Part shown: positions 1 through 64,000 of the stretch, piece after piece
How positions within the stretch are numbered: the first letter of the stretch is position 1
Layout of the letters: each line of letters begins with the position of its first letter
Origin: Halorubellus sp. JP-L1
Lineage (GTDB): Archaea; Halobacteriota; Halobacteria; Halobacteriales; Natrialbaceae
Direction: 5' to 3'
NCBI RefSeq assembly: GCF_011440375.1
Contig: NZ_JAAOIR010000001.1
Location: 1,550,001 to 1,614,000, forward strand
Length of the DNA stretch: 64,000 nt
Notes under the pieces: generated by a model
Told to the model about the DNA's origin: nothing
Seen by the model: only the letters and a program-made list of their open reading frames with translations
The model's database searches: none
Position numbers and translations under genes: made by a program

Positions 1-1479
1 CTCGCGGGGAACTTCGTCGGCGGCGGCCTCGGCGCGGTCGCACTCGCCTACGGCGGCGTGTTCGACGACGCCACCGCGAACGTCGCGATCGGATTCGCCG
101 AGAAGGGCATCGCCACGCCAGCCACCGACCTCTTCTTCAAGGCGGCGTTCGCCGGTCTGATCGTCGCCGGCGTCGTCTGGATCAACTTCGCCGCCAAGGA
201 CACGATCTCCCGGCTGGCCGTCGTCTACCTCGCGTTCCTCGCCATCCCCATGGGGAACCTGTTCCACGTCGTGGTGTCGTTCACCGAAGTGGTCTACCTG
301 GCGCTCGTCACCGGCGTCAACCCTGGTCCAGCGCTCGTCGGATTCGTGCTCCCGGTCCTCCTCGGGAACACGCTCGGCGGCGTCGTGCTCGTCACGGTCG
401 TGAACTACTATCAGACGTCCGACCAGCGCCTCCAGATCGACCGCTTCCAGAACGTCCGCCGGCTCTCGCTCCGCGAGTGGCTCGCCGGCTCGCTCGCCGG
501 CCGCTCGTACGTCCCCGTGATCGACACCCTCGAGGAGTTCGTCCGCGACCCGGAGGCCTACCGCGTCCTCGTCCCCATCGCCAATCCCCGGACCGAGACG
601 GGCGTGGTGCGCCTCGCCTGCCAGATCGCGAGCAGTCGCCAGAAGGGGAAGGTTCACGTCGTCCACGTCGTGCAGGCACCCCGACGGTGGACGACGGACG
701 ACGAAGGCCTCCAGCGCGAACGCATCACGCGCGAGTCCGACCGCCTCCTCGAGGACGCCCGCCGCATCGGCGGCGAGCACGACGTGACCCTGGAGACCTC
801 GACCGTCGTCACGCCGCGATCGTTCGAGGAGGTGTTCGCGCTCGCACGCCGGACCAGTCCGGACCTCGTGACGATGGACTGGGAGGAACGCGGCCTGTGG
901 AACTCGGCTCGCGCCGAGCGGCCGCTCGCCGAACTGACCAACCGACTCCCCTGCGACTTCCTGATAGCGAACGGCCCCGAGCTCGATCCGTCGCGGATCG
1001 TGCTGCCGACGGCCGGCGGCCCGGACTCGGACCTGACCGCCGAAGTCGCAGGGGCACTCGAGTCGGTGGCGAACGCCAGGGTCGAGTTACTCCACGTCGT
1101 CGACGACGAGGCCAACGTAGCCGCGGGCGAGGCGTTCCTCCGCGACTGGGCCGAAAAGCACGACCTAGAGGACGCGGAGATCACCGTCGACTCGGGCGAC
1201 GTCGAGTCCGCGATCGTCAGGGCGTCCACCGAGTGTACGTTGCTCATGCTCGGCGCGACCGAACAGGGCCTGCTCTCTCGACTCGTCCAGGACTCGCTAC
1301 ACACGGACATCATCGACGACGTCGATTGCTCGGTGCTGCTCGCCGAACGGCCGACCGAGCGGTCGCTGCGCGAGCGACTGTTCGGCGACCCGGTCCGGGA
1401 CCGCCATCCCGCGCTCGCGTTCCGCGACCGCGTCGACGACGCCGAGGGGACCGATCGGGCCGAGCCCGGCGACGAGTGA
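1..1479 (+). CDS. Formate/nitrite-type channel fused to universal-stress (UspA-like) domains, 5' end cut by window
   Basis: The reading frame is open from base 1, so the start lies outside the window. The first ~140 visible residues are hydrophobic and carry FNT-family glycine/asparagine motifs (LAGNFVGGG near the edge, LLGNTLGGVV about 120 residues later), as expected for a pentameric channel for formate, nitrite or similar small anions in the cytoplasmic membrane. The remaining ~330 residues are soluble and contain two UspA-like alpha/beta units (YRVLVPIANP... and SRIVLPTAGG...SVLLAERP). Haloarchaea often append stress domains to transporters, where they probably sense nucleotide or energy state (inference). 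The transported ion cannot be told from this fragment. The gene ends GDE-stop, and that end is copied in the 31-base repeats that follow. Confidence 0.85.
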   Translation, partial: LAGNFVGGGLGAVALAYGGVFDDATANVAIGFAEKGIATPATDLFFKAAFAGLIVAGVVWINFAAKDTISRLAVVYLAFLAIPMGNLFHVVVSFTEVVYLALVTGVNPGPALVGFVLPVLLGNTLGGVVLVTVVNYYQTSDQRLQIDRFQNVRRLSLREWLAGSLAGRSYVPVIDTLEEFVRDPEAYRVLVPIANPRTETGVVRLACQIASSRQKGKVHVVHVVQAPRRWTTDDEGLQRERITRESDRLLEDARRIGGEHDVTLETSTVVTPRSFEEVFALARRTSPDLVTMDWEERGLWNSARAERPLAELTNRLPCDFLIANGPELDPSRIVLPTAGGPDSDLTAEVAGALESVANARVELLHVVDDEANVAAGEAFLRDWAEKHDLEDAEITVDSGDVESAIVRASTECTLLMLGATEQGLLSRLVQDSLHTDIIDDVDCSVLLAERPTERSLRERLFGDPVRDRHPALAFRDRVDDAEGTDRAEPGDE

Positions 1480-1625
1480 CCGCCCAGGGCCCGATGCCGG
1501 CGACGAGTGACCGCCCAGGGCCCGATGCCGGCGACGAGTGACCGCCCAGGGCCCGATGCCGGCGACGAGTGACCGCCCAGGGCCCGATGCCGGCGACGAG
1601 TGACCACCGAGGGCCCGGTGTCGCC
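1471..1625. repeat. Tandem 31-base repeat, five copies, overlapping the stop codon
   Basis: Units lie at 1471-1501, 1502-1532, 1533-1563 and 1564-1594 and are identical. A fifth diverged unit is at 1595-1625. Each begins with the last codons and stop of the preceding gene (GACGAGTGA) and contains the palindromes GGGCCC and GCCGGC. Because 31 is not a multiple of three, the copies do not extend one frame. They fill most of the interval between this gene and pgi. Such arrays usually arise by slippage, and copy number is likely to vary between strains (inference). Confidence 0.95.
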
Positions 1626-1696
1626 GACCGGTCGACAGCGGAGCGCCGCGACCGGTGATGGCAAGACCCTTGTCGCCGCCGGGCGCGCGTTCGTCC

Positions 1697-2995
1697 ATGC
1701 ACGTGGACATCGCGAACGCACTCGCGGCGACCGCTTCGCCGGGGGTCTCGCGGGCCGCGCTGGAGCGTCTCGACGACCAGGTCGCTACGGCGCACGACCG
1801 CATCGAGCGCGGTATCGACGCCCGCGAGCACGGCTACGCGGCGCTCGCACTCCCCGAGGACGTCGACCTCGAAGAGATCCGAGAGACGACGCGCGCGTTC
1901 CCGGACACGGAGACGCTCCTGAACGTCGGCATCGGCGGGAGTGCGCTCGGCGCCGCGACCATCACGGACGCGCTCGACGCCGAGTCGGGCGTGGACGCGC
2001 ACTACCTCGACAACGTCGACCCCGAGTGGCTCACGGCCTTGCTCGACGAGGTCGACCTGGCGTCGACGACCGTGAACGTCGTCTCGCGCTCGGGGACGAC
2101 CGCGGAGACGCTCGCGAACTTCCTCGTCGTCCGCGACGCGTTCGAGGACGCCGGCGTGGACTGGACCGACCGCACGTTCGTCACGACCGGCGAGAGCGGG
2201 CCGCTGCGGCGACTCGCTGACCGCCACGACCTCCCGACGCTCCCCCAGCCCGACGGCGTCCCCGGCCGGTTCGCGGCGCTCTCGACCGTCGGTCTCGCCG
2301 CGGCGAGCGTCTGCGGGCACGACCTCGACGCGCTCGTCGCCGGCGCGAGCGAACAACGCGAGACGCTCGGGCCGTCGCTGTTCGACGCACCGGGGTACGC
2401 GTACGGCGCGGTCGCGTACGCGCTCGACTGCCGCGGCGCGAACGTGAACGCGATGATGCCCTATGCGGAGTCCCTCGAGACGTTCGCCGAGTGGTTCGCG
2501 CAACTCTGGGCGGAGAGCCTCGGGAAGGACGGCCTCGGCCAGACGCCCGCGCGAGCGCTCGGCGCGACAGACCAGCACTCCCAGCTCCAGCTCTACCGGG
2601 CCGGCCCCCGCGACAAACTCGTCACGCTCGTCCACCCCGGCAAGCGCGACGACCGCGAGATCCCGGAGACGGACGCCGACGAACTCTCGTACCTCGCCGG
2701 CACCGGCCTCGGCGACCTCGCGGACGCCGAGTTCGACGCGACCGAAGCGAGTCTCGCCGCCGCCGGCCGCCCGAGCGTCCGCGTGGCACTCGACCGCGTC
2801 GACGAGCACGAACTCGGCGCGCTGCTGTACGCGATGGAGGCCGCGTGCGTGCTCGCCGGCGAACTCTACGCCGTCGACACGTTCGTCCAGCCAGCCGTCG
2901 AGTGGGGCAAAAACGCCGCCCGCGGCCTGCTGGGCGAAGGCGACTACGCGGAAGCCGACGCCGTCGCCGACAAAGACACCCTCGTCGTCGACTGA
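1697..2995 (+). CDS. pgi: Glucose-6-phosphate isomerase
   Basis: This 432-residue phosphoglucose isomerase interconverts glucose-6-phosphate and fructose-6-phosphate in the cytosol. In haloarchaea this serves mainly gluconeogenesis and sugar-phosphate supply. Family signatures are the SIS sugar-phosphate site (NVGIGGSALGAATI, then SRSGTTAETL), the loop DQHSQLQLY, and a C-terminal segment FVQPAVEWGKNAARGL with the conserved lysine. I chose ATG 1697 (MHVDIANALAA) rather than an upstream in-frame ATG because the extra 14 residues (MMARPLSPPG) look untranslated and the shorter form fits the family length. It stands alone, with a CPBP protease gene following on the same strand under its own promoter. 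Confidence 0.95.
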   Translation: MHVDIANALAATASPGVSRAALERLDDQVATAHDRIERGIDAREHGYAALALPEDVDLEEIRETTRAFPDTETLLNVGIGGSALGAATITDALDAESGVDAHYLDNVDPEWLTALLDEVDLASTTVNVVSRSGTTAETLANFLVVRDAFEDAGVDWTDRTFVTTGESGPLRRLADRHDLPTLPQPDGVPGRFAALSTVGLAAASVCGHDLDALVAGASEQRETLGPSLFDAPGYAYGAVAYALDCRGANVNAMMPYAESLETFAEWFAQLWAESLGKDGLGQTPARALGATDQHSQLQLYRAGPRDKLVTLVHPGKRDDREIPETDADELSYLAGTGLGDLADAEFDATEASLAAAGRPSVRVALDRVDEHELGALLYAMEAACVLAGELYAVDTFVQPAVEWGKNAARGLLGEGDYAEADAVADKDTLVVD

Positions 2996-3043
2996 GCGAG
3001 CCAGCCGTCGGCCCGCTGCCCCAGGCGGAGACGCGCTCGTAAC

Positions 3044-3056
3044 GAAAGGGCCTATG
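3044..3056 (+). promoter_or_regulatory. TATA-type promoter of CPBP gene
   Basis: The segment GAAAGGGCCTATG has the common haloarchaeal promoter form and sits about 30 bases before ATG 3081. This supports a leaderless transcript and the choice of that start over the in-frame ATG at 3054. Confidence 0.5.
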
Positions 3057-3080
3057 TCGCGGGAGGCGCTACGAGTTCGC

Positions 3081-3854
3081 ATGTCGCTGGAATCCCGGGA
3101 CGCGTGGAATCCCGGTCGGTTCGTCGCCGCCGCGCTCGGGATGGCGCTCGTGGGCGCGACCGGTATCCTGGCGCTCGTGCTCTGGCAGTCCGTCGTCTAC
3201 TCGCTCGTGACGGCGACGATCTGGGAGCCGCCGCTGTCGGGTGCCCGGTCGCAGATCGTGTCCACGATCTCGCTCGGCCTGGGGATGGCGATGACGGGCG
3301 CCGGCTACGTCGTGTACACGAACCGATCGTGGGCGTTCATCGACGTCCAGTGGCCGTCACTGCGCGACCTCGCGTGGATCGCCGTCGGCCTCGTCGGTCT
3401 GTTCGCGCTCCTCCAGGTCGTCTCCATCCTCCTGGACGTCCTCGGCATCTCCGCCGCCCAGCACACGACGACCGAAGCCGCGAAGACCGAGCCGTCGCTC
3501 CTCCTCCCGCTCATCCCCCTGAGCATCCTCGTCGTCGGCCCCGCCGAAGAGCTCGTGTACCGGAACGTCGTCCAGAAAGGCCTCTACGAGCACGCACCGC
3601 GCGTCGTCGCGGTCCTGACCGCGAGCGTCATCTTCTCGCTCGTCCACATCCCCGCGTACGCCGCCGGCGCCTCCACGAGCGCGCTCGTCGCGACGCTCGC
3701 CATCATCTTCACGCTCTCGCTCGTCCTCGGCACCGTCTACGAGCGCACCGAGAACCTCGTCGTCCCCGCCGTCGTCCACGGCGGCTACAACGCCGTCCTC
3801 TTCGGACTCGACTACCTCGACCAGACCGCGAGCGTCGCCCTCGCACTTCTCTGA
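3081..3854 (+). CDS. CPBP-family intramembrane metalloprotease
   Basis: This 257-residue integral membrane protein belongs to the CAAX-protease/bacteriocin-processing (Abi) family. It has several hydrophobic helices, and the catalytic signature is complete: EELVYR (EExxxR) near residue 155, an FSLVH helix near 186, and VHGGYN (HxxxN) near 232. Members are glutamic-type proteases cleaving within or at the membrane. Substrates in haloarchaea are unknown. The start is placed at ATG 3081 (MSLESRDAW). The gene converges on the nob1-like gene, with about 50 bases between them. Confidence 0.85.
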   Translation: MSLESRDAWNPGRFVAAALGMALVGATGILALVLWQSVVYSLVTATIWEPPLSGARSQIVSTISLGLGMAMTGAGYVVYTNRSWAFIDVQWPSLRDLAWIAVGLVGLFALLQVVSILLDVLGISAAQHTTTEAAKTEPSLLLPLIPLSILVVGPAEELVYRNVVQKGLYEHAPRVVAVLTASVIFSLVHIPAYAAGASTSALVATLAIIFTLSLVLGTVYERTENLVVPAVVHGGYNAVLFGLDYLDQTASVALALL

Positions 3855-3908
3855 CGTCGCGGACGCGTCCCCGCGTTCGCCGGAACGACCGTTGCTCGCG
3901 GCTCGTCG

Positions 3909-4367
3909 CTACGTCGGGTTCTTCCGCGCGAGGTCGCTCCCGCAGATCGGACAGCGATCCCTGTTCTCGTCGAACTCGCGCCCGCACCCCTGGCACTGGA
4001 ACGACCAGTCGCGCTGTTCGCTGATGCCCTCGCGAGCGATCACCTCGACGCTCACGTCCAGGCGCTCCGCGACGTTCTGCATCGCGTAGTCGTCCGTGAC
4101 GAGCGTCGCGTCGAGCTCGAACGTCGCCGCGATCAGGCGGACGTCGGTGTCGCTGAGTTCCGCCAGGTCACCGGTCTCGCGCGCCGCGCGCTCGACGCGC
4201 TCGACGGTCTCCGCGTCCGGGATGTGGATGCGCATCCCCGCGCCCTCCATCGCGTCGAACCGATACCCGCTCTCGTCGGTGAGTTCCTCGCGGACGAGCG
4301 GGATGGTCGCGGTGTCGTCGTCGGCGTGGTACTCGTTGATGAACGCAGAAGAGTCCAGGACCTTCAT
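3909..4367 (-). CDS. nob1: Nob1-like endonuclease (PIN domain plus zinc ribbon)
   Basis: The protein is 152 residues. Residues 1-120 form a PIN domain with acidic positions in LDSSAFINEY (start), SDTDVRLIAA and LVTDDYAMQN. Residues 125-142 form a zinc ribbon, C125-x2-C128 and C139-x2-C142. Archaeal Nob1 matures the 3' end of 16S rRNA in the pre-30S particle, using PIN-domain acidic residues and metal. ATG 4367 is six bases after the stop of the PRC-barrel gene, so the two are very likely co-transcribed. The pair is divergent from infB, which suits a ribosome-biogenesis neighbourhood. Confidence 0.88.
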   Translation of the reverse strand: MKVLDSSAFINEYHADDDTATIPLVREELTDESGYRFDAMEGAGMRIHIPDAETVERVERAARETGDLAELSDTDVRLIAATFELDATLVTDDYAMQNVAERLDVSVEVIAREGISEQRDWSFQCQGCGREFDENRDRCPICGSDLARKNPT

Positions 4368-4373
4368 CCGAAC

Positions 4374-4619
4374 TTAGCGGTCGACGACGATGTAGTCCTT
4401 CACGGCCTGCACGCGCGCAACCGGCACGCGGAAGCGGCCCTGTTCGTCCCGGTCGTAGTCGATGGCTCGCGTCGGCGTCTCCTCGTTCGGTTCCACGATG
4501 AGGTCGTGGAGTTCGCCGCTCTTCATGTCCATCGTCACGTTGTACAGCGCGCCGAGCTCGGTGCCGTCGGACCCCATGACGGCCTTGTCCGAGATGTTCT
4601 CGGCAAGTATGTCGGGCAT
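4374..4619 (-). CDS. PRC-barrel domain protein
   Basis: This 81-residue protein is almost entirely one PRC-barrel domain (start MPDILAENISDKAVMGSDG, later LGALYNVTMDM and GELHDLIVEP, ending KDYIVVDR). PRC barrels occur in ribosome-maturation and photosynthetic proteins and bind RNA or protein partners. Pairing with nob1 suggests a part in rRNA processing (inference). An in-frame extension to 4742 exists, but a TATA-like box at 4641-4650 lies 25 bases before ATG 4619, so the short, leaderless form is preferred. Confidence 0.85.
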   Translation of the reverse strand: MPDILAENISDKAVMGSDGTELGALYNVTMDMKSGELHDLIVEPNEETPTRAIDYDRDEQGRFRVPVARVQAVKDYIVVDR

Positions 4620-4640
4620 ACCCACCCGTACCGAACGACG

Positions 4641-4650
4641 AGTAATAAAC
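4641..4650 (-). promoter_or_regulatory. Promoter of PRC-barrel/nob1 operon
   Basis: On the minus strand GTTTATTACT is centred about 26 bases before ATG 4619, the spacing expected of a haloarchaeal leaderless promoter. It faces away from the infB promoter about 80 bases further on. Confidence 0.55.
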
Positions 4651-4725
4651 GCCACGGGGTCACGGAACCGAGATTCGTCAGCGCGAGAGCAAGTCACGGG
4701 AGCGCTGCGGGGCCGATACGGCAAC

Positions 4726-4735
4726 ATTAAATGCC
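4726..4735 (+). promoter_or_regulatory. Promoter of infB
   Basis: ATTAAATGCC is a TATA-like box about 45 bases before ATG 4775. It predicts a leader of about 20 bases containing GGGTGGTC, a weak Shine-Dalgarno-like run, seven bases before the ATG. This supports ATG 4775 over the upstream GTG 4766. Confidence 0.5.
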
Positions 4736-4774
4736 GGCGCACGAACTTTCGAGTAGAACTTCTGGGTGGTCACC

Positions 4775-6583
4775 ATGTCGGACTCATCGGACGCCGGCGA
4801 CCCCGGCACAGACACGCTGCGCACGCCCATCGTCGCCGTCCTCGGCCACGTCGACCACGGCAAGACGAGCCTCCTGGACAAGGTCCGGGGCTCGGCCGTG
4901 ATCGAGGGCGAGGCCGGCGCGATCACCCAGCACATCGGCGCGACCGCCGTCCCACTCGACGTCATCTCGGACATCGCGGGCGGCCTCGTCGACCCGAGCG
5001 ACTTCGACCTCCCCGGACTCCTGTTCATCGACACGCCCGGCCACCACTCGTTCACGACGCTCCGGAGCCGCGGCGGCGCGCTCGCGGACATCGCCATCCT
5101 CGTCGTCGACGTCAACGACGGCTTCCAGCCCCAGACGATCGAAGCGCTCGACATCCTCAAGCGCACGGAGACGCCCTTTATCGTCGCGGCGAACAAGGTC
5201 GACACCCTCCCCGGGTGGAATCCCGTCGACGACGCCCCCATCCAGCAGTCCATGGAGACCCAGTCCGACCGCGTCCAGCAGGACCTCAACCAGCGCCTCT
5301 ACGAGCTCGTCGGCGAACTCAGCGACGAGGGGTTCTCCGCGGACATGTACTGGCAGGTGCGGAACTTCCAGCAGAACGTCGGCGTCGTCCCCGTGAGCGC
5401 GATGACGGGCGAGGGCGTCCCAGACCTCCTGACGGTGATGATGGGGCTCGCCCAGCGATACATGAAGGACGAGATGCAGGTCGACGTCGGCGGGCCCGGC
5501 GTCGGCACGGTCCTGGAGGTCAAGGACGAGAAGGGGTTCGGGACGACGATCGACATCGTGCTCTACGACGGGACGATCCGCGCGGACGACGTCCTCGTCG
5601 TCGGCGGCGAGAACGACCCGATCGTGACCGAGGTCCGCGCGCTCCTCCAGCCGCGGCCGCTCGCGGAGATCCGCACCGAGAGCCGATTCGAGCAGGTCGA
5701 CGAGGTCGTCGCCGCGGCCGGTATCAAGGTCGCCGCACCGGACCTCGACGAGGCGATGTCGGGCGCCCCGATCCGCGTCGTCCGCGACCGCCCCGTCGAG
5801 GAAGTCGAGCGCGAGGTCCGGAGCGAACTCGCGGAGATCGCGGTCGAGACCGCCGAGGACGGCGTCGTCGTGAAGGCCGACACCCTGGGGAGCCTCGAGG
5901 CGATGGCGAACGCGCTCGACGAGGCTGAGATCCCGATCGTGCGCGCGGAGGTCGGCGCGGTCGCGCCCCGGGACGTCTCGGTCGCGTCGACCGCCGAGGA
6001 GGACACGCACAAGACCATCCTCGCGTTCAACGTGGACGTCCTCGACGACGCCGAGCGCCGCGTCGAGGAGGGCGACGTCCGGATCTTCGAGAGCGACGTC
6101 ATCTACCAGCTCGTCGAGGAGTACGACGAGTACGTCGAAGCGATCGAGCGCGAGCAACAGGAGACCGTGCTCGACAACATCACGCGTCCCGCCCGGTTCA
6201 ACATCCTCATGGACCACACGTTCCGCCAGAACGACCCGGCGGTCGTCGGCGTGGAGATCCTCGCCGGCACCGTCCGGAACAACATGAACGTCGTCAAGTT
6301 CGATGGCTCGGAACCCGAGCGCGTCGGCCAACTCAAGGGCATCCAGGAGAACGGCGAGGACGTCGACGAGGCCCGGAGCGGGACGCGCGTCAGCCTCGCC
6401 ATCGACGGCCCGACGGTCGGCCGCCAGATCGAGGAAGGCGACGAACTCTGGATCGAGATCCCCGAGAAGCACGCGAAGATCCTGGAGCAGGAACTCAAGG
6501 AGGAGATTCCGATGGACGAACGCGAAGCCCTCAACCAGTACCTCGAGAAGCAACGGAAACGCGATCCGTTCTGGGGAAAATGA
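4775..6583 (+). CDS. infB: Translation initiation factor aIF5B (IF-2 homologue)
   Basis: This 602-residue GTPase promotes joining of ribosomal subunits and placement of initiator tRNA. The G domain is N-terminal: G1 GHVDHGKTS near residue 23, a switch region around [14 protein letters not shown]3 DTPGHHSF, and G4 NKVD. It is followed by the beta-barrel domain II ([16 protein letters not shown]), a central alpha/beta domain, and the C-terminal IF-2C-like barrel ([19 protein letters not shown]). The start is ATG 4775 ([11 protein letters not shown]). Length and domain order are those of archaeal IF5B, with no intein. A strong hairpin follows 12 bases after the stop. Confidence 0.96.
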
Positions 6584-6595
6584 CTGTTCCAGCAT

Positions 6596-6617
6596 ACGGC
6601 CGCCGCCAGGCGGCCGT
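6596..6617 (+). terminator. Hairpin after infB, member of a repeated family
   Basis: A perfect 9-base-pair stem, ACGGCCGCC / GGCGGCCGT with loop GCCA, is preceded by GCAT and followed by TTTC. It lies between the convergent ends of infB and a GNAT gene, so it probably ends or stabilises transcripts. Four relatives with different but still pairing stems occur at 59293-59462. Confidence 0.75.
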
Positions 6618-6670
6618 TTCTGTGTGAGTTGCGGCGTGGTCCCGTCGACAGGCGGTTCGTGTTGTGCCCG

Positions 6671-7138
6671 TCAGTAGAGGGGTTTCGCGAACGTGACCTG
6701 TTTGGGTTCGTAGCCGCGGTCGCGGTAGAACTCGCGGGCGGGACGGTTCTCCCATTCGGCGGATACCTTGAGGAAATCGCAGTCTTCGCGGTCGGCGAGC
6801 GCTTCCGCGCGTTCGACGAGCGCGGTGCCGTGACCTTGGCCGCGGTGGGCTTCTTTCACGTAGAGGTCGTTGATGGAGGCGTAGCGGCCGCGTTCCCGGG
6901 AGGGGTGCTCGCCGAGTTCGACGGTGACGAACGCGACCGGGTCGCCAGCGTCCTCGCGGAGGAAGACGTGGACGTCGTCGCTCGCGAGGAGGCGCTCGAA
7001 TCCGTCGACGGCGTGCTCGCCGGCGTCGTCGCGGAGTTCGTTCAGGTCCGTGTAGGCCTCCATCTGCTCGGCGAGCGGGAACCAGAACTCGGTGGCGAGC
7101 AGGCGGGCGTCCTCGTCGGTGGCTTCGCGGATCGCCAT
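6671..7138 (-). CDS. GNAT-family N-acetyltransferase
   Basis: This 155-residue single-domain GNAT protein has the acetyl-CoA binding motif A (KEAHRGQGHGTALVERA), beta strands VAFVTVELGE and NDLYVKE before it, and the usual C-terminal ENRPAREFYRDRGYE. The acceptor substrate cannot be predicted. The start is ATG 7138 (MAIREATDEDA) because a TATA-like AACGCTTAAC lies about 30 bases upstream. A longer in-frame extension to 7195 would include that promoter. The gene is divergent from the hydrolase gene that follows. Confidence 0.85.
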   Translation of the reverse strand: MAIREATDEDARLLATEFWFPLAEQMEAYTDLNELRDDAGEHAVDGFERLLASDDVHVFLREDAGDPVAFVTVELGEHPSRERGRYASINDLYVKEAHRGQGHGTALVERAEALADREDCDFLKVSAEWENRPAREFYRDRGYEPKQVTFAKPLY

Positions 7139-7243
7139 GTCCCATCGTCGCGGCGTCGGCGAGTTAAGCGTTCCCGAGGGACGAGAGGCGTTCACAGGCG
7201 TCGAGGGTCGCTCGCAGGGTCGAGGCGGCGTCTGTGCGACGAG

Positions 7244-7250
7244 GGTTTAT
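7244..7250 (+). promoter_or_regulatory. TATA-type promoter of alpha/beta hydrolase
   Basis: GGTTTATG is centred about 30 bases before ATG 7278 and fits a leaderless or near-leaderless transcript. It supports ATG 7278 over in-frame upstream starts. Confidence 0.45.
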
Positions 7251-7277
7251 GTCCGCCGTCCTACTCGTTACGGGTCC

Positions 7278-7940
7278 ATGCCGCTCGAGCAACTGGACTT
7301 CGAGGTCGACGGCGAGGCGTACGAGGGACGACTGGTGACGCCGCCCGAGGGCGACGCCGAGTCGTGCGTGGTGGTGCTTCCGGGTGCGGGACACGGCCCG
7401 TTCGGGGACATCTTCGACATCGCCACGTACGAACTCGCGAGCGCGGGCGTCGCGTCGTTCCGGTTCGAGACGTGGACGAACTCGGACGAACTCGACGAGA
7501 AGTCCCTCGCCGACCTCCACGCCGAGATGGACGACGCCGTCGCGTTCGTCCGCGAGCGCGGGTACGACGACCTGTCGATGCTCGTCAAGAGCTTCGGCGG
7601 CCGCATCGCGTTCACGAAGCTCCCCGGCGACGTCGACCGCGTCCTCGGGTGGGCGCCCGCGGTCGTGTTCGCCGACGACTCCCGCCTCGACGAACAGTAC
7701 GACGTCCCGCTCGGCGACCTCGAGGACGGACTCGCGATCACACGCGGCGACGTTGCGGCCGCTGACGCAGAAGTCCGCCTCCTGTACGGCGACGACGACC
7801 ACTTCTACCCCGAGCCCGCCGAGTCGCTCGCCGACGCCCTCCCGGACGCGGAGCTGCGCGTCCTCGAGGACGAGAACCACTCGTTCAACGAACACCGACG
7901 GACCGTCGTCGCCGAGACCCTCGACTACCTCGCCGACTGA
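7278..7940 (+). CDS. Alpha/beta hydrolase (dienelactone-hydrolase-like)
   Basis: This 220-residue protein has the compact alpha/beta hydrolase fold. It shows a first strand VVVLPGAGHGPFGD that forms the oxyanion region, a nucleophile elbow VKSFGGR (serine within SxGG), an acidic loop LLYGDDDHFYP, and a late histidine in DENHSFNEH. No signal peptide or membrane segment is seen, so it is cytosolic. The substrate is unknown; esterase or lactonase activity is possible. A TATA-like box just upstream supports ATG 7278. Confidence 0.82.
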   Translation: MPLEQLDFEVDGEAYEGRLVTPPEGDAESCVVVLPGAGHGPFGDIFDIATYELASAGVASFRFETWTNSDELDEKSLADLHAEMDDAVAFVRERGYDDLSMLVKSFGGRIAFTKLPGDVDRVLGWAPAVVFADDSRLDEQYDVPLGDLEDGLAITRGDVAAADAEVRLLYGDDDHFYPEPAESLADALPDAELRVLEDENHSFNEHRRTVVAETLDYLAD

Positions 7941-7966
7941 CACCAATCGCAGTCATCAATCGCAGT

Positions 7967-7989
7967 CGCCGACGCGACGCTCGGCGACG
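7967..7989. terminator. Inverted repeat between convergent genes
   Basis: GTCGCCGA and TCGGCGAC form an eight-base-pair stem between the hydrolase stop and the convergent small gene at 8037. An 11-base direct repeat, CAATCGCAGTC, precedes it. It may act as a terminator on both strands, but there is no T tract. Confidence 0.4.
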
Positions 7990-8036
7990 AGAAACGAGAG
8001 AATCCGGGCAGTGGACGAACGCGAACGAACGATGCC

Positions 8037-8435
8037 TCAGCGAGCGGTCGGCGTCACCGACCCCTGCAGGGCCTGCTTCACCTGGAACGCGGCACTCGCC
8101 GCGAGCCCGCGCGCGACCTCCGCCTGCTCGTCCGCGTCGATCACGGGCTCGTCCAGATCGAGGTCCTCCAGTTCCGGCGTGAACCCCGCGCTCACCGGGT
8201 CGCCGACCGGCGGCTGCACCGCCACGCGAGCCTGCGGCCCCGACACCCCCTGGTGGACGTCGCCGTCGACGAGGTACTCGTTCGGGAGGAACTCCCGCGT
8301 CCGGGCAGCGATCGCCGTCACGTCGCGGCGAAGCGCCGACTTCTGCGCCGTCGACAGCTCCGGGACGTCGTCGGCGTTGCGCTTCCCCGCCTGCGTGATA
8401 CCCGGCAAACCAGCATAGGGCGTGTTTCCATTCAT
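8037..8435 (-). CDS. Conserved haloarchaeal protein (DUF5811-like)
   Basis: This 132-residue soluble acidic protein starts MNGNTPYAGLPGITQAGKR. It has a helical middle (STAQKSALRRDVTAIAARTREFL), a short beta region (YLVDGDVHQG, ARVAVQPPVG) and a Glu/Asp-rich helix near the end. From memory it resembles the haloarchaeal family DUF5811, which I could not check. No catalytic motif is visible and the function is unknown. The start is ATG 8435. Upstream on the minus strand, CCTTTTTCAC could be the TATA element and GGGAGGGT a distant Shine-Dalgarno-like run. Confidence 0.7.
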   Translation of the reverse strand: MNGNTPYAGLPGITQAGKRNADDVPELSTAQKSALRRDVTAIAARTREFLPNEYLVDGDVHQGVSGPQARVAVQPPVGDPVSAGFTPELEDLDLDEPVIDADEQAEVARGLAASAAFQVKQALQGSVTPTAR

Positions 8436-8559
8436 CGCAAGTGCTACCCTCCCTAGGGGCGGGTCGAGTGAAAAAGGTTCGGTCGGCGAACCGACCGCCC
8501 GTGGTCGGTGAACGTCGACGGTCGCGAGCCCTCGACCGCGAGCCCGCGACCCCGAACGG

Positions 8560-9036
8560 TCAGACCAGCGGGTCGGCGTCGCCGTACACCGCGAGCACGA
8601 CCGCCGTCGTGTGCGTCCCCGGCTCGACCGCCGCGGACTGCACGCGAACGCGCGGGTCGTCGAACGCCCACGCCTCGCGCAGCTCGACGCCCGCGGCGAC
8701 GCCCCGGCGGACGCGCTCTTCGACGTCGTCCGCGTCCGTCCGTCCAGCCGCCTCGTAGAACACCCCACCGTCGGGTGACTGCGCCCACGCCAATCCCGCG
8801 GAGACGTGCCCGGGCTCGCTCGCCGTCGCCCGCGCCTCCACGACCGTCAGCCGCCCGCCGACCTCGCCGAGATCGCCCGCCGTCCCCACCGCCTCCACGT
8901 CCGCGCCCGGCGGCAGCATCGACGACACCGCCACCAGATTGTAGTTGCACACGCCCGCGTCCGCGAGCGCCGCGTCGTAGCTCGCCATCGCCGTCGGACC
9001 CGTCCCCGAGCCCCAGACGACGCGAATCGTATCCAT
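8560..9036 (-). CDS. pdaD: Pyruvoyl-dependent arginine decarboxylase
   Basis: This 158-residue proenzyme cleaves itself between two serines in SSMLPPG (within NLVAVSSMLPPG, about residue 34) to give a small beta chain and an alpha chain with an N-terminal pyruvoyl group. Other family marks are the N-terminal VVWGSGTGPTAMASYDAAL and the alpha-chain GHVSAGLAWAQS. The enzyme makes agmatine from arginine, the first step to polyamines and, in archaea, to the agmatidine modification of tRNA-Ile2. The start is ATG 9036 (MDTIRVV), which gives the usual family length. It ends convergently to nothing and stands alone between fusA and the DUF5811-like gene. Confidence 0.88.
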   Translation of the reverse strand: MDTIRVVWGSGTGPTAMASYDAALADAGVCNYNLVAVSSMLPPGADVEAVGTAGDLGEVGGRLTVVEARATASEPGHVSAGLAWAQSPDGGVFYEAAGRTDADDVEERVRRGVAAGVELREAWAFDDPRVRVQSAAVEPGTHTTAVVLAVYGDADPLV

Positions 9037-9196
9037 ACCCGAACTCGACGCCGCCCGACGTTGTGCGTTGCGGTTCCCGAACGCAACCCAGACCGGCCGA
9101 CAGCGACGCACACGAGCGCGGGCCGACACCCGCCACACCCGTCGCTGTCGACCGTCGAGAACGAAGAGAGAGAGAACCGCCGGTGCGCTCGCGCGC

Positions 9197-11383
9197 TTAG
9201 ATGTAGTCGACCTGCTCGTACAGCTCGAGCTTCATTCCCTTCCGCTCGCGGATCTCCATGATCTGCTCGCGCTGGAGGTTGTCAGCCATGAACTGGAACC
9301 CGGAGTTCTCCGTGTTCCAGGACGCACGACCCTCCGTCGCCGACCGGATGTCGCTCGAGAAGCCGATCATCTCCTCGACGGGCGCCTCGCCCTCGACGAC
9401 CATCAGGTCGCCCTCCTGGTACATGTCGTCGACGCGACCACGACGACCCTGGATCTCGCCGGAGGCCGCACCCATGTGCTCGTTCGGGACGTCGATGCGG
9501 ACGTCCTGCATCGGCTCCTTGAGCCGGACTTCGCCCTTGACGAGCGCGTTGTGGACCGCGTTCCGGACCGCGGGGATGACCTGCGCCGGCCCGCGGTGGA
9601 TCGTGTCCTCGTGGAGGCGCGCGTCGTGAAGGCGGATGAGCGCACCCTCGACGGGCTCCGCGGCGAGCGGGCCGTCGTCGAGCGCTTCCTCCATCCCCTC
9701 GACGACGAGCTCCATCGTCTCGTTGAGGTGCTGGATACCCTTCGTCTCGTCGACGAGGATGTTCGTCCGATGGATCGTCTCCACGTCCTGACTCGTGTCC
9801 TTGTCCATGCCGGCCTCCTGGAGTGCCTCGCGGCGCTCCAGCTCGGGCATGTCCATCGAGATGTTGCCGTGCTTGATGCTCTCGACGATCTCCTCGCCGA
9901 GCGGCTCGATCTCGAGGTAGAAGCGGTTGTGACGGTTCGGCGAGATGCCCTCGACTTCGCCGGAGGGCTGCTGAATCGCCTCGCGGAACACGACGATCGG
10001 CTCACCGGTGTTCACGGGGATGCCCTGGTTGCGCTCGATGCGCTGGGTCTGGACCTCGAGGTGGAGTTCGCCCTGACCGCTGACGAGGTGCTCGCCCGTG
10101 TCCTCGTTGATCTCGATCTGGATCGTCGGGTCCTCCTTGGATACCTGACGGAGCGTCTCGATGAGCTTCGGCAGGTCGTCCATGTTCTTCGCCTCGATGG
10201 ACTTCGTGATGACCGGTTCGCTGATGTGGTCGATGGACTCGAACGGCGTCATCTCGACGCTGGAGACCGTCGACCCCGCGATCGCGTCCTTGAGGCCGGT
10301 GACGGCGGCGATGTTCCCCGCGGGAACGTGCTCCACTTCCTCGCGCTCGCCACCCATGTAGATACCGACGGACTGCACGCGGTTCTTCCCGGCGGTCCCG
10401 GAGACGTACAGCTCCTGGCCCTTCTCGAGCGTCCCAGAGAAGACGCGGCCCGCGGCGATCTCGCCGGCGTGCGGGTCGATACCGATGTCGGTGACCATGA
10501 GGACGACCTCGCCGTCCTCGTCGACCAGCCGCATCGTGTCCGCGAGCTCGCTGTCGGCGTCACCACGCCAGATGCGCGGGATGCGCATCGGCTGTGCGTC
10601 GACGGGGTTCGGGAAGTGCTCGCAGACCATGTCGAGCACGACGTCGCTAAGCGGCGTGCGCTCGTGGAGCTCCTGGCGCTTGTCCGCACGCTCGAGTTCC
10701 ATGATGTCGCCGAAGTCCATGCCGGTTCGCTGCATCGACGGCATCGAGACGCCCCACTTGTAGAGCGCAGACCCGAAGCCGACGGTCCCGTCCTCGACGG
10801 AGACCGTCCAGTCCTCGATGTCGTCCATCTCCTCGGTCATTCCAGCGATGAGTTCGTTGACGTCGCTGATGACGGAGAGGAGGCGGTTCTGCATCTCCTC
10901 AGGGCCCTCCTGGAGCTCGGAGATGAGGCGGTCGACCTTGTTGATGAACAGCGCGGGCTTCACGCCCTCGCGGAGCGCCTGCCGGAGCACCGTCTCGGTC
11001 TGGGGCATCGCGCCCTCGACGGCGTCGACGACGACGAGCGCACCGTCGACCGCACGCATCGCGCGGGTCACGTCGCCACCGAAGTCGACGTGGCCGGGCG
11101 TGTCGATGAGGTTGACGAGGTGGTCGGTGTCCTCGTACTCGTGGGTCATCGACACGTTCGCCGCGTCGATGGTGATGCCGCGCTCTTGCTCGTCCTCCTC
11201 GGTGTCCATCGCGAGCTGTTCGCCCGCGGTGTCGTCGGAGATCATTCCGGCGCCAGCGAGGAGGTTGTCGGTGAGTGTCGTCTTGCCGTGGTCGACGTGC
11301 GCGGCGATGGCGATGTTCCGGATGTTCTCCGGTTTGTCCATCAGCCGTTCGCACTGTTCGACGATCTTCTTGCGTCGGCCCAT
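9197..11383 (-). CDS. fusA: Translation elongation factor aEF-2
   Basis: This 728-residue GTPase drives ribosomal translocation. The G domain has G1 AHVDHGKTT near residue 29, switch [15 protein letters not shown]3 [10 protein letters not shown] and G4 NKVDR. Domains II-V follow, with the diphthamide loop [13 protein letters not shown], whose histidine before RG is the expected modified residue. The C terminus ends [10 protein letters not shown] minus-strand TATA-like ACTTTTACAC at 11406-11415 lies about 27 bases before the ATG. In many archaea fusA directly follows rps7. Here two divergent genes of uncertain function lie between, and fusA has its own promoter. Confidence 0.97.
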
Positions 11384-11405
11384 TGCTGTTGGATACCGTC
11401 ACGGC

Positions 11406-11415
11406 GTGTAAAAGT
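11406..11415 (-). promoter_or_regulatory. Promoter of fusA
   Basis: The minus-strand sequence ACTTTTACAC is centred 27 bases before ATG 11383, which implies a nearly leaderless fusA mRNA independent of the rps12-rps7 transcript. Confidence 0.55.
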
Positions 11416-11545
11416 ATGCTGTTTTCGATTGGTGGGGAACGCGCGAAACCCGCGATTTCGAAGGTCTGAGAACCCCTCAGTGCGTCAACGGTACGCACGG
11501 TTCGGGATGGTCGATGCGGCGGTGGTCGACCCTCGCACAGTGCGG

Positions 11546-12295
11546 TCAGCGACGGGCGGCGGCGACGAGGTTCCGGAGCGCCCCCGGGCCGTTCGCGACG
11601 AGCGCTCGCGGGAACCGCCGCCGGGAGCCGTCGAGGGCGTCCGCGAGCGTCCCAGCGGCGTCCTCGAACACGCCGGTGCCGTGCCCGACGAGGACGCGGT
11701 CGGGCGCGAACCCGGAGAGGGCGTTCCGCGGCGGGAACAGGCGCGCGTAGAAGACGACGCCGAGGCGTTCGTCGCCGACGAGGAACGCGTCCGCGGTCCC
11801 GAGGGACTCGGGGACGTACAGCGTCCGGTCGCGCTCGCGCCAGCAGACCGCCTCCCTCCACGCTCCCATCGGCGAGACGCGGTGGAGCGAGACGTCGGTC
11901 CCCGGCAGGTGGTCGTCGACGCGCTGGACGTCGACGCCCTCACCGACGCCGGGTGCGTCCGCGGATGCGTCGAAGTGGTCGAGCGGGCGGTCCATCCACG
12001 ACGGAACGGTCACGGGGACGTCGTAGCGCGCCGCGAGTGCGGCGGCGTCGCGGGCGTGCCAGCCCGCGCAGACCGCGACGCCGGCGACGGCTCCCGCAGC
12101 GTCTGCGGCGCCCGCTCCCGCGCTACGGTCGGCGAGTTCGTCGTCCAGCCCGGGTGCGTCGAGCGGGTCGAGGAGCCAGAAGCCGTCCGTGGTTCGGAGG
12201 GCGTGACTCGTCCGCAGGAGGGACTCCTCGGGGGCCGCGACCCAGCCGAAGCCGTCGTCGAACTCGTCGACGACCGAGAGCGAACCGTCGGCCAT
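11546..12295 (-). CDS. Haloarchaeal protein, possibly degenerate metallo-beta-lactamase fold
   Basis: The protein has 249 residues, starting MADGSLSVVDEFDDGFGWVA. The run of short strands and loops (SHALRTTDGFWLLDPLDAPG, VAVCAGWHARDAAALAARYDVPV, DAFLVGDERLGVVF, DRVLVGHGTGVFE) follows the order seen in metallo-beta-lactamase-fold proteins. However, the usual HxHxDH zinc motif is absent, being replaced around GWHARDAA. I infer a fold relative without the standard metal site; its function is unknown. The start is ATG 12295; an in-frame extension to 12445 would run through the 21-base repeats and is rejected. It is divergent from the HExxH protein gene. Confidence 0.6.
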   Translation of the reverse strand: MADGSLSVVDEFDDGFGWVAAPEESLLRTSHALRTTDGFWLLDPLDAPGLDDELADRSAGAGAADAAGAVAGVAVCAGWHARDAAALAARYDVPVTVPSWMDRPLDHFDASADAPGVGEGVDVQRVDDHLPGTDVSLHRVSPMGAWREAVCWRERDRTLYVPESLGTADAFLVGDERLGVVFYARLFPPRNALSGFAPDRVLVGHGTGVFEDAAGTLADALDGSRRRFPRALVANGPGALRNLVAAARR

Positions 12296-12331
12296 ACCCG
12301 AGTGCGGCGTCGCCCACGACAAGTACCTACC

Positions 12332-12437
12332 GTCATGCGGCGATCGCTTCCGTCGTCCAGTGACCGTTCTTCCGTCGCCGGCGACCGTTCTTCCGTCGCC
12401 GGCGACCGCTCTTCGGTCATGCGGCAATCGTTCCGCG
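12332..12437. repeat. 21-base tandem repeat inside a longer imperfect duplication
   Basis: GACCGTTCTTCCGTCGCCGGC is repeated at 12362-12382 and 12383-12403, with a truncated third copy at 12404-12418. The array is flanked by imperfect copies of GTCATGCGGCGATCGCTTCCG (12333-12353 and 12416-12436). It occupies the promoter interval between two divergent genes, so it could bind a regulator or simply be slippage-prone DNA. Confidence 0.85.
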
Positions 12438-12481
12438 GGCCGCAACCCTCATACCCGACAAAGCCATTGCGAACTAGTAAC

Positions 12482-13234
12482 ATGGACGTTCGTGTCCAGG
12501 GTCGCGCGCCCCCCGCGCCGTTCCTCGGGGCGCAGGACCGATTCGAGACCGAGTACGACGTCACGCTCCCCGTCCACGTGCACGTCCGCGACGACCCCGA
12601 CGAACGCACGTGGACCGGCCACTACGACGACCGGCACGTCCTCAACATCTCCCAGCAAGCCGCGACCTCGGCGATGGCACGCGAACTCGCTCTCCACGAG
12701 TACGCGCACATGACGCGCTACGAGGAAGAGCACCCCTCGCACCTCCAGAGCACCGACGAAGCCCTCTTCCTGGGGCTCGCCGGGAACAGCGTCGAACGCC
12801 GGAAGGTCGCGCACTGCTACCAGATCGCGAACCACATGAAGGACATCTACGCCGACGACATCACCCTCAGCCTCGGCGACAGCGACAAACTCGTCTCGTT
12901 CTTCGAGGCGAGCCTCGCCGCCGCCGTCAGCGACCACGGCACCCCACCACGCGCCGGCCTGACGCCCGTCACCGCCGACGCCGACCCCGAGATAACGGCC
13001 GTGAACGCCGCGTTCGCGCTCGCACTCTGCGAGCGCCACGACCTCCTCCCCACCGACCACCGCCTCTACGACCTCGCGCACGCCGCCGGCGAAGACGCCC
13101 CCGGCGTCAGCGTCGACTCCTTCAAGAACCACTTCCTCGACCTCGCCGACGACCCCACCGAGAGCGAGTACCGCAAAGCCCTCGTCGACGTCACCCGCGA
13201 GTACGCACTCGGCGGCCAACAAGCGGCGGACTGA
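12482..13234 (+). CDS. HExxH-motif protein (DUF5781-like, haloarchaeal)
   Basis: This 250-residue protein carries a zinc-protease-type motif, LALHEYAHMTRYEEEHP (HEYAH, about residue 78), followed by a helical domain (FLGLAGNSVERRKVAHCYQIANHMKDIYADD) that may hold further ligands. From memory it matches the haloarchaeal DUF5781 family, which I could not check. It has no signal peptide. A cytosolic metallopeptidase is possible but unproven. The start is ATG 12482 (MDVRVQGRAP), just after the repeat array. It converges on rps7, with about 40 bases between the stops. Confidence 0.72.
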   Translation: MDVRVQGRAPPAPFLGAQDRFETEYDVTLPVHVHVRDDPDERTWTGHYDDRHVLNISQQAATSAMARELALHEYAHMTRYEEEHPSHLQSTDEALFLGLAGNSVERRKVAHCYQIANHMKDIYADDITLSLGDSDKLVSFFEASLAAAVSDHGTPPRAGLTPVTADADPEITAVNAAFALALCERHDLLPTDHRLYDLAHAAGEDAPGVSVDSFKNHFLDLADDPTESEYRKALVDVTREYALGGQQAAD

Positions 13235-13276
13235 GAGCTACCGGGTCGCTGCGAGAAGCGAAGAGAGAAGAACTGC

Positions 13277-13891
13277 TTAGCGTGCGGCCGCCGCGACGCG
13301 CTCGGACTCTTCCTTCTGGTTGATCGCGTACGTCTGGACGTCGTAGTTCGCCGCCCCGACGAGCTGCTGGGCGAGCGACTCCGCCGCCGTCGTCGTCGTC
13401 TTGAACGACCCGCCGTAGACGCCCTCAGCGAGGAACATCAGCGACTGGTCGACGCGCCGCTGCGGCGCCACGTCGACCGCCTTCGGGACCGAGATGCCAC
13501 CGTACTTCAGGCGGACGGTCTCCTCGCGCGGCGCCGCGTTCTCGACGGCCTCCACGAGTACCTGGATGGGGTTCTCCTCCGTGCGCTCGTGGACGATCTC
13601 GAACGCATCACTAACGATCTGGAGCGCCAGCTGCTTCTTGCCCGTGTTCTCGTCCGTCTGCATCAAGCGGTTCGCGAGCCGCTCGACGATCGAGAGCTCG
13701 GACTTCTTGAACTGCTTGTTCGAGTGACGACCCATCGTGTGCGCGATCGGCGTCACCGTGATGTACCGTTCGGTCGAGGGGTCGCTGTACTCGATGCCAG
13801 TGACCTCCCACTGATCGAAGAGCTTCGCTCGCGCACCCTCGTCGTCGGTACCAGCCGGCTTCTCGGGTTCGGGTGTGTCTTCTGCAGCCAT
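13277..13891 (-). CDS. rps7: 30S ribosomal protein S7
   Basis: At 204 residues this is typical for haloarchaeal uS7, which carries an acidic N-terminal extension (MAAEDTPEPEKPAGTDDEG). The conserved core includes MGRHSNKQFKKSELSIVERLANRLM and the C-terminal RVDQSLMFLAEGVYGGSFKTTTTAAESLAQQLVGAANYD. S7 nucleates the head of the 30S subunit on 16S rRNA. The ATG follows the rps12 stop after three bases, so the two form one transcription unit. Confidence 0.96.
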   Translation of the reverse strand: MAAEDTPEPEKPAGTDDEGARAKLFDQWEVTGIEYSDPSTERYITVTPIAHTMGRHSNKQFKKSELSIVERLANRLMQTDENTGKKQLALQIVSDAFEIVHERTEENPIQVLVEAVENAAPREETVRLKYGGISVPKAVDVAPQRRVDQSLMFLAEGVYGGSFKTTTTAAESLAQQLVGAANYDVQTYAINQKEESERVAAAAR

Positions 13892-13894
13892 GAG

Positions 13895-14323
13895 TTATCG
13901 CACCGGTTTCTCAGCGTTCCCGCGGACGAGTTCGATCATCGAGACGCCGTTGACCTTCTCGACCTTGTAGTTCACGCCCGAGAGGTCACCCATCGCACGA
14001 CCCTTCGCCCCACCGATACCGGCGATCGTGACCTCGTCGTGCTCGTCGATGAACGAAATCGCACCGTCACCGGGACAGAACGCGGTGACCTGCTTCCCGT
14101 TCTTGATGAGCTGCACTCGCACGCACTTCCGGATCGCGGAGTTGGGCTGTTTCGCTTCGATACCTACCTTCTCGAGGACGATGCCGCGACCCTGCGGCGC
14201 ACCCTCGAGCGGGTCGGACTTCTTGCGAAGTCCACGCTCGCGTCGCGCGTAGTCCGAGTCGGACCACCGCTGCTGCTGGCGGTCCTTCTTGAGCTTGCGC
14301 GCGGCGTACTTGCCGTTCGCCAT
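13895..14323 (-). CDS. rps12: 30S ribosomal protein S12
   Basis: This 142-residue uS12 has the invariant decoding-centre segment [32 protein letters not shown] and the loop [26 protein letters not shown]. It sits near the A site and affects decoding accuracy; streptomycin-type resistance changes map to the KQPNSA region. Translation is coupled to rps7, which starts three bases after the stop. A promoter lies in the 184-base gap that separates it from nusA. Confidence 0.96.
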
Positions 14324-14346
14324 AGTACCACCCGCTACCTGTCCGA

Positions 14347-14358
14347 GGCACTTAAGCC
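14347..14358 (-). promoter_or_regulatory. Promoter of rps12-rps7
   Basis: The minus-strand sequence GGGCTTAAGTGC, with CTTAAG at 14351-14356, is about 30 bases before ATG 14323. It is followed by GGGTGGTAC just upstream of the start. It lets rps12-rps7 be transcribed separately from the RNA polymerase operon. Confidence 0.5.
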
Positions 14359-14507
14359 CACCCTTTTCGAGACGGCGTGACGGCCTGAGGTCGCTCTAGC
14401 GACCCCGATAACGCCCTCTGCGCCCGTCTCGCGGTTCGAGTTACGGTCTCTGCACGCGCCTTACCTGCAGAGGTCGCGTGTAACGCCGCGAGAGCCAGCG
14501 ACGCGGA

Positions 14508-14927
14508 CTACGTCAACTCGATGTCGTCGACGTCGACGTGCCGACGCGACAGGTCCCGCGCCGCCTCGATGTTCCGGCCGTCCGCGCCGATGGCGACGCC
14601 CGTGTCGGCCTCGTCGACCTCCACGTACGCCACCGTATCGCCGTTCTCGCTGATCGTGACGTTGTACACCGCCGCCGGCGCGAGCGCGTTCGCGACGAAG
14701 TCCGCCGCCGAATCGGCCGTCTCGACGAGCTTCGCCGCCGTCCCGAGGCGCTCCTCGAACTCCGCGACGTGCTCGCCACCCGGCCCGATCGCCTCCCCCA
14801 TGTCGCCGCGAGCGACCAGGACCACCACGCGGTCCTCGTACACCACGCAATCGAGCCCGGTCGCTCCCGTGACGTCCTCGAACAGCGCGAGGACGCGACG
14901 CGCCTCGTCCGACAGCGTCCGCGCCAT
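14508..14927 (-). CDS. nusA: NusA-like RNA-binding termination factor (two KH domains)
   Basis: This 139-residue archaeal NusA consists only of the two KH domains. GDMGEAIGPGGEHVAEFEE holds the first GxxG-type loop, and DTGVAIGADGRNIEAARDLSRRH holds the second. It lacks the N-terminal polymerase-binding and S1 domains of bacterial NusA. It is thought to bind nascent RNA and modulate elongation or termination. Its ATG overlaps the rpoA'' stop by one base (TGATG), so the two are translationally coupled in the polymerase operon. Confidence 0.92.
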   Translation of the reverse strand: MARTLSDEARRVLALFEDVTGATGLDCVVYEDRVVVLVARGDMGEAIGPGGEHVAEFEERLGTAAKLVETADSAADFVANALAPAAVYNVTISENGDTVAYVEVDEADTGVAIGADGRNIEAARDLSRRHVDVDDIELT

Positions 14928-16147
14928 CAGTCAGCTTGCTCGGACGACTTCGGCAGCGACCCCATCCGGAGGTCGACGTCACCCGTCCCGAGCTTGATCG
15001 GCTTCCCGACGATGACGTTCTCCGTCACGCCGTTCAGGTCGTCGACCTCGCCGTGGATGGCGGCGTCCAGCAAGTGATTGACCGTGACCTCGAACGCCGC
15101 CCGCGCCAGCACCGACTCCTTCGAGCCACTGATGCCGTGCCGACCGATCGACTCGATCTCGCCGCGGTTCGTCATCATGTCCGCGACCAGCATCAGGTGC
15201 CGGACGTTCACGTCGTCCAGGCCCTGCTCGGCGAGCGTGTCGTTCGTCTCCTCGATGATCGTCTCCCGAGCCGCCTCGATGCCGAGCGTCCGATGGATCT
15301 CGTGGATGTTGTTACACGTCGACCGGGACGCGTCCACGCCCTCGATCTCTAAGGCGTCGCCGAACGACGACCCCTCCGTGTACAGCACGAACTCCTCGTC
15401 GACGTCGCGGTCCTCGTCCTCCACGTCCTCCTTCCGGATGACGACCCGCGAGATCTCCTCGATGCCCTTGAACGTGATCTCGCGGAGCTCCTCGACGAGC
15501 TGCAGGAGGTCGCGGTAACTCGGCTCCTCCGGGCCGAACTGGACGTTCGTCCCCTTCTGGATCGTCGTCACGCCCAGCGAGTCCTCGATTATCTCCGCGA
15601 TCTCCGCGGCGACCTCGCCCGTGTCCGCCACGGTCGGCCAGCGCTCGTCGAGCGTCTCCGGGTTCAGGTCGACGGAGACGTTCATGTCCGCGACGTTCGT
15701 CGACACGTCACCGAGCGCGAGGATCTTCGTCGCCTCCAGCTGCCAGACGACCTCGTGCGCGCGCTCGCGACTCGCCGCGTACTCGTCCTCGAGGTGGATC
15801 GTCATCATCGGCGTGTCCGGCGTCTTCCGCGCGTCCACGAGCTCGATGAGACGCGGCAGTCCCTGCGTGACGTCGATCTCCGCGACGCCCGCGTAGTGGA
15901 ACGTGTTCATCGTCAGCTGCGTCCCGGGTTCCCCGATCGACTGCGCGCTCACCGTCCCGACGGGATCGAGCGGTTCGACGCGCGTCTCCCGCCACCGGTT
16001 CGCGACCGCCTTCGCGATGTCGTCGGCCGCCTCCACGCTCGCGTTCCGCTCGTCGACCACGCGGTAGACGTCCTCCCGGAGCTCTTCGGGGACTTCGGCG
16101 TCCTCGACGACCGCCTCGACGTCCGCGGAGACGTCGTAGTCAGTCAT
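14927..16147 (-). CDS. rpoA2: DNA-directed RNA polymerase subunit A''
   Basis: This 406-residue subunit is the C-terminal part of the archaeal beta'-like subunit and contributes the trigger loop, bridge-helix end and jaw. Key segments are [27 protein letters not shown] (trigger loop), [22 protein letters not shown], and the C-terminal [28 protein letters not shown]. The start is ATG 16147 ([12 protein letters not shown]), overlapping the rpoA' stop by eight bases (ATGACTGA). A long in-frame extension lies inside rpoA' and is not used. Confidence 0.96.
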
Positions 16148-19076
16148 CCGACTCCACCTCCGTGAGGAGGTCGGGGTTACGACGCGCGTCCGCGTGCTCG
16201 CTGAGGTTCGTCGGGCGCGCCTCGTCGCCGAGGAACTCCGCCTTCGAGCGGTCGTCCGCGAACTCGTTGTCGAGGATGCGGTCCGCGATCTGGTCGACGT
16301 CCACGCCGTTGTCCGCGTCGTGCGCGACCTGCACCGGACTCGTCGAGTCCTCGCCGAACTCGAACTGGACGATCGTGTCCGAGGTGTCCCGGACCGTGCC
16401 GTCGTACTGCGTCTCCAGCTCGGAGAGTGCGTTGATGAGGCGGCGCTGGAGGTACCCGGACTTCGACGTCCGAACCGCCGTGTCCACGAGGCCCTCGCGG
16501 CCACCCATCGCGTGGAAGAAGAACTCCCGCGGAGTGAGTCCACCCGTGTAGGAGTTCTCCACGAAACCATGGGCGTCAGCGCTCAGGTCGTCCTTCTTGT
16601 AGTGCGACAGGGTGCGGTCCTCGTACCCGCGGTTGATGCGGTTCCCGCGAACCGCCTGCTGGCCGACCGCGCCAGCCATCTGCGTGAGGTTCAGCATCGA
16701 CCCACGCGCACCCGAGTTCGCCATGACGACCGCCGGGTTGTCCTCGTCGAAGTGCTCCTCGGCGATGTCGCCCGCGTTGTCGCGGGCCTTCCCGAGCGTC
16801 TGCATGATCTTCATCTCGAGCGTCTCGTCGACCGTCCGCCCCGGCAGACTCTCGAGTTCGCCGGCCTCGTACGTCTCGATGAGCTCCTCGGTGCGGTCGT
16901 ACGCCTCGTCGATCGTCTCGTCGATGCGCTCCTGGGCTTCGCCGGGGATCGTCTCGTCGTCGATCCCGATCGAGAACCCGAAGTGCATGATCGAGCGCAT
17001 CGCGAGCGCCGCGACCTCGTTGATGAAGATGCGCGCACGCGTCGTCCCGTACACCTTCACGATCGTGTCGACGATCTGCCCGCCGAACTCGCCGACCTCG
17101 TCCTCCGCGATCGTGCCCTCGACGAGCACGCCGTCCTCGACGACGACGTCGTCGCCGACGGTCCCACGGAACTCGAGGTTCAGGTCGTCCGGCAGCAGCT
17201 CCGAGAAGATGTCCCGGCCCGTCCAGTACGGCTCGTCGGTCTCGTCGTGCCCGCTCGGCGCCGGCAGCTCGTCGATGCGCGTCGCTCGCAGCAAGTCGAG
17301 CGCCTGCGTCTCGTTGAACTGCGGGTTCTGGTTCGTCAAGAGGTACGTCCCGCTGATGTGGTCCTGGATCGCGCCGATGATGTTCTCGCCGAACCGCGGC
17401 GAGAGAATCTGCTCCTGGACGCGCATCAGGACGCGCGCTTCAGCCCGCGCCTCCTCGTTCTGGAGGGCGTGCATGTTCATCTCGTCGCCGTCGAAGTCAG
17501 CGTTGTACGGCGGACAGACGACCGTGTTCAGGCGGAACGTCTTGTACGGCATCACGACGACCTCGTGCGCCATGATACTCATCCGGTGCAGGCTCGGCTG
17601 CCGGTTGAAGACGACGATGTCGCCGTCCACGAGGTGGCGGTTGACCTCCCAGCCGGCCTCGACCTTCTCCGAGAGCTCCTCGCAGTTCTTCTCCGTCACC
17701 TTCAGGCGGCGACCGTCCGGGCGCTTCACGTAGTTCGCACCCGGGTGGCCTTCGGGGCCGTTACTGACGTACCGGCGCGCGTCCGCGAGGTTGCGCTCCG
17801 TGACGTTCATCGTCTGCGTCATCTCCTTGGCCACGCGGTCGGGCACGCCGACCTCGTTCAGGGACAGCGTCGGGTCCGGACTGATCACGGTCCGCGCCGA
17901 GAAGTTCACGCGCTTCCCGGACAGCGAGCCTCGGAATCGGCCCTCCTTGCCCTTGAGGCGCTGACTGAGCGTCTTCAGGGGGCGACCCGAACGGTGGCGG
18001 GCGGGCGGCGTCCCCGAGATCTCGTTGTCCATGAACGTCGTCACGTGATACTGCAACAGTTCCCAGAGGTCCTCGATGATGAGCTGGGGCGCACCCGCCT
18101 CGCGGTTCTCCATGAACCGCTGGTTGATGCGGATGATGTCCACGAGCTTGTGCGTGAGGTCGTCCTCGCTCCGCTGCCCGTTGTCCAGCGTGATCGACGG
18201 CCGCGCCGTCACCGGCGGCACCGGCAGCACCGTCAGAATCATCCACTCCGGGCGACTGCGCTCGGGGTTGATGCCGAGCACTTCGAGGTCCTCGCCGGGG
18301 ATGTCCTCGAACCAGTCCCGGATGTCGCTGGGCATCAGCTTGTTCATGTCCTCCTCGGTCAGGTCGACGTCGAGCGTCTTCTCGATCGCCTTCCGGTCGG
18401 ACTCCCGCGGCCGGAACTCCCCGGAGAGGATCTCGTTCACGCGCGACAGGTCGATCTCCGTCGCCTCCGCGAGCTCCTCGCGACCCATCGGCTCCACGCC
18501 CGCCTCCTCGTCGCCCTGCATCGCGCTCGCGATCCGCTGGGAGTACTCCGACGTCAGGACCTGCTGGACCTCGTAGTACGTCGTCGGCTTCTCGTGCTGG
18601 ATGTCGTACTGCTCCTCGCCGCAGAACGGACACCGGTCCTTCTTGCGAGCCTGCCGAATCGCGGCCTTCGTCACGTCGTTCAGGTCGTTCCCGAGCTTCC
18701 GTGCGTTGTTCAGGTCGCGCTCGAAGTCCTCGCGCTCGTCCTCGGTAAGACAGAGACGCGCGCACTCGCGGCACGTCCCGCGAAGCAGTCGTCGGATGAG
18801 TTTCGTGAACCCGACGTGGATGACGGGCGCCGCCAGCTCGATGTGCCCGAAGTGCCCGTTACACGACCCACTGTGCTTCCCGCAGGTCTTGCACTCCAGA
18901 CCAGGGTCGATCACGCCCAGACGCGGGTCCATGAGGCCCATGTCGATTGGGAACCCGTCGTCGTCGTACGTGTCGGCCGTGATGACCTTCGTGGCGCTCA
19001 TCTCGCGGTACTCCTCGGGGTCCATCAGCCCGAAGCTGATCTCCCCTATCTCCTTGGGTGATTGTCCTGTGGACAT
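16140..19076 (-). CDS. rpoA1: DNA-directed RNA polymerase subunit A'
   Basis: This 978-residue subunit has the catalytic [10 protein letters not shown] motif binding the active-site magnesium. It also has N-terminal zinc sites ([17 protein letters not shown] and later CRECARLC, then CPFCGEEQ), the clamp helices, [26 protein letters not shown] (switch/rudder region) and the QQAVRGNR funnel region. Haloarchaea split beta' into A' and A''; the split here is normal. Its ATG lies three bases after the rpoB' stop. No intein or insertion is seen. Confidence 0.97.
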
Positions 19077-19079
19077 GAT

Positions 19080-20909
19080 TTAGACTGCGTCCTCCAGTTC
19101 CAGGCGCGGCGCGATTCCGAGCGCCTTCATCTCGTCGAGCAAGAGCTTGAAGGCGTAGCTCATCTCGATCTCGTGGATGTCCGTCTCCTCCCCGCAGTTC
19201 GGACAGTAGACGCGACGTTGGTCGACGTTCTCGACCGCACTCATCCCACACTCCCCGCAGACGTTGATGAACTCGCGGTCGGACTCATCGAGCAAGCGCT
19301 CCTTGAGCGCCATCGCCGCACCGTGCCCGATGAGCACGTCGCGCTCCATCTCCCCGACCCGCAGTCCACCCTCGCGAGCACGCCCCTCCGTCGGCTGACG
19401 GGTGAGCACCTGCACCGGCCCGCGCGAGCGAGCGTGGAGCTTGTTCGAGACCATGTGGTAGAGCTTCTGGTAGAAGATGACGCCGACGAAGATCTCCGCC
19501 TCGATCTTCTCCCCGGAGACGCCAGAGTGGAGGATCTCCTTCCCGGACGAGTGGAACCCGCGTTCCTCGAGCCCGCCACGGATCTCATCTTCGTTCTCGC
19601 CCGTAAAGGGCGTGCCGTCGACGCGGCGGCCCTCGAGCGCACCGGTCTTCCCGCCGAGCATCTCCAGAACGTGCCCGACCGTCATCCGCGACGGTAGCGC
19701 GTGCGGGTTCAGGACGAGGTCCGGCACCACGCCCTCCTGCGTGAACGGCATGTCCTCCTGGGGCGCGATGTGGCCGACGACGCCCTTCTGGCCGTGCCGC
19801 GACGCGAACTTGTCCCCGAGCTCGGGGATTCGTTCGTCGCGCACCGAGACCTTCGAGAGCTTCGAGCCGTCCTCGCCCTCCATCAACGTCACCGTGTCGA
19901 CGACGCCGGACTCGCCGCTCCGCATCGTCACCGACGTCTCGCGGCGCTTCTGGGGACTGAGGCCGCCCATGTCGTCGGGCTCCTCGAGGAACCGCGGCGG
20001 ACTCGTCTTCCCGAGCAGCACGTCGTTCTCGCCGACGCGCGTCTCCGGGTTCACGAGACCGTCCTCGTCCAGGTGCGTGTACGCTTCCTCACCGCGCGCA
20101 CCGCGCACGTCCTGACTCGGAATCTCGAAGCGGTCCTCCTGTCCACCCGGATACCGGCGTTCCTCGCCCTCGTACGTCCGGAAGAAGTGCGAGCGAGCGA
20201 GCGCCCGATCAACGGACCCCTGGTTCATCACGAGCGCGTCTTCGATGTTGAACCCCTCGTAGGACATGACCGCGACGACGAAGTTCTGCGCGGCCGGCCG
20301 GTCGTCGTACCCGATCTGCTCCGTGGTCTGCGTCTTCACCATCGACAACTGCGGATAGTGGAGGAGGTGCTGTCGCGTGTCCGGACGAATCCGGTAGTTC
20401 GCCGACGGCAGTCCGAGACTCTGCTTGATCATCCCCGCACCCATCGTGATGCGCGGACTCGCGTTGTGCTCGGGATACGGAATCATCCCCGCGCCGATCC
20501 CGAAGATCAGCTGCGGGTCGACCTCGAGGTGCGTGTGGTCCTCGGTGACGTCCTCGCGGTCGACCGCGACGAGGATGTCCTCCTCCTCCTCCGCGTCGAT
20601 GAACTCGATGCGACCGTTGTCGACGAGGTCCTGGAACGACAGCTCCTCGTTCGACAGCGCCTCGATCTCGGACTGGTCGATGAGCGGCTCGCCGCCCTCC
20701 ACGACGATGAGCGGCCGGCGCGCACGCCCCGCGTCCGCGTTGATGATGACCTCGCGCGTCCGATCCTTCACGGACACGTTCACCATCTCCGAGATGTCAC
20801 CGAAACGTCGCTCCTCGCGGATCTGGTCCGCGAGCTCGTGCGGTTCGGGATGTGTCCCGACGAGACTACCGTTCACGTACACCTTCGCTTCGCGTTGCTG
20901 TTTGCTCAT
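19080..20909 (-). CDS. rpoB1: DNA-directed RNA polymerase subunit B'
   Basis: This 609-residue subunit is the C-terminal half of the archaeal beta-like subunit. Visible landmarks are the hybrid-binding and wall region ([26 protein letters not shown]), the switch segment [28 protein letters not shown] and RPTNG-equivalent [28 protein letters not shown], and a C-terminal zinc site (CGECG...CPNCG). One base separates its ATG from the rpoB'' stop. Confidence 0.97.
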
Positions 20910-20910
20910 G

Positions 20911-22476
20911 TTAGTCGTCAGCGGGCTGATCGTGACCCTGGCCTTCCAGCCCCGGAATCCCCTCCACGCCCATGGAGTCGAGTTGTCGCTTGAGTCCCTG
21001 TTCGTCCTCGATGTTCTGTGAGAGCTCCATCGCCTGCGCGAAGTTCTTCACCAGCCCACAGTTCGGGCCCTCCGGCGTCTCCGACGGACAGATGCGACCC
21101 CACTGGGTCGCGTGCAAGTCTCGCGCCTCGAAGTGCGGCTGCGAGCGACTGAGCGGACTCCGCAACCGACGGAGGTGACTCAGGACGCCCATGAAGTCCG
21201 TTCGGTCGACGAGCTGGGAGACCCCAGACCGCCCGCCGACCCAGTTCCCCGTCGCGATCGGGTGCTCGAGACGCTCCGTCAACACGTCAGAGCGAACGAC
21301 CGTGTTCACGGACAACTGACGGTTCCGCATGTTCGCACGCTCCAGCTGGTACTTCACGTCGCGCGCCAGCTTGTTCAGCGCCGTCCGGAACAGGTCCTTC
21401 ATCAGGTCCCCCGAGACTTTCAGGCGCTTGTTCGCGTAGTGGTCCTTGTCGTCGCTCTCGCGCCGCCCGAGCGCAAGCTCGAAGCACGCCTCGGCCATCC
21501 GGCAGAGGTAGTACGCCTTGTTGATGCGCGTCTCCTCCTCCTCGACGCCCTCCTCGTGGAGGTGCGGGAGCAGGTACCGGTCGATGACGTAGTTCGCGCG
21601 CTTCAGCTGGTAGTTCTTCCCCTGGCCGGAGGCGACGCGCTTGCCCAGCGCCTCGACCGCCTCCTCCTCCGTCTGGACCTCGGCCGCCTCGAGGTTCTCC
21701 AGCATGTACTTCACGACCTCCGGATCGTCACTGACCCGATGCACGATCTCCTCGTCGGACTCCAGTCCGAGCGCACGGACGAGCGTCACGAAGTTGATCG
21801 AGCCCGACACGGACGGGAACGACACCTCCAGCAAGCCGTCGCGCGTCCGCTCGGTCAACACGAGCGCCCGATAGCCACGACGCTGCGAGAAGGTCTTCGC
21901 GACCTGGATCTCGTCCCCGTACTTCGTGTCGTACTCGGCGAGGATCTTGTTCGGCGCCAGGTCCTCGCTCGTCATCAGCACGCGCTCGCTGCCGTTCACG
22001 ATGAAGTACCCACCCGGGTCCGCGGGGTCCTCACCGATCTCGATGAGTTCCTCGTCGCTGAACCCAGCGATGTTGCACTTGTCCGAACCGACCATGATCG
22101 GCATCCGGCCGACCTTCGTCTCCGTCTGGTCGACCACGCGCTCCTCGCCCTCCTCGCCCTTCACGATGGACATCTCCATGAACACGGGCGCGGAGTACGT
22201 GATGTTCCGAAGGCGCGCCTCCTGCGGGTACAGGAGTTCCTCTGACCCGTCCGCTTCGCGAACCCGAGGCGTCACGACGCGAACGTCGCTCAGTTCGACG
22301 AACACCGGCTCCTCACCCTCCTTGTCGCCGATGTCGGTCTCGATCGTCTCCTTCTCGTCGACGACCTGCTGCATTCCCCGGTTGAGGAACGAATTGAACG
22401 ACCGGAAGTGGTGTTCTGCGAGGCGATCCTTCCCGAAGTACTCCCGTGAGATGACGCGTCTGTTCTCTCTATCCAT
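20911..22476 (-). CDS. rpoB2: DNA-directed RNA polymerase subunit B''
   Basis: This 521-residue subunit is the N-terminal half of the beta-like subunit (protrusion, lobe and fork). It begins [34 protein letters not shown] and ends with the fork-loop segment [42 protein letters not shown]. The two-gene split of beta is characteristic of Halobacteria and some methanogens. It starts three bases after the rpoH stop. Confidence 0.97.
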
Positions 22477-22479
22477 TAT

Positions 22480-22707
22480 TTATTCTACCACGAGTCGGTA
22501 TACGGTCGCCGTGTCTGTCGTTCGCGAATCTCGAACGATCTTCAGTACGTCGCCGACGCTCGCCTCGTCGGGCAGCGCCGGGTCCTTCCGTTTGATCTTC
22601 GGCAGGTCGGTACGGTCGATATCGTACGCTTCGAGCACCTCCTCGAGTTTGGCCTCGTCGAGGAGCGTGTGCTCTGGCACGAGTTCGTGTTGGCTTACAT
22701 CTACCAT
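22480..22707 (-). CDS. rpoH: DNA-directed RNA polymerase subunit H
   Basis: This 75-residue subunit (Rpb5 C-terminal homologue) contains the family core [24 protein letters not shown] and [12 protein letters not shown]. It contributes to the polymerase jaw around downstream DNA. It is the first gene of rpoH-B''-B'-A'-A''-nusA, in which all gaps are three bases or fewer or are overlaps. The start is ATG 22707 ([11 protein letters not shown]). An open extension upstream runs into tRNA-Asp and is not coding. Confidence 0.95.
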
Positions 22708-22770
22708 GAGTGTGTCTGGCGGGCGGGAGAAACTGCTGTCACGAGATACTACAGGCTCGTACAGGCGCGA

Positions 22771-22782
22771 GGCATTTAACGC
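22771..22782 (-). promoter_or_regulatory. Promoter of RNA polymerase operon
   Basis: The minus-strand sequence GCGTTAAATGCC lies about 70 bases before ATG 22707, implying a leader of some 45 bases. This is longer than for most genes here and leaves room for post-transcriptional control of polymerase synthesis (inference). A second AT-rich box, ATTTATGGG on the minus strand near 22890, could be an upstream start. Confidence 0.5.
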
Positions 22783-22972
22783 TTGCCAAGTCCGATTGCG
22801 GCGTCGCCACTCGCTCGACCCGCCAGAGGGCAGCGGGCGGCACGACGGGCCGACAAACCTGATTCGAACTAAGGACGCTTCCCCCATAAATCGTTTGTGC
22901 CACGATGCACACACCCACACCCGCCACGAGTAGAAAGCCTTAATCGTCCAACCGCGATACGTGGTATTGCAG

Positions 22973-23045
22973 GCCCGGGTGGTGTAGTGGCCCATCATAC
23001 AACCCTGTCACGGTTGTGACGCGGGTTCAAATCCCGCCTCGGGCG
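22973..23045 (+). tRNA. tRNA-Asp (GTC), copy 1
   Basis: This is a complete 73-base cloverleaf. The acceptor is GCCCGGG / CTCGGGC with discriminator G. The anticodon loop CTGTCAC gives GUC, and the T loop is GGTTCAAATCC. CCA is not encoded. It is identical over all 73 bases to copy 2 at 23784. A TATA-like CCTTAATCG lies about 30 bases upstream. A stem-loop and a partial copy of its 3' end follow. Confidence 0.97.
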
Positions 23046-23048
23046 CTT

Positions 23049-23097
23049 TCTGACGACGACAAACCGACGAGCGAAGCGAGGAGTCTGTCGTCGTCGA
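23049..23097 (+). terminator. Stem-loop after tRNA-Asp copy 1
   Basis: CTGACGACGACA pairs with TGTCGTCGTCG around a loop containing GACGAGCGAAGCGAGG. The counterpart after the second tRNA-Asp unit (23987-24036) keeps the pairing with altered bases (GACGGCGAC / GTCGCCGTC), which suggests selection for the structure. A role in ending tRNA transcripts or in 3' processing is plausible. Confidence 0.5.
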
Positions 23098-23133
23098 AAC
23101 GCTACGTTTGAATTGAATCAGGGAGCGAGCAGA

Positions 23134-23167
23134 CGTGAGCGACCGTGGTTCGAATCCCCCTCGGGCA
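23134..23167 (+). repeat. Partial tRNA-Asp 3' end (echo) after copy 1
   Basis: GGTTCGAATCCCCCTCGGGC repeats the T-arm and 3' acceptor strand of tRNA-Asp without the rest of the gene. It ends 122 bases after the end of copy 1. Copies of tRNA 3' ends are typical footprints of integrase attachment sites; see findings for the constant spacing. Confidence 0.75.
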
Positions 23168-23268
23168 CTTTTCCAGCGATCAACGACTGAGGAGCAAAGC
23201 AGCATGCGTGTCGGCTTGGGCACCCGGTAGTTTAATACATTCGCGTGGTTTCCTGCGGAACAAAGAAC

Positions 23269-23691
23269 ATGCCTGTCGGGAATTCGAAATCTGTCGGAGA
23301 CGAGACGGAAGTAGCAATCCTACACGAGTTACTCGTCGCAGGGTGGAGCGTGTCAATTCCGTTTGGTGACAACGATAAATATGATCTCGTCGTCGATGAC
23401 GGTGAGGATCTCTACCGGATTCAATGCAAGACGGCATGGCGAAACAAAGTAGAAACTATCCGGTTTAATACGCACTCGCAAACGACGAAGAATGGAGAGT
23501 ATCACGAGTCGACGTACGACGAGGTAGCAGACGCTTTCATCGTCCGCTTTCCATACGATGGGCAACTCTACTGGATCGACGTTGAGGATGCGACCAAACA
23601 GAAGATGGAATTACGGTTCGACGCAGCTATCGATCACCCGTCAATAAACTGGGCATCCGAATTCGAGTTCGATCCGCACCGTTCCCTGTGA
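23269..23691 (+). CDS. PD-(D/E)XK nuclease-like protein (group I intron endonuclease type)
   Basis: This 140-residue protein has a PD-(D/E)XK-like core: a helix ETEVAILHELLVAGWSVSIP, then GDNDKYDLVVDD (the acidic D), then DLYRIQCKTAW (QxK in place of ExK). This matches my memory of the group I intron endonuclease family PF11645, not checked. Codon use is clearly less GC-biased than in neighbouring genes, so the gene is probably acquired. TTTAATAC at 23231-23238 gives a short leader before ATG 23269, preferred to GTG 23245. It lies exactly between two identical tRNA-Asp genes, which suggests a mobile or hitch-hiking nuclease. Its target, and whether it is active, are unknown. Confidence 0.75.
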   Translation: MPVGNSKSVGDETEVAILHELLVAGWSVSIPFGDNDKYDLVVDDGEDLYRIQCKTAWRNKVETIRFNTHSQTTKNGEYHESTYDEVADAFIVRFPYDGQLYWIDVEDATKQKMELRFDAAIDHPSINWASEFEFDPHRSL

Positions 23692-23745
23692 GGACCAGCG
23701 AGTCGCGACGCCGTGGTATCCCCCCGCACCGCCACATTGATTGAA

Positions 23746-23757
23746 AAGGTATAAAAA
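23746..23757 (+). promoter_or_regulatory. Promoter of tRNA-Asp copy 2
   Basis: AAGGTATAAAAA is a strong TATA-like box about 33 bases before the tRNA. It is AT-richer than the promoter of copy 1, so copy 2 has an independent promoter rather than a duplicated one. Confidence 0.5.
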
Positions 23758-23783
23758 GGGCAACCTCCTCCTATAATTTGCAA

Positions 23784-23856
23784 GCCCGGGTGGTGTAGTG
23801 GCCCATCATACAACCCTGTCACGGTTGTGACGCGGGTTCAAATCCCGCCTCGGGCG
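23784..23856 (+). tRNA. tRNA-Asp (GTC), copy 2
   Basis: This 73-base gene is identical to copy 1, with anticodon GUC, acceptor GCCCGGG / CTCGGGC and discriminator G. Both copies look functional. The perfect identity of the tRNAs, against diverged flanks, suggests recent duplication or gene conversion. Confidence 0.97.
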
Positions 23857-23948
23857 CTTCTTCCAGCGACCAACGAACGAGGAGCGTCGCGACGAGCGAG
23901 CGGTCGGTGAAAAACGCCGAAAAGGGATTCGAAGCGGGGAGCGAACCT

Positions 23949-23983
23949 CGTGAGCGACCGTGGTTCGATTCCCGCCTCGGGCG
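23949..23983 (+). repeat. Partial tRNA-Asp 3' end (echo) after copy 2
   Basis: GGTTCGATTCCCGCCTCGGGC repeats the T-arm and acceptor 3' strand; it ends 127 bases after copy 2. It is preceded by CGTGAGCGACCGT, as is the echo after copy 1. Its downstream stem-loop resembles the one that directly follows copy 1, as if the flanks had been exchanged by recombination. Confidence 0.7.
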
Positions 23984-24429
23984 CCCTCTGACGGCGACAA
24001 CGCGACGAGCGAAGCGAGGGGTCCGTCGCCGTCGAGGGAGAGACGAGTCCGAGCGGTTGCGGATGTGGGTGCCAGTTCGTGAGTGGTGGGTGTCTTCGTT
24101 GGCGGAGTTGGTGTTGGTGAGCGGCGCTGGCGGTGTGCGGTGCGTCGAAAAGTGTCAGAGGCGGTGGCGGTTGGGGCCACTTCCATCACGAAGCTGCCAC
24201 CGTCGGTCGACAGGTCGGTGTCCTCGGTGGATGACAGGGCGTCCCTGTCGACAGTTCGGCCTTGTCTCGGGTACGTATTAGTGGTCCCGGTGACTCAAGG
24301 AACTGTTTGAGGCTCCGTTCGCGTCGGTCTCGCCGGCTGGAGCGGGTTGTACGACCCTGGGAGTGGCCGTGTCCTAGTACGTGAAGGCGCGGGCTGTGGT
24401 TGAAGTGGGATGGGGCGGCCAGGCGGGGT
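23984..24429. other. Non-coding interval
   Basis: The first 55 bases hold a stem-loop (GACGGCGAC / GTCGCCGTC) with an internal GAGCGAAGCGAGG. The remaining ~390 bases have no convincing gene. Open frames there lack haloarchaeal codon bias, and no RNA gene was recognised. CGTATTAGTGG near 24276 could be a promoter-like element. Confidence 0.5.
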
Positions 24430-24879
24430 ATGCGATTCGATGTACTCGGGCGCGACGACCGCGCCATCGAGGGGTTACCGATTCGACTGGTCATCGCGCT
24501 CGTCGTCGGCGTGGCGAGCCTGTCGGTGATGATGAACATGCTCGCGGGCGTCGGTGGGTTGGCGGCGCACGAGGTGGACGCACGACCGACGCCGTCGGTG
24601 GTCGCGGAGGGCGAGTCGGAGGTGACGGTCCGGGTCGTCGACGACGCCGGGGATCCGGTGGAGAACGCGACGGTGGTGTTGACGTCGGGGTCGGCGGACC
24701 TGGACGGGGTGGTGTCGGGGCGGACCGGCGAGGAGGGACGCGTGAAGTTGTCGGTGTCGGCGTCGCTGGCGGCGAACCGCGAGCAGGGAACCGTCGAGGT
24801 CTCGGTGAAGCCGCCGGCTAGCGGGGGGTACACGGACGACCGTGAGAACGAGATGCTGCTCGTCGTCGAGGAGGAGTAG
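24430..24879 (+). CDS. Membrane-anchored protein with Ig-like domain
   Basis: This 149-residue protein has a short cytosolic lead (MRFDVLGRDDRAIEGLP), one hydrophobic helix (LVIALVVGVASLSVMMNML), and then an outer domain resembling carboxypeptidase-regulatory/Ig-like folds (SEVTVRVVDDAGDPVENATVVLTSG, GRTGEEGRVKLSVSASL). The lead and helix resemble those of haloarchaeal pilin-like or secreted proteins. A cell-surface role is inferred, with no enzyme motif. I chose ATG 24430 because the longer form (from 24400) adds a charged stretch without support. Confidence 0.7.
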   Translation: MRFDVLGRDDRAIEGLPIRLVIALVVGVASLSVMMNMLAGVGGLAAHEVDARPTPSVVAEGESEVTVRVVDDAGDPVENATVVLTSGSADLDGVVSGRTGEEGRVKLSVSASLAANREQGTVEVSVKPPASGGYTDDRENEMLLVVEEE

Positions 24880-24918
24880 AGAGACGGTACTATTCGTCGT
24901 CGAAGAACAGCAGCGGGG

Positions 24919-25653
24919 CTATTCCCAGTCGATCCACTCGTGCTCCCAGCCGGTCTCGGCTTGGGCGGCGCGGGCGGCGCGTTCGGCGTCTTCGCGCGCG
25001 GTCCGGTTCCGTTCGAGTGCGCCGGTCTGTTCGCCGTCGACGAGGAGGGGCGCGAAGGCGACGGGGCCGTGCGTGGTCTCGGTGCCGTCGGCGTCGACGG
25101 CGACGAGCGTCTGGCTGGCGCCGCGGCCCCGCGGGATGACGAGGCGGCCGTCGGGCGCGAGCTGGTCGAGTAGCGGGGCGGGCGGGTCGACGGCGGCGGC
25201 TTCGACGAGGATGCGGTCGTAGGGCGCGTAGTCGGGGAGGCCGCGTGCGCCGTCGCGGCAGTCGACGAGGACCTCGGGGTAGCCGGCGTCGGCGAGGTTC
25301 TCGCGGGCGTCGTGGACTATCGGGCGCGTGATGTCGACGGCGTGGACGTGCCGGGCGCCGGCGATCTCGGCTGCAACTGCAGTCGTATAGCCGACGCCGA
25401 CGCCGACGACGAGGACGTCGTCGCCGGGATCGGGGGCGAGGACTTCCATGAGTCTGGCGGCGGTGCTGGGGGAGAGCACTCTCGTGCCGTGGTGTTCAAG
25501 GGACTGGTCGGCGTACGCTTTGCGGTCGTCGTCGACGAACGCTTCTCGGGGGACGGTCCGCATGGCGAGGCCGACGTCGTCGGTGTTGACGACGGCTTTG
25601 GCGTCGTGTTCGAGGCTGTCGACCATGTCCTCTCGCAGCACCGCGAGCTCCAT
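24919..25653 (-). CDS. Isoaspartyl-O-methyltransferase-family protein (paralogue)
   Basis: This 244-residue protein is related to PIMT. It has the N-terminal helical segment (EAFVDDDRKAYADQSL) and the SAM-binding motif VLVVGVGVGYTTAVAAEIAG, followed by acidic HVHAVDI and the post-motif PYDRILVEAAA. Compared with the gene at 26701 it has changed substrate-pocket residues and a C-terminal charged tail (AERAARAAQAETGWEHEWIDWE), so the substrate may differ. The start is ATG 25653. It lies 24 bases after the OMT-like gene, and both probably share a transcript. Confidence 0.82.
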   Translation of the reverse strand: MELAVLREDMVDSLEHDAKAVVNTDDVGLAMRTVPREAFVDDDRKAYADQSLEHHGTRVLSPSTAARLMEVLAPDPGDDVLVVGVGVGYTTAVAAEIAGARHVHAVDITRPIVHDARENLADAGYPEVLVDCRDGARGLPDYAPYDRILVEAAAVDPPAPLLDQLAPDGRLVIPRGRGASQTLVAVDADGTETTHGPVAFAPLLVDGEQTGALERNRTAREDAERAARAAQAETGWEHEWIDWE

Positions 25654-25677
25654 GGTCGATGGTTCGTCCGCGAGAGA

Positions 25678-26658
25678 TTAAGTCCTTCGCGGCGTGGCGA
25701 CGACCGCGTGCCGGTCGATTCCGGGGACGGCGCGGATCTCGACGGTCTCGAAGCCAGCCGTCTGGAGGGCTTCGCGGAGCGTGTCTCCGGTGCGGTGGTC
25801 GCCGGTTTGGCCGGTCGCGAGTGCGTCGAGGCGGCGCGTGGGGGTTCGCGGGGAGCGCTCGCGGACGTGTTCGACGAGGACGAGTGCGCGGTCGGCGACC
25901 GGGGGTCGGGTGGTGCTCCCGTCTGTGGCTTCTCGCGTGAGCGCGTCGTGCGCGGCGGTGGCGAAGGCGTCGAGGGCGTCGTCGTCGAGTCGCGGCGCGA
26001 GGTCGCTGGCGAACGCGAGGTCGGCCGTCGGAAGGTCGGCGGCGAGCGGCCCGGGGTCGAGTGCGACGTCGCGCGGCGCGAGCAGGGGGCGGGCGGCGTC
26101 GACGGCGCCGGGGTCGTCCCGGAGCGTGACCGCGTGTCCGCGGGCGGCGAACTCGGTGGCGTACCGGCCGGGCGCACCGCCGACGTCGAGGACGCTCCCG
26201 GCATCGGGAGCCGCGCGGATAGCGGCGCTGACGGCGGCGTTCACGGTGGCATCAGGCGTTGTCTGCTCGTACCCGAGGCGGTTCCGTTCGAAGTCGTCGG
26301 GTCGACTGTCGCGGGCGGCGGCGACGGGGTCGTCGCTGGCGATGGCGTCCGGGAGCGCGCCGTAGCACTCGAAGCGGTCGGTCTCGTGTGGGAGCCGTCC
26401 GATGGATCGGAGGTCGGTCTTCGTGAGCAGGCCGAGCGCGCGGTTCGTGGGTTCGTACGCGTCGCCGACGCGCTCGAAGAGCCCGCGGTCGGCGAGGACG
26501 TCGACGAGGACGCTCGCGGTACGTTCGTCGACGCTGGCGTGGGCGGCGACCTCACGTGGGGTGTCCGCGGATTCGAGAAGCGCGTCGAGGACGCCGGTCT
26601 CGCGGGCGGCGCCGAGCGCGGCGACGGTCGCGACCGCGTCGCGTGCATCGTCGTTCAT
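25678..26658 (-). CDS. SAM-dependent methyltransferase with N-terminal winged-helix (O-methyltransferase type)
   Basis: The protein has 326 residues. Residues 1-90 form a dimerisation/winged-helix domain as in plant-type O-methyltransferases (LDALLESADTPREVAAHASVDERTASVLVDVLADRGLFE). The C-terminal part has the SAM motif SVLDVGGAPGRYATEFAARG followed by TLRDDP. The substrate is unknown. It sits between two PIMT-like genes on the same strand, with 42 and 24 base gaps, so the three probably form an operon. Confidence 0.8.
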   Translation of the reverse strand: MNDDARDAVATVAALGAARETGVLDALLESADTPREVAAHASVDERTASVLVDVLADRGLFERVGDAYEPTNRALGLLTKTDLRSIGRLPHETDRFECYGALPDAIASDDPVAAARDSRPDDFERNRLGYEQTTPDATVNAAVSAAIRAAPDAGSVLDVGGAPGRYATEFAARGHAVTLRDDPGAVDAARPLLAPRDVALDPGPLAADLPTADLAFASDLAPRLDDDALDAFATAAHDALTREATDGSTTRPPVADRALVLVEHVRERSPRTPTRRLDALATGQTGDHRTGDTLREALQTAGFETVEIRAVPGIDRHAVVATPRRT

Positions 26659-26700
26659 GCGGGAGTCATCGACCGGGGTCGTGGTAAGTCTCCTGAACCC

Positions 26701-27333
26701 TCAGCCGCGCATCGTGACGAAGCGGACGCCGCCGCGGTCCTCGCGGTCGAGGACGCCATCGTGCTTCTCGGCGTACACGAGCCGCTGGTGGCCGTCGCCG
26801 ACGGGTGCGAGGACGCGGCCGCCGTCGCGGACCTGGTCGACGACCCGCTGCGGGAGTTCGCTGGCGGCGCACGTGAGGTACGCGGCGTCGTAGGGCGCGT
26901 GCTCGGGCCAGCCGTCGCGGCCGTCGCCGACGCGGACGGAGACGTCGCCGTAGCCGAGGTCGGCGAGCGTCTCGCGAGCGCGCTCGGCGAGCCGTTCGCT
27001 GTACTCGACGGTGTAGACGTGCTCGGCGCCGACGACCTCGGCGGTGACGGCGGCGTGGTACCCGCAGCCCGTGCCGACCTCGAGGACGCGCTCGCCCGGG
27101 TCGAGTGCGAGCGCGTCCACCATTATCGCGACCATGTGCGGGGCGCTGATCGTCTGACCGTCACCGATCTGTAGCGGCCGGTCCGCGTACGCCGCACCCC
27201 GGTCGCCGTCGCGGACGAACGCCTCGCGCCGGACGGCGCGCATCGCGTCGAGCGTGGACGAGCGGGTGACGTCGCCGCGCTGCGAGAGCCGGTCGACGAG
27301 CGCCCCCCGTCTTGCCTCGAACCCCGAAGTCAC
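26701..27333 (-). CDS. pcm: Protein-L-isoaspartate O-methyltransferase
   Basis: This ~210-residue enzyme repairs isoaspartyl residues in aged proteins. Signatures are PLQIGDGQTISAPHMVAIMVDAL, the SAM motif VLEVGTGCGYHAAVTAEVVG, VYTVEYS, and DGRDGWPEHAPYDAAYLTCAA. The start is uncertain between GTG 27345 and GTG 27333. A minus-strand TTTTCACCGC box at 27353-27362 is about 25 bases from 27333, so I prefer the shorter form. Repair of damaged proteins is of obvious use at high salt and heat (inference). Confidence 0.88.
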   Translation of the reverse strand: MTSGFEARRGALVDRLSQRGDVTRSSTLDAMRAVRREAFVRDGDRGAAYADRPLQIGDGQTISAPHMVAIMVDALALDPGERVLEVGTGCGYHAAVTAEVVGAEHVYTVEYSERLAERARETLADLGYGDVSVRVGDGRDGWPEHAPYDAAYLTCAASELPQRVVDQVRDGGRVLAPVGDGHQRLVYAEKHDGVLDREDRGGVRFVTMRG

Positions 27334-27409
27334 GCGTGCTAGCACGACCCGCGGTGAAAAGAGTGTTCGCGTCGACGCCCGCTGCGAGTTCGAAGTCGCT
27401 CCCGTCCCG

Positions 27410-28063
27410 CTACCAGGCGGACCAGGCAGTGGTCTTCTCGTCCCAGGCGTACACGCGCTTGACGTCCTTCGCGAGGACGGTGTCGCCCTCGTGGTCCCGC
27501 TTCTTGAAGTCGTGGCTGACGGCGTCCTCGCGGACGGCGATGTTCTTGATCGTGAACTCGTCGTCGCCGAAGCTCTCGGTGTCGCCGACGATGAACTCGA
27601 AGTCGCCGGGGACGTACACCTTGATCGAGCGCGTCTCGTCGTTCGAGCCGTCGCGCGGGTTCGCGGTGACGTTCACGGGGACGTTGTCGACCTCGCGCGT
27701 CCAGATGGTCTGGACGTCCTCGGCGGTCGCCTGCTGGCGGCGCTTCTGCTGGTCGAGTTCGAGGCTCGTGATGCGCACCGTCATCAGGGCCTCGGGCGTG
27801 TCGAGGACGAACTCTTCGCCGACGGCGAGGGTCTCCTCGGCGGGGACCTCGGCGCTGGCGCTGAAGGACTCGCCGTCCTGACTGACGACGACGTCGGTGT
27901 CGACGGTGCGTTCCTCCTCGATGCGTGTCTTGTGCGTGTGGTCGCACTCGGTGCACTTGACGGTGTACTGCGCGCCCGTCGCCGTGAGGACCTCGTGAAC
28001 CGTCTCCATGGACGGGGAGCACGAGGGACAGGGGAGGGCGACGCGCTCGGCGGTCTCGCTCAT
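27410..28063 (-). CDS. HVO_0476-type zinc-finger protein
   Basis: This 217-residue acidic protein has an N-terminal zinc finger formed by CPSC (about residue 12) and CTEC (about residue 43). It is followed by an all-beta region (VDTDVVVSQDGESFSASAEVP, ALMTVRITSLEL, KVYVPGDFEFIVGDTESFGDDEFTIKNIAV). It matches the haloarchaeal family named after HVO_0476, from memory. Its function is unknown; the finger suggests RNA or protein binding. The start is ATG 28063 (MSETAERVALPCPSC). An upstream ATG at 28111 lies before the likely promoter region. Confidence 0.75.
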   Translation of the reverse strand: MSETAERVALPCPSCSPSMETVHEVLTATGAQYTVKCTECDHTHKTRIEEERTVDTDVVVSQDGESFSASAEVPAEETLAVGEEFVLDTPEALMTVRITSLELDQQKRRQQATAEDVQTIWTREVDNVPVNVTANPRDGSNDETRSIKVYVPGDFEFIVGDTESFGDDEFTIKNIAVREDAVSHDFKKRDHEGDTVLAKDVKRVYAWDEKTTAWSAW

Positions 28064-28156
28064 ACCACGAATGGGGCGTCCAGGCACTAAAGCCGTCCGA
28101 GTTACGGCCACCGCGTGGGCGCGTGGCAGGCCACGTCGGGTTCCCGGGGGGCGAAC

Positions 28157-28188
28157 GCTTTTTGCACCCGGCCGGGCAACGGCCGGGT
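28157..28188 (+). promoter_or_regulatory. TATA box and operator-like palindrome abutting a start codon
   Basis: GCTTTTTGC at 28157-28165 is a TATA-like box about 28 bases before ATG 28189. Between box and ATG lies a perfect inverted repeat, ACCCGGCCG (28166-28174) and CGGCCGGGT (28180-28188), loop GGCAA, ending on the base before the ATG. It covers the expected transcription start, so it could be a repressor site or a 5' mRNA hairpin controlling a nearly leaderless message. Confidence 0.6.
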
Positions 28189-28962
28189 ATGACAGAGAAC
28201 CCGCCGCCGGCGGCGGACGACGACGAGGCGACTGGCGAGGTGGAGTCGGTCGACGACGAGACGACTGGCGAGGTGGAGTCGGTCGACGACGACGGTGTGG
28301 ACGCCGTCGGTGTCGACGACGCTAGCGCTGACGACGTTGGCGCCGGCGACGTTAGCGCTGACGACGCTGACGACGACGCCAGCAGTGGTGCCGAGACCGC
28401 CGCGACCGACGCTGGAGAGGCTGACGGCTCCCCGTCGCCAGGGGTGCCAGACGAGTCGAACCTGCCGGGCGACGACGAGGTACCCCCGGACGTCCAGAAG
28501 TACGAGCGGTTCACGAAGATGGACGGCGCGCAGTACGAACGAGTGAACGACTTCCTTCGGGAGCGTACGTACGTGACTGCGCGCGAGTGGGCGATCGCGC
28601 GCCTGTGCTCGGACTTCCGGACGGAGACCGGCGTGGAGATGACGAAGATCGGCGAGAACCTCCCGGAGCTGGTGCCGTTCATGACGGACACGTACACGCC
28701 GCAGGCGGTGAACCAGGCGCGGTCGTCGTTCGAGGAGAAAGTCCGGAAGGCCGGTGCGACTTTCCTCTACGGTGCGATGTGTGACTTCTTCACGGCCGAG
28801 GAGCTGGACGACGTGATGTACGAGTCGACGGAGGTCGCGAAGTTCCTCCTCGAGGTCGAGGGCGTGGACCTGTCCGTGGACGAGGAACTGGACGCCGAGG
28901 AACGCATCTCTTCGGTGATGCGGGAGGTCCGGTCTGCGAGCGAGGATCTCCGCGACGAGTAG
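28189..28962 (+). CDS. DUF5806-like haloarchaeal protein with acidic repeat tail
   Basis: The protein has 257 residues. The first ~100 are disordered and very acidic, including two nearly identical 11-residue repeats (TGEVESVDDET and TGEVESVDDDG), encoded by a 33-base tandem repeat at 28228-28293. The conserved region starts near VQKYERFTKMDGAQYERV and is helical (YVTAREWAIARLCSDFRTETG, MTDTYTPQAVNQARSSFEEKV). From memory it matches DUF5806, which I could not check. The helical core may be DNA-associated, but no known motif proves this. The start is ATG 28189 (MTENPPPAADD). Confidence 0.72.
   Translation: MTENPPPAADDDEATGEVESVDDETTGEVESVDDDGVDAVGVDDASADDVGAGDVSADDADDDASSGAETAATDAGEADGSPSPGVPDESNLPGDDEVPPDVQKYERFTKMDGAQYERVNDFLRERTYVTAREWAIARLCSDFRTETGVEMTKIGENLPELVPFMTDTYTPQAVNQARSSFEEKVRKAGATFLYGAMCDFFTAEELDDVMYESTEVAKFLLEVEGVDLSVDEELDAEERISSVMREVRSASEDLRDE
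28228..28293 (+). repeat. 33-base in-frame tandem duplication
   Basis: Two copies (28228-28260 and 28261-28293) differ at only a few bases and encode the acidic repeat TGEVESVDD. They lie in the disordered N terminus of the DUF5806-like protein, a region where length change is probably tolerated. Confidence 0.8.
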
Positions 28963-29603
28963 CTGGAGCCTGCGGTCGTCGATGGACGTTCGCGAAGGTA
29001 GTAAGCCGCTGATACCGTGGTGCGGTGTCGTCGTCACCGGCCTCCACCCCCGTGATGGCCGGCGAGCGGTCACCGCGATACGTGCGTGAAGTCGAGCCGC
29101 CCGTGGGTCGGTTGGCCTGCCGCTGCGTTCGCGGCCGACGCCTCGTCGGCGCTGAACGCTATCATCCCGTATTACTGGGCTACCAATAAAGGGGGTCTAC
29201 CGTTTGGAACGGTTTCTCCAGGTATAGGCCTCGTTGGGCGTCTTCAAGGGAAGTTCTGCGGTTCTCAGCGATGCGTTGAAGCGGTGGGTCGGCGGGCCGC
29301 GGATTCGGGCAATCTGACCGGGTCGAAACCGGTTCCATCACGCGATTCAAGGCTCGGTTGAGGGGTTTCTGTCGGAGGTATCTCGTCGGCGATGCCGGTA
29401 CGGTCGAAGAGCGCGTCGGCTCGCGACGGTCGGAATGCGTTCCGAACGGTCGGATGGTGCGTGGAGCGCGAGACGGATTCGAACCGCGACCGCGACAGCC
29501 GATGTCGCTCGCGCGCCGCCAGCGTTCGCTAGCGTTGACAGCGGGATGAGCGGTCAGTCCCGTTGGCGTTGACGCCGGGATGATCGTCGATCTCCGAGTC
29601 AGG
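28963..29603. other. Long intergenic region, partly AT-rich
   Basis: No convincing protein gene is present. A 91-codon open frame at 29086 lacks a promoter and shows no family likeness. Around 29160-29230 the sequence is less GC-rich, with ATTACTGGG and CCAATAAAGG, and holds a small inverted repeat (ACCGTTTGGAACGGT). A tRNA-like fragment lies on the minus strand at 29465-29514. The end contains short repeats of GTTGAC(A/G)(C/G)CGGGATGA flanking GGTCAGTCCCG. Confidence 0.5.
29465..29514 (-). other. tRNA-like fragment (T-arm and acceptor-like stem)
   Basis: On the minus strand, GCGCGAG and CTCGCGC can form a perfect seven-base acceptor-like stem. Between them are the hairpin CGACA-TCGGC-TGTCG and a T-arm-like CGCGGTTCGAATCCG, and TCCA follows the stem. 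D and anticodon arms are missing, so this is not a normal tRNA. It could be a decayed tRNA or attachment-site remnant, or chance. Confidence 0.35.
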
Positions 29604-30128
29604 TCAGTCCTCGGCGGGCGGGAAGAACAGCGACGGGTCGTCGTGCGTGAACGTCGAGACGTGCTCGCTCGCGAGGTCGCGGACGTGCGTCCGCATCTCG
29701 CCCTCGCGGGTCGCCGCCTCGATCATGTCCTGGGCGGTCTCGTCGTCGCTGTCGTAGAACGCGGGCGAGACGACGGCGATCTCGCGGTCGGCGTCCTCGA
29801 GGACGACGACGAGGAAGACGATACCGGCCTCGACCGCCCGGAACACCGAGCAGGCGTCGAACGCGGCGTCGGGCGCCTCGACGAGGTCCTGGATCTCGCG
29901 CGCTCGCTCGCCGGGGACGACGAGGTCGAGGCCGTACCGGTCGACGGTCGCGTGCTGGCCGGAGAGCACGCCGATGTCGCCGGGGTGGAGTTCGACGACC
30001 TGCCAGCCGTCCTCGCGATACTCGGCGGCGGTCGCCTCCATGTCCGAGACGACGGCGTCCCAGTGGTCGAGGACGCCCTCCGGGGGCAGGTGCGCTTCGG
30101 GGTCGACGTCGACGTGGTCCTCGTTCAT
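29604..30128 (-). CDS. Conserved haloarchaeal protein (DUF7529-like)
   Basis: This 174-residue soluble acidic protein starts [18 protein letters not shown]. It has a helix ([24 protein letters not shown]) and an alternating beta/alpha core ([61 protein letters not shown]), ending with a helix and FFPPAED. No catalytic motif is recognised. From memory it resembles a haloarchaeal DUF (7529), unverified. It is divergent from the ABC importer, with the 22-base repeats in the shared upstream region. Confidence 0.65.
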
Positions 30129-30185
30129 GCACGAAGCGGCGGGACCGGACGGCAAAAGGGTTGGGAAGCACGCCCACGCCGGACG

Positions 30186-30272
30186 ACGGAGTACGGGCGT
30201 CCGGACGACACAGTACGGGCGTCCGAGCGACACAGTACGGGCGTCCGAGCGACACAGTACGGGGCCCGGACG
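30186..30272. repeat. 22-base tandem repeat, four copies, in a divergent promoter region
   Basis: Copies are at 30186-30207, 30208-30229, 30230-30251 and 30252-30272 (the last 21 bases). The core is ACACAGTACGGGCGTCCGAGCG. The second and third are identical, while the outer two are diverged. They lie between divergent starts (30128 minus, 30377 plus), about 75 bases upstream of the importer TATA box. This is a plausible place for a regulator array. Confidence 0.9.
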
Positions 30273-30344
30273 ACGTCGCAGGGGAGCCGGTTCGACGAGA
30301 AACCGGGGGGTGCCGGCGGGGCGACCCTGATTCGTGTGGAAACG

Positions 30345-30352
30345 CTTTTCAC
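30345..30352 (+). promoter_or_regulatory. Promoter of ABC importer ATPase
   Basis: CTTTTCAC lies about 28 bases before GTG 30377, as expected for a leaderless transcript. This supports GTG 30377 over upstream in-frame starts that would run through the repeat array. Confidence 0.5.
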
Positions 30353-30376
30353 GGGTGCGACTGCCACGTTCGAGTA

Positions 30377-32956
30377 GTGACCGATCTACTCTCCATCTCC
30401 GGCCTGCACACGCGTTTCGATACCGATCGGGGAACCGTCCGAGCGGTCGAGGACTTCGACCTGACGGTCCCCGAGGGGAAGACCGTCGGCCTCGTCGGCG
30501 AGTCCGGTTCGGGGAAGTCCGTGACGGCGCTATCCGCGATGGGACTCGTCGACGACCCGGGGTACGTCGCCGAGGGCGACATCGAGTTCCACGACCGCGA
30601 CCTCGCGCAGCGGCTCGCCGGCGAGTACCCCGAGCGTGCGGGGACGTTCGTCGACGAGGGGCGTGGCGTCGTGGACCTCTCGCAGGCGCCCGAGCCGGCG
30701 ATGCGGTCGATCCGCGGCGGCGAGATGAGCATGATCTTCCAGGACCCGATGACGTCGCTGAATCCCGCGGTGACCGTCGGGGAGCAGGTCGCCGAGAGCC
30801 TGCGGCTGCACCGGTACGGGAACCGCTCGAAGGACACGTGGTGGAACGCGGTCCGCGAGATCCTCCCGAAGTTCGGTGGGAACGGCGGGATGAGCGAGGA
30901 AGTGCTAGAGGACACCGTCGACATCCTCGAGGAGGTCGGGATTCCGGAGCCGACCGCCAGGCTCGACGAGTACCCACACGAGTTCAGCGGCGGGATGCGC
31001 CAGCGCGTGCTCATCGCGATCGCGCTCGCGTGCCGCCCGCAGCTCTTGATCGCGGACGAGCCGACGACGGCGCTGGACGTCACAATCCAGGCGCAGATCC
31101 TCGACCTCATCAACGAACTCCAGGACGAGCGCGGGATGAGCGTCCTGTTCATCACGCACGACCTGGGCGTGGTCGCGGAGACGTGCGACCGGGTCGCGGT
31201 GATGTACGCGGGGAACGTCGTCGAGGAGGGCCCGGTCGAGGAGATCTTCGCGAACCCGTCGCATCCGTACACGTACGCGCTCCTCGAGTCCATCCCCCGC
31301 GAGGACAAGGACCGGTTGACGCCGATCGAGGGGAACGTCCCCGACCTCATCGACATGGACGAAGGCTGTCACTTCGCGGATCGATGTCCGTGGGCGCACG
31401 ACGCGTGCGTCGGCCAGGAAATCCCGTACCTCCAGCACGGCGACGCGGGCGTCGACCACGTCTCGAAGTGCGTGCTCGAGGACTTCGACGAGTCCGAGTA
31501 CCTGAGCGGCCAGGAGCCGGTTCGGTCCTCGGCGGCGACGCAGTTCGGCGACCCGCTCGTGGAGGTCCGGGACCTCAAGAAGCACTTCTCGCGCGCCGAC
31601 GACATGCTCGACAAGTGGCTGTCGAGCGAGACCCAGAGCGTGAAGGCCGTCGACGGCGTGAGTTTCGACATCCGCGAGGGCGAGACGCTCGGGCTCGTCG
31701 GCGAGTCCGGCTGCGGGAAGTCGACGACGGGCGAGACCATCCTGCGGCTCCTGGAGCCGACCGACGGGAGCGTCGTGTTCGCGGGCGAGGACCTCGCCGA
31801 CCTCTCCGGGCGCGACCTGCGCGCGAAGCGCCGAGACATGCAGATGATCTTCCAGGACCCGCTGTCGAGCCTCGACCCCCGGATGACGGTCGGGCAGATC
31901 CTCATGGAGCCCCTGAAGATCCACGACCTCCCCGAGGAACGGCCAGCCGAAGACCAGAGTCGGCGCGAGCAGCGTCGCGAGCGCGTGCTCGACCTCATCG
32001 ACGAAGTCGGACTGTCTCGCGACCAGATCGACCGGTACCCCCACGAGATGTCCGGCGGGCAGCGCCAGCGCGTCGGGATCGCGCGAGCGCTCGCGGTCGA
32101 CCCCGACTTCATCGTGTGCGACGAGCCGGTGTCGGCGCTGGACGTGTCCGTGCAGGCCCAGATCCTGAACCTCCTGGAGGACCTCCAGGAGGAGTTCGGG
32201 TTGACGTTCCTGTTCATCGCACACGACCTCTCCGTCGTCAGGCACGTCTCGGATCGCGTCGCCGTGATGTACCTCGGCGAGGTCGTGGAGGTGGCGGACA
32301 CCGCCGAGTTGTTCGCGGACCCGAAGCATCCGTACACGCAGGCGTTGCTGTCGTCGATCCCGGTTCCGGATCCGACCGTGGACACGGACGACCGCATCAT
32401 CCTGGAGGGCGACGTCCCCAGTCCGATCGACCCGCCGTCGGGCTGTCACTTCCGGACGCGGTGCCCGCAGGTCATCCCGCCGGCGGACCTGGACATGCCC
32501 CAGGAGACGTACCGCGAGGTGATGAGCGTGCGGCAGCGCATCGACGAGGAGTCCATCGACCTGCAGTTGGCGTGGAAGGAAGCCGAGGCGTCCGACGCGG
32601 ACGAGGAGTCAACGACGGCGGCCGCGACGGACGGTGGGACGCCGGCGGGCGGCGAAGACGGGCCGGGGCCGGCGGCGGTGGACGCGTTCACGGACGTGCT
32701 CTGGGCGGAACTGTTCGAGGACCCGTCCAAGGTTCGTGGTCGGTCCCGCGAACTCGTACAGGAGGCGTTCGAGCACCTGGCTCGCGAGGACTGGACGGCG
32801 GCGGCGGCGACGCTCGAGGACCGGTTCGAGAGCGTCTGCGAGACCGTCAATCCGGTCCTGCAGGACGACGACCACCCGGCCGCGTGTCACCTGTACGCCC
32901 AGCCGGCGAACGCGACGACCCCCGATGCAGACGCGCCGCCGAGTGGCGAACGGTAA
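30377..32956 (+). CDS. Peptide/nickel-type ABC importer ATPase, two ATPase domains fused
   Basis: This 859-residue protein joins two Dpp/Opp-type ATPases. Domain 1 has Walker A GESGSGKS (~residue 41), signature FSGGMRQRV (~205) and Walker [13 protein letters not shown]. Domain 2 has Walker [10 protein letters not shown] (~440), [15 protein letters not shown] (~558) and [12 protein letters not shown]. Each is followed by the oligopeptide/dipeptide C-terminal cysteine motif ([14 protein letters not shown] and CHFRTRCPQ). A ~150-residue acidic tail with a helical end ([20 protein letters not shown]) is unusual. It powers import through the permeases at 34936 and 35981. The start codon is GTG. 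Confidence 0.92.
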
Positions 32957-33055
32957 GAAGTGCCCGTTTCGACGTGATTTTACGCCGAAGTAGATCGCGG
33001 AGAGCGGACGTTTTCGCTGCCGGGGAGGCGAACACCGGCTACAGACATTATGAAC

Positions 33056-33064
33056 GTTTATATA
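33056..33064 (+). promoter_or_regulatory. Promoter of substrate-binding protein gene
   Basis: GTTTATATA is the strongest TATA-like box in the importer locus, about 26 bases before ATG 33087 (20 before ATG 33081). Separate strong transcription of the receptor gene is common in ABC importers. Confidence 0.6.
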
Positions 33065-33086
33065 GGCGGCGTTTGTGGCAATGCCT

Positions 33087-34766
33087 ATGGCAGATGGTGA
33101 CAACGGCATGGAGAGACGCGACTTCCTGAAGACAGCAGGCGCCACGGCCGCCGCGGCCACGACGACGGCGACTGCCGGCTGTATCTCGAGCCTCACCGGG
33201 GGCAGCGGTGGGTCCCTCGTGTACGCTCGCGGTGACCACCCCGAGAACTACGACCCACAGCAGACCACGAGCGGCGAGGTCGCGAAGGTCACGAACCAGA
33301 TCTTCGACACGCTCATCCAGTTCCAGGCGGGGAGTGGCGGACAGCTCACGGACGGGCTCGCGAAGAGCGACGGCTGGTCGCTCTCCGGTACGACCGCGAC
33401 CCTCGAACTGAAGGAGGACGTCACGTTCCACGACGGCTCCGACTTCACGGCGGCGGACGTGAAGGCGACGATCCGTCGGTTCACGGACGAGAACTACGAC
33501 TACTACCTCGGTACGGAGAACGCCTCCGGGTACGCCGGGTTCACGTTCGGGAACTGGGTCGATGAGATCGACGCGTCCAGCGAGTACACCGTCGAGTTCA
33601 CGCTCACGCAGAAGTACGCGCCGTTCCTCCGCAACCTGGCGATGTTCGCGGCCGCGATCCTCAACCAGGACCAGATCACGGGTCTCGACGACCAGACCCA
33701 GCTCGGGACCGAGCCCAACGGCACGGGACCGTTCGCATTCGAGGAACTCGACAACTCGAACCAGCGCGTGCTGCTGTCGGCGAACAACGACTACTGGGGC
33801 GAGGGGCCGAACGTCGGCGAAGTCGTCTTCAAGACGATCGGGCAGAACTCCTCGCGAGCGCAGGACGTCGTGAACGGCGACTCGCACATCACGGACAACC
33901 TGGGTGCGGAGTCCTCGACGACGATCGAGGAGGCAGACACCGCCCAGATCAAGTCCAAGCCCGGCATCAACAGCGGGTACATGGCGTTCAACATGGCGCG
34001 CAAAGAGGAGTTCCGCGACCGGCGCGTTCGCCGCGCGGTCAGCCTCGCCGTGAACACGGAAGCGGTCGTGAACACGATCTATCAGGGCTTCGCGGTGCAG
34101 TCGAGTCAGCCGCTCCCGCAGGGCGTCATGGGCCGCAAGGACGACCTGGATCCGTACCCGAACGACAAGGAGCAGGCTCAGAGCTTGCTCGAGGAGGCCG
34201 GTGCGGCCGACATGGAGTTCGAGCTCGCGACGTTCTCGAACCCGCGCGGGTACAACCCGAGTCCGATCCAGACCGCGAACCAGTTCAAGTCCGACCTCGA
34301 AGAGATCGGGCTGACGGTGAACATCAACCAGTTCTCGACGTTCTCGTCGTACCTCGAGTACACGGACGCGGGGAACCACGACGCGTGTTTCCTCGGCTGG
34401 TACACCGACAACGCGGACCCGGACAACTTCATGTACGTCCTCCTCGACCCGAAGGTCGAGATGGACGCGGTCCCCGACGGCCAGGACTGGGTCAGCCGAG
34501 ACACGGAGGGCTACAGCGTCCTGAACGCCGCGGGCTGGGCGAACACGGACTACATGCAGCTGGTGCGTGACGCACAGTCGACGTACGACGAGGCGACGCG
34601 CAAGCAGAAGTACCAGCAGGCGAGTCAGATCGCGCACGACGAGGCGCCGTGGGTGTTCGTCGACTACGCGAAGACGATTCGCGCGATCCACGAGTCGGTC
34701 GTCTCCGATTCGTTCACCGTGAGTTCCGTCGGCGGTCCCTTCCTGGAGCTCGTCGAGCTCGAGTAA
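33087..34766 (+). CDS. ABC importer substrate-binding lipoprotein (family 5, Tat-exported)
   Basis: This ~559-residue receptor begins with a twin-arginine signal, ERRDFLKTAGATAAAA, and a lipobox TAGC whose cysteine is the expected lipidation site. The mature part is an SBP family 5 protein (YDPQQTTSGEVAKVTNQIFDTLI, LELKEDVTFHDGSDFTAADVKATI, DNADPDNFMYVLLDP). Family members bind peptides, nickel chelates or sugars; the ligand is not predictable. It acts on the outer face of the membrane. The start could be ATG 33081 or 33087; the promoter distance favours 33087. Confidence 0.92.
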   Translation: MADGDNGMERRDFLKTAGATAAAATTTATAGCISSLTGGSGGSLVYARGDHPENYDPQQTTSGEVAKVTNQIFDTLIQFQAGSGGQLTDGLAKSDGWSLSGTTATLELKEDVTFHDGSDFTAADVKATIRRFTDENYDYYLGTENASGYAGFTFGNWVDEIDASSEYTVEFTLTQKYAPFLRNLAMFAAAILNQDQITGLDDQTQLGTEPNGTGPFAFEELDNSNQRVLLSANNDYWGEGPNVGEVVFKTIGQNSSRAQDVVNGDSHITDNLGAESSTTIEEADTAQIKSKPGINSGYMAFNMARKEEFRDRRVRRAVSLAVNTEAVVNTIYQGFAVQSSQPLPQGVMGRKDDLDPYPNDKEQAQSLLEEAGAADMEFELATFSNPRGYNPSPIQTANQFKSDLEEIGLTVNINQFSTFSSYLEYTDAGNHDACFLGWYTDNADPDNFMYVLLDPKVEMDAVPDGQDWVSRDTEGYSVLNAAGWANTDYMQLVRDAQSTYDEATRKQKYQQASQIAHDEAPWVFVDYAKTIRAIHESVVSDSFTVSSVGGPFLELVELE

Positions 34767-34895
34767 CGGACGCGGTCGCTCGTCTCGTCGACGAGCACGA
34801 GTCGCGGTGTCGGGCAACTCACCCGGCGTTTTCAGGACCGGTAGCGACCGGAAGAATCGCGTGACAGCGCCGCGTACTGGGCGTCGATGACAAGC

Positions 34896-34904
34896 GTTTT
34901 ATTG
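34896..34904 (+). promoter_or_regulatory. Promoter of permease pair
   Basis: GTTTTATTG is about 36 bases before ATG 34936, implying a leader of about 10 bases. It lies in the 169-base gap after the receptor gene, so the permeases can be transcribed independently. Confidence 0.5.
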
Positions 34905-34935
34905 TGGCCGTCTGTGTGACCAGCCAACACAGGCA

Positions 34936-35979
34936 ATGGTCTCGAAGCGATTCATCCTGAAGCGTCTGCTGTTGCTCGTGCCGGTGCTGTTCGGCGTGGC
35001 GACGTTCGTGTTCGCCATCCTCCACCTCTCGGGGGGTGATCCGGCGCGCGTCATCGCCGGACAGCGTGCGTCCGAGGAGGTCGTCCGGCAGGTGCGTCAA
35101 GAGCTCGGGCTGAACGACCCGATCCTCGTCCAGTACGGGCGATTCCTCGTCGACGTCGTCCAGTTCGACTTCGGGAACTCGTACTCGATCTCGCGCGGGA
35201 ACCCCGTTCGCGACGTGCTCGCGAGCCGGCTCCCCGTGACGCTCGAGCTCGCGCTCTACGGGCAGTTCATCGGGCTCGCGCTCGGGCTCCCGCTGGGCAT
35301 CCTCTCGGCCATCAAGCAGGATTCGTTGCTCGACCACTCGACGCGCATCGGCGCGCTCGCCGGGATCTCCGTCCCGATCTACTGGTCGGGGCCGCTGCTC
35401 ATCCTGTTCTTCTCGGGGTTCCTCGGGTGGTTCCCGGCCGCGGGCCGCATCGGGTCGACGGTCTTCCTCGACAACTCCTGGACGCTCCTCGGTATGGAGC
35501 TCCCGTTGACGGGGATGGTCACGATCGACACGATCCTCCTCGGTGAACCGGGTGCGTGGCTGTCGGCGGTCTCGCACCTGTTCCTGCCGGCGGTCACGAT
35601 CGGCGTGTACTCGATGGCGCTCATCTCGCGGATGATGCGGTCGTCGATGCTCGAGGTCGTCCGGCAGGACTACATGCGGACCGCTCGCGCGAAGGGGCAG
35701 GGCGCGAAGATCACGATCATGAAGCACGGGTTCCGGAACGCGATGATCCCCGTGATCACGGTCGTCGGCATCCAGTTCGGGACGCTCCTGGGTGGCGCGG
35801 TCCTCACCGAGACCGTGTTCGGGATCGGTGGCATCGGGACGCTCATCGTGAGCGCGATCAACGCGACGGACTATCCGGTCGTCCAGGGTGCGGTCCTGAC
35901 GTTCGCGCTGCTGTTCACGCTCGTGAACCTCGGCGTCGACATCACCTACAGCTACCTCGACCCCAGAATCCAGCAATAA
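34936..35979 (+). CDS. ABC importer permease, DppB type
   Basis: This 347-residue permease has six or so membrane helices. It opens with the typical KRFILKRLLLLVPVLFGVATFVF and LSGGDPARVIAGQRAS, and carries the EAA-like coupling loop (DYMRTARAKGQGAKITIMKHGFRNAMIPVITVVG). It ends with LGVDITYSYLDPRIQ. It pairs with the DppC-type subunit, whose ATG begins one base after this stop, so the two are translationally coupled. Confidence 0.93.
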   Translation: MVSKRFILKRLLLLVPVLFGVATFVFAILHLSGGDPARVIAGQRASEEVVRQVRQELGLNDPILVQYGRFLVDVVQFDFGNSYSISRGNPVRDVLASRLPVTLELALYGQFIGLALGLPLGILSAIKQDSLLDHSTRIGALAGISVPIYWSGPLLILFFSGFLGWFPAAGRIGSTVFLDNSWTLLGMELPLTGMVTIDTILLGEPGAWLSAVSHLFLPAVTIGVYSMALISRMMRSSMLEVVRQDYMRTARAKGQGAKITIMKHGFRNAMIPVITVVGIQFGTLLGGAVLTETVFGIGGIGTLIVSAINATDYPVVQGAVLTFALLFTLVNLGVDITYSYLDPRIQQ

Positions 35980-35980
35980 C

Positions 35981-36928
35981 ATGAGTACCGAAACGCCCGA
36001 CGCGACGACCGACGTCGAGGAACGCGGACCGATAGAGCGATTGCGGAACTCACCGTTCCTCTCTGACTTGCTCTCGAATCGCCTGGCGCTCATCGGGATC
36101 GGGATCATCGTCTCGATGCTCTTGATCGCGATCTACGCCAGAGTGTTCTACGACCTGCAGGCGCTCACGTCGTCCCGTCTCGGCGGGACGTTCCCCGACC
36201 GCGTGGCCCCGGGGTGGGCTGGCGGGCCGGCGCCGGCGAACGAGATGCTGTTCGGGACGGATCAGGCGGCGCGGGACATCTATCGACGGACGATGTACGG
36301 CGCGTGGATCGCGATGAAGTTCGGGACGATCACGGTCGGCGTGTCGACGGTCCTCGGCGTGACGCTCGGCATCATCGCGGCGTACTACGGTGACGTGACT
36401 GACAACGTCATCATGCGGACGATGGACGTCCTGCTGGCGTTCCCGTCGCTCCTGCTCGCGCTCGCGCTCGTCGCGATCTTCGGCGCGGGCCTCTGGAAGG
36501 CCGTGATCGCGTTGACGCTCGTCTACACGCCGCGGTTCGCGCGCGTCGTCCGCGGAGCGGCGCTGAAGGTCCTGGAGGACGAGTACATCGATGCGACGGA
36601 GGCGCTCGGTGCGAAGGACCCGCGCATCCTGTTCCGGCACATCATGCCGAACACGCTCGCGCCGATCACGGTCCAGTCGACGCTGAACTTCGGGCTGGCG
36701 ATCATCGACATCGCCGCGCTGTCCTTTCTGGGGTTCGGCGCGCAAGCGGGTGCGCCGTCGTGGGGATTGATGCTCTCGAACGGCGTCGAGTTCGGCCTGC
36801 AGTCCGGGCGCTGGTGGATGTCGTTCTTCCCGGGCCTGTTCCTCGCACTGACCGTCCTCGGGTTCAACCTCCTCGGAGACGGGATGCGTGACGCACTGGA
36901 CCCGCGGATGCAGGACGCGGTCGACTGA
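35981..36928 (+). CDS. ABC importer permease, DppC type
   Basis: This 315-residue permease has an acidic N terminus (MSTETPDATTDVEERG), a first helix LALIGIGIIVSMLLIAIYARVF, and a transmembrane core with FGTDQAARDIYRRTMYG. The coupling loop is EYIDATEALGAKDPRILFRHIMPNTLAPI, and it ends LGDGMRDALDPRMQ. It forms the translocation channel with the DppB-type protein. A small membrane-protein gene begins five bases after its stop. Confidence 0.93.
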   Translation: MSTETPDATTDVEERGPIERLRNSPFLSDLLSNRLALIGIGIIVSMLLIAIYARVFYDLQALTSSRLGGTFPDRVAPGWAGGPAPANEMLFGTDQAARDIYRRTMYGAWIAMKFGTITVGVSTVLGVTLGIIAAYYGDVTDNVIMRTMDVLLAFPSLLLALALVAIFGAGLWKAVIALTLVYTPRFARVVRGAALKVLEDEYIDATEALGAKDPRILFRHIMPNTLAPITVQSTLNFGLAIIDIAALSFLGFGAQAGAPSWGLMLSNGVEFGLQSGRWWMSFFPGLFLALTVLGFNLLGDGMRDALDPRMQDAVD

Positions 36929-36933
36929 TCGCG

Positions 36934-37314
36934 ATGGACGCGGAGGCGACGACGGCCGAGCGCGTTCGCGCGTACGTCTGGCCGCGTCTCCGCATCGTCG
37001 GCGGTGCGTTCGCGGTCGGTGCAGCCTGTAGCGTGGGACTCCTTCTCGTACTCGTCGGTGGCGGCGGGTGGGCGCCGGTTCCGGCGGCGCGGTTCGCGTT
37101 CGCGCTCGGCACGCTCGCGTTCGGGCTCGGACTCCTGGGGTGGTCGGGGTCGGCGATGGCGGGCCGCGGGTTCGAGGCGATGCAGGAGCACCTGGACACG
37201 AACACGGACTGGACGGAGGCGGACTCGCGGCGCGCGATGGCACGCATCGGCGCGTTCGGCGCGGGCGCGATGCTCGCGACGGGCGTCGCGGAAGCGATCG
37301 CGCTCGGCGCGTGA
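36934..37314 (+). CDS. Small haloarchaeal membrane protein
   Basis: This 126-residue protein has an N-terminal charged helix (MDAEATTAERVRAYVWPRL) and about three hydrophobic segments (VGGAFAVGAACSVGLLLVLVG, RFAFALGTLAFGLGLLGWSG, ARIGAFGAGAMLATGVAEAI). It looks related to other haloarchaeal two- or three-helix membrane proteins of unknown role. It is five bases after the DppC-type stop and probably co-transcribed, but nothing shows that it belongs to the importer. Confidence 0.7.
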   Translation: MDAEATTAERVRAYVWPRLRIVGGAFAVGAACSVGLLLVLVGGGGWAPVPAARFAFALGTLAFGLGLLGWSGSAMAGRGFEAMQEHLDTNTDWTEADSRRAMARIGAFGAGAMLATGVAEAIALGA

Positions 37315-37327
37315 GGCGAGAGTCGCG

Positions 37328-38674
37328 CTACTCGCGAGCGTTCTCGCCGATGGCGCCCGCGGGGAACGCGTCCTCCCTCGCGTCGGCGCCGCCGTCGTCG
37401 GCGCTGGCGTCGTACGCGAGCTCGCCGCGCAGGTAGACGCGCTCGGGGAACACTCCCTGCCAGCCCGCGAACGGCGTCCACCCGCACTTCGAGTGGAGCG
37501 CGTCGCCGTCGATCTCGGTGGCGTCATCGAGGTCGACGAGCACGAGGTCGGCGTCCATGCCCTCGGCGACCCGGCCCTTGGCCGGGAGGTCGAAGACGGC
37601 CGCAGGGTTGGCGCTGAGGAGGTTGCGGACGCGTTCGAGATCGAGTCGGCCCTCGCTGGCTTCCTGGAGGAGGAGCGGGAGCATCGTCTCGACGCCGGGG
37701 ACGCCGCTGGGTGCGTCGAGCAGGGTCGCTTCCTTCTCCGCGACGGTGTGGGGCGCGTGGTCTGTCGCGACGACGTCGACGGTGCCGTCGGCGACGCGCT
37801 CGTAGATGGCCTCGCGGCGCTCCTCGCTCCGCAGCGGCGGGTTCATGCGGCCGTACGTCCCGAGCTGATTTTCTCCTCGGAGGTCCGCGCGCGACAGCAG
37901 GAGGTGATGCGGGCTGACCTCGCAGGTCGCGCCCGCCGCGCTCGCGACGTCGACGCCCTCCGGCGTCGAGGTGTGCGCGATGTGGAGGTCGGCGTCGGCG
38001 TCCGCGCCGACCTCGCACGCGCGCTCGACCGCCGCGGCTTCCGCGTCGGCCGTTCGATACGCGCTCCAGGCGTCCGCGTTCGCCGCGCGACCCTCGCCGT
38101 CGCCGGCGTTCTCGAGCGCCGACTCGTCGAACAGCGTTGCGTCCTCCGCGTGGACGGTGACGGTGACGCCCGCGTCGCCAGCGCGCGCGACGGCCTCCGC
38201 GAACAGGTCCGCGTCGATACCCATGTTCCCCGTCGAGTCCGCGAGGAACACTTCGCCGAGCGCGAACACGTCGCGCTCGAAGAGCGAGTCGGGGTCCCAG
38301 TCCTCGGTGACGCCGCCGTTGATCCCCCAGTCGACGTACGAGTCCGCGGCGAACGCCACCTTCTCGTCGAAGGCCCCGCCCGTCGTCGTGGGCGGACTCG
38401 TGTTCGGTTGGTCGACGACGGTCGTCACGCCGCCCGCGACCGCCGACTTCGACCCCGTCTCCCATGTCTCCTTGTGCCCGTACCCCGGCTGGCGGAAGTG
38501 CACGTGCGCGTCGATCGCGCCCGGCAGCAGGTGCTTGCCGGTCGCGTCCACGACCGCCTCGTCGTCCGTCGGCGATTCGCCCCCGCCGAGGTCGCCGACC
38601 GCCACGATCTCGCCGTCGTCGACGCGGACGTCCACTCGCTCGCCGTCCGCGAGCGTCGCGTTCCGAAAGAGCAT
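37328..38674 (-). CDS. pyrC: Dihydroorotase
   Basis: This 448-residue amidohydrolase has metal motif DAHVHFRQPGYGHKE near residue 56, HAED near 170, HIAHTSTPEG and the catalytic aspartate in VVATDHAPHTVAEKE. It cyclises carbamoyl-aspartate to dihydroorotate in pyrimidine synthesis. The length and the QPGYGHKETWETG segment favour dihydroorotase; hydantoinase or allantoinase activity is less likely but related. No other pyr gene is adjacent. The ends of this gene and the membrane-protein gene converge with 13 bases between them. Confidence 0.88.
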   Translation of the reverse strand: MLFRNATLADGERVDVRVDDGEIVAVGDLGGGESPTDDEAVVDATGKHLLPGAIDAHVHFRQPGYGHKETWETGSKSAVAGGVTTVVDQPNTSPPTTTGGAFDEKVAFAADSYVDWGINGGVTEDWDPDSLFERDVFALGEVFLADSTGNMGIDADLFAEAVARAGDAGVTVTVHAEDATLFDESALENAGDGEGRAANADAWSAYRTADAEAAAVERACEVGADADADLHIAHTSTPEGVDVASAAGATCEVSPHHLLLSRADLRGENQLGTYGRMNPPLRSEERREAIYERVADGTVDVVATDHAPHTVAEKEATLLDAPSGVPGVETMLPLLLQEASEGRLDLERVRNLLSANPAAVFDLPAKGRVAEGMDADLVLVDLDDATEIDGDALHSKCGWTPFAGWQGVFPERVYLRGELAYDASADDGGADAREDAFPAGAIGENARE

Positions 38675-38740
38675 ACGCGACGGGTCTCGGCGCGGTTCCC
38701 TGAAGGCTCCGGTCCCAGCCGCGAATCAGCGTCGGTGTAG

Positions 38741-39451
38741 CTAGAGGTCGGTGGCGTCGACGACCTCGCGCTCGCGGTCGCCGACGAGCGCGTCCTCGAG
38801 CGCCTCGCGGACCACTCGGGGGTCGCTGGGACCGCCCGTGCGGGCGACGCTCCCGACGGAGTCCGGGTCGAATGGCACGTCGAGCGCATGGTAGACGGCG
38901 TCGAGGACGCCGGCGAGTTCGGCGTGGTTCGCGACGACGAGGACGCCGCTCGTGATGGCCGCGCCCGACGTGACGCGCTGGGCGAGGCCGGCGAGCTTGC
39001 CGCCGGACGGCGCCCGGAGGGAGTGCTGGCCGGGGCAGAACGAGTCGGCTGGTTCGCCGCGCTCCGCGTCGACGCCGAGGGATTCGAGCGCGCGCTCGAC
39101 GTCGGTCGTGAGCGCCTCGTAGCGCTCGTCGAGGCCGCCGCGGACGCCGTCGACGGGCGTGAAGCGAGCGAACGCGAGCGTGGTCTCGCCGTCGTACGCG
39201 ACCGCGCGGCCGCCGACGGACCGCTCGACCGGTTCGTACCCGCGGTCGCTGGCGGCGGCCGCGGCGGCGTCGTAGCCGTCGCTACGCGTGTCGCGACGGC
39301 CGAACGCGACGATGCGGTGGGGCGTCCACACCCGGACCGCCGGCTGCTTCGTGTCGGCGACGCGGTCCCGGAGCGTGCGCGTCGCCGCACCGTCCGCGTC
39401 CGGGTCGGGCATGCGGCCGCGGACGACGAGCGCGCGGTGTTCCGCTGGCAT
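38741..39451 (-). CDS. Lipoate-protein ligase A-type protein
   Basis: This 236-residue protein has the biotin/lipoate-ligase fold. Marks are VERSVGGRAVAYDGETTLAFAR (the RRxxGGGAV-like nucleotide loop, here SVGGRAV) and the lysine segment APSGGKLAGLAQRVTSGA, matching the family KIAGxAQ motif. Such proteins attach or transfer lipoate or octanoate to dehydrogenase E2 or GcvH. The weakened glycine loop leaves transferase rather than ATP-dependent ligase activity possible. The start is ATG 39451. It is divergent from the M23-like gene. Confidence 0.75.
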   Translation of the reverse strand: MPAEHRALVVRGRMPDPDADGAATRTLRDRVADTKQPAVRVWTPHRIVAFGRRDTRSDGYDAAAAAASDRGYEPVERSVGGRAVAYDGETTLAFARFTPVDGVRGGLDERYEALTTDVERALESLGVDAERGEPADSFCPGQHSLRAPSGGKLAGLAQRVTSGAAITSGVLVVANHAELAGVLDAVYHALDVPFDPDSVGSVARTGGPSDPRVVREALEDALVGDREREVVDATDL

Positions 39452-39506
39452 ACCCCAGCAATCGGACCGCGGCGGTTTAGGCGCACCGTCCCCAACGCGC
39501 TGGCAG

Positions 39507-40400
39507 ATGGCAAACGAGCAGGCAGCCGCGACGGGGATGTCGGTGACCGACGGCGTCGTGACGCTCCCCGCAACCGTGCTGGAGCGCTATCGGCGGTACA
39601 CGGCGTACAACTCGCCGTACGTCGCGCACGACCGCGGGTGCGCGATCGACCTGTATCCGGAGGGCGATGCTGCCCCGAGTCCCGTCGCCGGCGAAGTGAT
39701 CGCGACCGAGACCGTGCGCGCGCCCCCGAAGCCGTACGCGCCCGCGGAAGACCACCTCGTCGTCGTCGACTGCGGCCCCGTCGTCGCCCGCATCATGCAC
39801 GTCGACCCGAGCGTCGAGGTCGGAGATAGCGTCGAGGTCGGTCAGGACCTCGGCGACCTCGTCCGCGCCGGGTTCTTCGCACGCTGGGTCCCCAATCACC
39901 TCCACGTCGGCTTCCGACGGCACGACCAGAACCACCTCCGGGCGGGCGGGTCACTCCCGCTCGACCTCGGCGTCGACCCGACGCCCGTCGACTGGGACGG
40001 CACCGGGACCGTCGTCGACGCCGCCGACACGTACGCCGTCCTCGACGCCCCCGAGGTGCCCGACGACGGCTTCTGCGGACTCGCCGCCACCGTCGACGGC
40101 CAGCGGGTCGTGCTCGACGGCGGGTTCCAGCACTACGACGCCGGCGGGCTGCACGCGGACGCGACCGGCCCAGTCTCGCTGCTCGGCGAGACCGTCGGCG
40201 ACGCTCGCAAGAGCCCCGGCAGTGCGAACGACGTCGCCTGGCGTCCCGTCACCGTCCGCGCGAACGACCGCCCCGTCCACGGCATCTCCCTGTTCTGCGG
40301 ACAGCGCGGCGACTACGCCGTCAAGATCGTCGGCGACGACCACGGCCTCGAAGCCGGCGACCGCGTCGAGGTGACGCTCGACCCTGCACCCCGCGAATGA
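39507..40400 (+). CDS. M23-peptidase-like barrel protein with altered metal site
   Basis: The protein has 297 residues. Residues 40-150 match the M23 (LytM) layout: CAIDLYPEGDAAPSPVAGEVI, EDHLVVVDCGPVVARIMHVDPSVEVGDSVEVGQDLGDLV, and NHLHVGFRR in place of HLHFEV. The usual first ligand histidine (HxGxD) is not seen; the segment reads DRGCAID, so the zinc site is incomplete. It has no signal peptide. Haloarchaea lack murein, so it is more likely a binding or regulatory barrel (inference). The C-terminal half (VVLDGGFQHYDAGG, RPVHGISLFCGQRGDYAVKIVG) is unassigned. The start is ATG 39507 or 39537. Confidence 0.65.
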   Translation: MANEQAAATGMSVTDGVVTLPATVLERYRRYTAYNSPYVAHDRGCAIDLYPEGDAAPSPVAGEVIATETVRAPPKPYAPAEDHLVVVDCGPVVARIMHVDPSVEVGDSVEVGQDLGDLVRAGFFARWVPNHLHVGFRRHDQNHLRAGGSLPLDLGVDPTPVDWDGTGTVVDAADTYAVLDAPEVPDDGFCGLAATVDGQRVVLDGGFQHYDAGGLHADATGPVSLLGETVGDARKSPGSANDVAWRPVTVRANDRPVHGISLFCGQRGDYAVKIVGDDHGLEAGDRVEVTLDPAPRE

Positions 40401-40565
40401 GCAGCCGTCGCTCCGAAGCAGCCAGAGAACCGCCTCGAAGGTTCGTTCTCGCCCTTCCATCACCGTCGGGTGCCTGCGTCCGTCGGTTTGGCTGAAATAG
40501 CGATTTGGGGCTCCTCAAGACGTTTATGACTCCCTGCGAAACGGATTGCATAGAGAACGTTCGAT

Positions 40566-40976
40566 ATGAATCGACGACGTTTCCTGGCGGGTACCGGAGT
40601 CGGCCTGACGGGTTCGTTGGCTGGCTGTGTCTCACGAATGGACGATCGAGCGGGCTCTGAGGGGACAGATAGTCTCGGGATCCGGTTCTGGCTCGAAGAG
40701 GTATCACTCACCCAGTCCGAACGCGAGCAGGTGACCTCGATCGCGTTCGATGACCTGTCCAGTGACCAACGAGAGATCGTACGGACCGTGTTCGAAGAAG
40801 GCGAATACACGACAGCACACGAGTCGGCATCTCCGGCACTCGAGGCCCTTCGAGACCGCATCGAACAGCGAACGGGCAATGGGGAGACTCTGGAAGCGTA
40901 CCTCAGACGGAAGGACACCTACTACCGGGTCGGGTTCGCTGACGGTGACCACATCATCGCTCACCCCGATCACTGA
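40566..40976 (+). CDS. Tat lipoprotein of unknown function, lower-GC gene
   Basis: This 136-residue protein has a twin-arginine signal (MNRRRFLAGTGVGLTGSLAGC) whose lipobox cysteine is residue 21. The short helical mature part (TQSEREQVTSIAFDDLSSDQREIVRTVFEEGEY) then ends in a beta-like EAYLRRKDTYYRVGFADGDHIIAHPDH. The sequence is less GC-rich than its neighbours, suggesting recent gain. CGTTTATGAC near 40517 is a TATA-like element. It may be a small surface-anchored protein; no family is recognised. Confidence 0.7.
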   Translation: MNRRRFLAGTGVGLTGSLAGCVSRMDDRAGSEGTDSLGIRFWLEEVSLTQSEREQVTSIAFDDLSSDQREIVRTVFEEGEYTTAHESASPALEALRDRIEQRTGNGETLEAYLRRKDTYYRVGFADGDHIIAHPDH

Positions 40977-41142
40977 GACCGGCACCGCGTTCCCGATTTG
41001 GCCATACTGGATATGCGCCAGCTATTCAGCAGACGGAGTCTGAGAGAACGTGCACGAGTGAGTCGAACCGTCGAGACGTCGTCCGCTGCATCTATCGGCT
41101 CGACCCCTTCGATGACCCCGAGATTCAGGCGTTGGCGCCGCG

Positions 41143-42279
41143 CTATTCGTCGTCCGCGCTGCTGTCTTCGCTATCGCTCTCGTCGTCGTCCACTTCGTCC
41201 GCTTCGTCGGCGTCCTCGGGGTCGAGGTTCCCGAACGCGTCGAGGATGACCTGCTTCGTGGTCGCGCCGCGGGTCGTCCAGTGGTGCGCGTAGTCGAGCA
41301 TGTCCTCGTAGATGTCGGGCTTGCAGCCGGCGGCTTTCGGGTGCCCGCCGCCGTTGACCTGTGCCGCGACTTCGTGGCAACGCTGGAATTCGTCGGTGCC
41401 GCGGATGGATGCGGAGCCCGCGGGCTTGACGACGACGCTCGCGTCCGCGCCTTGCTCGCGGAACGCCTCAGCGACCTCGTTCTGCGAGCACCGGCCGTAC
41501 GTCACGCCCACCGTCACGCCGTCGACTTCCTTGATCTCGCCGCGGTCCACGGCCTTCTCGATGAGCGCGTCCTTCTCCACGCGGCGCTCCGCGAGCAGTT
41601 CCTTCGCGTCGGCCGGCAGTTCCGCGCCGTGCTCGGCGACGATCTCGATGTACTCCTCGGGCTCCAGCCAGTACGCGAGGTCCGCGAGGTCGTCGCTCCG
41701 CGGGTCCTCGCGCAGCCAGAGGTCGTGGTCGCGCGTGACTTCGGCGAGGTCGACGTACGCGTCGTCGAACGCGTACTCGAGGCTCCGGACGGCGACGTCC
41801 GCCGTGCACTCCTCCTCGCTGTCGCCGACGACGAGGTCGACGCCCGCCTCACGGACTTGCGCCGCAACGTCCTCGTCCCACTGGTGGTGGTCGAACCACC
41901 GCACGGAGTCGGCGGTCTCGACGAGCGCCGCTAGCTCGTCCTCGACGTACTCGAACTTGTCCGGGCAGAGGTCACAGACGAACACGTCCAGGCCGGGCTC
42001 GCCGTGCTCGGCGACGAGTTCCATGCCGTCCTCGAGGTCGTGCGGGCTCGCCGGCACCAGGCCCGCGTCGCCGTACGCCTCCCGCAGGAGGGCGACGCAC
42101 GCCAGGCCGTCGGCGTCCGGGTCCGCGACGACCGCGACCGACTGCCCGGCGAGCGCGTCGATCGCCTCGCGCTCGCGTCGCTCCTCGTCGACCTCGTCCG
42201 GCACGAAAAAGCCCGTGCCAGGGAGCACCGACTTCCGGGCGAGGGGCATGTCCTCCTCAGCGATGAGAGACTCGTCCAT
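41143..42279 (-). CDS. DHH-family phosphoesterase (RecJ/GAN-like)
   Basis: This 378-residue protein has all DHH motifs: VVADPDADGLAC (DxD), VFVCDLCPD, RWFDHHQWDED (DHH) and DHDLW. It also has the C-terminal DHHA1 signature QVNGGGHPKAAG. Archaeal members include the GINS-associated nuclease GAN and oligoribonucleotide or cyclic-di-nucleotide phosphodiesterases, and these cannot be separated here. An acidic tail (EDADEADEVDDDESDSEDSS) is typical of haloarchaea. The start is ATG 42279. Confidence 0.85.
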   Translation of the reverse strand: MDESLIAEEDMPLARKSVLPGTGFFVPDEVDEERREREAIDALAGQSVAVVADPDADGLACVALLREAYGDAGLVPASPHDLEDGMELVAEHGEPGLDVFVCDLCPDKFEYVEDELAALVETADSVRWFDHHQWDEDVAAQVREAGVDLVVGDSEEECTADVAVRSLEYAFDDAYVDLAEVTRDHDLWLREDPRSDDLADLAYWLEPEEYIEIVAEHGAELPADAKELLAERRVEKDALIEKAVDRGEIKEVDGVTVGVTYGRCSQNEVAEAFREQGADASVVVKPAGSASIRGTDEFQRCHEVAAQVNGGGHPKAAGCKPDIYEDMLDYAHHWTTRGATTKQVILDAFGNLDPEDADEADEVDDDESDSEDSSADDE

Positions 42280-42372
42280 ACGAGAGCGAAGCCGTCACGC
42301 GGCAAGTAGCCGGCGGTTCGCGACCGCGTCGCCCTCCGCTGCCCGAGGCCGTCGCGACGGTAGCGTCGACTA

Positions 42373-42804
42373 CTACTCCTCCTGGAGCTGGCGTACCGTC
42401 AGCACGGGCCTGTCGCACGTCCGCACCACGCGCTCGGCGACGCTCCCCACCAGGAACCGGTTCTCGCCGTGCCGGCCGCGGGTACCGGTCGCGACGAGGT
42501 CCGCGTCGACCTCGCGCGCGTACCCCGTGATCTCCGCCGCCGGCCGGCCCTCGCGGACCGCCGTCGTGACGTCGTCCGCCGACGCGAGCGCTTCGACCGT
42601 CGACAGCGCGTCCTCGCCGTCCGCTTCGAGCGCGTCCCGGAGTTCGTCCCGCACCGACTCGGGCGAGGACTCCACCTCGGAGGCGTCGACGACGTACAGC
42701 GCGTACACGGCCGCATCGAACCGATCGGCGAGATCCAGCGCCACGTGGACCGCTCGCTGCACGCTCTCGGAACCGTCCGTCGCGACGACGACCGAATCGA
42801 ACAT
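42373..42804 (-). CDS. Universal stress protein (UspA family)
   Basis: This is a 143-residue single-domain UspA protein. It has strand MFDSVVVATDGSES at the start and the ATP-binding loop GTRGRHGENRFLVGSVAERVVRTCDRPVLTVR near the end (GxRGxxG-x9-GS). It probably dimerises and senses stress or nucleotide state. The start is ATG 42804, and a longer extension is unsupported. It is divergent from another UspA gene at 42909, with about 100 bases of shared promoter DNA. Confidence 0.85.
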   Translation of the reverse strand: MFDSVVVATDGSESVQRAVHVALDLADRFDAAVYALYVVDASEVESSPESVRDELRDALEADGEDALSTVEALASADDVTTAVREGRPAAEITGYAREVDADLVATGTRGRHGENRFLVGSVAERVVRTCDRPVLTVRQLQEE

Positions 42805-42908
42805 ACGCGATGGAAGGACCGGCCGCGGCTTAAACCCACCCGACGCCACGCCGACCCAGTTCGGCGAACGCACGAGGCTTTTTGGTGTCCCGCACCGCAC
42901 TCCCGGCC

Positions 42909-43373
42909 ATGAGTACGCCCGCGCCAGACGAGGCGCTGTCCGTCGACACCGTCCTCGTCCCCGTCGACGGCAGCGACGAGTCCATCGACGCCGTCGAGTA
43001 CGCCGTCGCCATCGCAGAGGAGTACGAAGCCAGCGTGTACGCGGTGTACGTCGTCGGCCAGGACGTCGTCCGCGCCGTCGAGGACGGCGCCGTCGACGCC
43101 GAGGAGGTGTCCTCGAACAGCACGTCGTTCATGGAGGACGTCGAACCCATCGCCGAAGCACACGGCGTCGCGCTCAATCACTCGACCGCGTACGGGTTCT
43201 CGACCACGCGGAAGACCCAGCATCCCGGCAGCGTCGTCCTCGACACCGCCGACGAGGTGGACGCGGACTTCCTCGTCGTCCCTCGCGAACCGATGAGCGA
43301 GAGCGGCGACGTCCTCGCGAAAGCCGCCGAGTACGTCCTCCTCTACGCCAGCCAGCCGCTCCTCTCCGTCTGA
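42909..43373 (+). CDS. Universal stress protein (UspA family, altered nucleotide loop)
   Basis: The protein has 154 residues. The N-terminal strand DTVLVPVDGSDESIDAVEYAVAIAEEY and strand VYAVYVV are UspA-like. The C-terminal ATP loop is changed: instead of GxxGxxG it reads VPREPMSESGDVLAKAAEYVLLYASQPLLSV, so nucleotide binding may be lost. A GCTTTTTGG box about 30 bases upstream supports ATG 42909. It forms a divergent pair with 42373. Confidence 0.8.
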   Translation: MSTPAPDEALSVDTVLVPVDGSDESIDAVEYAVAIAEEYEASVYAVYVVGQDVVRAVEDGAVDAEEVSSNSTSFMEDVEPIAEAHGVALNHSTAYGFSTTRKTQHPGSVVLDTADEVDADFLVVPREPMSESGDVLAKAAEYVLLYASQPLLSV

Positions 43374-43441
43374 ACGACACCGCGCCATCTGAACGCTACG
43401 GAACCGCCGGCCTGAAGGCCCCCGGACGCTTGCTCTGTCAG

Positions 43442-43996
43442 TTACCCCTCGGGCGAGAGCCGCAGGCTCATCTCGAGTTCGAAGCTCTCGGAGCCGCACG
43501 TCTCGAACCCGATGTCGCGGTACAGCGACACGGCGGCGGTGTTCCAGCGTTCGACCGTGAGCCACACGCGGTCGACGCCCACCTGCTCACCGTGGCCGAG
43601 GAGCGTCACGAGCAACTCGCGGCCGATGCCGGCGCGCTGGTACTCCTGGAGGACGAAGATCGCGAGCTCGAACGCGTGCTCGCCGGGCTCCCCGTGGGCC
43701 TCGTCGGGAACGAGCGTCGCGTGCCCGGCGACGTCGTCGCCGTGGAACGCGGCGACGTTGATACCGTCGTCGAAGATGGCGTCCAACCAGTCGTACACGC
43801 GCTCCTCGCCCGCCGGCGGGATGCCCTGCGCGCGGTCCGCCGGGTCGAACGCGACGTACATCTCCGCGACCGCGTCCATGGCGGTCTCGTCCACCGCTTC
43901 GAGTCGGATCTCGCGGTCCTCGCGGTCCGCGAACGTCCGCGGCGGCGTCGGGAACCCGCTCGCGGGCTCCTCGGGATACGTGCGATTCCGCGTCAT
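43442..43996 (-). CDS. GNAT-family N-acetyltransferase
   Basis: This 184-residue protein has the GNAT core with motif A VLQEYQRAGIGRELLVTLL, preceding strand AFELAIF, and C-terminal ERWNTAAVSLYRDIGFETCG. The N terminus ([19 protein letters not shown]) is a basic, proline-rich extension. Its ATG overlaps the stop of the preceding stress-protein gene by four bases (ATGA), so the two are coupled. The acceptor is unknown. Confidence 0.83.
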   Translation of the reverse strand: MTRNRTYPEEPASGFPTPPRTFADREDREIRLEAVDETAMDAVAEMYVAFDPADRAQGIPPAGEERVYDWLDAIFDDGINVAAFHGDDVAGHATLVPDEAHGEPGEHAFELAIFVLQEYQRAGIGRELLVTLLGHGEQVGVDRVWLTVERWNTAAVSLYRDIGFETCGSESFELEMSLRLSPEG

Positions 43997-44361
43997 CTGA
44001 CGAGACGCACCGTCGTCGTTGCGTTCAGGAGGACGAACTCGGTGACGGGACCGAGGCGGATCTTCCCCATCGGGCTCTCCGTGCCGCCGCCGATCGCGAG
44101 TTCGTCGAATCCCTCGCGTTCGGCGATGTCGACGAGCGTACTCCCGGCGTGCCCGCCGAGGACCCGCACCTCGACGTCGAGGCCGTGCTCGGCGGCGACC
44201 GCTCGCGCTCGCTCCGCGACCGACTCCTGGGAGCGCTCCATGTCGTCCTTCTCGATGACCGCGATGGTGAGGTCGTCGCCGGCGTCCGCCGCACGCTCGA
44301 CCGTCTTCTCGAGCGCGCGCATGGACTCCTCGCTGCCCGCGACACCCAGCAGTACCTTCAT
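43993..44361 (-). CDS. Universal stress protein (UspA family)
   Basis: This 122-residue UspA protein starts [21 protein letters not shown]. It keeps most of the nucleotide loop as [32 protein letters not shown] (GxxxxPxGK-x3-GPVTE). It is the third stress protein within 2 kb and is translationally coupled to the GNAT gene, which may act on or with it. I chose ATG 44361 over an upstream ATG because the fold begins there. Confidence 0.82.
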
Positions 44362-44576
44362 GCTCGCATCCACCGGCGGCGACGGCAAAGTGGTTTCGCC
44401 ACGCTACGCCTCCGCGACCACAGGCACCCCGTCCGTTCGCGCACCATGCCGACGGCAGGTTAACGCGTGAACCAACCTGGAAGAAACCGGCAGCAATTGA
44501 CGCATCTCTGGACGGTCGCACGGCCGACCGCCGGTCCACGATCGCCCGTCTCACGGCCTACGGTCGTTCGACCGTC

Positions 44577-44629
44577 GGGAGGTCTACGACCTCCCCGTCT
44601 CGCGGCTCCGCCGCTCGACTACGGTCGAG
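44577..44629 (-). terminator. Three consecutive hairpins at the aminopeptidase stop
   Basis: GGGAGGT-CTACG-ACCTCCC (44577-44595), GCGGC-TCC-GCCGC (about 44602-44614) and CTCGAC-TACG-GTCGAG (44614-44629) are adjacent. The last spans the stop codon of the minus-strand aminopeptidase gene. They most likely stop or stabilise its transcript ahead of the stress-protein operon. Confidence 0.5.
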
Positions 44630-45566
44630 GAAGTTCCACTTCCTCGCCGTCCGCATACACGGTCGGATCCCGGATGACGCCGTCGGAGTGGATGGGCGCG
44701 TCCGTGTCGCCGCCGATGCCGGCGTTGTCCCCGATGGCGATGTGGACAGTGCCCGCGGCCTTCTCGTCGAGGAGCACGGACCCGACGAGCTCGGTCACCG
44801 CGACGTTCGTCCCGATGCCGAGTTCGGCGAGGTTGTACACGGCGTCGCCTGCCTCCGCGGCGAGGTCTGCGAACTGCTCGCGGATTTGGGCGTCGGCGAT
44901 GTCCGTCACTCGTCCGTCCTCGACCTCGAACGCGAGCGTCTGGTCGTCGTCGAGGCGCTCGTACGGCATCATCGTCCCGTCGACGACGAACCGGCCGTTC
45001 GCGGTCTCGGGCGCGACGAACACCTCGCCCGCGGGGAGGTTCGAGAAGTCGCCGTCGTCGTGCACCATCCCGGTGTCCGACCGCCACTCGCGCTCGCCTG
45101 CCTCGAACGTGATGTCCGTCCCGAGGTCGGTCGTCACGCGGACCTCGTCGGCGTCCGCGACCTGGTCGAGGACGGCCTCGCAGTGCGCGGCGATCTGCGC
45201 GTAGTCCGCGTCCAGCCCGGTGACGAACACGTCCTCGGTGATCCCGGGGAGGGTCGCGCCGCGAGCGCCCGCCTCGGTCGCCGCGGAGCGCGCTCGCGTG
45301 TGACTCAGGCTCTTCGACGTCGGCGCGAGGAACACGTCAGCCGCTTCCATCGCCGCCGCGACCGCCGCCGGCGGTTCCTCGCCGTGGTTGTCGCCCGGCG
45401 GGTACTGGAGGACGGTCGCGTCGTCCGTCGCCTCGAGCGCTGCGTCGTACAGCGCCTCGCCGATGGGACGTCGGTCGTCGTCGGTCACCACGACGACGCT
45501 CTCGCCGTCGCCGACGTTCAGGCACTGCTCGATCGCGGTCCGCGCTGGCGCAGCCAGTTCGCTCAT
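44619..45566 (-). CDS. M29-type aminopeptidase-like protein
   Basis: This 315-residue protein resembles the thermophilic metalloaminopeptidase (M29/AmpS) family. Segments are [64 protein letters not shown] (late glutamate) and [24 protein letters not shown] (HxD metal ligands). It probably removes N-terminal residues from peptides in the cytosol, a use for peptides brought in by ABC importers (inference). The start is ATG 45566 ([10 protein letters not shown]). Confidence 0.82.
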
Positions 45567-45705
45567 GGTCGCCACTGCGGACGGCGACCGATTAGGTGTT
45601 GTCGTCTCGGGCCCACCAGCGTCCACGGCCCGACCCCGCCAGCGTCTGCGAACGCTAACTCGTCGGCGAGTGAGGATTCAGCGTGTGTGACGGCGACTCT
45701 CGGAA

Positions 45706-45714
45706 CTATTACGG
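45706..45714 (+). promoter_or_regulatory. Promoter of GAPDH gene
   Basis: CTATTACGG is centred about 28 bases before ATG 45738, giving a leaderless message and fixing the start within a much longer open frame. Confidence 0.5.
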
Positions 45715-45737
45715 GCGTGGCTGGCGGAGTCTCGCGC

Positions 45738-46751
45738 ATGATACAGGTCGCGGTCAACGGCTACGGCACCATCGGCAAGCGCGTCGCGGACGCCGTCCGC
45801 GCACAGCCCGACATGGAGGTCGTCGGCGTCGCGAAGACGCGCCCGAACTTCGAGGCGGAGACGGCCGTCGAGAAGGGCTACCCGCTGTACGCCGCCATCG
45901 AGGACCGCATCGAGCTGTTCGACGACGCCGGCATCGAGCTCGCCGGGACCGTCGACGAACTCGTCGCCGAAGCCGACGTCGTCGTCGACGCCTGCCCGTC
46001 CGGGGTCGGCGCGGACAACGTCTCGATGTACCGCGAGCACGACACGCCCGCGCTCCTCCAGGGCGGCGAGTCCGCCGACGCCGTCGACGTCAGCTTCAAC
46101 GCGCGCTCGAACTACGACGACGCCCGCGACGCCGACGTGGTCCGCGTCGTCTCCTGCAACACCACCGGCCTCAGCCGCCTCGTCGCTCCCCTCGAGGAGG
46201 CCTACGGCGTCGAGAAGGTGCGCGCGACGCTCGTCCGTCGCGGCGGCGACCCCGCCCAGACCGACCGCGGCCCCATCAACGACATCCTCCCGGATCCCGT
46301 CTCGCTCCCGAGCCACCACGGACCGGACGTGAACACGATCTTCCCGGACCTCGACATCGACACGCTCGGCCTCAAGGTCCCCGCGACGCTCATGCACATG
46401 CACTCGATCAACGTCACGCTCGCGGACCGCCCGAGCGCCGACGCCGTCCGCGACCTCCTCGAGGACGAATCGCGGACGTTCGTCATCCCCGAACACATGG
46501 ACATCGACGGAGCGGGCGCGATCAAGGAGTACGCGCAGGACGTCGGCCGGCCGCGCGCTGACGTCTGGGAGAACTGCATCTGGGGCGAATCCATCACGAT
46601 GGAAGGCGACGACCTGTACCTCTTCCAGGCCATCCACCAGGAGTCCGACGTCGTCCCCGAGAACGTCGACGCCATCCGCGCCGTCCTCGGCACCGACGAC
46701 CAGCGCGACAGCATCGAACGCACGAACGCCGCAATGGGCATGGGCATCTAA
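45738..46751 (+). CDS. gapB: Glyceraldehyde-3-phosphate dehydrogenase, archaeal type II
   Basis: This 337-residue enzyme has the N-terminal Rossmann loop [15 protein letters not shown], the catalytic cysteine in [11 protein letters not shown] (~residue 139), and [12 protein letters not shown]. The type is the archaeal, NADP-preferring form that works mainly in gluconeogenesis. Haloarchaea often also carry a bacterial-type gapA for catabolism, not seen here. The start is ATG 45738 ([10 protein letters not shown]). It fits with pgi in the same window as part of central sugar metabolism, though not in an operon. Confidence 0.95.
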
Positions 46752-46834
46752 CTAGCCGCAGTCTGCCGGTCTCCTCCTGGCTTGCGCCAGCAGGCACGTC
46801 GCTGAACAGCCTCCGAGCGGAACCTCCTGACGCC

Positions 46835-47188
46835 ATGTCACTGGCAGATACCTCTCAGGAGATCGGGACGCTGAACGACGACCAGCGCGAGTGCATCGAG
46901 AACTGCTTCGAGGCGACCGAGGTGTGCGAGTGGTGCGCCGACGAGTGCCTCGGCGACCCCGACATGGAGGAGTGCGCGCGCCTCTGCCGGGACGTCGTCG
47001 ACATCGCGTCGCTGCACGCGCGCCTCATGGCCCGGAGCTCGGACTACAGCGGGTCGCTCGCGGAGACGTGCGCGGAGGTCTGCGAGGCCTGCGCCGAGGA
47101 GTGCAGCCAGCACGACGCCGACCACTGCCAGGTCTGCGCGGACGTCCTCACCGAGTGCGCCGAGAGCTGCCGGCAGATGGCGAGCTGA
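46835..47188 (+). CDS. Cys-rich four-helix-bundle protein (copper-storage Csp/DUF326 type)
   Basis: This 117-residue protein has regularly spaced cysteines on four helices: CIENCFEATEVCEWCADECL, CARLCRDVVDI, CAEVCEACAEEC and CQVCADVLTECAESC. Csp proteins bind many Cu(I) ions inside a four-helix bundle. With no signal peptide it would be a cytosolic copper buffer. Cys spacing CxxxC and CxxC fits the family; an exact metal is not proven. The start is ATG 46835. The 72-base gap to the next gene has no clear promoter, so they may be co-transcribed. Confidence 0.85.
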   Translation: MSLADTSQEIGTLNDDQRECIENCFEATEVCEWCADECLGDPDMEECARLCRDVVDIASLHARLMARSSDYSGSLAETCAEVCEACAEECSQHDADHCQVCADVLTECAESCRQMAS

Positions 47189-47259
47189 GGGCTCAGTCGC
47201 CATTCGTTGTGTATCGACCTCGCTGACCGATTCCGTTCGACCGTCCGAGCAGGAGACCC

Positions 47260-47586
47260 ATGCCACCAGACGACGACGCCGAGACCGTCGAGTCGATCGA
47301 GACACGCCTCGAGGACCTCGGCCGGTACTCGCGGTTCTCCAGGCTCGGACTCGGCGTCATCGTCGCCGCGTTCGCCGCCGCGGTCGTCGTCCACTTGCCG
47401 CGGAACGTCGACTCGACCGCGGCCGCCCTCGACGCCGTCCTCATGCCGACGATCTTCGTCGGCATGGGACTGCTCCTGTTCGCCATCGGGATGCACCTCC
47501 ACCTCATGCATCTGAACCTGGTCAGGCAACTGCGGGCGGACGGCGGATCCATGGACGACTCGCATGCGGACGACGACGACCGATGA
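47260..47586 (+). CDS. Two-helix membrane protein of unknown function
   Basis: This 108-residue protein has an acidic N terminus (MPPDDDAETVESIETRLEDLG), two hydrophobic helices (LGLGVIVAAFAAAVVVHLP and LMPTIFVGMGLLLFAIGMHLHL) and an acidic tail. The second helix runs into MHLHLMHLN, a His/Met-rich turn that could bind metal (speculative, but it follows a copper-storage-like gene). AGGAG lies eight bases before the ATG, a rare true Shine-Dalgarno in this window. Confidence 0.65.
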   Translation: MPPDDDAETVESIETRLEDLGRYSRFSRLGLGVIVAAFAAAVVVHLPRNVDSTAAALDAVLMPTIFVGMGLLLFAIGMHLHLMHLNLVRQLRADGGSMDDSHADDDDR

Positions 47587-47708
47587 TCGACCATCGACGG
47601 TGGCCGCATCGCGCCGTCGACCGGCGTCGACGCCCGACGCCGGCAGGTACTTCGACAACCATCACCACGGACAGAAGGCTTTTGAGTACCCTTCCGTTAC
47701 AGGTAGCC

Positions 47709-48098
47709 ATGCGGCGTGACGACAACGACGAGCCGTTCGACGACTTCTTCAGAGAGATAGAGCGGATGATGAACGACATGATGGGGGACGGCTCGGACGT
47801 ACACTTCGACGGTGGGGACGCCGGGTTCGGGTCCGACACGCACGTCGACGTCCACGAGACCGACGACGAAGTCCGCGTCGTCGGCGACCTCCCGGGCGTC
47901 GAGAAGGACGACATCACACTCGAGTGCGACGGCGAGACGCTCACCATCAGCGCGCACACCGACCACCGACAGTACGACGAACGCGTCACGCTGCCGGCGA
48001 GCGTCGACGAGCACTCGGCGACCGCGACGTACAACAACGGCGTCCTCGAGGTCGTCTTCGAGTACGCCGACTCCTCGGCCGGCATCGACCTCCAGTAA
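47709..48098 (+). CDS. Small heat-shock protein (Hsp20/alpha-crystallin)
   Basis: This 129-residue chaperone has a short N-terminal helix (FDDFFREIERMMNDMMGD) and an alpha-crystallin domain (HVDVHETDDEVRVVGDLPGVEKDDITLECDGETLTISA, YNNGVLEVVFEYA). It forms oligomers holding unfolded proteins. A GGCTTTTGAG box about 30 bases upstream supports ATG 47709. The usual C-terminal IxI motif is not evident, the protein ending SAGIDLQ, so assembly may differ. Confidence 0.9.
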   Translation: MRRDDNDEPFDDFFREIERMMNDMMGDGSDVHFDGGDAGFGSDTHVDVHETDDEVRVVGDLPGVEKDDITLECDGETLTISAHTDHRQYDERVTLPASVDEHSATATYNNGVLEVVFEYADSSAGIDLQ

Positions 48099-48141
48099 CG
48101 CGCCGTCGCGTTCTCTGGCTTCGCGCCTCGACAGTCCGTAC

Positions 48142-49029
48142 TCAGGACTCGGCCGTTCGTTCGACGAGCGCCGCCAGTCGGTCGTAGAAGCCGTCCTCGT
48201 ACTTCGTCGCCGCGTCGACGGTCGGTCGCGCGTTCGTCTCGTTGACGACGACGCGGTCGTCGGCGACGAGGAGGTCGACGCCGAGGAACCCGATGTCGAG
48301 GACGTCCGCGACGCGTTCGGCGAGCCGCCGCAGGTCGGGGTCGAGGTCGACGCCGGTCGCGGTCGCACCGCGGTGGACGTTGTGCTTCCAGCGACCGCGA
48401 GCGCGTTCGTCGTCGGCGAGCGAGCGTTCGACCGCGCCGACGTACTCGCCGTCGACGACCATCGCGCGGTAGTCGGTCGCGTCCGGGACGTACTCCTGGA
48501 CGAGGAAGGACTTGTCGCCGGTCGCGCGGTAGTCGTGGACGAGCTCGAGGTAGTCGGTGACGCCCAGGAACGAGTCGGCGTCGTCGAGTTTCGCGACGCC
48601 GACGCCGCGCGTCGTCGAGTTCGGTTTCACGACGACCGGCGGATCGAACCGGTCGTAGGCGTCGACGAGCGCGGCTTCGTCGACGGGGTTGGAGACGAAG
48701 ACCGAGTCGGGGACGGGGACGCCTTCGCGGGCGAGCGTCGCGAGCACCGCGGCCTTGTTCCGCGAGGTCAGGACCGCGTCGCGGCCGTTCACCCACGGCA
48801 CGGCCAGGAGCGCGTCGGCGACGCCACCCTCCATCATCCGGCCGGGATAGACGAATCCGGCGTCGAACGCGTCGAGGTCGCCGTCGACGCCCGCGAAGCC
48901 GTCGCCGCCGGTGACGTCCACGGTGCGTTCCCTGACTGGGACGTGCGCGACCTCGATGCCGCGTTCAGCCAGCGGATCGCGGATGCGCTCGAAGGTCTCC
49001 TCACGGTTCGCGACGGCCACCCGGAGCAT
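48142..49029 (-). CDS. ATP-grasp ligase, RimK type
   Basis: This 295-residue ATP-grasp enzyme has a pre-ATP-grasp N terminus (MLRVAVANREETFERIRDPLAERGIEVAHVP), nucleotide-binding PPVVVKPNSTTRGVGVAKL and FLVQEYVPDATDYRAMVV, and metal site DLLVADDRVVVNETNARPTVD. RimK relatives add glutamate to proteins, to coenzyme F420 or to methanopterin, or act in lysine/arginine synthesis (LysX). The substrate is not resolved. The start is ATG 49029. It ends convergently with the Hsp20 gene. Confidence 0.82.
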   Translation of the reverse strand: MLRVAVANREETFERIRDPLAERGIEVAHVPVRERTVDVTGGDGFAGVDGDLDAFDAGFVYPGRMMEGGVADALLAVPWVNGRDAVLTSRNKAAVLATLAREGVPVPDSVFVSNPVDEAALVDAYDRFDPPVVVKPNSTTRGVGVAKLDDADSFLGVTDYLELVHDYRATGDKSFLVQEYVPDATDYRAMVVDGEYVGAVERSLADDERARGRWKHNVHRGATATGVDLDPDLRRLAERVADVLDIGFLGVDLLVADDRVVVNETNARPTVDAATKYEDGFYDRLAALVERTAES

Positions 49030-49181
49030 ACCCACGAGTCGGGAGTGCCGGTACAAAAACCCGCGGACGCACGAACGACCACCCGCGAACGGACGGGTGG
49101 CTCGGTCGACGCTCCTCTCCGGCGAAGTTGCGCGGAGCTATCAGTACTGGATAGAACGCGTCAGAATGGTGTCGCGCGTCC

Positions 49182-49712
49182 TCAGGAGACGAGGAGTTCC
49201 TCGCCGCGTTCGACGTCGATGCGACACGGCGGACTGATCTTGTTGTACGCGCGTCGGAACGCCTCCTTGCCGGCGGTGGCCTGGTCGACGTCGCAGTACA
49301 GCGTGAACAATCGCTCGCCGTCACCGATGCGCGCGGCGGTGCCGACGACCTTCCCGAACGCCTGGCGCATCCCGTCGGAGACGCGGTCCGCGCCCGCACC
49401 CGTCGCCTGCTTGTTCTCCCGGATCACGTGGTGCGGGAACTTCCGCAGGATCATCTTGTAGTTGCCCTCGCCGAGCTCCTTGATGAGGTGCCGGTTCGCC
49501 GAGAGGCGCGCGGCCTCGAGGCTGCCGTGACGGATCTGGAGCTCCTCGTCGACGCGCAGACTGATCTGGACGGGATAGTCCTCGGGGTCGCTCTGCGCGT
49601 CGCCCATCTTGTGCTGTGCGATCTTCGACCCAGGGATGCCCGTGATGTACTCGCGCCGCGTGTACGGCGGCTTCGAGATCTCCCGGTACATCGACGCCGG
49701 TTTCTCACTCAT
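49182..49712 (-). CDS. rpl10e: 50S ribosomal protein L10e (uL16)
   Basis: This 176-residue protein matches archaeal L10e. It begins [37 protein letters not shown] and contains [21 protein letters not shown] and [15 protein letters not shown], the loop near the ribosomal A and P sites (the P-site loop in between reads [17 protein letters not shown]). It is a single gene with its own promoter box at 49741-49750. Confidence 0.96.
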
Positions 49713-49740
49713 GGTTATTACGGGAACGTGCGCCGAGCGC

Positions 49741-49750
49741 GCAGTTAAGG
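49741..49750 (-). promoter_or_regulatory. Promoter of rpl10e
   Basis: The minus-strand sequence CCTTAACTGC lies about 34 bases before ATG 49712, predicting a leader of roughly 9 bases. Confidence 0.5.
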
Positions 49751-49993
49751 GCTTCGAAGCGGGCTGGCGCCGCGGCGGAGCGACGCGACCGTTTCGCCGT
49801 CACTACTGGGAACCCGTAGCTTGGTGTGAATCCCGTGGTTCGGTGTGAACCCGTGGCTCAGTGCAGAGTGAGAGCGTACAACAGGGCGCCAGCGCTGCCG
49901 GCCGGTTCGTGGTCCGACGGCGGTGGCGGGCGTCGTCGGCGACTGGTCGTCGCGGTCGATCTCGTCTGGTTCGGTCGGTCGTGTCCGGACGGG

Positions 49994-50227
49994 TCAGGCT
50001 GCGACGGTGTAGGTGCCGTCGTCGAGCGAGACGTGACCCGCGCCAGTGAGGCTGTTGAGGACGCTGAAGAGGTCGATCTTCCGCATGTCGAGACAGCTCT
50101 GGAGGTCTTCGACGGTCGCGTCTTCGGTGACGTCGAGGTACAGGTAGACGAGCTTCGCGCGGGGCGAAGTGATGTCTTCGGGGAGGGTTTCGGGCTTGGC
50201 GAGGTGCGTGGACTGTTGCATGCTCAT
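49994..50227 (-). CDS. Small winged-helix-type protein
   Basis: This 77-residue protein (MSMQQSTHLAKPETLPED...) has a winged-helix-like core: ITSPRAKLVYLYLDVTEDATVEDLQSCLDMRKIDLFSVLNSLTGAGHVSLDDGTYTVA. The helix-turn-helix and wing resemble TrmB or ArsR-type regulators in single-domain form. It may be DNA-binding or an antitoxin-like partner (inference). The start could be ATG 50227 or ATG 50221. The upstream region (minus) is AT-rich, with CTTATATTG, a good TATA box, near 50256. Confidence 0.7.
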   Translation of the reverse strand: MSMQQSTHLAKPETLPEDITSPRAKLVYLYLDVTEDATVEDLQSCLDMRKIDLFSVLNSLTGAGHVSLDDGTYTVAA

Positions 50228-50963
50228 GACGACTGGAACGACGGTAGAATACAATATAAGTCTATGCCCAAGGTGATGGAAATGCCTAGAATGGCATTAT
50301 ATGAATAGATACACCATTGCACACGAGAGAGCGTGTGCTGTACATTCACACCGGACGGCGTCGGGGTGACGGCGTGGCGTCGATGCGCCGGGTCGACGAG
50401 TTCGTCGCGAATCCCCAGTCTCGGCGTGAGCGGGTCGTTACGCACCAGGGACGGCATGGCGACGAGTCGCGACGTCGTGGTGACGGAATGCATCTGGCGT
50501 CGTTGCTCGGTGTGGAAAACGCGTGATAGCGGCCGTGCAGCCACTCACGACCGCCTAAGCATGAGTTGCGCGTGCTCACAGAGACGGCGTGGAACGCCGC
50601 CCCGACGATACCGACGCGGCGTATTGCCGCAGTATTCTGTTTCGACCATTAGTGCATAAATATACCGGCTAGAACAACATCTATAGCGAAGAGCGAGTAA
50701 ATCATGGTGCTTTACGTATTTGACCCAGTATTAGTAGACAGTTGGAGAGTTTTCTCTCGGCGCGTTGGGTGGATTCGGACGAACGGGCGGCTGTGGGCGT
50801 GGTGAGGTGCCCGGTCCGACCCGGAGTCGTAGCGCAATCCGACGGGGTGCCATCGGTCTCGTGGCCATCTTCCCGGATCGGTCGGGGCAGACTGGTCGAG
50901 GCGGATTGGTCGGTCCGCCCGACGACCGATGGGTTCTCGTCGGGTGCGCTCGTCCGCTGTCGT
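50228..50963. other. Long intergenic region, two AT-rich patches
   Basis: About 735 bases have no gene that I can support. Patches around 50245-50320 and 50630-50760 are unusually AT-rich (for example ATAAATATACC, GTATTAGTAG). A 33-codon open frame at 50704-50805 (MVLYVFDPVLVDSWRVFSRRVG) follows ATAAATATACC by about 40 bases and might be a small gene. The middle part is GC-rich and unassigned. Confidence 0.45.
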
Positions 50964-51227
50964 ATGGCGGAGGAGGACGGCGAATCCGGCGAGTTCGAGA
51001 CCGCGCGCTCCGAGCGAGCGGCGATGTACCCGATGACGGGGTACGCGCTCGTGCGCATCGACTACGAGGAGCCGCCGGGGGAGGCGCTGACGAAGGTCGC
51101 GCACTACGGACGACTGGAGGCCGTCGAGGTACCGTCGGCGGGACCGATGACGGAGTACGTCGTGTACGACGCCGATGGGAACGCATACGACCGGGACGCC
51201 ATCTCCGAAGCGTCCGCGAAGCGATAG
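50964..51227 (+). CDS. Small hypothetical protein
   Basis: This 87-residue acidic protein starts MAEEDGESGEFETARSERAAM and has a beta-rich centre (TGYALVRIDYEEPPGEAL, GPMTEYVVYDADGNAYDRDAIS). No family is recognised. An in-frame extension to 50742 is open but unsupported. Haloarchaeal codon bias in 50964-51227 supports coding. The stop is only three bases before the ORB-like element. Confidence 0.55.
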   Translation: MAEEDGESGEFETARSERAAMYPMTGYALVRIDYEEPPGEALTKVAHYGRLEAVEVPSAGPMTEYVVYDADGNAYDRDAISEASAKR

Positions 51228-51230
51228 CTC

Positions 51231-51251
51231 ACCCCTTCGTTTCCAGTGGAA
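51231..51251 (-). promoter_or_regulatory. Origin-recognition-box-like element (Orc1/Cdc6 site)
   Basis: The minus strand reads TTCCACTGG followed by AAACGAAGGGGT. This matches the archaeal ORB form, a TTCCA(C/A)-type dyad arm plus the G-rich GAAACGAAGGGG string, known from haloarchaeal and Sulfolobus origins. It abuts an AT-rich segment (51255-51312). Only one good copy is found, while true origins normally have several plus an orc1/cdc6 gene, which is not in this window. Confidence 0.6.
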
Positions 51252-51449
51252 TACGAGAGACTAGGCAGAGAATAGAAACGAAATAGAGGTATAATATTTC
51301 GTATACTTTCTCGAGTGGAGGGCGGCGATCGATTGCGCGGACTCGACCGTCCGCCGCAATCGCACTTGAATGCGACGTTCCAGAGCGGAGACAGTCTCGG
51401 TGCGGCGACCACCAGAACCTCTTTCGGGCCGCCGCGTGCATCTGACGGT

Positions 51450-51812
51450 ATGTCACCTGACGTGTCCGACCTGTCGCTGGAGAAGCGCGTCGTCCTCCTG
51501 GGGCTCGCATCGCTCGAAGCCGAGGACGGGACGCCAGCGCACGCACCACGAGTCCGTCGCTCGTGCAGCGAGCGCGTGGCACCGCACTCGGAAGCGGTCG
51601 TCGGGACGCTCGACGAAGCCACGGTCGCACGCGCACTCAACGAACTCGACGCCAGCGGGCACGTCGACCGCGTGACACCGGATACGACGTCTGCGGTCGG
51701 CAAAGGCCGCCCTGAGTTCGCACTCGCCGCACCGACAGACGCGGCCCTCTCCGCGCTCGGCGATGACGATGCACTCGCGGACGCAGTCGACGCAGTCCGG
51801 GACGCGACGTAG
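51450..51812 (+). CDS. Winged-helix-like haloarchaeal protein
   Basis: The 120-residue protein starts MSPDVSDLSLEKRVVLLGLASLE. It looks like a small DNA-binding-type domain: a first helix VVLLGLASLEAEDG, a recognition-helix-like DEATVARALNELDASGHVDRV, and a basic stretch APRVRRSCSERV. It ends FALAAPTDAALSALGDDDALADAVDAVRDA. The likely role is transcription regulation (inference). The start is ATG 51450, with CTCTTTCGGG as a possible promoter 28 bases upstream. Confidence 0.65.
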   Translation: MSPDVSDLSLEKRVVLLGLASLEAEDGTPAHAPRVRRSCSERVAPHSEAVVGTLDEATVARALNELDASGHVDRVTPDTTSAVGKGRPEFALAAPTDAALSALGDDDALADAVDAVRDAT

Positions 51813-51910
51813 GCGCTCCGTCGCTCGCAGCGGGACCGTCAGGACGCGAGGCCGATCGCGAGGGCGGGGTGTAATGCGTCGGCGCCGTCGGATGGCGCGA
51901 GACGACCGCG

Positions 51911-52651
51911 TCACGCGTGCGTCGACCCCTGCATGGACGGCTGCGGACGCCATTCGTGCCCGACGTCGCGCATCAGGAGCGCGTTGTCGAACGTCACCGC
52001 CGACGCGGGCAGTTCGTCCTCGAAGTAGCTCGCGTGCACGTCCTCGACCGACAGCGGCGTGACGCGCCACTCGTCGGTCGCCAACTCGACGCCCTCCAGG
52101 CGGTCGCCGTTCGGGGACGGACAGTACCCGACGCTCCCGCACTCGTGGTACGCCGACGCCGCACCGACTGACTCGAAGACGCTGTCTGCCGGGAGCGCGT
52201 CCGCGACCTGCCCGCGAACGCCCATGCTGACGTCGTGGCGGTCGTTCCGCATCCGCACCTCGTAGCGGCCATCGCCCTCCGCGACGTCGAAGTCGGCGTG
52301 ATAGTGCCGGCCGAACGCTCGCGACCCGACGAGGCTGTTCAGGCGCGAGGACGTGTCGCGACGCGGCACGAACACGCCAGCGCGCGTCCCGCCGTCCTCG
52401 TCCCACGTCACGCCGATCCGGTGCGCGGCGTTCTCCGAGGTCACGCCACAGACCGCCGGCAACCCCCGCGGTCGCATCCCTCGCAGACGGATGCAGCAGA
52501 TGCCGCCGATGGCGTACGACCCCGACGGCGTCTCGACCGTCCGCGGCCGGAACTGCGCGGGAAGGAGCTCCGAGAGCGCGCCGGGATCGATGCGGAAGTT
52601 CACGAGCACCCGACGGTCGATGACGCCCCGGATCGGCGGAACCAGGCTCAT
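51911..52651 (-). CDS. DUF2071-family (YqjF-like) protein
   Basis: The 246-residue protein shows the family opening: PPIRGVIDRRVLVNFRIDPGALSELLPAQFRPRTVE (a form of LxxxLPxxxxP) and SYAIGGICCIRLRGMRPRGLPAVCG, then ENAAHRIGVTWDEDGGTRAGVFVPRRDTSSRLN. The fold is acetoacetate-decarboxylase-like; functions in the family are mostly unknown. The start is ATG 52651 (MSLVPPIRG). A longer extension to 52795 is arginine-rich and unsupported. Confidence 0.78.
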   Translation of the reverse strand: MSLVPPIRGVIDRRVLVNFRIDPGALSELLPAQFRPRTVETPSGSYAIGGICCIRLRGMRPRGLPAVCGVTSENAAHRIGVTWDEDGGTRAGVFVPRRDTSSRLNSLVGSRAFGRHYHADFDVAEGDGRYEVRMRNDRHDVSMGVRGQVADALPADSVFESVGAASAYHECGSVGYCPSPNGDRLEGVELATDEWRVTPLSVEDVHASYFEDELPASAVTFDNALLMRDVGHEWRPQPSMQGSTHA

Positions 52652-52866
52652 GCCGCCCAGAACGACGACCGGCGACACGAATCTTTCGCCGCTCGAGCCG
52701 TCGCCGAGAACGCCGGCATCTCGGGCATCTCGTCGTCGCGGCCGACGAGCGCGATGCGTGCCAAGGTTCGAGAGGCGAACGCGACCGACGAACACGGTCC
52801 CACGTCGAAGGAGAGATCCCGGTCGACGTCAGCGCGCCCGACGACCGACCGAGGCGAGGGGGGTCG

Positions 52867-53136
52867 TCAGAACGACGAGAGGCCGCGCTTGAACTTCTGG
52901 ACGATGTTCTTCTGCTGGAGGTAGCTCGCGGCCGCGAGCAACGTCGGCGCCCACAGCCCGACGAAGATCCCGCCCTCGCGGTCGCCCTTCACGTAGAACT
53001 TGTACCACGCGTACAGCACCGACCCGACGGCCATCGTCGCGACCGGATCGCCCGCCGTCATCGGGACGCTGTCCATCATCCGCTCGGCTTCCTCTTTGGC
53101 TTCGGACTTCGACTCTTGGTTCTGGAACACGGACAT
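52867..53136 (-). CDS. Small haloarchaeal membrane-associated protein
   Basis: This 89-residue protein has a charged N terminus (MSVFQNQESKSEAKEEAERMMD), two short hydrophobic stretches (DPVATMAVGSVLYAWYKFYV and GIFVGLWAPTLLAAASYLQQ) and a basic end (KNIVQKFKRGLSSF). The family is common in haloarchaea, but its function is unknown. The start is ATG 53136. It probably inserts in the membrane with two helices. Confidence 0.68.
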   Translation of the reverse strand: MSVFQNQESKSEAKEEAERMMDSVPMTAGDPVATMAVGSVLYAWYKFYVKGDREGGIFVGLWAPTLLAAASYLQQKNIVQKFKRGLSSF

Positions 53137-53263
53137 TGCATCCCAACCTGAGGAGTCACCACGGTTCGCTACTCTGCCGTCACGCGCAAGGCGACGCCGC
53201 CGACGCGAGCGCGAACTCGCCCACCGCAGGACGGCCGAGAGTGACCACACGTCACAGCCCGCC

Positions 53264-53602
53264 CTAGGGCCGCATGTACGCGTACCCCTCGTTCTCGAGT
53301 CGCGTCACCTCGACTGCGCCCTCCGGCACCGTCTCCACGCCATCGACGAGGTCCGCCGGCGTCAGGTCCTTCGTCTCGAGCGTGTTCTCGCAGGCCGCGA
53401 ACGACACGTCGTCCGCCAGCAGTTCTCGGACGTTCTCCGCGTGCTCGCCCTCGCTCGTCACCGCGTCGATACCGCCCGCTTGCGCGACCACCGCCACGTC
53501 GTCGATGCTCTCCGACTCGTCCTCGAGGAGGTTCCGCGCGATGGCGAGCGCCGTTTCGTGCTCCGATTCGTCGCCGGACACCAAGTGTACGAGTGACTGC
53601 AT
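53264..53602 (-). CDS. DsrE-family protein
   Basis: This 112-residue alpha/beta protein resembles DsrE/TusD-like sulfur-relay proteins: MQSLVHLVSGDESEHETALAIARNLLEDESE, DDVAVVAQAGGIDAVTSE, NVRELLADDVSFAACENTLETK. The cysteine in AACENTL sits where the active cysteine of DsrE-type proteins is found. A sulfur-carrier role is possible but unproven. The gene stands alone; its ATG is 53602. Confidence 0.8.
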   Translation of the reverse strand: MQSLVHLVSGDESEHETALAIARNLLEDESESIDDVAVVAQAGGIDAVTSEGEHAENVRELLADDVSFAACENTLETKDLTPADLVDGVETVPEGAVEVTRLENEGYAYMRP

Positions 53603-53813
53603 GCGTCGACGATATCGCCCGCGAGACGGGAACCCGTGCTGCTTGCAGGACTATCCTCGCCGACACCGTTCGGCTCCCCTCGACCACCCACTACCCGGTC
53701 GGTCGTCCACCACAGTGCCACGGCTGCAGCTGCAGGCAGCACGGTCTTTCGGTGCGACCTCGCCACGTCACCCCTTCCCTTCCTCCCTCCGCGCGCGGTC
53801 GGCACGACCGTAC

Positions 53814-54824
53814 CTACGCCGAGCCGCCGACGCGCTCCACGACCGCCACGGCGGAGCGGTCCACGCCCACCACCGCCAGACACGCGACGAACGCGGTCGT
53901 CCCGAGCTTCCCGCCCAGCCCGACGAACGCGGGCGCGACGACGACGAACACGAGCCCGCAGAGCGCCCCAGTCAGTCCGACCCGGACCGCACCCGCCAGT
54001 CGCTCGCGCGTCGACATCCCGACGAACGACGCGCAGAACGCGACCGCCGCCAGCCGCCCGCCACCGTCCGCGACGACCACCGGCAGCACCACGCCCGCCA
54101 CCACGCCGACCAGCGCCGACCCGACGACCGCGCCGAGCCCGTACCGGACGCTCAACGCAGCCGTGACCACCGCAGCCACCGCCCCGACCGGAACCAGTCC
54201 CACGGCAGCCCCCCACCGAACGCCACCCGCCGCCCCGGACCCGACGCCCAGCGCCAGCCCCGTCGTCGCGCACCCGAACAGCGCCAGCGTCCCGAGCTTC
54301 CCACCGAATCCCGCGAACGACCCCTCCGCCGCGACGAACGCCACCCCCGCGACCACGCCCGCAGCGACCACGCCCCCGACCGACGGAAACACCGCCGGCG
54401 ACGCCATCCCCACGAACGACCCGCAGTACGCCGCCGTATCGACGCCCGACACGAACACGCCGGCAACGAGCCCGACCACCGCAGACGCCACCACCGGCCC
54501 GAAGCCAGCGTGCACACTCAACACGTACGTCGCACCCGCCGCCACCGATGCCGCGAGCACGTCCACCACGTCCCCACCCTCGACGCCCAACCTCCTCTCG
54601 ACGCCCAACCCACTCACGCCACCCTCGACCGCCACCCCACCCATCCCACCGACCATCCGCCGCCACTCGACGCCAGCCGCCACACCACCGACGACGAGCA
54701 CCCACCCACTCACCCCCACGCTCGCCACCGAGACGACCGCCGGCTCGACGACCGCACGCCCGAGCAATGCCACTGCCGTCCCAACCAACGCAACGAACCC
54801 ACACCCACGAACGAACCACTGCAC
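53814..54824 (-). CDS. Membrane protein with internal duplication
   Basis: This ~336-residue protein is very Val/Ala/Gly-rich, with about eight or more hydrophobic helices. Two halves repeat each other: YCGSFVGMASPAVFP ... FAGFGGKLGTLALFGC and FCASFVGMSTRERLAG ... FVGLGGKLGTTAFVAC, about 120 residues apart. No known transporter motif is recognised. The start is taken as GTG 54824 (MQWFVRGCGFVALVG), since a TTTTCGGG box lies about 28 bases upstream. A GTG at 54944 is the longer option. It may be a channel-like or small transporter family specific to haloarchaea (inference). Confidence 0.65.
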   Translation of the reverse strand: MQWFVRGCGFVALVGTAVALLGRAVVEPAVVSVASVGVSGWVLVVGGVAAGVEWRRMVGGMGGVAVEGGVSGLGVERRLGVEGGDVVDVLAASVAAGATYVLSVHAGFGPVVASAVVGLVAGVFVSGVDTAAYCGSFVGMASPAVFPSVGGVVAAGVVAGVAFVAAEGSFAGFGGKLGTLALFGCATTGLALGVGSGAAGGVRWGAAVGLVPVGAVAAVVTAALSVRYGLGAVVGSALVGVVAGVVLPVVVADGGGRLAAVAFCASFVGMSTRERLAGAVRVGLTGALCGLVFVVVAPAFVGLGGKLGTTAFVACLAVVGVDRSAVAVVERVGGSA

Positions 54825-55123
54825 GACCCACCATCGACAGATCGCACCCGAAAACGTTCCGGAACGCGACAGCCATCCAATCCCGCACTCCACGACCACA
54901 CCACCGGCACCGCCACCGCTTGGTTCGCGAGCGCGACGAACCACGTCCTACGACGATCCTCGTTCCGACAACAGCACCCAGACCCCGTGTCAGCCCCAGC
55001 TTCGAACCACAAACAAAGGTACCCGCTTCCCCGCCCACGACCCCGAACAGCCAGATCGCCGACGGATGGACCGTCGGGTTTCACCGACGACTCGCAACGC
55101 TCATCGTCTCGTTCACAGCAGCA
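54825..55123. other. Non-coding interval before the tRNA-Phe echo
   Basis: No gene is supported. The perfect hairpin CCGACGG-ATGGA-CCGTCGG lies at about 55060-55078. Open frames in this stretch are Arg/Thr/Ser-rich and lack haloarchaeal amino-acid use. Confidence 0.45.
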
Positions 55124-55148
55124 ATGCCGCCTCCCGGATTTGAACCGG
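55124..55148 (-). repeat. Partial tRNA-Phe 3' end (echo)
   Basis: The 25 bases are identical to 55245-55269, the T-arm side and acceptor 3' strand of tRNA-Phe. They lie 121 bases downstream of the real 3' end. This parallels the two tRNA-Asp echoes. Confidence 0.85.
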
Positions 55149-55245
55149 AACCAGACGTGCTCGCTTCGCTGCGCGCGACTGGTAGGATTCAAATCCGCTC
55201 GGCGTCGTTTCTTCGACCGTTCGCTCCGCTCACGGTCTCAGAATA

Positions 55246-55319
55246 TGCCGCCTCCCGGATTTGAACCGGGGACAGCTCGATCTTCAGTCGAGTGCTCTCC
55301 CAGTCTGAGCTAAGGCGGC
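55246..55319 (-). tRNA. tRNA-Phe (GAA)
   Basis: This is a complete 74-base tRNA on the minus strand. The acceptor is GCCGCCT / AGGCGGC with discriminator A, the anticodon loop CTGAAGA gives GAA, and the T loop is GGTTCAAATCC. CCA is not encoded. A stem (GACCGT / ACGGTC) with GAGCGGAGCGA in its loop follows, then the 3'-end echo. Confidence 0.97.
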
Positions 55320-55682
55320 TCGCAGGCTTACGTCGGCGGGTTTGCTGTAAAAGGATTTCGAATCGGTGGCAGTCGGTGGGCGGGCTCGGAGTCGGCGGCG
55401 GTGGCGAGTCAGGCCGTCCAGATGGCGGACTCGGTCGCGCCGAACGGGGCGACGGGGTCGAGCGTGGCGTCGCCGAAGTCGTCGGGTGCGAACGCGCGGC
55501 GATGGTGGCGAACGGTGTGAAGATGGTCGGCCGAGCGAACGGGCGAGCGAGTGGCGCACGCCATCTGGAGAGCCCGTCCGGTCGTGGTTCGGGCTCGGGA
55601 TGAAGAATGCGTCGCGTTCGATGACCGTAGGTGACTGCTACGGCGCGCTCGCGGCGTTCCGGTGGGATGGGTTGACGGGAGG
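55320..55682. other. Non-coding interval
   Basis: About 360 bases between tRNA-Phe and the GNAT gene on the same strand. No codon-biased frame, RNA gene or strong repeat was found. It includes the tRNA-Phe promoter region and the end of the GNAT transcript. Confidence 0.45.
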
Positions 55683-56273
55683 TTAGAGCGGGCCGGCGTG
55701 CGTGACCTCGTCGAGGGTTCGACCGGCGAAGTCGACGGTGCCGGTGTCGGTCTTGGGGTAGCCGTGGTCGACGTAGAACTGGCGCGCGCGGTCGTTGTCG
55801 GCGAGCACCGGGATACGGAGGTGTTCGAACCCGCGGTCGCGGAGCCGGTCCGCGACGCGCTCGAGGAGGCGATGCCCGACGCGTTCGCCCCAGTGGTCGG
55901 GGTGGACGTAGCACGTGTACAGCGTCGCGGGCGTCTCCAGATTTGCGTCGTCGCCAGCACTGTCGCCGTTCGCGCCGTCGTCGCCGTCGCTGGCCGCGTC
56001 GTCTTGATCGTCGTCGTGGTCGGTCGGCGTTGGGCCGCCGGAGGCGTAGCCGACGACGCCGTCGGCGTCGTGGTCGGCGACGAGGAGCGTGGAGGCGTCC
56101 CGGAGGACGCGGTTCTCGACGCCGTCGGTGCCGTACCACTCGTCGAGCTGGGCGTCGAGCGCGTCGGCGTCCAGGTACTCGCCGTACGCGGCGTGGTAGG
56201 CGGCGCGGGCGACGCGCTGGATGCCGGCGACGTCGTCGAACGTCGCCGGCCGGATCGTCACGGCCGGATGCAT
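55683..56273 (-). CDS. GNAT-family N-acetyltransferase with acidic insert
   Basis: This 196-residue GNAT enzyme opens VTIRPATFDDVAGIQRVARAAY. It has motif A CYVHPDHWGERVGHRLLERVADRL and the C-terminal LADNDRARQFYVDHGYPKTDTG. Between strands there is an extra, disordered insert of about 30 residues rich in Asp and Gly (TDHDDDQDDAASDGDDGANG). The start is ATG 56273 (MHPAVTIRPA). The acceptor is unknown. Between it and tRNA-Val is a short tandem repeat of CGGCGGCGAGAGGGTCGA. Confidence 0.82.
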   Translation of the reverse strand: MHPAVTIRPATFDDVAGIQRVARAAYHAAYGEYLDADALDAQLDEWYGTDGVENRVLRDASTLLVADHDADGVVGYASGGPTPTDHDDDQDDAASDGDDGANGDSAGDDANLETPATLYTCYVHPDHWGERVGHRLLERVADRLRDRGFEHLRIPVLADNDRARQFYVDHGYPKTDTGTVDFAGRTLDEVTHAGPL

Positions 56274-56368
56274 GATCGAAACGACGACCGTCGGCGTGAA
56301 AAGCGGTTCCCCGGCGTGGGAGGGGTCGCGCACGATGCCGGGCGCTGAGTGACGACCCTGTTGAAGTT

Positions 56369-56408
56369 CGGCGGCGAGAGGGTCGAAACGGCGGCGAGAG
56401 AGGGTCGA
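56369..56408. repeat. 20-base tandem repeat, two copies
   Basis: CGGCGGCGAGAGGGTCGAAA at 56369-56388 is followed by CGGCGGCGAGAGAGGGTCGA at 56389-56408. It is immediately downstream (minus strand) of tRNA-Val. It could be a slippage product. Confidence 0.7.
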
Positions 56409-56412
56409 GAAG

Positions 56413-56486
56413 TGGGCACGGACGGAGTCGAACCGTCGGCCTCTTCCTTGTAAGGGAAGCGTCATGACCAACTAGACCACGTGCCC
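56413..56486 (-). tRNA. tRNA-Val (TAC)
   Basis: This is a complete 74-base tRNA on the minus strand. The acceptor is GGGCACG / CGTGCCC with discriminator A, the anticodon arm is CTTCC-CTTACAA-GGAAG giving UAC, and the T arm is CGACGGTTCGACTCCGTCC-like. Unlike tRNA-Asp and tRNA-Phe here, I see no 3'-end echo downstream. Confidence 0.96.
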
Positions 56487-56548
56487 GCAGTCGACGAGAG
56501 CGGACCCGTGGTCCTAACGCTTTCGCTCTCTTCCCAAGCGCTTTCTCC

Positions 56549-57091
56549 GTGGAGGGCGTCGGGTCGAACGGACTCGTGGATCGAGAACGATGGTGGCAGC
56601 TGGCCGTCCTCGGCGTGATCGTGGTGCTCGTCGCACTGGTGTTGTTCCAGTCGGGAGCGTTCGCGGTGCCGTGGGCGACGGACCGCGACGCGGGCGCGGT
56701 AACGGTATCGGACGCAGAGTCGGGGGCGTCGACGTGCGTCGCGGTCGAGGTCGCGGACACGCGCCCGGAGCGGTTCACGGGATTGAGCGAGCACGACTCG
56801 CTCGCGAACGGGAGCGGGATGTGGTTCGTGCACGATAGCGAGGAGAACGTGACGTACGTGATGCGCGAGATGAGTTTCCCGATCGACATCGTGTTCGTGA
56901 GTGCGGACGGGCGCGTGACGTCGGTGGCGTCGCTCCGAGCGCCCGAGGCGGGCGAGGACGGCGAGTCGATCCGGGCGTCGGGGCGCGCGAAGTGGGTGCT
57001 CGAGGTCCCCCGTGGCTACGCGGCCGCGAACGGCATCGACGAGGGCGACCGCGTCGACGTGACGTACGGAACGACCGAGTGCACCGCGTAA
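56549..57091 (+). CDS. DUF192-family membrane-anchored protein
   Basis: The 180-residue protein has one N-terminal membrane helix (LAVLGVIVVLVALVLFQSGAFAV) and an outer DUF192 domain: CVAVEVADTRPERFTGLSEHDSLANGSGMWFVHDSEENVTYVMREMSFPIDIVFV and KWVLEVPRGYAAANGIDEGDRV. The family is widespread in bacteria and archaea and poorly understood. The start is GTG 56549, supported by TAACGCTTTC about 35 bases upstream. It faces away from tRNA-Val. Confidence 0.85.
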   Translation: MEGVGSNGLVDRERWWQLAVLGVIVVLVALVLFQSGAFAVPWATDRDAGAVTVSDAESGASTCVAVEVADTRPERFTGLSEHDSLANGSGMWFVHDSEENVTYVMREMSFPIDIVFVSADGRVTSVASLRAPEAGEDGESIRASGRAKWVLEVPRGYAAANGIDEGDRVDVTYGTTECTA

Positions 57092-57335
57092 CTGTCCGAA
57101 CGACCGAGTGCACCGCGTGACTGACGGACGGCCGACCGCTCGACGGAACGGTCGGCGACGCGGCCCTGACGGGAACACCGGCCAGATGTGTTAACGAACC
57201 TCACGGCCGCTTTTTGTACTGTGGTTCGGATTCCGGTGCGTGCTCGTCGAATCGTGACGATAAGCCGTCCACGACCCCCGCAGTTGTTTCGAAACGTAAT
57301 AAGTCATAAGCGTTCGTAGACACAGATACGAAGCA

Positions 57336-59276
57336 ATGGAACTCGACGACGCCGACGACGACCCGTTCGAAGAACAACGAGAGCAAGCCGAGAACCCGAT
57401 GAAGCGGCTGTTCCTCGAGTACGGTGCCGAGAACAGGCTCGCGTTCGTCGTCGGGCTCTTCTCCAGCGTGGTCGCGCGCCTCCTCGACCTCATGCCGCCG
57501 GTCATCCTCGCGATGGCGCTCGACACGACGTTCAACCCCGACGGCGACCAGGCGTTCTCGATCTGGCTCGTCCCCGACGCGTGGCTGCCGACGGAGCCAG
57601 GCGCGCAGCTCACGCTCTCCGCGGGCATCATCGCGGTCGCGTTCCTCGGTGGTGCGGGCTTCCACTGGACGCGCAACTGGGGGTGGAACAGCTTCGCGCA
57701 GCACATCCAGCACGAGGTGCGGACGGACACGTACGACAAGATGCAGCGGTTGAACATGGACTTCTTCGCGGACAAGCAGACCGGGGAGATGATGTCCATC
57801 CTCAGCAACGACGTGAACCGCCTGGAGCGGTTCCTGAACGACGGAATGAACTCCGCGTTCCGGCTGAGCGTGATGGTGCTCGGTATCGCCGCCATCCTCT
57901 TCTACTACAACTGGCAGCTGGCGTTCGTCACGCTCGTCGTCGTCCCCCTCATCGGATTCACGACGTACAAGTTCGTGAACATCATCCAGCCGAAGTACGC
58001 CGACGTGCGGTCGTCGGTCGGCGCGCTGAACTCGCGCCTAGAGAACAACCTCGGCGGCGTCCAGGTCATCAAGACGTACAACACGGAGAACTTCGAGTCC
58101 GACCGCGTCGACGACGTCTCGCAGGACTACTACGACGCGAACTGGGACGCGATCAACACCCGGATCAAGTTCTTCCCTGCGCTCCGCGTGCTCGCGGGCG
58201 TCGGGTTCGTCGTGACGTTCTTCGTCGGCGGCGTCTGGGTGTTCGACACGCTCTCCGGGAACGCGGGGCCGTGGTTCTTCACGGGGACGCTCTCGCCGGG
58301 GGAGTTCGTCGCGTTCATCCTCCTCAGCCAGCGGTTCATCTGGCCGATGGCGCAGTTCGGGCAGATCATCAACATGTACCAGCGCGCTCGAGCGTCCAGC
58401 GAACGCATCTTCGGGTTGATGGACGAGCCCTCGCAGATCGCGGAGGACCCGGACGCCGACGACCTCGTGGTCGACGACGGCGAGGTCGTGTACGACGACG
58501 TCTCGTTCGGGTACGACGAGGAGACCATCGTCGAGGACATCAGTTTCGAGGTCGACGGCGGCGACACGCTCGCGCTCGTCGGCCCGACCGGCGCCGGCAA
58601 GTCAACGGTCCTCAAGCTCCTGCTGCGGATGTACGACGTCGACGAGGGTGCGATCGAGATCGACCACCAGGACCTGCGCGACGTCTCCATCCCGAGTCTC
58701 CGCCAGCACATCGGGTACGTGAGCCAGGACACGTTCCTGTTCTACGGGACCGTGGCGGAGAACATCACGTACGGGTCGTTCGACGCGGACCGCGAGGACG
58801 TCGTGGAGGCGGCGAAGATGGCGGAAGCGCACGAGTTCATCCAGAAGCTCCCCGAGGGCTACGACACGGAGGTCGGCGAGCGCGGCGTGAAGCTCTCGGG
58901 CGGGCAACGCCAGCGCATCTCCATCGCGCGCGCCATCCTGAAGGACCCGAGCCTGCTCGTCCTCGACGAGGCCACGAGCGACGTGGACACGGAGACGGAG
59001 ATGCTCATCCAGCGCTCCATCGACGACCTCGCCGAGGACCGCACGACGTTCGCGATCGCGCACCGCCTGTCGACGATCAAGGACGCCGACCAGATCGTCG
59101 TCCTCGAGGACGGCCGCATCGTCGAACGCGGCACGCACGACGACCTCATCTCGAACGACGGCCTCTACGCGCACCTCTGGGGCGTCCAGGCCGGCGAGAT
59201 CGACGAACTGCCCGAGGAGTTCGTCGAACGCGCGAAGAACCGCGAGAACCGGATCGAAGTCGAACAGGACGATTGA
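57336..59276 (+). CDS. MsbA-type ABC exporter (membrane plus ATPase in one chain)
   Basis: This 646-residue half-transporter acts as a dimer. Residues 20-370 hold about six membrane helices with coupling regions (FFADKQTGEMMSILSNDVNRLERFL, GVQVIKTYNTENFE). The ATPase follows: Walker A GPTGAGKST (~416), Q loop YVSQDTFLF, signature LSGGQRQRIS (~519), Walker B LLVLDEATSDVD and the H loop AIAHRLSTI. Substrates of this class are lipids, drugs or peptides and are not predictable. The promoter is near CGTAATAAGTC. Four covarying hairpins follow the stop. Confidence 0.93.
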   Translation: MELDDADDDPFEEQREQAENPMKRLFLEYGAENRLAFVVGLFSSVVARLLDLMPPVILAMALDTTFNPDGDQAFSIWLVPDAWLPTEPGAQLTLSAGIIAVAFLGGAGFHWTRNWGWNSFAQHIQHEVRTDTYDKMQRLNMDFFADKQTGEMMSILSNDVNRLERFLNDGMNSAFRLSVMVLGIAAILFYYNWQLAFVTLVVVPLIGFTTYKFVNIIQPKYADVRSSVGALNSRLENNLGGVQVIKTYNTENFESDRVDDVSQDYYDANWDAINTRIKFFPALRVLAGVGFVVTFFVGGVWVFDTLSGNAGPWFFTGTLSPGEFVAFILLSQRFIWPMAQFGQIINMYQRARASSERIFGLMDEPSQIAEDPDADDLVVDDGEVVYDDVSFGYDEETIVEDISFEVDGGDTLALVGPTGAGKSTVLKLLLRMYDVDEGAIEIDHQDLRDVSIPSLRQHIGYVSQDTFLFYGTVAENITYGSFDADREDVVEAAKMAEAHEFIQKLPEGYDTEVGERGVKLSGGQRQRISIARAILKDPSLLVLDEATSDVDTETEMLIQRSIDDLAEDRTTFAIAHRLSTIKDADQIVVLEDGRIVERGTHDDLISNDGLYAHLWGVQAGEIDELPEEFVERAKNRENRIEVEQDD

Positions 59277-59292
59277 ACTGACTTATTAGCAT

Positions 59293-59462
59293 ACGGCGGC
59301 CGCCAGGCCGCCGTTTCCTGTTGTCCGCTTTGACTCACTGGCATACGGCGGTCGCCAGGCCGCCGTGTCTTCGCGCTCTCCGACTGAGTAGCATACGCCG
59401 GCCGCTCGACCGGCGTTTCATCTCGCTGAATCAGGAACGTACGCCGGCCTCTCGGCCGGCGT
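59293..59462 (+). terminator. Array of four related hairpins after the ABC exporter
   Basis: Stems are ACGGCGGCC / GGCCGCCGT (59293-59314), ACGGCGGTC / GGCCGCCGT with one G-T pair (59345-59366), ACGCCGG / CCGGCGT (59395-59416) and ACGCCGGCC / GGCCGGCGT (59441-59462). Loops are GCCA or CTC-type, and GT(T)TC mostly follows. Their stems differ from each other and from the infB hairpin (6596-6617) by paired changes, which argues that the fold is conserved. They may terminate transcription in series or protect the 3' end. Confidence 0.8.
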
Positions 59463-59516
59463 TTCTCCTCGTTCTACCTGATTCGCAGTGTGCGGTGACT
59501 GCCTGGATGAGTGTGG

Positions 59517-59756
59517 TTAGCGCCAGTCGTCGAGGTCGACGACGGCGTTGGCGTCGATGGTGAGCCAGTTGGTGACGAGGTCGGTGGCGTGGGCGCGGGC
59601 GGGGGCGGGGCAGATGGTGCAGCGGCGGCCGTCGATGGTGTCCTCGTGGAGTGTGACGAGTCCGGGGTCGTCGGTCGTCGAGTCGGTGGTGGATGCGTGG
59701 GCGTCGTCGTGCTCGAGTTCGGTGCTGGGGTCGGCGTTCGGGTTGGATGCGGGCAT
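59517..59756 (-). CDS. Small haloarchaeal protein with CxxC motif
   Basis: This 79-residue protein (MPASNPNADPSTELEHDDAHAS...) has an acidic N-terminal half and a conserved-looking DGRRCTICPAPARAHATDLVTNWLTIDANAVVDLDDW. One CTIC pair could bind zinc with partners from a second molecule. No family is certain. A minus-strand CTTTTATACGCC box near 59795 gives a leader of about 15 bases before ATG 59756. Confidence 0.6.
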   Translation of the reverse strand: MPASNPNADPSTELEHDDAHASTTDSTTDDPGLVTLHEDTIDGRRCTICPAPARAHATDLVTNWLTIDANAVVDLDDWR

Positions 59757-59955
59757 GGGCTCTGGTCTCGGTCGAACGTTGGCCGCGTACTGGCGTATAA
59801 AAGTGCGGTCGTTCTCGACTGGCTGGAGCGCGTCGTCTGAGCGTGGATGAGGCGGGTGTGGCGACGAAGCGACGGTTCGAGGTGGAGTGGTGTGCGTCGC
59901 GAGGTGTGCGTTGCGAGGCGTGCGTTTCTTGCGGGCCGGGGGCGACGTGTGGAGC

Positions 59956-60681
59956 ATGGATGTCGCGGATGCGACGTGGACGGACGTGCGCGACGCCGAC
60001 CCGGACGTCGGGGTCGTCCCGGTCGGGAGCACGGAACAGCACGGGCCGCACGCGCCGCTGGGGACGGATACCGTCGCGGCGGAGGCGGTGGCGGCGGCGG
60101 GCGTTGAGGCCTACGAGACGGCGGACGACGCGCCCGTGGCGCTCGCCCCCGCGATCCCGGTCGGGGTCGCCGAAGAGCACCGCGCGTTCGCGGGGACGCT
60201 GTGGGTGTCGCCGGACACGTTCCGGGCGTACGTCCGGGATACCGTCGAGAGCCTCGCGAGTCACGGCGTCGACGCGGTCGTCCTCGTGAACGGCCACGGC
60301 GGGAACGTCGACGCGCTCCGGGAGGTGTGCGCTCGCGTCTCCCGCGACGACGTCGCGGACGCGGCGGCGTTCACGTGGTTCGACGTGGTGAACGCGGACG
60401 TCCCGATGGGGCACGGCGGCGGCCGGGAGACGGCGTTGCTTCGACACGTCGCACCGCACCTCGTGCGTGAGGACCGCGTCCAGCAGGCCGCGGAGGGCGC
60501 GAGCACGCGCTGGGGCGACTGGGTCGGAGGCGTGAACGTCGCGAACGACGCTGACGCGTTCACCGCGAACGGCGTCGTCGGCGACCCGCGGGACGGGGAC
60601 GCCGAGCTGGGCGCGGCGATGCTGGACGACGCGGCGAGTTCGCTCGCGGACGTCCTGCGCGCGCTCGCCGACCGGGACTGA
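59956..60681 (+). CDS. Creatininase-family amidohydrolase (possibly ArfB)
   Basis: This 241-residue enzyme has all family metal motifs: VVPVGSTEQHGPHAPLGTDT (E and H ligands), NGHGGNVDALREV and MGHGGGRETALLRH. In archaea, family member ArfB removes formate from a riboflavin/F420 intermediate, while others act on creatinine or mycofactocin precursors. Context does not decide. The start is ATG 59956 (MDVADATWTDVRD), with CGTTTCTTGC about 35 bases before. Confidence 0.83.
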   Translation: MDVADATWTDVRDADPDVGVVPVGSTEQHGPHAPLGTDTVAAEAVAAAGVEAYETADDAPVALAPAIPVGVAEEHRAFAGTLWVSPDTFRAYVRDTVESLASHGVDAVVLVNGHGGNVDALREVCARVSRDDVADAAAFTWFDVVNADVPMGHGGGRETALLRHVAPHLVREDRVQQAAEGASTRWGDWVGGVNVANDADAFTANGVVGDPRDGDAELGAAMLDDAASSLADVLRALADRD

Positions 60682-60733
60682 GTTCGAGCGACCGACCGCG
60701 TTCGTGCCGCCGGCCGCTCGAGGGCATCGACGG

Positions 60734-61960
60734 TCACGCGGACGTCGAGTCGGCGTCGCAGTCGGCGTCGGCCGACAGTGCGGCGACGCCGCGACCGACG
60801 AGGACGGTGGCGACGAGGAGGACGCCGAGACCGGCGACCGCCGCGACCGGGCCGAGCGCGTCCGCGACGACGCCGCCGAGTGGTTTGAGGACGAACCGGA
60901 CGGTCCCGTAGCACATCGCGGCCGCCGAGAGCACGGTCGCGCGCCCCAGCGAGTTCACGTGGTCGTTCAGGTAGCCGCTCGCGACCGGCGCGACGACCTC
61001 GCGTCCGGCCTTCATGACGACGAACGCGGGCATCGCGACGACAGGCGCGAGTACGGCGGGCGCGACGAGGAGGGCGCCGACGACGAGCGGGACGACAACG
61101 AGCGCGGTCGTCCGCCCGAGCGCGCGCTCGATCCGGTCGGCGTTGTAGCTCGCAACCGCAGCGACGAGCGAGAACCCCGTGTAGAACGGGCCGAGTGCTG
61201 TCTCGGAGAGTCCGACGCGCCGGACCGCGATGGGCTGGATGTAGGTGTCGGCCGCGCCGACGACGCCGAAGAACAGCGCGAGGCCGACGACGACCGACCG
61301 CACTGGCGGCGTCAGGAGTTGCGCGCGGACGACGCGCGCCGCCTCGCGGACGCCGAGGCGGTCGTCGCTCGAACCGGCCGTCTGGTCGGACGCGCTCCCG
61401 CCGCGGTCGACGCGCGGCATCGCGAGGAGCACCGGGATGCCGGCGGCGTTGACGGTGCCGCCGACCCAGAACGGGAGCGTCGGGTCGAGCGCGTACAGCG
61501 CGCCGGCGCCGAGCATCGTCGCGGCGCTGACGGTCATGTTGACGGCGCCGCCGCGACCGCGGACGCGCGTGTACGCCGACTCGTCGAGGCGCTGCGCGAG
61601 GACGTCGTAGAGCCAGGCGTCGCCGGCGCCGGACGTGAACGCGCCGCCGACCGCCCAGACCGCGTACACCGCGACGAACCCGGGGAACGACTGGACGACT
61701 GCGAGCCCGTACACGGACGCGGCGCGCAGTACGGCACCGAGGAGGAGGCTGTTCCGGCGGCCGACGCGGTCGCCGACGTACCCCGTCGGGACCTCGCCGA
61801 CGACGCCGACGCCCGCCGAGAGCGACCCCAGGAGCGCGATCTGCGTGTAGTTGAGGTCCCGCGAGAGCAGGAAGACGGTGAAGATCGGCCAGAAGAACCC
61901 GAAGGTCGCCGTCGCCTGGTACGCGTAGTACTTCGCGACGAGCGCTGGCGGGCGACGCAT
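60734..61960 (-). CDS. Major facilitator superfamily transporter
   Basis: This 408-residue protein has 12 predicted helices. Its MFS landmarks include LLGSLSAGVGVVGEVPTGYVGDRVGRRNSLLLGAVL (the GxxxDRxGRR loop between helices 2 and 3) and a second-half loop NADRIERALGRTTAL. It lacks a clear substrate clue; efflux or sugar/drug transport are open. I chose ATG 61960 (MRRPPALVAKYYAYQ) over GTG 61969. It is divergent from the ArsR-like gene, so it might be its target (inference). Confidence 0.85.
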   Translation of the reverse strand: MRRPPALVAKYYAYQATATFGFFWPIFTVFLLSRDLNYTQIALLGSLSAGVGVVGEVPTGYVGDRVGRRNSLLLGAVLRAASVYGLAVVQSFPGFVAVYAVWAVGGAFTSGAGDAWLYDVLAQRLDESAYTRVRGRGGAVNMTVSAATMLGAGALYALDPTLPFWVGGTVNAAGIPVLLAMPRVDRGGSASDQTAGSSDDRLGVREAARVVRAQLLTPPVRSVVVGLALFFGVVGAADTYIQPIAVRRVGLSETALGPFYTGFSLVAAVASYNADRIERALGRTTALVVVPLVVGALLVAPAVLAPVVAMPAFVVMKAGREVVAPVASGYLNDHVNSLGRATVLSAAAMCYGTVRFVLKPLGGVVADALGPVAAVAGLGVLLVATVLVGRGVAALSADADCDADSTSA

Positions 61961-62062
61961 CGATACCACCGACGGGGTCGGGGTTTGTAGGCGTAATCTA
62001 CCCCGCGTTTTAGTAGACTATCCGATACGAACCGATTTGGGAGTGGGACCGAGATTGGAGGT

Positions 62063-63013
62063 ATGGTCGCGGACGACGGAACGGAGACCGGGGAGCAGTC
62101 GAACGCGGACGCGTTCGCGCTCGTCGGCAACGAGCACCGCGCCGCCATCCTGCGGGCGCTCCTTTCCGCGCACGCCGACCCGGAGACGCCGTACCCGACG
62201 CCGTTCGCCGTACTCCGCGAGCGCGCGGGCGTTGCGGTCTCCTCGCAGTTCGCGTACCACCTCGACGAGCTCGTCGGTGCGTTCGTCGCGAAGACCGGCG
62301 ACGGCTACCGGCTCAGGTACGCCGGGTGGAAGGCCGCCGCCGCGCTCGCCGCCGGCACCTACGCCGACCAGCCCGCGTTCGGCCCCACCGGCGTCGACGG
62401 CGCGTGCCCGCACTGTCGAGCGAGCGCGCTGCACGCGAGCTACGGCGACGCCTGGCTCACCGTCGCGTGCCACGGCTGCGAGCGCGTCCTCGCGCGCTAC
62501 CCGTTCCCGCCCGGTCCCGCCGCCGACCGCCTCCGCGACGACGGCGTCGACGGCCTCCTCTACGCGTTCGACCGGCGCGTCCGCTCGCACTTCGCGCTCG
62601 CCGCCGACGGCGTCTGCCCCGAGTGCGCCGGACGGACGACGAGAGGGCTCGAGGTCGTCGCCGACCCCGACGAGACGGCGCCGACCGCGACCCGCGGCGA
62701 CGGACACGCCCTGGAGGCGGTCGCGGACTGCGAGCAGTGCGGGAACCACCTCGCGTTCCCCGTCGGCCTCCTCGCGCTCGAGGACCCCGACGTCGCCGCG
62801 GCGCTCGCCGACCGCGGCCTCGACCCCGGGACGACCCCGTTCTGGGAGCTCCCCGTCCTCGACGACGACGCCGTCACCGCGAGCGGCACCGACCCGCTCG
62901 AAGCGACCGTCGCAGTACGCGGATTCGACGCGGCGGACATCAGCGACGCTCCCGACGTCGTCCACGTCGTCGTCACCGCCGACCTCGACGTCCGCGTCAC
63001 CGAGGACCACTGA
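62063..63013 (+). CDS. ArsR-type winged-helix protein with zinc-ribbon domain
   Basis: The protein has 316 residues. Residues 15-85 form an ArsR-like winged helix (FALVGNEHRAAILRALLSA, VLRERAGVAVSSQFAYHLDELVGAFVAK, DGYRLRYAG). The rest holds two zinc-ribbon-like pairs: CPHC with CHGC, and CPEC with CEQC. This arrangement is common in haloarchaeal regulators of unknown ligand. GGAGGT directly touches the ATG at 62063, too close to be a working ribosome site, so the mRNA is probably leaderless. It is divergent from the MFS gene, a plausible target. Confidence 0.83.
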   Translation: MVADDGTETGEQSNADAFALVGNEHRAAILRALLSAHADPETPYPTPFAVLRERAGVAVSSQFAYHLDELVGAFVAKTGDGYRLRYAGWKAAAALAAGTYADQPAFGPTGVDGACPHCRASALHASYGDAWLTVACHGCERVLARYPFPPGPAADRLRDDGVDGLLYAFDRRVRSHFALAADGVCPECAGRTTRGLEVVADPDETAPTATRGDGHALEAVADCEQCGNHLAFPVGLLALEDPDVAAALADRGLDPGTTPFWELPVLDDDAVTASGTDPLEATVAVRGFDAADISDAPDVVHVVVTADLDVRVTEDH

Positions 63014-63110
63014 CCCCGAATTGGTTCGCAAGAGTCCGGATCCGTCGAAATAGTCCGCGAGAGCGCCGGCGAGCGCCCGTCGCCGAGTCGGGGTGGATTT
63101 CCGTCGACTC

Positions 63111-63674
63111 TCAGAGCGAGACCTGTTCGGTCTCGACGCTGACGCCGTTCCGGACGTTGTCCAGCAGCGGCGACGTTTCCTCCACCACCTCCCGGAGCTC
63201 CTCGAGTTCCTCCGGCGAGGCGTCTGACTCCACGTACACCGTGCAGTTCACGTGCTCGTACCCGGGGCGGACGTCCTCGGAGATGCCGAGGAACCCCTGG
63301 AGGTTGACGTCGCCGTCTAGCTCCAGCCTCAGCGAGTCCAGCTCGATCCCCATGCCGGCGGCGTGTGCCGCGTACCCGACGGTCAGGCACGACCCGATGG
63401 CCGAGAGCAGGAGCTCGACCGCATTCGGCCCCGTCCGGTCGCCGAGGATCTCTTCCGGTTCGTCGCCCTCGATCTCGAACGTCCGCGTGTGGATCGTCTC
63501 GCCCGCCTGGTCGAAGTCGTCGATCCGCGTCATGGACCGCAGGGCATCCGTCCACTCGGTCTCCGCCCGGAACTGGAACTGGCCGACTGTCGAGTCGTCC
63601 GTCACTGCCTCGACCGTCTGCTCGAGCTTCGATACGTCAACGCCGTTCATCGTCTTCGTGGTATGCTTCGGCAT
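63111..63674 (-). CDS. OsmC-family protein
   Basis: This 187-residue protein has the OsmC/Ohr fold with GPNAVELLLSAIGSCLTVGYAAHAAGMGIELDSLRLELDGDVNLQGFLG. The cysteine in SCLTVG is the expected redox cysteine. The second Ohr cysteine in the central helix is not seen in the same place; NCTVYVE is the next. OsmC proteins reduce organic hydroperoxides. The start is ATG 63674 (MPKHTTKTMNG); a long Arg-rich extension is rejected. Confidence 0.82.
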   Translation of the reverse strand: MPKHTTKTMNGVDVSKLEQTVEAVTDDSTVGQFQFRAETEWTDALRSMTRIDDFDQAGETIHTRTFEIEGDEPEEILGDRTGPNAVELLLSAIGSCLTVGYAAHAAGMGIELDSLRLELDGDVNLQGFLGISEDVRPGYEHVNCTVYVESDASPEELEELREVVEETSPLLDNVRNGVSVETEQVSL

Positions 63675-63820
63675 GCAATACCGTCTACGGGCGACAGGAG
63701 CATCGAGGCGTCGCGTGATAGACTTGCATTCGGTGCGCGGGTTGCAGCCACTGCCCGGGTTGCAGTCGACGAAACGCCGTCGCCGCTGCAAGTACCCCCG
63801 ACGACTGGTAGCGACTCGGA

Positions 63821-64000
63821 CTACGCGGTCGGTTCGAGACCGATCGGCGTCGCTTCGCGTCGATAGGACTCGTACAGCGACGCCGCCCACGCTCGCGCCA
63901 CCGGGTCCTCGGTGTCGACGAGCACCGCGACCGCCCCGCTGTCGGGGTCGCAGCCGCTGATCGCGACCCTGGTATCGAGGATGCCGACGCCGAACGCGGG
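63821..64000 (-). CDS. C-terminal end of a haloarchaeal transcription-regulator-like protein
   Basis: The frame is open to the window edge, giving the last 59 residues and a TAG stop. The text, VGILDTRVAISGCDPDSGAVAVLVDTEDPVARAWAASLYESYRREATPIGLEP, resembles the C-terminal sensor domain of haloarchaeal winged-helix regulators (FilR1-type, from memory). The DNA-binding half, if present, is outside the window. It lies on the same strand as and upstream of osmC, with about 145 bases between. Confidence 0.55.
   Translation of the reverse strand, partial: PAFGVGILDTRVAISGCDPDSGAVAVLVDTEDPVARAWAASLYESYRREATPIGLEPTA

Follow-up and report, generated by a model that had tools for sequence, protein, structure and literature searches.

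The window analysed here is a 64,000-nt stretch of the Halorubellus sp. JP-L1 genome (contig NZ_JAAOIR010000001.1, positions 1,550,001 to 1,614,000), in which two tRNA-Asp genes stand on either side of a short PF11645 nuclease gene (Table 1). The two tRNA copies are identical, and the match between them runs to 82 nt with one mismatch. GC content is 0.52–0.53 around the nuclease ORF vs 0.59–0.65 on its left and 0.63–0.77 on its right. An Rfam scan of positions 22700–24300 returned the two tRNAs and nothing else, and the nuclease gene lies outside the intact tRNAs and not within a group I intron, i.e., it is not intron-encoded. The left neighbours of the tRNA-Asp are genes that we take to be rpoH, rpoB2, and rpoB1.

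The 3′ flanks of the two tRNAs appear exchanged: the first tRNA and the hairpin behind it resemble the second echo and its hairpin (86% over 74 nt), and the sequence following the first echo resembles that following the second tRNA (88% over 25 nt). Thus, two elements of a first-pass annotation of this DNA, the identical tRNA-Asp genes enclosing a lower-GC PD-(D/E)XK-like gene and the swapped flanks, were recovered by ARAGORN and Rfam, composition, the PF11645 profile, and repeat comparison.

Table 1. Features of the tRNA-Asp/nuclease locus (positions within the window)
Feature	Position	Strand	Evidence or remark
rpoH-like gene, then rpoB2 and rpoB1	22480..22707	-	conserved left neighbour; marks the chromosomal tRNA-Asp site
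tRNA-Asp(GTC), copy 1	22973..23046	+	ARAGORN; Rfam RF00005, 60.1 bits
Anticodon-stem pair of copy 1	23001:23015		A-T, the variant accompanying nuclease clade A
Terminator-like stem-loop directly 3′ of copy 1	23045..23102	+	inverted repeat
Echo 1, partial tRNA-Asp 3′ end	23147..23167	+	repeat comparison
Repeat Y1	23171..23195	+	repeat comparison; 88% like 23861–23885
PF11645 (PDDEXK_5) nuclease gene, 140 aa	23269..23691	+	ORF; profile match; predicted homing endonuclease of I-Ssp6803I type
tRNA-Asp(GTC), copy 2	23784..23857	+	ARAGORN; Rfam RF00005, 60.1 bits; identical to copy 1
Anticodon-stem pair of copy 2	23812:23826		A-T, as in copy 1
Repeat Y2, directly 3′ of copy 2	23861..23885	+	repeat comparison
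Echo 2, partial tRNA-Asp 3′ end	23962..23983	+	repeat comparison
Stem-loop 3′ of echo 2	23984..24035	+	resembles the stem-loop after tRNA copy 1

Family, fold, and active site of the nuclease

The profile comparison proposed in the first-pass annotation gave a clear answer: the window protein matched PF11645 with 123.6 bits and an E-value of 7.7e-36 (curated cut-off 26.1), and it matched I-Ssp6803I (PDB 2ost) by sequence with E 1.6e-6. An NCBIfam search with the same protein yielded no significant family. An AlphaFold2 model was built from 28 aligned sequences (mean pLDDT 87.8), and the best four matches to it in Foldseek were the four chains of 2ost, the first with E 3e-9 and a TM-score of 0.76. 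The active-site positions are conserved among the aligned relatives: E14 in 175 of the 176 rows with a residue there, D39 in 179/179, Q52 in 178/179, and K54 in 175/179. These are the counterparts of what we take to be the catalytic residues of I-Ssp6803I, and 2ost has Q where the PF11645 relatives have E14. With this predicted fold and the active-site E, D, Q, and K, the window protein fits the I-Ssp6803I type of PD-(D/E)XK nucleases. The median dN/dS over 66 nuclease pairs was 0.12, indicating strong purifying selection. A viral or plasmid vehicle was also looked for, and no relative turned up in viral contigs or plasmids.

PF11645 genes and their neighbouring tRNA genes

Across 292 sampled genomes of the class, scored for PF11645 at E ≤ 1e-8, the family was patchy and occurred in 137, a count in which some genomes scored as nuclease-less may hold decayed copies, as the weakest matches lay outside those listed. 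The 150 loci examined comprise 148 among the matches listed, the window locus, and the locus of a sister species. As many as 145 of them have a tRNA gene nearby, in most cases Asp, Asn, Pro, or Lys, vs a rough chance rate of about 0.7% per gene. Scripted placement, with the tRNA on the same strand either upstream or downstream, accounted for 140/150 loci (Asp 73, Asn 31, Pro 21, Lys 7, Gly 3, Ser 2, Leu 2, Tyr 1). The other five were given their tRNA by hand: L122 (Lys, 865 bp), L153 (Asn, on the other strand), L166 (Asn), and L120 and L127, where an intron-bearing tRNA-Arg(TCT) follows 24–27 nt downstream of the PF11645 gene (L120 read by eye). No nearby tRNA was seen at L098, L177, L179, and L180, or at L174, which lies at a contig start and was counted in the Asn class from the tree alone (genome G167). 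L177, L179, and L180 form a long-branch clade with no tRNA within the 3.4 kb examined and may have another target.

The nuclease subfamilies follow tRNA identity: when the tRNA labels, in 8 states, are mapped onto a tree of 177 proteins, 7 changes are needed, ignoring rows that have no such label. The distance from the nuclease gene to the tRNA upstream of it was 37–570 bp in the 106 loci measured. Each of the 31 named haloarchaeal relatives is preceded by a tRNA-Asp on the same strand, and in 28 of them the rpoH/rpoB cluster lies on the 5′ side of that tRNA; it is on the other side in L024 and outside the stretch in L014 and L033. The relatives and the 292-genome sample overlap, and some loci are therefore duplicated in the nuclease-tree and host-tree counts given here and below. 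At L171 (G203:C3:891348-894644), the PF11645 match adjoins an array of eight tRNA genes (Asp, Pro, Ser, Leu, Tyr) within 1.5 kb, possibly one belonging to a provirus or a plasmid. In the open-access literature, represented by titles and the openings of abstracts and with subscription journals mostly outside its scope, we found no report of tRNA-linked PF11645 genes in haloarchaea.

Doubled tRNAs and exchanged flanks

The first-pass annotation had read the exchanged flanks as the trace of the element and expected an empty site to hold a single tRNA. tRNA-Asp 3′ echoes occur at 26/73 loci with an Asp-class nuclease vs 20/30 nuclease-less tRNA-Asp loci, the latter spread over 20 genomes that all belong to the window's family, and hairpins are shuffled without a nuclease as well, as read by eye in one such locus. 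Likewise, at least two tRNA-Asp copies were present in 51/73 genomes with and 120/217 without an Asp-class nuclease, a weak link (Fisher p 0.04, kinship ignored), and only 20/73 Asp-class loci have a tRNA-Asp on both sides within 1.5 kb. Because both features occur without the nuclease, neither the swapped flanks, which are generic, nor the doubled tRNA can serve as its signature, and neither expectation held.

Partial tRNA-Asp 3′ ends recur in the window and in loci L182–L211, mostly 88–174 nt downstream of tRNA-Asp, with or without a nuclease. In G053, G063, G106, and G168, two tRNA-Asp copies stand 2.9–3.3 kb apart with other DNA between them and no PF11645 match among those listed; other inserts may use the same tRNA-Asp site.

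The tRNA-Asp anticodon stem follows the nuclease clade

Two main forms of tRNA-Asp exist in the sample, differing in one anticodon-stem pair: A-T in 83/292 genomes and G-C in 193/292, with two genomes having both and 18 neither. Clade A nucleases go with A-T in 42/43 genomes and clades B and C with G-C in 29/30, together 71/73. The two exceptions are G068, where a clade A gene stands beside a third tRNA-Asp variant, and G248, where a clade B gene with an in-frame TAG stands beside A-T. The G-C tRNA beside clades B and C is simply the common form of the class, and A-T is also found in 38 genomes without an Asp-class nuclease (here and in the counts below, "without" means lacking a nuclease of that tRNA class). 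The link was first tested in the same loci in which it had been noticed, and the genome and genus tables behind the association counts for Asp, Pro, Asn, and Lys were compiled by hand.

Both nuclease kinds are held by 11 genera, and shuffling within genera gave a mean of 53.1 agreements and a maximum of 69 in 20,000 rounds vs 71 observed (p 5e-5). The host tree covers 68/102 Asp loci, namely those whose rpoB2 and rpoH could be reached, and 65 of these carry either A-T or G-C; in these 65, the stem pair changed 2 times on the nuclease tree vs 15 times on the tree of the adjacent rpoB2/rpoH genes. A control pair in the acceptor stem of the same tRNA changed 10 and 9 times, respectively (68 loci). 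The nuclease clade itself required 16 changes on the rpoB2/rpoH tree, i.e., it does not follow the host tree. Eight independent pairs could be drawn on the host-gene tree; 7 or 8 agreed and none was opposite (p 0.008–0.016). Furthermore, tRNA-Asp loci with at least two copies in the stretch were uniform at the stem pair in 51/51 cases. If nucleases of clades B and C attack A-T, they should be found near A-T genomes; among G-C genomes, they occurred in 26/61 in genera with A-T members vs 3/130 elsewhere (plain counts, kinship ignored).

Anticodon regions of the Pro, Asn, Lys, and Arg classes

The anticodon region was compared in the Asp, Pro, Asn, Lys, and Arg classes. A non-standard tRNA-Pro anticodon stem was present in 20/21 genomes with a Pro-class nuclease vs 25/46 without one in the same eight genera (p 7e-4; within genera p 0.003), with "standard" defined after the data had been seen. 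Of 76 genomes, 67 entered this test: 12 lacked a pattern match, and three of these were restored from fetched loci. The one exception, G287, has its Pro nuclease beside a standard stem. The five Pro-nuclease genomes of genus g27 have one tRNA-Pro in common, with differences in the D and T arms as well, and the same altered tRNA occurs in seven genomes without a Pro-class nuclease. Here the replacement reaches past the anticodon arm and looks like that of a whole tRNA.

In other classes the difference is an intron in the anticodon loop. It was present in tRNA-Asn of 24/34 genomes with an Asn-class nuclease vs 26/258 others (within genera p 5e-5) and in tRNA-Lys of 9/9 genomes with a Lys-class nuclease vs 12/283 without (within genera p 7e-4). 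The Lys count is 8/8 when G136 is left out, a pseudogene found by looking beside introns and included in the p-values. Both tRNA-Arg(TCT) cases, L120 and L127, have the intron. The ten intronless Asn-class genomes include G016, with a broken nuclease, and G281 and G008, with other stems. A search for relics in 36 genomes with a Lys or Asn intron and no known adjoining nuclease gave one clear case: the broken PF11645 gene at G136:C1:1161887-1162262, immediately upstream of a tRNA-Lys gene whose intron seems to have outlived the nuclease. Since introns and altered stems exist without the nuclease, an altered tRNA can outlast or precede it.

Empty and occupied sites

The first-pass annotation had made its proposal depend on relatives with an empty site. 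Such sites exist, and not all relatives carry the gene. One Asp-class empty site was examined in detail: L192 (empty) and L040 (occupied), from the same genus, are 97% alike through the tRNA, and the insert in L040 is about 485 bp, little more than the nuclease, with the 15-bp repeat CAGGGCACAGCCGAC on both sides. This insert lies downstream of the tRNA echo and not in the tRNA, and the stretch just after the tRNA differs between the two loci, too. In the window's own genus, the same site in a sister species has, between two tRNA-Asp genes, a nuclease 39–41% identical to that of the window. The two species are 88% alike over the left flank, both tRNAs differ in the stem pair only, and the segment between them differs apart from the distantly related nuclease.

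An empty locus in g27, L226, has neither the tRNA-Asn intron nor the nuclease of L145, with outer flanks 91–92% alike. The tRNA-Met gene downstream of the Asn nuclease in g27 (compared in L110–L167 and L212–L227) has its common stem form in 0/14 readable intron-bearing nuclease loci (15 loci, one unread) and in 4/4 intronless nuclease loci, and the same or a one-base variant in 13/16 loci counted as nuclease-less. Because the tRNA-Met stem changes with the nuclease as well, the target of the Asn class in g27 is ambiguous. The segment differences in g27 and between the two species of the window's genus may reflect co-conversion of flanks. L221 (G203) had been classed among the nuclease-less loci, yet its alignment with L161 spans the entire nuclease stretch, and it may contain a copy; in L224 (G207), the intron is present and the nuclease absent.

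Wherever at least 100 bp was available on either side of the gene, the locus was screened for flanking direct repeats. A general target-site duplication was not found in these loci, and most strong repeats were the tRNA itself. The Gly loci L130 and L139 have a 25-nt copy of the tRNA 3′ end after the nuclease, and L165 has a 98-nt repeat that includes a tRNA-Asn 3′ end.

A probable homing nuclease of tRNA genes and alternative readings

These observations make it likely that the gene encodes a free-standing, not intron-borne PD-(D/E)XK homing endonuclease aimed at the anticodon region of tRNA-Asp and residing beside an allele that it spares. The enzyme probably recognises this region and cleaves whichever variant is absent from its own chromosome. 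Adjacency to tRNA genes, tRNA-specific clades, patchiness, empty sites, covariation of nuclease and anticodon region, fold, and active site all emerge from comparison; DNA cleavage, the cleavage site, and homing by break repair are what we infer. As far as sequence data can tell, the patchy presence of PF11645, its empty alleles, and its departure from the host tree fit a free-standing homing endonuclease. The first-pass annotation had suggested a minimal mobile nuclease gene carrying a replacement tRNA, and this is partly supported: it was right in outline, for other reasons. The patchy distribution, the empty sites, and the agreement of clade and stem in 71/73 genomes speak for it; the swapped flanks and doubled tRNA as its trace had to be given up.

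Under the proposed mechanism, a clade A nuclease would cleave any resident genome that carries the G-C stem variant; repaired from nuclease-bearing DNA, this genome would acquire the nuclease. The A-T allele of tRNA-Asp, ignored by the enzyme, would be copied along with it or selected afterwards. The rival clades B and C, at the same site with the G-C allele, would have the converse specificity, and paralogous subfamilies would act alike at other tRNA genes, where escape could come from other stem changes (Pro) or an anticodon-loop intron (Asn, Lys, Arg). An intron cannot protect the mature tRNA; thus, protection, if any, acts on the DNA (or the precursor).

It is conceivable, though rather unlikely, that nuclease and tRNA variant merely share one exchanged segment, so that the nuclease is mobile but cuts elsewhere, for instance in the tRNA 3′ flank, and the anticodon change protects nothing. 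In the window's genus, the segment between the tRNAs does differ as a single block from one of the two species to the other, the L040 insert has its 15-bp flanking repeat downstream of the tRNA, and in g27 the downstream tRNA-Met changes as well and the Pro nuclease goes with a tRNA-Pro altered in several arms. The last of these slightly strengthens plain linkage and slightly weakens the homing interpretation. The Asp acceptor pair, one side of which lies between anticodon and nuclease, nevertheless showed 10 vs 9 changes where the stem pair showed 2 vs 15; this control argues against plain hitch-hiking for Asp, which the g27 Pro case does not. Mere linkage also sits poorly with the fact that tandem tRNA-Asp copies are never mixed (0/51) and that what changes in the Asn, Lys, and Arg classes is the presence of an anticodon-loop intron.

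The strong purifying selection (median dN/dS 0.12) and conserved chromosomal position of the Asp class would suit a resident guard, kept by the host at tRNA genes to destroy integrating elements or foreign tRNA genes. A guard should hardly be present in only 137/292 genomes, change clade 16 times on the rpoB2/rpoH tree, or be represented by different clades at one site within a genus, and we consider this role very unlikely. We give still less credence to a toxin or defence nuclease that cuts the anticodon arm of mature tRNA, with the adjoining allele as a resistant replacement. Covariation of the adjoining anticodon arms with the gene would follow from it, but the introns of Asn, Lys, and Arg are spliced from the mature tRNA and would give no protection there, and the modelled fold and the active site match those of a DNA homing endonuclease. 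Least credible of all are remnants of cargo from tyrosine-integrase elements inserted at tRNA 3′ ends, with the echoes as attR-like scars. Echoes of tRNA 3′ ends do lie near many loci, including the 25-nt copies at Gly loci L130 and L139, but they are at least as common without the nuclease (20/30 vs 26/73), and what distinguishes close empty sites is the nuclease gene together with short surrounding stretches.

Returning to the homing endonuclease, its relatives may together constitute a guild of homing nucleases for tRNA genes, each tRNA having its own subfamily, in which reciprocal lineages contest one tRNA gene via a single stem pair and the introns of Asn, Lys, and Arg arose or persist as marks of immunity; on this broader picture our judgement is evenly balanced. 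Such tRNA-targeting nucleases may explain the introns in some haloarchaeal tRNA genes, as a covarying nuclease family offers a cause for archaeal anticodon-loop introns and paired stem substitutions. If this is true, essential tRNA genes across an archaeal class have been shaped by selfish genes, and the family would offer nucleases whose target and one-base-pair escape are readable from the genome.

Comparison with known systems

The closest known system is I-Ssp6803I, the endonuclease of the group I intron in the tRNA-fMet gene of Synechocystis, which shares with the window protein the fold, the E/D/Q/K positions, and the size and, like the haloarchaeal nucleases, is linked to the anticodon region of a tRNA gene. 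It is, however, encoded inside a self-splicing tRNA intron, whereas the haloarchaeal genes are free-standing, are associated with several tRNAs, and have a stem pair or a short intron as the difference at the site.

Free-standing homing endonucleases near tRNA genes, co-conversion, and collaborative homing have been described before (PMC2988022). According to the part of that article considered here, T4 SegB in a tRNA region and the collaborative or trans homing of MobE involve a free-standing gene near its target, as proposed here, and co-conversion of flanks, which may also occur in the haloarchaea. These enzymes belong to other superfamilies (GIY-YIG, HNH) and to phage genomes, and the same part of PMC2988022 describes no series of tRNA-specific subfamilies.

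Archaeal tRNA introns have been proposed as protection against integrating elements, which may themselves bring the intron (PMC3293823). As far as the portion of PMC3293823 used here goes, the intron in that model blocks the attack of a mobile element, as in our reading of the haloarchaeal genes. The model concerns integrases and att sites in Caldiarchaeum, whereas in haloarchaea a nuclease family stands beside the intron-bearing genes, and an empty allele exists without both.

Follow-up and report, generated by a model that had tools for sequence, protein, structure and literature searches.

Tandem non-coding units behind haloarchaeal tRNA genes: candidate cassettes stacked at integrase attachment sites

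Introduction

Why should a tRNA gene be followed, at a nearly constant distance, by a copy of its own 3' end, and why should the same happen behind tRNAs of different families? The question is raised by a stretch of 64,000 nucleotides from Halorubellus sp. JP-L1 (hereafter, the window), in which the original prediction placed such copies, here called echoes, behind tRNA-Phe and two tRNA-Asp genes, and offered either a small non-autonomous element or a conserved processing structure as the cause. A search of the open-access literature found no published description of these units, and the haloarchaeal tRNA-tail cassettes are apparently undescribed in that literature.

Results

Three tRNA genes in the window are followed by echoes

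The tRNA-Phe(GAA) gene (55246–55319, minus strand; ARAGORN, Rfam RF00005) hosts one unit, and the echo predicted behind it was borne out, ending 121 nt past the gene: 24 nt at 55125–55148 are identical to the last 24 nt of the gene, their source, and 25 nt when the following T is counted. Between gene and echo, on the same strand, lie a stem with a GAGCGGAGCGA loop (hairpin 1, 55209–55243), an inverted copy of the T-arm (GCGGATTTGAA, 55188–55198), and a second hairpin (hairpin 2, 55149–55187) of what we term type b (CCTACCAGTCGCGCG...CACGTCTGG). A degenerate hairpin-1-like remnant, read by eye after the echo (55082–55118, minus strand), possibly marks a lost second unit.

Both tRNA-Asp(GTC) genes, identified by ARAGORN on the plus strand at 22973–23046 and 23784–23857, have echoes ending 122 and 127 nt past the gene, as had been claimed. 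The first gene is followed by hairpin 1 with a GAGCGAAGCGA loop (23047–23099), a degenerate inverted T-loop copy (GAATTGAA, 23110–23117), a type-a hairpin 2 (CAGGGAGC...GCGACCGT, 23118–23146), and an imperfect echo of 22 nt (23147–23168), all on the plus strand. Similarly, the second is followed on that strand by hairpin 1 (23858–23911), an inverted T-arm copy (AGGGATTCGAA, 23923–23933), a type-a hairpin 2 (23934–23961), and an echo of 23 nt (23962–23984), with another hairpin-1-like palindrome immediately 3' of it (23986–24038, plus strand). The spacer order put forward originally, namely a stem with a GAGCGnAGCGA-type loop, then the inverted T-arm, then the echo, was found at all three genes; pairing between inverted copy and echo is good in the Phe unit and weaker in both Asp units. 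Local-alignment scores of the Phe, Asp1, and Asp2 echoes were 24, 17, and 20, and the respective maxima over 50 shuffles were 13, 14, and 15. The fourth tRNA of the window, Val-TAC (56412–56486), has no echo.

The DNA between the two tRNA-Asp genes encodes a PD-(D/E)XK protein of 140 aa (PF11645, E 7.7e-36; 23269–23691, plus strand), possibly a tRNA-linked homing-type nuclease. Its gene occurs once in the genome, and the single copy of Halorubellus salinus is likewise flanked by two tRNA-Asp genes. We rejected it as a general mobilizer of the units, since one copy per genome, at tRNA-Asp in both, is unable to explain the other tRNAs.

About half of the tRNA genes carry echoes

Using the Phe spacer and echo as a query, we obtained ten further matches within the same genome, most of them directly 3' of other tRNA genes when compared with the tRNA list. 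The echoes at three tRNAs were real but understated the phenomenon: 22 of the 43 tRNA genes in this 3.76-Mb genome are followed by a copy of their own last 22–25 nt (score ≥14), several of them by a tandem series of two or three units. At a stricter cut-off, echoes were found at 176 of 241 tRNAs, a set enriched for units through the way it was gathered, compared with 0 of 241 when the downstream DNA was block-shuffled and 9 of 241 when the downstream DNA of another tRNA type was used. In less biased sets, echoes stood behind 20 of the 45 tRNA records of the source genome, where one tRNA is listed twice, and behind 20 of 44 in a second Halorubellus; the control, an archaeon from outside the order, had a single echo in 31 tRNAs. 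The shuffles, the other-tRNA control, and the genome outside the order rule out chance or composition as the cause. A known Rfam family was likewise discarded: besides tRNA, none matched at an accepted score, and a Plastid-ycf2 match was antisense to the tRNA and below the cut-off.

The distance is less uniform than the three examples implied. In the source genome, echo ends lie at a median of about 120 nt from the gene (usual range 84–155); in the wider sample the 5–95% range is 91–160 nt, with length shifting with the type of hairpin 2.

Units have a common anatomy and match their own tRNA

Overall, a unit runs from the tRNA tail through hairpin 1, the inverted T-arm copy, and hairpin 2 to the echo, and is often repeated in tandem; along an array, direct and inverted tails alternate, and hairpin 1 and hairpin 2 separate them by turns. 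The units are non-coding and mostly measure roughly 90–155 nt. Hairpin 1 often starts with TTCT, closes with AGAA, and contains a GAGCGnAGCGA-type inner palindrome. Hairpin 2 is CAGGGAGC..GCGACCGTGG in type a, CCTACCAGTCGCGCG..CGTCTGG in type b, and CCTGTGAGTCGCAG..GACCGTCTCAC in type c, and in a rarer type d the echo is short, at about 13 nt, and begins at the T-stem.

Among 262 units, whose counts in different species are not independent of one another, the echo starts at −22/−23, the first T-loop bases, in 191, and its end coincides with that of the tRNA in 173. Over the 12 nt beyond the T-loop, mean identity of the echo is 86% to its own tRNA and 49% to others. The inverted copy complements the variable R57 in 92% of comparisons with its own tRNA versus 50% with others, and remains above the control to about position 65. 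This tRNA-specificity lends support to the suggested hairpin between inverted T-arm and echo. The tRNA-specific inverted copy could be produced by quasi-palindrome correction or by a folded-strand (dumbbell) intermediate.

Hairpin 2 can be common to different tRNAs. For example, the Val(gac) and Ile units of the source genome have 61 identical nt of it in common, and the Val(cac) and Ser(cga) units of H. salinus have 62; the right boundaries of such shared stretches fall at C56|R57 or at the first position where the tRNAs differ. Echoes of a foreign tRNA, sought as traces of jumps across tRNAs, were absent from the two genomes searched.

Separately, 18 echoes of six tRNA types contain an additional C or T after A58 (GGTTCRAYATCC; loci L026, L055, L062, L068, L077, L089, L094, L097, L118, L122, L137, L167, and L217). 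The extra base would spoil the T-loop, and its recurrence at one spot in the echo may be a junction footprint.

Units are limited to Halobacteriales within the sample

Searches with covariance models detected units in nearly all haloarchaea searched and yielded no match in about 240 genomes of other orders in the phylum sample. Model R1, built on types b and c, had matches in 20 of 21 genomes, all of the same order. Model R2, built on type a, had matches in 47 genomes of that order, six listed genomes of the order being without, and 0 matches outside it in the phylum sample of 295 genomes in all. Within this sample, the units are limited to Halobacteriales.

An exact type-a pattern that is blind to tRNAs recovered at least 119 stretches, with titles almost all haloarchaeal. 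Among the 128 matches listed, 113 have a tRNA upstream on the same strand, and these tRNAs bear 30 different labels. The matches listed include one 'Euryarchaeota archaeon' MAG and one record (L152) of Actinarchaeum halophilum, which may lie outside the usual haloarchaea. In IMG/VR contigs the type-a pattern had no exact match, and a virus-borne repeat was set aside on this result.

Whole units are gained, lost, and re-ordered

For most tRNAs, the two Halorubellus genomes concur in the presence of a unit; several are discordant (Lys-ctt, Leu-taa, Tyr, Ala-ggc, and Ser-gga), and the hairpin 2 of the Ile unit is type c in one genome and type a in the other. In Haloferax, orthologous arrays behind tRNA-Gly(ccc), written as unit-type letters assigned by simple similarity clustering, read G-I (in two species), G-A-H-I, H-A-I, G-L-A-I, G-B, and A-B-C-D-B, among others. 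Entire units have been gained, lost, and re-ordered in these arrays, with junctions within the echo.

Some arrays consist of closely similar copies. At G127:C1:2656890-2657417, four units of equal score follow one another with an exact period of 111 bp, and a fifth lies 109 bp further on; this looks like a very recent tandem expansion. The Leu(taa) array of H. salinus likewise contains near-identical copies. Behind its tRNA-Ser(gga) (L221), hairpin 2 of a unit, read by eye, is apparently interrupted by other DNA, possibly a transposon insertion.

Integrase elements share the boundary of the arrays

Fifteen of the type-a matches listed lack a whole tRNA upstream, and 12 of these loci were inspected. 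Most of these arrays begin with a displaced tRNA 3' fragment, and at 9 of the 12 a tyrosine recombinase gene (PF00589) lies within about 0.5 kb on the fragment side. In the 1.5-kb regions around intact tRNAs, no tyrosine recombinase gene was found (0 of 241, E≤1e-5), and a resident integrase beside intact arrays was dropped as a candidate at that threshold.

A tRNA-Lys(ctt) gene of H. salinus illustrates the displacement. Gene and array occupy a single contig, at 446.6 kb and 372.2 kb respectively, and exactly in the 74.4 kb that separate them sits an element (G001:C5:372237-446637; L144, L209) that has a SNJ2-type integrase near the array end and is bounded on each side by a copy of the 36-bp core AGGGGTTCAATTCCCTTCCGGCCCGCTTCTCTCGCG. 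In the source genome, the same tRNA-Lys(ctt) and a homologous array are adjacent, and the Lys-ctt difference between the two Halorubellus genomes therefore reflects an array displaced by the element rather than lost. Its integrase is 43% identical to that of SNJ2 and about 40% identical to those of other betapleolipoviruses, and a second SNJ2-type integrase was also found at arrays. Integrase elements thus use the same boundary as the arrays and displace them. The arrangement of hairpin 1 and inverted copy is missing at the left end of this 74-kb element, and the units are thus apparently not its simple deletion products.

SNJ2-type integrases are reported from Halobacteria only (PMC8371274), which is the range of the units as well. 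Archaeal attachment cores favor tRNA 3' ends and can be as short as 13 bp for SNJ2 (PMC8371274), close to the length of the short type-d echoes. Beside the putative SNJ2 attP core, which we placed by its likeness to a tRNA tail, we detected a strong nested hairpin (DNA z −4.0; 0 of 200 shuffles as stable). Another hairpin, resembling type a (GAATCAGGGA..GACCGTGGTTC) with a long inner loop, was observed in Natronococcus jeotgali (L163, minus strand) at the right end of an integrase-bearing element, beside a tRNA fragment; it may connect the units with autonomous elements. The argument that equal spacing at different tRNA families is not to be expected of single integrase events stands for kilobase-sized elements, but arrays and integrase elements share their attachment point, and integrases are for this reason probably part of the answer.

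Discussion

Proposed cassettes stacked at tRNA attachment sites

The explanation that we put first, and to which we give an even chance, is that the echoes belong to haloarchaeal cassettes, non-coding and non-autonomous, that stack up behind tRNA genes at integrase attachment sites formed by the 3' ends. A cassette would consist of the tail from the T-loop to the 3' end (TQ), hairpin 1, an inverted TQ, and hairpin 2, up to the next TQ, with TQ as the attachment-site core for tyrosine recombinases of SNJ2 or similar type. Insertion at the T-loop would supply a new tail and leave the tRNA intact, the old tail being pushed downstream as the echo; repeated insertion would build up arrays, and recombination between echoes would remove, multiply, or re-order units. 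The small non-autonomous element of the original prediction gains support in that units lie behind about 30 tRNA species across Halobacteria among the matches listed, occur in tandem, and turn over as wholes. An integrase acting in trans would presumably move the small units, and the hairpins and inverted copy would serve recombination. Against this explanation, no recombinase gene was found within 1.5 kb of intact arrays at E≤1e-5, a tRNA-specific inverted copy is unexpected under plain site-specific recombination, and a double-stranded circle of 120 bp would be very small as an integrase substrate. In polyploid cells, tandem arrays could also turn over through slippage or through homologous recombination of the ordinary kind.

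This last point leads to the strongest competing account, which we consider somewhat unlikely: the units would resemble satellites, having arisen long ago when the 3' region of the tRNA was duplicated in tandem. Homologous recombination, gene conversion, and template switching at the palindromes would keep them up without a dedicated recombinase, and quasi-palindrome correction would tune the inverted copy to its tRNA. The recent exact expansions in G127 and at H. salinus Leu(taa) are in line with such upkeep, as is the restriction of hairpin 2 exchange to the part that is homologous between tRNAs, and the arms of hairpin 1 are near-perfect inverted repeats that vary in sequence and show no G.U preference. 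Nevertheless, duplication of this kind leaves unexplained why such a variety of tRNAs should have units beginning at their 3' ends, and accounts neither for the same hairpin types behind some 30 tRNA species (among the matches listed) nor for a boundary equal to that of integrase elements.

Selection on a tRNA-trailer RNA is less probable still. The unit would be transcribed with the tRNA and function in 3' maturation, termination, protection, or as a source of small RNAs, and the echo would capture the inverted copy, preventing the tRNA from misfolding. Units always lie downstream on the same strand with consistent folds, and hairpin 2 and the T-loop pairs show covariation, with double changes in 13 of 21 pairs, part of which stems from copying of the tRNA and not from selection. 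The E. coli rtT RNA, an annotated small RNA, has a parallel arrangement. Against a selected RNA, the same tRNA may occur with or without a unit in two species of one genus, and unit number and order vary within Haloferax. The mismatches, with a mixed outcome, bear on the conserved processing structure that was proposed originally: in the hairpin-1 stem, 9 G.T versus 18 A.C (p 0.12) amount to no excess of G.T and speak weakly against it, whereas the inner helix of hairpin 2 has 24 G.T versus 7 A.C (p 0.003, due partly to one fixed junction position). We conclude that selection at the RNA level is possible for hairpin 2 and unlikely as the main force on hairpin 1.

It is conceivable, if quite improbable, that the units move as folded single strands, as integron-like cassettes on tRNA genes. 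A circle of TQ, hairpin 1, inverted TQ, and hairpin 2 would fold into a dumbbell, its stem being a double-stranded tRNA attachment core with a hairpin capping either end, a substrate for recombination into tRNA genes by tRNA-targeting integrases. If true, this would account for the need of the inverted copy to match the tRNA, and the system would have arisen in haloarchaea, with the E. coli rtT repeats as a perhaps independent second case.

Already disfavored, and in our judgment very improbable, is that the units are remnants of independent integrations by kilobase-sized viruses or plasmids whose interior was later lost: they do share the attachment core of integrase elements, and integrated elements without an integrase are known (PMC8371274), but independent decay would not repeatedly give the same two hairpins, inverted copy, and 90–160 nt spacing, the two-hairpin anatomy recurs behind some 30 tRNA species among the matches listed, and neither hairpin 1 nor the inverted copy is present where the 74-kb element begins on its left.

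If stacked cassettes are indeed the right explanation, an archaeal class would have recombining tiny non-coding cassettes at about half its tRNA genes. How elements keep matching the tRNA they enter then becomes a question that is testable in Haloferax, and a second question is what stacks at tRNA genes without cargo. For annotation, tRNA tails near haloarchaeal tRNA genes need not signal a prophage.

Comparison with known systems

SNJ2-type elements, which sit at the arrays, combine a tyrosine integrase with a tRNA 3'-end core and a hairpin beside attP. They differ in having genes and an integrase of their own (PF02899/PF13495 plus PF00589); the units have none, and the neighboring elements at displaced arrays do. 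REP- and MITE-type repeats are, like the units, short, multicopy, palindromic, and non-coding. Their copies are dispersed; the units, unlike them, are almost confined to tRNA 3' ends and contain tRNA-specific parts. In the accessible part of a REP survey (PMC12306157), 'Halo-' taxa are absent, tRNA receives one passing mention, and no tRNA-linked units appear.

The closest parallels of the units are cis-mobilizable elements (CIMEs), the Dehalococcoides ssrA islands, and the E. coli rtT repeats. A CIME lacks an integrase and is bounded by att sites where its target gene ends; later arrivals insert and stack there (PMC5704250). Similarly, the units are flanked by direct repeats of the tRNA 3' end, leave the tRNA intact, and have no integrase or transfer genes, being mostly 90–155 nt and too short for them; an SNJ2-type integrase was likewise absent from all 241 regions of 1.5 kb at E≤1e-5. 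CIMEs, however, are decayed ICEs or IMEs, whereas the units are non-coding, about 90–155 bp long, and share a fixed anatomy of two hairpins and an inverted copy at dozens of tRNAs. For the ssrA islands, the accessible part of the report (PMC3146451) describes how many 20-bp copies of the ssrA 3' end follow the gene in tandem, and insertion is deduced to take place in the T-loop; the islands have a single target gene, a serine recombinase, and genes inside, and no inverted-copy or hairpin unit is described in that part.

The array architecture may also be likened to integrons. Integron cassettes form an array of units between recombination sites, and their attC site is a folded imperfect hairpin. 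The units would resemble them as arrays between recombination sites, but have no gene cargo and a tRNA tail as their core.

The rtT repeats have been known since the 1970s. At E. coli tyrT/tyrV (K-12 1285800-1287800, L259), we found three 19-nt tRNA-Tyr tails with an exact period of 178 nt, and the spacer contains an inverted copy of the tRNA-Tyr T-arm, GGGGAAGGATGAGAA (score 11), which was equaled in 1 of 500 shuffles for tyrV and 3 of 500 for tyrT. We know of no earlier mention of this inverted copy. The RtT RNA family (RF00391) had no match at the Phe unit at E≤1, nor in the window at the gathering cut-off, and the repeats belong to one operon here, not to the whole genome, with an annotated small RNA and the tpr gene. 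They nevertheless share with the units both the tandem boundary at the tRNA 3' end and the inverted T-arm copy inside. If the cassette explanation is right, the haloarchaeal units connect tRNA-gene attachment sites, the growth of arrays, and this oddity of E. coli.
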